Below are positions 1-18,737 of a DNA stretch of 18,737 bases, in pieces. Under the pieces are notes generated by a model. That model worked only from the letters and a program-made list of their open reading frames with translations, ran no database searches and had not been told where the DNA came from. Position 1 is the stretch's first letter, and every line of letters starts with the position of its first letter. Made by a program: the position numbers and the translations under genes. The DNA is from a bacterium (GTDB lineage: Bacteria > JAJVIF01 > JAGGVT01), in NCBI GenBank assembly GCA_021157815.1, contig JAGGVT010000116.1:1-18737 (forward strand), given 5' to 3'.

Positions 1-2
1 CC

Positions 3-3000
3 CTAATACGCTTCCCACAAAAACCGCTGACCGAAGCAATCCCCAAAGTCCCCCGACTCGCCATTTGCGAAATCAGTCCACACGACAAACACCTCATCCG
101 CCAATCCAGTCTCATGAATTCTGCCCGAAAGGTCGCATAGTGGAATTGATGTTGATGCTGTAACCGTGTCATTCAGCTGCGATGCCGGCTGCGTGAAATT
201 ACCTCCGGCGTAATCCGCGGATGTAATTATGATTTTATGCCCCGCACCGGTGTCGTACGTAAACGAAATATAAATCCGTCCAAAGTCATTCACATAAATC
301 TGCGGATTCCGATGCCGCTGTACAAGCGACGGCGAGACATTTACATTTTCCAGAACACACATGCCGCCGAACGACGTTTTCGCAAAATACGTTCTCCAAT
401 TCAAAGTGCGGTAATCGAGCCATGAGAAGTACGCCTCATTATCAGTGCCGATATCCATAGACATTTCAGCGACACCGTTTTGCGAGTAATCTAGATTAAC
501 CTGACGGTTTATCCCGAAAGAGGAACCGCCATCATCGCTCATTGCATAATAGGCATCGCCGTTTGCGGAATATCTCTCATCAATCCATCCCACAAAAATA
601 TCACCGTTTGATGCGCTTGCGATATCAGCATAATTCGTATCAGCCGTGGTGTCAGTAACTGTGGATGCCTGATGCGTAAAACCCGCCCCGTTATTTTCCG
701 ACTTGTACAGTGTGATAATCCCGTTACCGGAGCCATTCTCATCCGCGAAAACAACAAACAGATTGCCTGAGTAACTGTTATATGAAATCGACGGCGCATG
801 ATCTCCATTGACAGTAACGGGCGGAAGCAAATAGTCGGCATCGAAACTCGAACCGCCGTTTGTGCTTCGCGCGAATCTGACACCGTTATCCTCTTTCCAT
901 GCCACCCAGATATAATCGCCATTCATTGCCACAGTCGGATATTCATAAACAACCGTATTCGCGATTGATTTAATCAACACGCTTGAGCCAAACGAAACTC
1001 CGCCGTCATCACTCGAAATCAATCTCAATTCGGTGTTGGTTCCAGCGTCATTTTCGAAAATCACATGAACATCATTACCATTTCGAATTACAGCTTTCTG
1101 GTTCGACCTCGAACCGATCCTCGTCGATGGCGCTGTGATTCCCGTGATTGCTGAATTGCTTCCCCATTTCCCCCTGATAATCAAATTGCATTCGGGAATG
1201 TCGCTTAACTGTGGATCACCGTCATCGGTACCGCGAACCGCCACAACTTTCGGACCAACATCAGCGATATTCGTATTCAGCGTTGGTGTCGCGCCAGTGT
1301 CGAAATCAACATCGAAAGTAATCCCGTCATAATCGATATCCCATTCATAGAGAACGATATTGTTCCCGTCAGGATCATCGAAATCAGCGTTCAGTTGGAA
1401 ATTCTGCGATGGCGCATAAACCGCCGGATCAGCATCCGCATAAATCGTCCCCACAGGCGCTTCGTTTATCGCGCCAACCGGAATATCCAGAATCGCGGAA
1501 GCGGAATACTGATGGTCACTTATCATTATCTGGATTTTAAATATTTGGTCAACAAGAATCGCCGGCGCTGTCCACGTTGTAAACGGCGATTCCGGGTCAC
1601 TGAACTCGCCAAGTGGCGATAACGGCTGAACTTGCAGCCATTGGTAATCCAGAATGTCATTATCCGGATCCTCACCTCCGCATTGAATTTCAGTATATTC
1701 GCCCTCGGAAAGATTAAAGGGGAAAGCATACGGCCCACTGATAATTCTAGGCGGTCGGTTGACATCGTTGACCTGAAGAATAAAGCCACTATAGACAATT
1801 CCGCCTCTGCCATCATCTATCGTTACCATGAAAGTGAAATTGGTTGTCTCATCCACTCTCGGAGCGAACCAGTATGTCGTCGCCATGTATTCATCCTCGA
1901 ACGTTCCCTGTGGTAAATCGGGACTCAACTGCTGCCAGTAATATGTCAGTTCATCAGCATCAGGATCGATCGCATACACTGAAAATTTAGGCAGTGATGC
2001 CTCAGCTATCGGGTTGTTGTCTGATTTGGCAGCAGTCATAATCACAGGATCATGATTCGCACCGCCACTGACCTCAATTTCAAAAACCTTGTAAAGCGCG
2101 TAATCCCGAATGTCCGGCCCCTCAAGCGGAAACCCCTCAGGGCCTTCCGGAACATTCATGGGGCCCGGTGTCATATCGAGATCATCTCTGGCAGCGACTA
2201 TTCCCGTGTATGTTCCCCCCAGTGCGCCCAACTGGTTTCTTACTTCGAAATCAAATCGATATGGATTCGAGGGGCTGCCGTTGCCGCCGTCTGGTACGCT
2301 CATAATCTCGACATTACCCAGCACACCGGGAATCTCCAATGAAACCCGCTTGATATCACTTGTTTCAGCGATTGTATTCAATCCGCCGTCAGGATAATCA
2401 GGATCAGCAATTAAACCAGCCTGCCAGTCATATACACACGCTCGGATAACTGCGGCTGACTGCGGAGTCTCAGCCAGAAGTTCATTGCTTAAAATCTGCA
2501 CTTCAAGTTTCCATGCCTCTTTTCTGTTGAACCATGGAAGGTAATATTGCGGACTATTCCGGGTTGAGAATTTCGCCGACTGCCCGTATGCGACATCCAC
2601 GACAAAGACAAATTCGATATGGCCAACGGCAGGAGGCTTTAATTCATAAACCGCACTCGACCATCCTGAGCCAACCTTAATTACGTTATGCCCTTCGGGA
2701 GCAAGCGGATCAAATGTTCCGCCGGATGTATTTGTAAAAAAGCGTTTGAATCCGTTTATATTCCCCTCGAAATTCTTCGGCGCGCCGAAATAAATTGAGT
2801 TCTCAGCGAGTGAATCGAAATGGGATGTGAAACCATCAGCATTGACCAGAAGATTGGCGTTGCCCATTGCATGTTCGGTTGTGCTGTCCGGTAGATGTAT
2901 ATATGTATTTGGAAATTCAAAAGAACCGGGTGAAATAACAATTCCCCTGACATCGAATCCGTGAAGATCCGGCCTGCTTGCGATATCAGCAAACGGATGC

Positions 3001-3416
3001 CGCACCTTGAACTCCATTACGATATTGCCATTGTCGGTTACATTCATCTGGCCAATCTGAAGACAGTTCGCGCATGGGCTTCTTAGCAGAAACTGCGTCA
3101 AATCCGCATCGAAAACATCCCCGATTTCCTGCGCGTTGCGCGCGGGGAGAATTTCAGCCTCAAGTGTTTCGGGATCTATCGTTACAAGCGCGACCGCCAA
3201 TGCCCCCTGATATGTGGCGACTCGTTCGTTCGCGCTGGTCACAAAAACAGAATCAGAAACTATGCTGCCCGTTTCAGACAGCAAAATTCCTTCTTCCATT
3301 GAAAGCGCATCGCCATCCTGAGGAATCACAGGATTGGAACCTTTCGAACATCCTGATATCGACAGCAATATCGCTGACATGATAATGATTGTAATTAAAA
3401 CCGATCTTTTGAACAT
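3..3416 (-). CDS. Large surface lipoprotein: unknown N-terminal module, PKD-like domains, Asp-box propeller
   Basis: A complete 1137-residue protein, probably anchored in the outer membrane and exposed outside or to the periplasm. Residues 1-22 are a lipoprotein signal (basic MFKR start, hydrophobic stretch) ending in the lipobox I-S-G-C, with lipidated Cys23. Residues about 70-450 form a module I do not recognise, with landmarks DPETL (81), HPF (140), FDVRG (154), YDWQ (329) and YTGIVAAR (403). Three tandem PKD/cadherin-like domains follow: about 454-552, 553-650 (both with a YxW and a W/F-x-AP motif) and 651-748 (EWDIDYDG, PKD-like). Residues about 755-1137 contain Asp-box-like motifs (SSDDGGVSF, STNGGSSF, SDDGGSSF), suggesting a sialidase-fold beta-propeller; I see no catalytic evidence. 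The ATG at 3416 follows AAGGAATAAAGGT, a plausible ribosome site. A paralogue of its N-terminal half lies at 9277-10530. Function unknown; adhesion or surface binding is inference. Confidence 0.9.
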   Translation of the reverse strand: MFKRSVLITIIIMSAILLSISGCSKGSNPVIPQDGDALSMEEGILLSETGSIVSDSVFVTSANERVATYQGALAVALVTIDPETLEAEILPARNAQEIGDVFDADLTQFLLRSPCANCLQIGQMNVTDNGNIVMEFKVRHPFADIASRPDLHGFDVRGIVISPGSFEFPNTYIHLPDSTTEHAMGNANLLVNADGFTSHFDSLAENSIYFGAPKNFEGNINGFKRFFTNTSGGTFDPLAPEGHNVIKVGSGWSSAVYELKPPAVGHIEFVFVVDVAYGQSAKFSTRNSPQYYLPWFNRKEAWKLEVQILSNELLAETPQSAAVIRACVYDWQAGLIADPDYPDGGLNTIAETSDIKRVSLEIPGVLGNVEIMSVPDGGNGSPSNPYRFDFEVRNQLGALGGTYTGIVAARDDLDMTPGPMNVPEGPEGFPLEGPDIRDYALYKVFEIEVSGGANHDPVIMTAAKSDNNPIAEASLPKFSVYAIDPDADELTYYWQQLSPDLPQGTFEDEYMATTYWFAPRVDETTNFTFMVTIDDGRGGIVYSGFILQVNDVNRPPRIISGPYAFPFNLSEGEYTEIQCGGEDPDNDILDYQWLQVQPLSPLGEFSDPESPFTTWTAPAILVDQIFKIQIMISDHQYSASAILDIPVGAINEAPVGTIYADADPAVYAPSQNFQLNADFDDPDGNNIVLYEWDIDYDGITFDVDFDTGATPTLNTNIADVGPKVVAVRGTDDGDPQLSDIPECNLIIRGKWGSNSAITGITAPSTRIGSRSNQKAVIRNGNDVHVIFENDAGTNTELRLISSDDGGVSFGSSVLIKSIANTVVYEYPTVAMNGDYIWVAWKEDNGVRFARSTNGGSSFDADYLLPPVTVNGDHAPSISYNSYSGNLFVVFADENGSGNGIITLYKSENNGAGFTHQASTVTDTTADTNYADIASASNGDIFVGWIDERYSANGDAYYAMSDDGGSSFGINRQVNLDYSQNGVAEMSMDIGTDNEAYFSWLDYRTLNWRTYFAKTSFGGMCVLENVNVSPSLVQRHRNPQIYVNDFGRIYISFTYDTGAGHKIIITSADYAGGNFTQPASQLNDTVTASTSIPLCDLSGRIHETGLADEVFVVWTDFANGESGDFGDCFGQRFLWEAY

Positions 3417-3460
3417 ACCTTTATTCCTTGATAGTTTTTTCTTTATGTTGAATATTGAAA

Positions 3461-3490
3461 ATTATACGTGATGATTTCTATATGTGCCAA
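3461..3490 (-). promoter_or_regulatory. sigma70-type promoter for the 3-3416 lipoprotein
   Basis: On the minus strand, TTGGCA (3485-3490) is separated by 18 bases from a perfect TATAAT (3461-3466). It lies about 45 bases upstream of the ATG at 3416. Found by motif match only. Confidence 0.5.
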
Positions 3491-3511
3491 TCCGAAGAAT
3501 TGAATATGTAA

Positions 3512-3758
3512 CCCGGTGTCCCCTCACCGGGGTAATGCTTAACTTCCCTGTACCCCGGAAATCCAATTCCCGGTATATCCCTGGGAACGCGACCGTCTCG
3601 GTCGCCCTGCCGTAACAACCGTAACCCGGTCATGCCGTCCTGAATAAAATCAACAATTACCTATAAGGTGAATCAGGCATGCCGGGGTCCCGCATAAATA
3701 GCCACCTTTTTCTCATCCATTTTCATCATTCCCATATCGGTCGCCCTGTCGTAACAAC
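3512..3758. repeat. Intergenic palindromes and 22-bp direct repeat
   Basis: The 434-base gap between the first lipoprotein and murB has no credible gene. It holds perfect hairpins at 3512-3531 (CCCGGTG/CACCGGG) and 3589-3605 (GCGACCG, loop TCT, CGGTCGC). A 22-base direct repeat lies at 3598-3619 and 3737-3758 with one mismatch; it begins TCGGTCGCCCTG, and copy 1 shares the second arm of the 3589-3605 hairpin. Such short GC-rich palindromes in an AT-richer gap look like dispersed intergenic repeat elements. No T-tract follows either hairpin, so neither is a convincing terminator. Confidence 0.6.
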
Positions 3759-3780
3759 GACAAAATCACGCTAAATCAAA

Positions 3781-3809
3781 TTGAAAGAGATTTAATGCTG
3801 TGTTATCAT
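3781..3809 (+). promoter_or_regulatory. sigma70-type promoter for murB-ftsQ
   Basis: TTGAAA (3781-3786) and TATCAT (3804-3809) are separated by exactly 17 bases, each one mismatch from consensus. The expected start is near 3816, giving a leader of about 35 bases before the murB ATG. No strong Shine-Dalgarno sequence is visible in that leader. Confidence 0.5.
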
Positions 3810-3850
3810 CCAAACGCGCCGGGGTTCAGGTTATTTATGCCTGATATAAA

Positions 3851-4780
3851 ATGACAGATTTGAAACAAAAACTCATGGCTTACCCGGGTGTCATTTGTGA
3901 TGAAAATATCGACGCCCATAACCTCACATCTTTTTGTATCGGTGGAAAAGTCAACTATCTTATTACCATCAGCAATCCCGATTCAGTTTGCAATGTCATC
4001 CGCGAAATTGCAAATCAGGGATTGCCCATAATTCCGCTAGGCGCCGGAACCAACATGCTTGTTTCCGATGATGGCTACTCCGGCGTCTTCCTTAAACTCG
4101 GCGATCATTTCTGCAAAGTCGAGCGAACATCCGAGACATCAATTCAAGCGCGTGGCGGGCTGAAACTAAACGAACTTATTTCGTATCTTACAAAAAACAA
4201 ACTCAGCGGATTAACTTTCCTCAGTGGAATCCCCGGAACTGTCGGCGGCGCGGTCGCGATGAACGCTGGCGCTTTCGGCGATGAAATACGCAATCACATT
4301 ATCAGCGTCCACGCTGTAACAATGGATGGCGATGAACTTCACCTGGGAAAAAGTGAATGTGAATTTGGATACCGGCAGTCGATATTCCTCAAACAAAAGA
4401 TCATGGTTCTAACTGCGGATATTCATGTAACTCCCGGCGAGTCAATTGAAAAGGAAGTCGAGGAATATCTCGCGCACAGAAAAAAACGCCATACTCCAAA
4501 AGGACGGTATGCCGGAAGCGTGTTTAAAAATCCTGAGGGTAACTACGCTGGTAAAATTCTGGATGAATCGGGCATGAGAGGAATGCGTATCGGCGGCGCG
4601 TATGTCTCCGAAAAACACGCGAATTTCATTCTCGCGGATGAGGACGCGTCAGCGAATGATGTGCTTGAACTTATGAAAATTGCGGCATTGCGCGCTTACT
4701 CTTTTTATGGCATAAAATTGTATCCTGAAATTAAACTCGTCGGTTTTGATTTGGAATGGAATGAAATATTCAAGATTTGA
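3851..4780 (+). CDS. murB: UDP-N-acetylenolpyruvoylglucosamine reductase (MurB)
   Basis: A 309-residue cytoplasmic flavoenzyme. It uses NADPH to reduce UDP-GlcNAc-enolpyruvate to UDP-MurNAc, the second committed step of peptidoglycan precursor synthesis. The FAD-binding region shows LGAGTN (63-68) and SGIPGTVGGAVAMNAGAFGD (125-144). YRQS is at 174-177. AGSVFKNP (221-228) carries the family's catalytic serine (Ser223), and YPEIKLVG contains the expected C-terminal glutamate (Glu293). Length is typical of the shorter bacterial MurB types. The start at 3851 is an ATG without an obvious ribosome-binding site, about 35 bases after a good promoter. Its 3' end overlaps ftsQ, so the two are co-transcribed; murB-ftsQ adjacency is common in bacterial division/cell-wall clusters. 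Confidence 0.96.
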   Translation: MTDLKQKLMAYPGVICDENIDAHNLTSFCIGGKVNYLITISNPDSVCNVIREIANQGLPIIPLGAGTNMLVSDDGYSGVFLKLGDHFCKVERTSETSIQARGGLKLNELISYLTKNKLSGLTFLSGIPGTVGGAVAMNAGAFGDEIRNHIISVHAVTMDGDELHLGKSECEFGYRQSIFLKQKIMVLTADIHVTPGESIEKEVEEYLAHRKKRHTPKGRYAGSVFKNPEGNYAGKILDESGMRGMRIGGAYVSEKHANFILADEDASANDVLELMKIAALRAYSFYGIKLYPEIKLVGFDLEWNEIFKI

Positions 4781-5651
4781 AAGAACAGGATTAAAAGTAA
4801 GAACTCGTCAAGAATATGATAGCCGGCTAAAGTCCGGCATGAATCGAGAGCTTGTCAGGCTCATCGTTAACCTTCTTATATTCACTGGCATTTTCTGGTA
4901 TTTGAATTACGGCGCTCTTTTCATCATTAATTCAGTCAAAATTACTGCGGATGATTATCTCCCCGCTGATAAAATAGCTCAGGCTTTTCAGATAGACGAC
5001 CTTGTTGGAATGAACTTCCTCTGGCTGCGCTATACAGACATCGCAAATGGCATTAAAGCAAATCCTGCAATCGAATCTGTAAGCTTTTCATTCTGGCATC
5101 CTCGCGAATTGGGAATCCATCTGATATCGGCAAAACCGTTTGCAGCCATATCGAGGGCTAGAGGATATTACATTATCGGACAGAACGGCCAATTTCTCGG
5201 ATTCCTGCCTCCGACCGCTGATGTTAGTGTGCCTGTCAGATTGACAAGCGATAGAGTTTTATTTAATCCGGAGAGCAAGCCTTTGCGTATTCCGTGGCGG
5301 GAAACTCTCATGGCTAAAGAACTTGACAATTCCACGTTGATGCTCGCTTTGGGTTACCATGACCTGATTCGACTCCGGCACCTGGTTGACAACCAACCTG
5401 GATTTCCACCCGTTCAATATGTCGGCTACGATGAACATTACGGCTTATATTTAAAATGCTATCGAAAACCGCTTGTCCTGCTGGGATACGGAGACAATCT
5501 GGACATCCAACTGAACAAAGCGCGCAAAGTACTGATATATCCTGACTTGCTTTATGATGAGGATAAATACATCGATCTCAGATTCGACCGATTCCATTCC
5601 GCCAAAAACCTGATACCGAACCTGGGTAAGGATAACCAGCTTTCGTACTGA
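4761..5651 (+). CDS. ftsQ: Cell division protein FtsQ/DivIB family
   Basis: A 296-residue bitopic inner-membrane protein of the divisome, linking early and late division proteins. From the ATG at 4761 it has a basic cytoplasmic tail (1-30), one membrane helix (about 32-52), and then a POTRA-type region starting INSVKITADDYLPADKI. The segment NPAIESVSFSFWHPRELGIHL (interrupted here by no gap) matches the family pattern of residues describing the second strand and helix of POTRA. A beta domain follows with ARGYYIIGQNGQFLGF. The overlap with the end of murB (20 bases) supports co-translation. A TTG at 4746 in the same frame would add five residues; I prefer ATG 4761. No ftsA or ftsZ follows; the next gene is an unrelated transporter. 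An imperfect palindrome (GCCGG/CCGGC, 4822-4838) lies inside the tail-coding part. Confidence 0.85.
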   Translation: MKYSRFERTGLKVRTRQEYDSRLKSGMNRELVRLIVNLLIFTGIFWYLNYGALFIINSVKITADDYLPADKIAQAFQIDDLVGMNFLWLRYTDIANGIKANPAIESVSFSFWHPRELGIHLISAKPFAAISRARGYYIIGQNGQFLGFLPPTADVSVPVRLTSDRVLFNPESKPLRIPWRETLMAKELDNSTLMLALGYHDLIRLRHLVDNQPGFPPVQYVGYDEHYGLYLKCYRKPLVLLGYGDNLDIQLNKARKVLIYPDLLYDEDKYIDLRFDRFHSAKNLIPNLGKDNQLSY

Positions 5652-5675
5652 TTTTATAACAGTGACAATATCGTA

Positions 5676-5696
5676 GCGCTGGCTTCCCGCCAGCGC
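5676..5696. repeat. Hairpin 25 bases after ftsQ, same family as the 31-bp repeat
   Basis: Perfect 8-bp stem GCGCTGGC (5676-5683) and GCCAGCGC (5689-5696) with loop TTCCC. It lies just after the ftsQ stop, so it may help end transcription or protect the 3' end, but there is no immediate T-tract. Its core (AGCGCTGG...) is the same as in the inverted repeat at 5765-5944, so I read it as a member of one repeat family. Confidence 0.6.
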
Positions 5697-5764
5697 CGTG
5701 AAAACTCAGTTTTAATTTAGTCGAGCCTGAAAAACTTTCTCTTAAGTATGAGATAAATGTTTTG

Positions 5765-5944
5765 CCTGGGAGCGCTGGTCTCTGACCGGCACCTGAGCAG
5801 GCTAACTTGAAATGATAAAAATGAAATTTCTCGGATATGGTTGATAAATTCAACCTCTTTCTTTTAGAATGTTATCTGTTAGTTAGACTGTGTTGATTTC
5901 TATTAACCTTGTCCAGGTGCCGGTCAGAGACCAGCGCTCCCAGG
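5765..5944. repeat. Perfect 31-bp inverted repeat flanking 118 bp
   Basis: Arm 1 is 5765-5795 and arm 2 is 5914-5944; arm 2 is the exact reverse complement of arm 1 over all 31 bases, and the match ends sharply on both sides. Each arm contains its own small palindrome (GGTC-AGA-GACC). The 118-base interior holds a possible promoter for the MFS gene and no gene. This could be a short non-autonomous element or two oppositely inserted copies of one dispersed repeat. I saw no target-site duplication. Confidence 0.8.
5841..5870 (+). promoter_or_regulatory. Possible sigma70-type promoter for the MFS gene
   Basis: TTGATA (5841-5846) and TAGAAT (5865-5870) with an 18-base spacer, each one mismatch from consensus. 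It lies inside the 31-bp inverted repeat structure, so a transcript starting near 5877 would carry the second arm in its leader. Confidence 0.35.
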
Positions 5945-5961
5945 TTCAGCATTTTACTGAT

Positions 5962-7176
5962 ATGATAAAATCAACCCGAATGCCACAAACCAATCGTAAA
6001 ATATCAGCGACCAAGCTAGTCCTTCTCCTTTGCAGCTCAATGACAGTAATGGCGGGAGCAACCATCGCCCCGGCGCTGCCACTAATCGAATCGTATTTCG
6101 AAAACACGGCAAACGTTGAAATGCTCACCAGATTTGTATTTACCATTCCAGCGCTCTTCATCGTACTCTTTGGCCCTGTCGTTGGATTCCTCACTGACAG
6201 GTACGGGCGAAAATCGGTGCTGGCATCATCGTTGCTCCTGTATGGAATATCAGGCAGTGCGGGATTATACCTGGATTCAATGACATCGCTTTTAGTCTCA
6301 AGAGCACTTTTGGGAGTCGCGGTAGCGGGAGTATTAACCTGCACAACCACACTAATCGCGGATTACTTCTACGGCAGGGAACGCGAGGCTTTCATGGGCA
6401 AGCAAGCAGCGTTCATGGGGCTTGGCGGAATCGTATTCCTGCTGGCAGGCGGAGCGCTTGCAACTTTAAGCTGGCGAGGTCCCTTCGCTGTTTACCTCTC
6501 AGCGATTCTGGTTTTGCCGATGGTTCTCCTTTGGATTTACGAACCCGATAGAAAAGCAATCACAGCTGAAAATCAAGAGCAATCAACTCAAACCATTCCA
6601 TGGAAAAACATCAACGCGCTCTATTTACTTGCGATTACCGGCATGGTGCTGTTTTATCTCATACCTGTCCAGCTTCCCTTTTACCTGAAGGAAATCGCCG
6701 ATTCAACTCCGCCTCAAATCGGAATGGCAATCGCATGGTTCACAATGTGCAGCGCGGTGGCATCTGTCCTCTATCCCAAAATCAGACGTAAACTCTCCTA
6801 CTCAGCGATTTACTTTCTATTGTTCATTCTAATCGGAATAGGCTACATGTCGCTCGGACTGATAAATGATTATCAATCGGCGCTCGGAACACTCATTCTC
6901 AGCGGTCTTGGATTCGGGCTGTTCATGCCAAACATAAACATAATGCTGACCAAACTTGCACCGGAACATGTGCGCGGTCGAATAGTCGGCGGACTCACAA
7001 CCTGCCTGTTCCTGGGACAGTTCATTTCACCAATAGCAGCCCAACCGTTCATTTCACACACCGGACTCGGCGGAATGTTCGGTGCATATACATCAGCTGC
7101 AATCTTCTCACTACTTCTCGCATTGATTTTCTTGATACCCAAAAATCCATTTAGCTTTGATAGCGCATCACGCTAA
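5962..7176 (+). CDS. Major facilitator superfamily transporter (drug-efflux DHA1-like)
   Basis: A 404-residue inner-membrane transporter of typical 12-helix MFS length, presumably proton-driven. The signature loop between helices 2 and 3 is clear (motif A, GFLTDRYGRK, residues 75-84). The second half opens after a polar central loop (EPDRKAITAENQEQSTQ) and has a conserved-looking GLGFGLFMPNINIMLTKLAPEHVRGR segment in two parts (GLGFGLFMPN, then PEHVRGR) resembling the helix 10-11 region of multidrug exporters. The frame is open back to a GTG at 5890, but those 24 codons run through the 31-bp inverted repeat and are not protein-like, so I prefer ATG 5962 (or ATG 5980). No clear ribosome site precedes either. 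Substrate unknown. Confidence 0.88.
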   Translation: MIKSTRMPQTNRKISATKLVLLLCSSMTVMAGATIAPALPLIESYFENTANVEMLTRFVFTIPALFIVLFGPVVGFLTDRYGRKSVLASSLLLYGISGSAGLYLDSMTSLLVSRALLGVAVAGVLTCTTTLIADYFYGREREAFMGKQAAFMGLGGIVFLLAGGALATLSWRGPFAVYLSAILVLPMVLLWIYEPDRKAITAENQEQSTQTIPWKNINALYLLAITGMVLFYLIPVQLPFYLKEIADSTPPQIGMAIAWFTMCSAVASVLYPKIRRKLSYSAIYFLLFILIGIGYMSLGLINDYQSALGTLILSGLGFGLFMPNINIMLTKLAPEHVRGRIVGGLTTCLFLGQFISPIAAQPFISHTGLGGMFGAYTSAAIFSLLLALIFLIPKNPFSFDSASR

Positions 7177-7181
7177 GGCAT

Positions 7182-7393
7182 TCTGGCAACGCACCACGCT
7201 AAAGCATGATGTTATTTGTTAATTGGTTGAAACAATATACCATGTCGGGTGCCGCCCACACATCACGTCTTTTTGTGATATGTGGGTGAAACACGAAAGT
7301 GCATTTTTTACAGCCCTGATATTCTTGATGATTGATAACCACTAAACTTGTCTGGCAACGCACCACGCTAAAGCATGGTGTTATTTGTTAATT
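7182..7393. repeat. 43-bp direct repeat (two copies) in a convergent gap
   Basis: Copies at 7182-7224 and 7351-7393 match in 42 of 43 positions (A/G difference at the 29th base); they begin TCTGGCAACGCACCACGCTA. Each contains an imperfect palindrome CACCACGCTAAAGCATGGTG (copy 2). A related partial copy (GCATCACGCTAAGGCAT) overlaps the last codons of the MFS gene near 7165-7180. The 270-base gap 7177-7446 holds no gene. Confidence 0.75.
7255..7286. repeat. 12-bp hairpin between the two 43-bp repeats
   Basis: Arms 7255-7266 (CCCACACATCAC) and 7275-7286 (GTGATATGTGGG) pair with one mismatch around the loop GTCTTTTT. It sits between convergent genes and could stabilise or end either transcript, but neither strand has a T-run directly after the stem. 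Confidence 0.5.
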
Positions 7394-7405
7394 CCGTTTT
7401 TTCAA

Positions 7406-7442
7406 CCTGCTAACCTTCTAACCTACTAACCTGCTAACCTTA
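7406..7442. repeat. 8-bp tandem repeat, about 4.5 units
   Basis: Consecutive units CCTGCTAA, CCTTCTAA, CCTACTAA, CCTGCTAA, CCTTA, differing only at the fourth base. It ends five bases before the stop of the minus-strand LVIVD gene. Confidence 0.6.
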
Positions 7443-7608
7443 AAAATCACCAAAGCTCCACACTCACGAACCCATTAAAACCACCTGCAAGATATGCCCT
7501 GTTGTTCTCAATATGTATTCCTGAGACTTTATGGATAATAAGTTCGCTGATAAATTCCGGATTTGATGGGTCAGAGATATCAATAATTTCCAAATGAAAA
7601 CTGTCAAA

Positions 7609-9129
7609 TTAAGCATAATTACCTGCAATAGCGCAGCTTTCCAGCATGGAATCAATGTAAAAAGAAGTAGTAATTACCGGATTTGCCGGATCGCCAATAT
7701 CCACAATAAATAAATCTCTACCACTTTGTTCGCCAAAGAAAGCGTAATTTCCTTCAACTGTTATCTTATAGGTTCGTATTCCAGAACCTGTATTTAACGA
7801 ACCATGCAATGAAGGATTTGATGGATCAGTGATATCCAGAATTAACAAGCCATTTGCTGTTGGATATTCATAACAGGTAATATATGCATAGTTTCCCTGA
7901 ATATCAGCATCCTGTATATCAACATCTATAAAATGCCCTGCGATTGAGGGAATCAGTGGATTCGATATATTGGCAATCTCCAGGCCATAATCCGCAGATA
8001 CCATATATGCATAATCACCTGAGACTTCAACACTCAATGAATCCCCATTCATGTCGAGAGTGCCGATTATCCCAGGATATCCCGGATTGCTGATATCAAG
8101 CAAATATAGGCCACTCGTGCCATTTGCCACATAAAGGTAATCACCATCGATGTACACATCACGTGCTGAACTTATATAGTTTGTCCCCATCTTCACTTCG
8201 GAAATGATATTTGGACTATATGGATTACTGATGTCAAAAGATGCAATTATGTCATGGTTTTCATTTCCACAGTATGCGTATGTGCCTTTCACATCAATGC
8301 TTTGTGGATAAAAACCTTTAAATGAACGGACATATTGAGGATCACCTGGATCACTAAAATCATAGATACTCAAACCGTCAGATAATGCAATCAAATATTC
8401 ACCGTATGCCTCTAGATTACAATAGAGAGGCAGTGGATTAGTACCAATTCTTGAGATATTATAAGGATCACTGATATCATATGTTGCCAAACTATACCAA
8501 CTTTGACCATCGTAGGAGATGTAAACACGGTTGTCTGAAACAGCTATTGAATAAACTATAACGCAATCATGCATTGAGTCAGACGAAACTCCACCACCGG
8601 AATTAGTCAATATTGGGTTTAGAGGGTCTCTTACATCAATTGCCGTAAAGCTCCAGGTTTGACATTCTTTATGGCTTATTAATACATACCCGGATATTAA
8701 TTCAAAAAGATCGTATGAATAATAGAGATCGAAATCATAAACGCTGATCACCTCTGGATTTGCGGGATCTGAGATATCAACTATTACTAGTTCGTTATCG
8801 TTTTGTGTGTAGTATGCATAATCGCCTGATACTAATGTTTTATAACTATCCCGAGTCTCGTTAATGGATTTGATTTCCGGATTGCCCGGGTCAGTGGCAT
8901 CAACAAGCACATAACCATGATATCCATCGATTGAACCATCAACGCAAATTGTGTTTCCTGCCATTGAAAGATAATTCATTGCTGCTGATATTTCCAATGA
9001 ACCGGTTATATATGGATTGGAACGGTCAGAGACATCTAATACTGTTAAAACAGAATTATCAGGATCAGAATTACGTTTTCCAATACATGCAATCTCACCG
9101 TTGGTGACTATATATGATGCCTTTGGCAC
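7609..9129 (-). CDS. LVIVD-repeat segment of the interrupted lipoprotein gene
   Basis: An open stretch between the two TAA codons, containing eleven complete repeats with motifs such as VIVDISDPANPEV, LLDISNPGYPGIIG and LILDITDPSNPSL. LVIVD repeats are believed to form beta-propeller-like surface proteins. The first usable start is a GTG at 9127-9129, which cuts into a repeat and has no good ribosome site; protein-like sequence continues upstream to 9276. It has no signal peptide of its own. These points argue that it is part of the gene starting at 10530 rather than an independent one. Confidence 0.6.
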   Translation of the reverse strand: MPKASYIVTNGEIACIGKRNSDPDNSVLTVLDVSDRSNPYITGSLEISAAMNYLSMAGNTICVDGSIDGYHGYVLVDATDPGNPEIKSINETRDSYKTLVSGDYAYYTQNDNELVIVDISDPANPEVISVYDFDLYYSYDLFELISGYVLISHKECQTWSFTAIDVRDPLNPILTNSGGGVSSDSMHDCVIVYSIAVSDNRVYISYDGQSWYSLATYDISDPYNISRIGTNPLPLYCNLEAYGEYLIALSDGLSIYDFSDPGDPQYVRSFKGFYPQSIDVKGTYAYCGNENHDIIASFDISNPYSPNIISEVKMGTNYISSARDVYIDGDYLYVANGTSGLYLLDISNPGYPGIIGTLDMNGDSLSVEVSGDYAYMVSADYGLEIANISNPLIPSIAGHFIDVDIQDADIQGNYAYITCYEYPTANGLLILDITDPSNPSLHGSLNTGSGIRTYKITVEGNYAFFGEQSGRDLFIVDIGDPANPVITTSFYIDSMLESCAIAGNYA

Positions 9130-9276
9130 TTCAACAATCCCAAGTATCTCCGGTTCTTCCGGATTCTCTATATCTAAAATCGTAAATGAACCATACTCAT
9201 GCCAGGAATAATCAACAACATATGCGTAATGTTCGAAAAACGTTATACTCGGGTGTTGGGTAACAGATCTTTTATA

Positions 9277-10530
9277 TTACCCAGCGACTTGCGGATTGAG
9301 TGGTATCCCTATCTGGGGAATTGCGGAAAGAACAAACGTGTTTGTATCAACATTCGGCGTTGACGCGCTGTCCCGGCATCGCACTCCAAACCAGTATGTT
9401 TGCCCATTCTCCAAGCCCATGAAAGTATATGGTTCGTTTGTTGTTACAATGACCGGGATTTGATCCCATGGGTCATTGTCTTCATCCATATAAAGCAAAT
9501 ATTCAACTGGTGGATTGCCTGCATCTGTTGCAGTTCCCCAAAAGACCTTGACACTTTCGTTCCCCCCATGAGCATTTTCAATTCCGATATTAGAATCCCA
9601 AACCGGAGGTTCGTTATCCTCACTTACTGTAATTGTTATCCTGTTAAATAATTCAAATGAGCCTGCGTTGGGTGATCGAGCTGCCAGATAGCCGGTATAT
9701 TCCCCGATTGGAACTCCTGCATTGTTGACAAGATTCAGTTTCCACGTTTGCGATGTAAACTGCTCAAACGAATAAAGAGGCTCATTAGTGATTTCAGGGC
9801 AATGCAACAGGACTTTGCTAACATCATCCTGCCAGTCGAGGACAGTTACCTCAACATCAGTGGATGCTCCAACACTGCTATATAAAACACCTTGAGTGAA
9901 ATTCAATATCTCATACGGCTCCTCACAATTGCCCGGGAAAGAGGCGTCGATTGCGAATTGGATATCGTAATTCGAATCGGGGCAGTATATCTGCAGATTT
10001 TCGGTATATGATGCCTGCGCCTGGAAATTCCGTCGCGTTGCTGTTTTCGCATACGCCATAAACGGATTAATCGTCAATCCCTCGGCTATATCCCACAATC
10101 CTGTCCAGTCATCCGCTTTTGAGAGTATATGACCTGCATCGTCGGTGTATATGATAAGGCGCACATCGAAAACACTCATATATGATGAATTCTTAATCGT
10201 AACGCTTACATGAACAGTTTCAGTCGCCGGGTCCCAATATGTCACCACGATTTCAGGTGGTTCGATTGACGACCTCACCGAATAATGGCGGTTCACTTCA
10301 CGGTTTGGTTCGATTGTCGCTGTCAGAGTTTCGGGATTTAGCTGAAGAGTCCACGTGCCAAGCAGATTTCGGTTTGAATTGTCCGCGTTCGTTTCCGGCA
10401 GTGGAATAGGGGAATCGATGCCTGAGTCCGGTTGAACACTCACCGGATTTGATTTCCCGGATGAGCATCCTGAAATAATAAATGCAAAAACGACAAAAAG
10501 CGTAACTGAAACAATATGTACTTTCCGCAT
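9277..10530 (-). CDS. Lipoprotein with unknown N-terminal module and FnIII domain (5' part of interrupted gene)
   Basis: 417 residues to the first TAA. The signal (MRKVHIVSVT, hydrophobic run) ends in the lipobox I-S-G-C with Cys22. Residues about 55-300 resemble the N-terminal module of the 3-3416 lipoprotein, with matching landmarks NPETLTATIEP (65), FDVRLI (121), LDWQDD (231) and GEYTGYLAAR (276-285). A fibronectin type III domain covers about 306-404, with VKVFWGTATD, YLLYMD and YWFGVRCRDSA. The ATG at 10530 follows GGGAG with an 8-base spacer; a GTG at 10608 in the same frame would place 26 extra residues before the signal peptide and is unlikely. If translation stops here the product is a short lipoprotein that could still be exported. 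Confidence 0.75.
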   Translation of the reverse strand: MRKVHIVSVTLFVVFAFIISGCSSGKSNPVSVQPDSGIDSPIPLPETNADNSNRNLLGTWTLQLNPETLTATIEPNREVNRHYSVRSSIEPPEIVVTYWDPATETVHVSVTIKNSSYMSVFDVRLIIYTDDAGHILSKADDWTGLWDIAEGLTINPFMAYAKTATRRNFQAQASYTENLQIYCPDSNYDIQFAIDASFPGNCEEPYEILNFTQGVLYSSVGASTDVEVTVLDWQDDVSKVLLHCPEITNEPLYSFEQFTSQTWKLNLVNNAGVPIGEYTGYLAARSPNAGSFELFNRITITVSEDNEPPVWDSNIGIENAHGGNESVKVFWGTATDAGNPPVEYLLYMDEDNDPWDQIPVIVTTNEPYTFMGLENGQTYWFGVRCRDSASTPNVDTNTFVLSAIPQIGIPLNPQVAG

Positions 10531-10677
10531 CCTGATTTCTCCCTGGATAATCTTATTACTGATATTTATATTAACGCCCTTTGAGGTTTCTCTTACTAAT
10601 TTTACCACATTATTTTAGATGCCCTTTCCTATAAGGAGTAATATTATTTTTACAACTGTTTGACAAGGGGTAAATCA

Positions 10678-10926
10678 ATGAAACTCCGTATTATCTTCAC
10701 CACATTATCAATTATCTTTGTATTCTTAATGGGATGTTCTACTAGGGGTAATAAGCCCATTACTCCATCCGGTGAAAACTCTAACCAGTTCACAATTGAC
10801 GACCTGCGTTCTCTGGCTGTTGACCAGACTGAACCTGGCAATTACTGGTCTGTGCCTTTGAATGTCGATGGTGAAATCTGGGCGTCACATTACAACGAAA
10901 ACGGAACTCTTCACCGGGCGATTTGA
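10678..10926 (+). pseudogene. Truncated lipoprotein gene, third of the same style
   Basis: 82 codons. The signal MKLRIIFTTLSIIFVFLMGC has a lipobox L-M-G-C (Cys20), followed by STRGNKPITPSGEN, which resembles the post-cysteine linkers of the other two lipoproteins (SKGSNPVIP and SSGKSNPV). The ATG at 10678 follows AAGGGG with a 7-base spacer, so the start looks real; a TTG at 10660 is a poorer choice. The frame ends abruptly after NVDGEIWASHYNENGTL, overlapping a transposase remnant on the other strand. I infer that an insertion and deletion removed the rest of a larger gene. An intact small lipoprotein is possible but less likely. Confidence 0.6.
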
Positions 10927-11103
10927 CCCGCTGTTGATGCTGCCGCCTCCGGAATACTCGTTCTCCCATTTGATGAAGTCAAATAACTCAACAACCGCAT
11001 CTATGGCTCGAACAGGATGGTTCGCGGATATCGATTCCTCAAGCGTCTGTTGAAATAATGTCTGTTTATCCCGGTCTTGTGCCGCTTCAATAAACTTTTT
11101 CAT
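10885..11103 (-). pseudogene. 5' remnant of an IS1182-like transposase
   Basis: 72 codons starting MKKFIEAAQDRDKQTLFQQT, then LEESISANHPVRAIDAVVE. This matches the opening of IS1182-family transposases (DUF772 region, typical form: ...LDDxIPExHPVRxIDAxVD...). Full transposases of this family run to several hundred residues; here the frame ends after about 72. The ATG at 11103 is preceded by AAAGGGG with suitable spacing, so the true element start is probably present. The 3' part of the element is missing, replaced by the truncated lipoprotein gene; the junction lies somewhere in 10885-10960. I could not identify terminal repeats. Confidence 0.65.
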
Positions 11104-11144
11104 GCCATACTTTTACCCCTTTCTTAATGAAAATGCAACAACCT

Positions 11145-11169
11145 TTCCCGACAGGAGCTTTCGCGGGAA
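11145..11169 (-). other. Hairpin downstream of the ammonia-lyase gene
   Basis: A 6-bp stem (TTCCCG 11145-11150, CGGGAA 11164-11169) with a 13-base loop, about 50 bases beyond the ammonia-lyase stop. No T-tract follows on the minus strand, so a terminator role is only possible. Confidence 0.25.
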
Positions 11170-11219
11170 CGACGGAACTATCATCCTGCAATATTGCTCA
11201 TTACTTCAAAATACAACGC

Positions 11220-12752
11220 CTACCATGAACTCCCCAATTTACCAATCTCACCTTCTACCGCATCCAAAATGTCGCATTTTTCAATCGATTCCATCATGTT
11301 GTTATGGTCGATAAACAACGGCCTGTCCTCATCTAGATGCTCAACCACTTTTCGTATCGCCGCATGTCCAGCCTGTGTTCCCTTTCCGAATGAGAACTCC
11401 CTGAAATCAAGCCCCTGCGCTGCGGCGATAGCTTCGATTCCAAGCACACCATACGCGTTTTCAAGAATCTGATTTGTTTTTAGCGCTGTGTTCATGCCCA
11501 TGCTGACAAAATCCTCCTGGTCAGCGGCTGCCGGTATCGACTGAACGGAAGCTGGCATCGAAAGCGTCCGCTGCTCGACGATTAACATCCCGGCAGTATA
11601 TTGGCTCAGCATGTGCCCGGAATACATACCCGCGCCTTTTGTTAAAAACGCCGGAAGCCCAACGCTCAACGCCGGATTTAGAAGTCTGTTAAGCCGCCTT
11701 TCACTGAGAACGGATATCATGCAGATTGATGCTCCCACCATATCGAGCGGAAGGCTTATCGGAGTGCCCTGGAAATTTGCTCCTGTCAGGACAGTGTCAT
11801 CATCAGGAAGGAAAATTGGATTATCCCCAACTCCATTGATTTCTATTTCAAATTGTTTACGCGCGTATTCCAAATGGTCTCTCGCGGCGCCAATCACCTG
11901 AGGCGTTGAACGCATCGAGTACGCATCCTGAACCTTAACTTTCATTTTACCGGATACAAGATCAGAACCGTCAATCACTTTTTTAATATTTCCGGCGGAT
12001 GTCACAGCGCCATGAAATCCTCGAATTTTATGAAGCCTTTCATCGTAAGGTTTCATGTTTGCCATTAGAGCTTCGAGTGTCATTGCAGCCACAATTTCCG
12101 CCTGCTTAATCCATCGTTCAGTATCGTAAACCTGCATACTGCCCCAGCCTGCGATGATATTCGAACCGTTAATCGCAGCAAGGCCATCACGCGCGAGAAG
12201 CCCCGGAACAGGAATGCCCGCGTCATCCATCGCTTTCTTTGTGGGCATTCTCTCACCCTTGTAAAAAGCATCACCCTTGCCCATTAATGACAATGCAATC
12301 TGGCTCATGGGAGCGAGGTCGCCAGACGCTCCAACGCTGCCTTTTTCGCAGACCACCGGTATTACGCCTTTATTTAGAAGATCCACATAAGTCAGGGGGA
12401 TCTCTTTGCGGCATCCTGAATTGCCGTGGCAGTGCACATTTATTCGAGTCAACATCCCCGCACGGACAACCTCGATTGGAAACGGTTTTCCAATACCGGC
12501 TGAATGATTGTAGATGAGATATTTTTGAAAATCCTTGACCTGTTCGTCGTTTAACACAACCTCGGAAAATTCCCCGATGCCTGTGTTAACTCCATACATG
12601 ATCTCGCCAGCTTCGATTTTTTTATTCAGCATCCCTCTGCATTTGTTAATCCGCTCAATTGCGTCAGGTGCAATTTCGACTTTTTCATTATATCGAGCTA
12701 CATTGACAACATCCTCAATTGTCAGATCGTTTCCATTAAGAACAACAGTCAT
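11220..12752 (-). CDS. hutH: Histidine ammonia-lyase-like MIO enzyme
   Basis: A 510-residue cytoplasmic enzyme expected to deaminate histidine to urocanate. The MIO cofactor triad is Ala142-Ser143-Gly144 in GSVGASGDLAP. Counting from ATG 12752, catalytic positions fall on or near those of the Pseudomonas enzyme: Tyr53 (MYGVNTG), His83 (YNHSAGIG), Asn195 (AINGSN), Gln275/Tyr278/Arg281 (VQDAYSMR), Phe327 (GANF) and Glu413 (DQEDFVSMG). The residue before His83 is Asn rather than the usual Ser, and QED is preceded by Asp, not Asn. GGAG six bases before ATG 12752 supports that start; an upstream TTG (12806) would lie at the predicted transcription start. No hutU, hutI or hutG is nearby, so the pathway role is not shown by context. 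Tyrosine/phenylalanine lyase or aminomutase activity is less likely given His83 and Glu413. Confidence 0.85.
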   Translation of the reverse strand: MTVVLNGNDLTIEDVVNVARYNEKVEIAPDAIERINKCRGMLNKKIEAGEIMYGVNTGIGEFSEVVLNDEQVKDFQKYLIYNHSAGIGKPFPIEVVRAGMLTRINVHCHGNSGCRKEIPLTYVDLLNKGVIPVVCEKGSVGASGDLAPMSQIALSLMGKGDAFYKGERMPTKKAMDDAGIPVPGLLARDGLAAINGSNIIAGWGSMQVYDTERWIKQAEIVAAMTLEALMANMKPYDERLHKIRGFHGAVTSAGNIKKVIDGSDLVSGKMKVKVQDAYSMRSTPQVIGAARDHLEYARKQFEIEINGVGDNPIFLPDDDTVLTGANFQGTPISLPLDMVGASICMISVLSERRLNRLLNPALSVGLPAFLTKGAGMYSGHMLSQYTAGMLIVEQRTLSMPASVQSIPAAADQEDFVSMGMNTALKTNQILENAYGVLGIEAIAAAQGLDFREFSFGKGTQAGHAAIRKVVEHLDEDRPLFIDHNNMMESIEKCDILDAVEGEIGKLGSSW

Positions 12753-12816
12753 CGCAATCTCCATAATCTGTTTTTTTATCGTATGTGGCGCATAATCGCA
12801 CCTCAAAAAGGTATTA

Positions 12817-12846
12817 TATATATATACAAGGACTCGTTAATGTCAA
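12817..12846 (-). promoter_or_regulatory. Strong sigma70-type promoter for the ammonia-lyase
   Basis: Perfect TTGACA on the minus strand (12841-12846), then 16-18 bases, then TATATA within a run of alternating AT (12816-12826). The expected start near 12810 gives a leader of about 58 bases to the ATG at 12752. Confidence 0.6.
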
Positions 12847-12981
12847 GATAATTTCAAACCACTGAGCATTGCCTTTTCTCTTTATCAGCCACAAACAATC
12901 TTTAAATCACCATCATTGAAACCGCTTAATCAACCGATACTATATCTGTAAGTTTTATCGAGGCAATTATCTCTCGATGAT

Positions 12982-13011
12982 TTTACTTGGTGTGCCTTTA
13001 CATGGTATAAA
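12982..13011 (+). promoter_or_regulatory. Possible promoter of the exopolysaccharide operon
   Basis: TTTACT (12982-12987), 18-base spacer, TATAAA (13006-13011). The -10 is good and the -35 is weak. The -10 lies within a small inverted repeat (CCTTTA 12995-13000, TAAAGG 13008-13013), which could bind a regulator. Confidence 0.3.
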
Positions 13012-13049
13012 GGAATAGGGTAAACTTGCAGTTTTGGATTTATGTTAAG

Positions 13050-13064
13050 TTTGATTAAATCAAA
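13050..13064. promoter_or_regulatory. Perfect-arm palindrome upstream of the exopolysaccharide operon
   Basis: TTTGATT-A-AATCAAA, perfect 7-base arms around one central base, about 40 bases before the first ATG and downstream of the suggested -10. Flanking TTAAG occurs on both sides. It could be an operator; AT-rich chance symmetry is an alternative. Confidence 0.3.
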
Positions 13065-13104
13065 TTAAGCCATCGAAACAGGCGGCCTTAACGGAAGGAA
13101 AGAT

Positions 13105-14496
13105 ATGGAATACTGGTTGTTTATGAGGGTTTTATCGCGAAGGAAATGGTTAATCATCGGATTAATCCTCCTGACCCTGATTGCTACTTACATATCAATT
13201 CTGGTTTTTCCTGTTCCGCTTGAAGCCAGAACAAGCATTCTTTTTAATTTCCAGACACCGGGCGATGTCGAGGTTTTTGATACCAACAAGTATCAAGGTC
13301 CCGGTGAAGCGGTTGAGCATTACAACTTTGTGGCGCTTTTCAAATCAGAGTCCGTTCTTGAGGAAGCTTACGAGAAAGCGGCATCAGAAGTTGATCTTGG
13401 TCCCGTAACTCTGGATATTCTCAGAAAACATGGAAAAGCCGCGCTGAGCCTTATCAAGGTCGGTGGCCTGGATGAAAAAACAAGCATAATTGAATATGTC
13501 GTAACGCTTCGAAATCCAAAACGCGCGATAGCCCTATGCAATGCCGTTACCGAAGTTGCGATCAATCGCTATAAGGAAATTCTCGCGGATGCAACTGTAA
13601 AGAGCAGGGAATACTTCAGCCAGCAGGTTACAATCGCTCGAGTTGAACTCGAAAATTCTCAAAAAGCTCTTGAGACATTTTATTTGGAAAATCCGGAATT
13701 CACACGTTACCTTGACAGGGCAACATACTCTGGTGAAACAATACGAAGTGAATCCAATATAATCGACCTTCAGATTAAACACGCATCGCTTAGCACACAG
13801 ATAAAATCAATCGAGGCTGATATCCGACAGTACACCGACAATCCAGCAGATAAAATGCCGGTGTCAGTCCAGGCTAATTTGCTTGTCAACGACCTTAGAA
13901 CTCAATTGGTTAAACATCAGCTCGAGAAGGAAAAACTTCTTAAACGCTATTCCGAAAATTATCCGGCAGTCATAAAACTAAACCGGGATATAGACGAAAC
14001 TCGAAACTCTCTTTATTCCACCTACCTTACACTTCTGAGCGAGCAGCTGACCAAATATAAACTTGAACGCGATGAAATCTCAGCCTCGCTTTCATCGATG
14101 GAATTTCTTCAAAATGAAACCATACTTGACTATAACGCTTTCAGTGTTAAGAGGCTGATTTACAACGGATTTGATAGAGACCTTAACGTTTCGGAAAATA
14201 ACTACCGCCTTATGGTTGAAAAACATACCGAGGCAAAAATCCGTGAGGATGAGGTTCGAAATCGATACACGCTCGCAATAATAGACAAACCTGACGAGGC
14301 GATGCCGAAAGATGAATTTTTCTACAATCCTGCATTTAAAATGGTTTTCGCCCTGTTTGGAAGTTTGCTGTTCTCGCTGCTTCTTGTGTTCATGATGGAC
14401 TATTTCGAACTTCGTTACAGGGCAACGACAGATATTTCAACAATTATTGATTTGCCAATCCTTGGTGAAATACCCGAATTCCGTGTTGGAAAGTAG
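13105..14496 (+). CDS. Wzz-type polysaccharide co-polymerase (chain-length/Wzc membrane domain)
   Basis: 463 residues in the inner membrane. Residues 14-36 are the first membrane helix and about 413-434 the second, bracketing a large periplasmic domain with coiled-coil-rich sequence (about 165-335, for example QVTIARVELENSQKALETFY and QLVKHQLEKEKLLKRYSENY). This is the layout of Wzz and of the membrane part of Wzc. A proline-containing stretch before the second helix (IDKPDEAMPKDEFFYNPAF) fits the family. Proteins of this group control the length and export of polysaccharide made by the Wzx/Wzy route. The ATG at 13105 follows GGAAGGAAAG. The next gene starts 17 bases after the stop and encodes the matching kinase domain, so the pair is a split Wzc. 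Confidence 0.88.
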   Translation: MEYWLFMRVLSRRKWLIIGLILLTLIATYISILVFPVPLEARTSILFNFQTPGDVEVFDTNKYQGPGEAVEHYNFVALFKSESVLEEAYEKAASEVDLGPVTLDILRKHGKAALSLIKVGGLDEKTSIIEYVVTLRNPKRAIALCNAVTEVAINRYKEILADATVKSREYFSQQVTIARVELENSQKALETFYLENPEFTRYLDRATYSGETIRSESNIIDLQIKHASLSTQIKSIEADIRQYTDNPADKMPVSVQANLLVNDLRTQLVKHQLEKEKLLKRYSENYPAVIKLNRDIDETRNSLYSTYLTLLSEQLTKYKLERDEISASLSSMEFLQNETILDYNAFSVKRLIYNGFDRDLNVSENNYRLMVEKHTEAKIREDEVRNRYTLAIIDKPDEAMPKDEFFYNPAFKMVFALFGSLLFSLLLVFMMDYFELRYRATTDISTIIDLPILGEIPEFRVGK

Positions 14497-14513
14497 GGAG
14501 GCAGAATTACTAT

Positions 14514-15182
14514 ATGGCTAAATTATGGATAGAATCAGAACCGTTGAATAAATTCTCAGATGCTGTCAGAACGCTCCGGGAATCATTATTTGCTCATATA
14601 TCAGATATCGAAAATCCGCTGATTATAACAAGCTCTCCTCATCGCGGTGATGGATGCACCACTCTTACAGCGAATCTTGCCGGTGCGATTGGGCAATCAG
14701 GAAAACGCGTCCTTTTAATCGACGGCGACCTGAACGGTGAAGGGCTTGGTGATTATTTCCAGCATGAGTCAAATGGTGGATTTGTGAAAATCATTGAGGG
14801 TGGAGATGTGCAGGCGGTTTCATCCGGAATTGAAAATCTTGATATACTCCCATGCGGTATCCCGAAAGGAAACAAGCATCCGTTCGACTCCCCACGCGTT
14901 ATAGATTTGCTGCAGAAGTACCGCAAGGGATACGATATCGTAATCATCGACACAGCACCAATTCTTGAAAGTTCTGATCCTGTAGTTCTGGGAAAACATG
15001 CCAGTGGAATTATTCTGGTTTTCAGGGCTGGCAATTTCCAGCGCGAGGATGAACTTGTCGCTCGTGAACTTCTCGAAAGAAGCGGAATCAAAATAATAGG
15101 CGCTGTGATTAATGGTGTTCGTGAGCAGGATCAGGATCCATATTATACATATCAGCGGCATCTGGAGATGAATCGAAAATGA
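14514..15182 (+). CDS. CpsD/Wzc-type BY-kinase-like ATPase with atypical Walker A
   Basis: 222 cytoplasmic residues, the usual size of a stand-alone bacterial tyrosine kinase that partners a Wzz-type activator. Residues 11-24 (KFSDAVRTLRESL within it) correspond to the EAYRTLR helix of this family. Walker A' is VLLIDGDLN (66-74) and Walker B is IVIIDTAP (142-149). The tail has Tyr210, Tyr211 and Tyr213 (DPYYTYQRH), a short version of the autophosphorylated tyrosine cluster. The Walker A loop reads PHRGDGCTT (42-50): the phosphate-binding lysine expected before TT is Cys48 (codon TGC). It may therefore be an altered or inactive ATPase, or use another residue. GGGAGG precedes ATG 14514. Its stop overlaps the next ATG by four bases (ATGA), showing translational coupling. 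Confidence 0.85.
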   Translation: MAKLWIESEPLNKFSDAVRTLRESLFAHISDIENPLIITSSPHRGDGCTTLTANLAGAIGQSGKRVLLIDGDLNGEGLGDYFQHESNGGFVKIIEGGDVQAVSSGIENLDILPCGIPKGNKHPFDSPRVIDLLQKYRKGYDIVIIDTAPILESSDPVVLGKHASGIILVFRAGNFQREDELVARELLERSGIKIIGAVINGVREQDQDPYYTYQRHLEMNRK

Positions 15183-16645
15183 TGATGAAACCACAGTCTT
15201 TTCTTTTCATGGCATTATTTATTTTTCTGTTGGTCCTACCGCTGAGCGCTGAAACATCAAATAATGCGACACATACACTGACAGATATTATCGTCAACAA
15301 TGACGTATCAAAAGGCTGGGTCAGCTTTGAATTTGGCTCATCGGACGGAAAACCTCCAATCAGGCGCATTGAACAGCAGTTCCCTGACAGGATTATCATA
15401 ACTTTGCCTGATACCAAACTTGGCGGCGATCTTCGAAACGGCCTCTTTTACGAAAACCTCTTCTGCTCAACAGACAGGGGAATCAGCAGATTAATAGTGC
15501 GGCAGCTGGATGATCCTTTCAGAATTCGAATGACGCTTTATCTAAACCAGGATCTTGATTCTTTCGTCGAATCGATGAACAATACAGTTGCGACTCTTCG
15601 ACTGGTTTCAGACGACATGCCTTTGGATTATGCCGCGCCGATGCTTGCCAGTGAAGATGGCATTAAATCGCCTGCGGATGAACTCGATGAACTGATATTC
15701 AGAAAAGTAAATGAGGATTTAAAATCGAGCGGTTCTGATATCGATAAGCAAATTGATTCACTTGAGCAATATATTCTTTACTCAAATACAAGCCAGCAGG
15801 AGATTGTTTCAACTGAACCTGTTTCGAAATACCGAATCCAGTCTGGAGATACACTTGAAATCTTCATAACCGATGAACCTGATTTCAGGGCAAGCGTGAA
15901 AGTCCGACCGGATGGCTATATAACATATCAACTGCTTGGCGATGTAATCGCCGAGGGTTTGACGCCAAATGAACTCTCCATGATTCTGAAAAGCCGTCTC
16001 ATGAGCGCATACTTCAATTATGAAATAGCGCTGACAGTTTCAGTCATTGATTATGTGCCGTCAAGAGTGTATCTGATAGGAGGCATCCCACAGGCAGGAC
16101 CAATAAAATATACAAAGGGAATGACAATCCTTGATACACTCGGACATTTTGAATATCAGAAACTCGATCTGAGCAACGTCGCTATTATCAGAAAAGGCGA
16201 GGGAAGAATTCCGGTTAATGTTGAAGAGATTCTCAAGGGGGATATCGACCAGAACATCGAACTCCTCCCGAACGATTACATTCTCGTTCCGCCAATTGAT
16301 TTTGTGCGTGTGATGGTGTTTGGAATGGTACGGAAGCCGGGGCTTTATAATGTGCAGGATGATTCAAGAATACTTGATGCTGTCGCGTCAGCAGGCGGTT
16401 TTGCCAACAGGTGTGATATTCGCCATGTCTTTGTTCTCCGCGAACATGGGGATTCATTCGAGCGAATCGAACTGGACCTCAGGCAATTCAAAGAGGAAGT
16501 AGATGAAACACAAAACATCGCACTGCAGGATCGTGATATCCTTTTCATACCTGAAGTCGGTCGCATTGATTGGGATAGGATATTGCAAACATTACAGCAA
16601 AGCAGTATGATATTCTACGATTTCAGGCGTACGCTTGAATATTAA
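15179..16645 (+). CDS. Outer-membrane polysaccharide export protein (Wza/OPX family) with AMIN-like domain
   Basis: 488 residues, secreted. A cleavable signal peptide ends near L-S-A|E (24/25); there is no lipobox cysteine, unlike Wza of E. coli. Residues about 36-145 look like an AMIN domain (DRIIITLPDTKL, GISRLIVRQLDDPFRIRMTL), a peptidoglycan/septum-binding module known from PilQ and AmiC. The Poly_export domain covers 217-291 (YRIQSGDTLEIFI, VRPDGYITYQLLGDVIAEG). Two SLBB domains follow (295-372, YLIGGIPQAGPIKY; 376-460, MVFGMVRKPGLYNV). The C-terminal segment (WDRILQTLQQSSMIFYDFRR) resembles the amphipathic helix by which Wza crosses the outer membrane. Third gene of the operon, overlapping the kinase gene by four bases; a terminator follows 65 bases after the stop. 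Confidence 0.88.
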   Translation: MMMKPQSFLFMALFIFLLVLPLSAETSNNATHTLTDIIVNNDVSKGWVSFEFGSSDGKPPIRRIEQQFPDRIIITLPDTKLGGDLRNGLFYENLFCSTDRGISRLIVRQLDDPFRIRMTLYLNQDLDSFVESMNNTVATLRLVSDDMPLDYAAPMLASEDGIKSPADELDELIFRKVNEDLKSSGSDIDKQIDSLEQYILYSNTSQQEIVSTEPVSKYRIQSGDTLEIFITDEPDFRASVKVRPDGYITYQLLGDVIAEGLTPNELSMILKSRLMSAYFNYEIALTVSVIDYVPSRVYLIGGIPQAGPIKYTKGMTILDTLGHFEYQKLDLSNVAIIRKGEGRIPVNVEEILKGDIDQNIELLPNDYILVPPIDFVRVMVFGMVRKPGLYNVQDDSRILDAVASAGGFANRCDIRHVFVLREHGDSFERIELDLRQFKEEVDETQNIALQDRDILFIPEVGRIDWDRILQTLQQSSMIFYDFRRTLEY

Positions 16646-16710
16646 CAATATCGTTTGAAATTATCGTTGTTTTGTGATTAAATACCGCGATTGAATATTG
16701 TGAAAAGCTT

Positions 16711-16748
16711 CCTGATGATGTATTTCATCAGGATTTTTTCTTTTTTTA
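16711..16748 (+). terminator. Intrinsic terminator of the exopolysaccharide operon
   Basis: Perfect 8-bp stem CCTGATGA (16711-16718) and TCATCAGG (16725-16732), a 6-base loop, then ATTTTTTCTTTTTTT. It stands 65 bases after the OPX stop codon. Confidence 0.88.
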
Positions 16749-16761
16749 TTGAAAATATTAA

Positions 16762-16775
16762 ACCTGTGCACAGGT
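16762..16775. promoter_or_regulatory. Perfect 14-bp palindrome, possible operator
   Basis: ACCTGTGCACAGGT is fully self-complementary. It lies just after the terminator. The core TGTGCA recurs at 16861-16866 in ACTTGTGCATAA. A dimeric regulator site is plausible; the regulator is unknown. Confidence 0.4.
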
Positions 16776-16978
16776 AAAAGCAATCTAAACAAGAGGATGG
16801 ATTTGATTGAATGTAATCATAGTGAATCAGACTTAATGTATAGGTATAAAGCGTTATACTTGTGCATAATTAAACTATTTTAATGTGTGCTTAACACGCC
16901 GGAATCGATGATGTTTTCAGGATATTTTCGTTGATTTGCGGTGTTTTATCTTTAATTAAATAAAAGTCTTGAAATCTC

Positions 16979-17007
16979 TTGACCCGTAATCGTTACAGCG
17001 TTACATT
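16979..17007 (+). promoter_or_regulatory. Promoter for the glycosyltransferase gene
   Basis: TTGACC (16979-16984), exactly 17 bases, TACATT (17002-17007). The start would be near 17014, leaving a leader of about 180 bases. The spacer contains GTAATCGTTAC, a small symmetric sequence. Confidence 0.45.
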
Positions 17008-17150
17008 ATCGTTTTAAGGTTTCTTAATCTGTATCCTTAATTGAAGGTAGTCGAGACAAGGAGGAAAGTCTGGAAGATTTTCTTAAAACATGCCGATAGA
17101 TATTAATAAGATTTAATGCTTTGTTCTTTTGATTTAATTGTTTTTCAAAA

Positions 17151-17194
17151 GGAGATATCAGCTGATTGTTTTCCAGATTTAGCTGATCATTCAG
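17151..17194 (+). promoter_or_regulatory. Distant Shine-Dalgarno bridged by a possible hairpin
   Basis: GGAG at 17151-17154 is 40 bases before the ATG at 17195, and nothing closer looks like a ribosome site. ATCAGCT (17157-17163) can pair with AGCTGAT (17181-17187). Folding would leave 2 plus 7 unpaired bases between GGAG and ATG, a normal effective spacing. An in-frame TAG at 17180-17182 excludes an earlier start. Confidence 0.35.
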
Positions 17195-18412
17195 ATGAGC
17201 AGAAATAACAAAAAACGGATCAAGGTAATCAGCGTCGTTACCCGTGTTGCCATGGATTCAGCCGGTAAACAGGCTATACTCATTACTGACAACCTTGACA
17301 AAGAGATTTATGAAACTATTCTTGTAACTGGAAGTTGTGAGGCGAACGAGGTGGACATGAGCCGTTGGATTAACGGGCGCGACATTCGGCATGTTCACAT
17401 TCCGGAAATGAAAAGGGAGATTCGCCCATACCTCGATTTCATCGCTTTTTGTAAAATTTTCTGGCTGTTCATAAAAGAAAAGCCGGATATTGTACACACC
17501 AGAACCGCAAAATCAGGAACGCTTGGGCGTGTCGCGGCAAAACTTTCCGGAGTACCGATACTTATCCATACATTTGACGGCCACGTTTTCAATGGATATT
17601 TCGGGAAACACAAAACATTCATCATATTATCAATCGAGCGTATCCTGGCTAGATTTACAAACAGGATAATCGCAATCTCCAACAGCCAGAAAAAAGACCT
17701 CCTGGGTTTTCTAAAAATAAAAAATCCAGACAAAATCCGCGTTGTTCATATTGGATTTGATTTCGATGAATTCAAACCACCCGCCAACGGCGCTTTACGA
17801 AAGGAATTGCATCTTGACGACGATGACCTCCTTGTCGGATTCGTTGGCCGCCTTGCTCCAATTAAGCGTGTTGACCGCCTTATTAATGCTTACGAGGAAG
17901 TAACAAGAAAGGTTCCACAGGGTAAGCTGGTAATTGTCGGTGATGGCGAACTTCGAGGCGAGATGCAGGAAATGGTCAGGATGAAAAAACTTGAGGATAA
18001 AATATTTTTCCTCGGTGTTCGACAAGACCTCGAAACAGTCTATTCAGGAATTGATGTAATCGCCATGAGTTCCGATAACGAGGGAACTCCAGCTGTGCTT
18101 ATCGAAGCGCTTACCTATGGCAAACCTGTCGCCAGCACGAATGTCGGGGGTATTCCTGACGTTGTCACTGACGGTTTCAGTGGACTGCTTGCCAAGGCAA
18201 ACGGACACAGCGATCTGGCAAACGCTTTGATTGAAATGCTTAATAATCGGGAATTACGTGAAGAGTTGGGTGATAACGGCCGCAACGATGTACACAGAAA
18301 GTTCTCCCTGCAAAACCTTATCAGTAAACTGGATTCCCTATACATGAGCGAATTGAAGCTCAAACCGGTTAGATTCAAAAAACTTTTAAAACAACTTATT
18401 CCAACTCGATAG
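17195..18412 (+). CDS. GT4-family glycosyltransferase
   Basis: 405 residues with the GT-B fold expected of family 4 retaining glycosyltransferases, acting at the cytoplasmic side of the membrane on polysaccharide or lipid-linked precursors. The N-terminal acceptor domain has IVHTRTAKSGTLGRVAAK (99-116) and HTFDGHVFNGYF. The linker leads to the donor domain opening FVGRLAPIKRVDRLI (216-230), with VIVGDGELR (247-254). The EX7E motif is Glu296 and Glu304 in EGTPAVLIEA, followed by GKPVASTNVGGIPDVV, the usual nucleotide-sugar binding segment. The end is basic (FKKLLKQLIPTR), fitting peripheral membrane contact. It follows the export operon but has its own promoter after a terminator. Sugar and acceptor cannot be read from the sequence. 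Confidence 0.9.
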   Translation: MSRNNKKRIKVISVVTRVAMDSAGKQAILITDNLDKEIYETILVTGSCEANEVDMSRWINGRDIRHVHIPEMKREIRPYLDFIAFCKIFWLFIKEKPDIVHTRTAKSGTLGRVAAKLSGVPILIHTFDGHVFNGYFGKHKTFIILSIERILARFTNRIIAISNSQKKDLLGFLKIKNPDKIRVVHIGFDFDEFKPPANGALRKELHLDDDDLLVGFVGRLAPIKRVDRLINAYEEVTRKVPQGKLVIVGDGELRGEMQEMVRMKKLEDKIFFLGVRQDLETVYSGIDVIAMSSDNEGTPAVLIEALTYGKPVASTNVGGIPDVVTDGFSGLLAKANGHSDLANALIEMLNNRELREELGDNGRNDVHRKFSLQNLISKLDSLYMSELKLKPVRFKKLLKQLIPTR

Positions 18413-18451
18413 CTCCCTTGCGGTACAGCACTGATTTTTCAGACTGTAGAA

Positions 18452-18525
18452 GCGAACCTTGTGTTCGCCCACTAGTGGGTAGCCCTGTATTTATGCCTAA
18501 CCTTCTGGGCGAACACAAGGTTCGC
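18452..18525. repeat. Perfect 20-bp inverted repeat between convergent genes
   Basis: GCGAACCTTGTGTTCGCCCA (18452-18471) is repeated as its exact reverse complement at 18506-18525, with 34 bases between. Each arm is itself a small hairpin (CGAAC/GTTCG). It lies between the converging glycosyltransferase and methyltransferase genes; no T-tract follows. It has the same design as the 31-bp repeat at 5765-5944: an inverted pair of self-folding arms. Confidence 0.75.
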
Positions 18526-18564
18526 CCCTACATATAACTCTTTTCCAACAGCTCCCAGATTCAA

Positions 18565-18737
18565 CTACTTACGCCTATTCAAAAGGGGAACAAAAAGAAC
18601 GCTTGTGGTGAATTCACTTATTAGTTCACAATTTTCATTCTTGACGCCGATCATCAGGTTTTGTGTACGTTTGCCAATCTCAAGCGGATAAACAGCTCGT
18701 CCCCCGATTTTAAGCTGCTTCAATACAGGATTAGGAA
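18565..18737 (-). CDS. pcm: Protein-L-isoaspartate O-methyltransferase, C-terminal part (runs off the window)
   Basis: 56 codons and a TAG (18565-18567), with the 5' part beyond the window end. The sequence PVLKQLKIGGRAVYPLE, then TQNLMIGVKN and finally VLFVPLLNRRK matches the C-terminal end of this family (typical form: P.PLL.QLK.GGR.V.PVG...Q.L......FVPL). The enzyme uses S-adenosylmethionine to methylate damaged isoaspartyl residues so they can be repaired. The SAM-binding motifs lie outside the window, so the call rests on the tail only. Confidence 0.7.
   Translation of the reverse strand, partial: PNPVLKQLKIGGRAVYPLEIGKRTQNLMIGVKNENCELISEFTTSVLFVPLLNRRK

Follow-up and report, generated by a model that had tools for sequence, protein, structure and literature searches.

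The LVIVD repeat is a unit of 42 residues known from proteins on the cell surface of both archaea and bacteria (PMC2447325). Conserved in-frame stop codons have been described as widespread in bacteria, with dN/dS values under 1, and frequent readthrough of such stops has been argued (Belinky et al. 2021, PMC7918605). With regard to mutation, the GO system protects against GC to TA changes, and its enzyme MutY is frequently missing from bacterial genomes (PMC11078426). No study of nonsense loss in a lipoprotein family of the kind described here was found in the literature.

The window, the whole stretch of 18,737 nucleotides that was analysed, belongs to a genome (G000) of 3.2 Mb in 221 contigs with a completeness of 90.9%. 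It holds a gene on its minus strand whose longest segment matches the LVIVD-repeat family (PF08309) with 166.7 bits against a curated cut-off of 20.2. The gene differs from other LVIVD-repeat surface proteins in that the repeats are fused to a lineage-specific lipoprotein N-terminal domain and a fibronectin type III (FnIII)-like domain, and in that its frame is interrupted by stop codons. It shares with the genes of Belinky et al. (2021) single stops in an otherwise conserved frame; however, their stops are conserved between orthologs, whereas those found here are private to one genome and scattered among paralogs.

Reading frame and domains of the window gene

The original prediction for this DNA was a single lipoprotein frame of 1028 codons with two in-frame TAA codons, and this was borne out by translation from 10530 to 7447. 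The frame comprises 1,027 codons and a TGA, laid out as 417 codons, TAA, 555 codons, TAA, 53 codons and TGA, with stops at positions 418, 974 and 1028 of the 1,028-position translation only. Each of the five other frames has 47-91 stops over the same interval, which indicates that the open frame is not due to chance. The features of the gene and of its relatives are collected in Table 1.

Table 1. Features of the window gene, interrupted family copies and a dispersed repeat.
Feature	Position	Strand	Basis or remark
Ancestral single reading frame: lipoprotein N-terminal domain, FnIII-like domain, LVIVD propeller	7447-10530	minus	translation, Pfam, paralogs C123 and C23
Shine-Dalgarno-like AGGGAG	10539-10544	minus	8 nt 5' of ATG 10530, read directly
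Lipobox I-S-G-C (Cys22)	10465-10476	minus	aligns with lipobox Cys of 15+ paralogs
N-terminal lipoprotein domain, residues 1-305	9616-10530	minus	about 100 matches in own genome
FnIII-like domain, residues 323-388	9367-9564	minus	fn3 E 0.022, sub-threshold in Pfam
First in-frame TAA	9277-9279	minus	within N-domain/propeller junction motif; paralogs Ser, Gly or Thr
LVIVD-repeat propeller segment, 555 aa	7612-9276	minus	PF08309 E 6e-50
Second in-frame TAA	7609-7611	minus	at Tyr of N-Y-A-Y
Last LVIVD blade and C-terminus -VELW	7450-7608	minus	PF08309 E 5e-05; paralog termini alike
Original terminator TGA	7447-7449	minus	family terminus -LW* matches
Family copies C104	L137:11304-11306 (TAG)		TAG in one copy, TGA in neighbouring copy
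Family copy C206	L108:8846-8848 (TAA)		TAA
Family copy C195			TAA
Family copy C175			TAA
Family copies C98			TAA in one copy, TAG in another
Family copy C27			TGA; short, less certain
Family copy C215 (L109)			TGA plus frameshifts
Family copy C36 (L072/L043)			frameshift
Dispersed repeat of about 210 bases	L075:14751-14975, L095:9599-9820, L052:5811-6052, L138:3178-3419, L099:7780-7995, others		

Both stops lie where homologs have sense codons. The second TAA had been placed at the tyrosine of an N-Y-A-Y motif, and tyrosine indeed occupies this position in 64 of the roughly 108 repeat segments aligned; the further LVIVD repeat claimed beyond it, in frame to the terminal TGA, was recovered by the Pfam match to the last blade. 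At the first stop, the residues in three joined paralogs are S, G or T. These copies have the junctions PINPEIVA-S-L (C123), PVNPIIAG-G-I (C23) and PHDPFVAS-T-I (C215), as compared to PLNPQVAG-*-Y in the window, giving the common motif P-x-[ND]-P-x-[IV]-x-[AGS]-x-[LIY], and it follows that the first TAA falls inside the junction and is not a natural gene end. In paralogs C123 (905 codons) and C23 (906 codons), the N-terminal domain continues unbroken and in frame, past the position of the stop, into stretches of 12-13 LVIVD repeats. The termini of intact paralogs read -IIKLW, -IIDLW or -VVKLWVE, and the window gene has -VELW before its TGA. The joined paralogs C123 and C23 thus resemble the window gene in N-domain, junction, number of repeat stretches and -LW(VE) end; they differ in being uninterrupted and in lacking an FnIII domain between their N-domain and the propeller. 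An FnIII-like domain following the N-domain is also found in paralog C16. On the comparison of these sequences, the stretch 10530-7447 was one gene, in agreement with the claim that the FnIII lipoprotein and the LVIVD segment share a single frame with the first TAA between them.

Structure prediction of the read-through propeller, performed without an alignment, gave a mean pLDDT of 39, and a sequence search of solved structures returned no match at E 0.01. Directly 3' of the TGA of the gene, an 8-base unit (AACCTGCT) is present in 4.6 tandem copies (window 7404-7440).

In-frame stops across the lipoprotein family

The genome has about 100 matches to the family, and among these, with 1.43 Mb of sequence covered by a profile search, at least eight other copies have a mostly single in-frame stop, which may be TAA, TAG or TGA, and are scattered over the family tree. 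The absence of decay over 3 kb, to which the original prediction had drawn attention, holds in as far as the frame is open, but it does not set the window gene apart, as the other paralogs with stops show just as little decay and match the family profile as well as intact copies do. On the tree, six changes are needed for six stop-bearing copies, with no clustering, and the stop events are hence considered independent. Two of these copies, one TAG of C104 and the TAA of C206, have their stop at the identical and otherwise invariant Glu204 of an NCxEPY motif. A common origin of this stop was rejected given that the two copies are not sisters on the tree; that the same codon was struck twice is unusual though plausible by chance, at a rough estimate of about one in eight. 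Copies C215 and C36 are broken by frameshifts, showing that decay of the family is not limited to nonsense mutations.

The stops are unevenly distributed between genomes and between genes. Among the matches listed, 7 of 53 in this genome have an in-frame stop versus 0 of 97 in the remaining three genomes of the class (Fisher p 5e-4), a comparison which is somewhat uneven in that many matches in the three relatives are partial. A coding-potential scan of all genes in the 1.43 Mb gave six lipoprotein genes with clear in-frame stops and no more than three unresolved cases among other genes, whose number was estimated at 1,200 (Fisher p about 7e-6). Some candidate stops, among them those at FtsA/FtsZ and at the end of DnaJ, proved to be natural gene boundaries and were left out. 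None of the 35 ABC-transporter domains (ABC_tran) of the same genome contains an in-frame stop. The best match in a relative has about 30% identity, with no close ortholog, and a contig scan with the single domain yielded just one locus, in a distant MAG, and nothing closely related.

Four paralogs of the family with differing C-terminal parts occur in tandem in L034 (contig C118:1-10223), which suggests that domains are exchanged as modules behind a shared lipoprotein N-domain. Many contigs of the genome also carry a dispersed repeat about 210 bases long, with 93-97% identity between copies.

Competing explanations for the stops

That the locus represents two genes, with an FnIII lipoprotein terminating at 9277 and a separate LVIVD gene downstream of it, is scarcely credible, even though paralog C16 terminates naturally after its FnIII domain and GC content falls from 45.6 to 38.1% at the first stop. 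The residues PLNPQVAG preceding the stop are those of the junction motif of the joined paralogs, and the first start codon past the TAA is a GTG at 9129, located 49 codons in, within a blade and without a signal peptide. A like fall in GC, from 44.9 to 38.0%, occurs within the one frame of intact C123; together with the distant start codon this makes re-initiation as a second gene unlikely, and for the same reason the drop was rejected as a sign of decay. Errors of base calling or consensus in a metagenome assembly, leaving the genes intact in the cell, had been among the options offered originally. The incomplete assembly in many contigs, the position of some stops close to contig ends (C175:565, C215:377) and an excess of G>T changes (see below), which looks like oxidation of the library, an artefact that also yields G>T, could all be read in this way. 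Random error should strike all genes equally, however, and the concentration of stops in one dispensable family, with near absence elsewhere and none in ABC domains, renders it an unlikely general cause.

The genome-wide reassignment that had been judged improbable at the outset is indeed disfavoured. The ABC_tran matches are free of stops, two release factors of the RF-1 family (RF1/RF2) were found, TAA, TAG and TGA each serve as ordinary gene terminators in the genome, and there is no suppressor tRNA among the 32 of 41 tRNAs checked. Part-time decoding of the stops, by which one gene would yield a stub, a stub plus propeller and a full-length lipoprotein as had been proposed, would be in keeping with frames that continue without decay over hundreds of codons past a single stop, and with the reported prevalence of conserved in-frame stops in bacteria. 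Against this, the stops include TAA, TAG and TGA alike, the next base may be A, C or T with no common context, and the positions of the stops differ, apart from Glu204 in its two unrelated copies. Neither one conserved stop position nor a consistent stop codon with 3' context was found, none of the family matches listed for the other genomes of the class has a stop, both release factors are present with no stop-reading anticodon in the tRNAs checked, and copies with stops are dispersed over the tree. The proposal of three product lengths therefore finds no specific support and such decoding is quite improbable, while readthrough at a background level is possible. It is also conceivable, though very improbable, that reversible nonsense mutations, through G:C>T:A mutability and perhaps leaky termination, act as a stochastic off-switch, with the stop-bearing lipoprotein copies being silenced and recoverable reserves.

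We consider the window gene to be most probably a recent nonsense pseudogene of an outer-surface lipoprotein, one of several formed by recent and independent nonsense mutations in a redundant family of surface lipoproteins, and from the sequence data we assign this a probability of roughly 0.78. The ancestral protein would have had a signal peptide and lipobox, the family-specific N-terminal domain, the FnIII-like domain and a propeller of about 13 LVIVD blades with -LW as its terminus. The TAA at the start of the propeller and that in the last blade would then each have arisen by an independent point mutation, with the present product being at most a lipidated stub of 417 residues that misses the propeller. 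Such losses may be tolerated given the many redundant paralogs, several of which have been struck alike. The suggestion that the stops are recent is supported. Profile scores reveal no decay as yet, and we infer that the loss was neutral and recent and that oxidised guanine was its source. What stands out would then be the family-wide concentration of the mutations and their lean towards G:C>T:A and not a new decoding mechanism, the window gene itself being a commonplace dead gene whose pattern of mutation is unusual. When a single gene is viewed, a stop in an intact-looking frame is easily taken for recoding; here, the paralogs of the gene in its own genome settle most of the question.

Mutation spectrum and repair of oxidised guanine

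The residues replaced by ten stops, as judged from paralogs, were Glu in five cases, Gly in two, and Tyr, a Ser-rich position and an S/G/T position in one each. A first-position G>T change (GAA>TAA, GAG>TAG, GGA>TGA) accounts for seven of the ten, a share that codon usage would put at 21% (p 0.0014), in a test that was post hoc, covered ten stops only and used inferred codons. The other three are compatible with C>A, which equals G>T on the opposite strand. The window gene's own two stops are not clear G>T changes.

MutM (PF01149) was not detected in the genome at its 90.9% completeness, and the sole HhH-GPD protein, of 237 aa, possesses an EndoIII-like iron-sulfur motif, leaving no recognisable MutY. 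Three of four genomes of the class (G000, G001, G003) are without MutM and have one short HhH-GPD enzyme, whereas the fourth possesses MutM together with a pair of HhH-GPD enzymes. The lean of the stop spectrum towards G:C>T:A fits this apparent absence of MutM and MutY, and may stem from unrepaired 8-oxoguanine in the lineage. The other two genomes of family f2 likewise have neither enzyme, yet they show no stops, and loss of repair can for this reason be no more than a partial cause. That G>T nonsense changes gather in a single redundant family of surface proteins, in a lineage that apparently lacks repair of oxidised guanine, would present a modest and testable link between DNA repair and the turnover of surface proteins. 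In self-repeats of the genome with 95-99.9% identity, G:C/T:A differences stood to transitions as 37:36, compared with ratios of 0.38-0.48 in older pairs, the repeats being few, short and non-independent.
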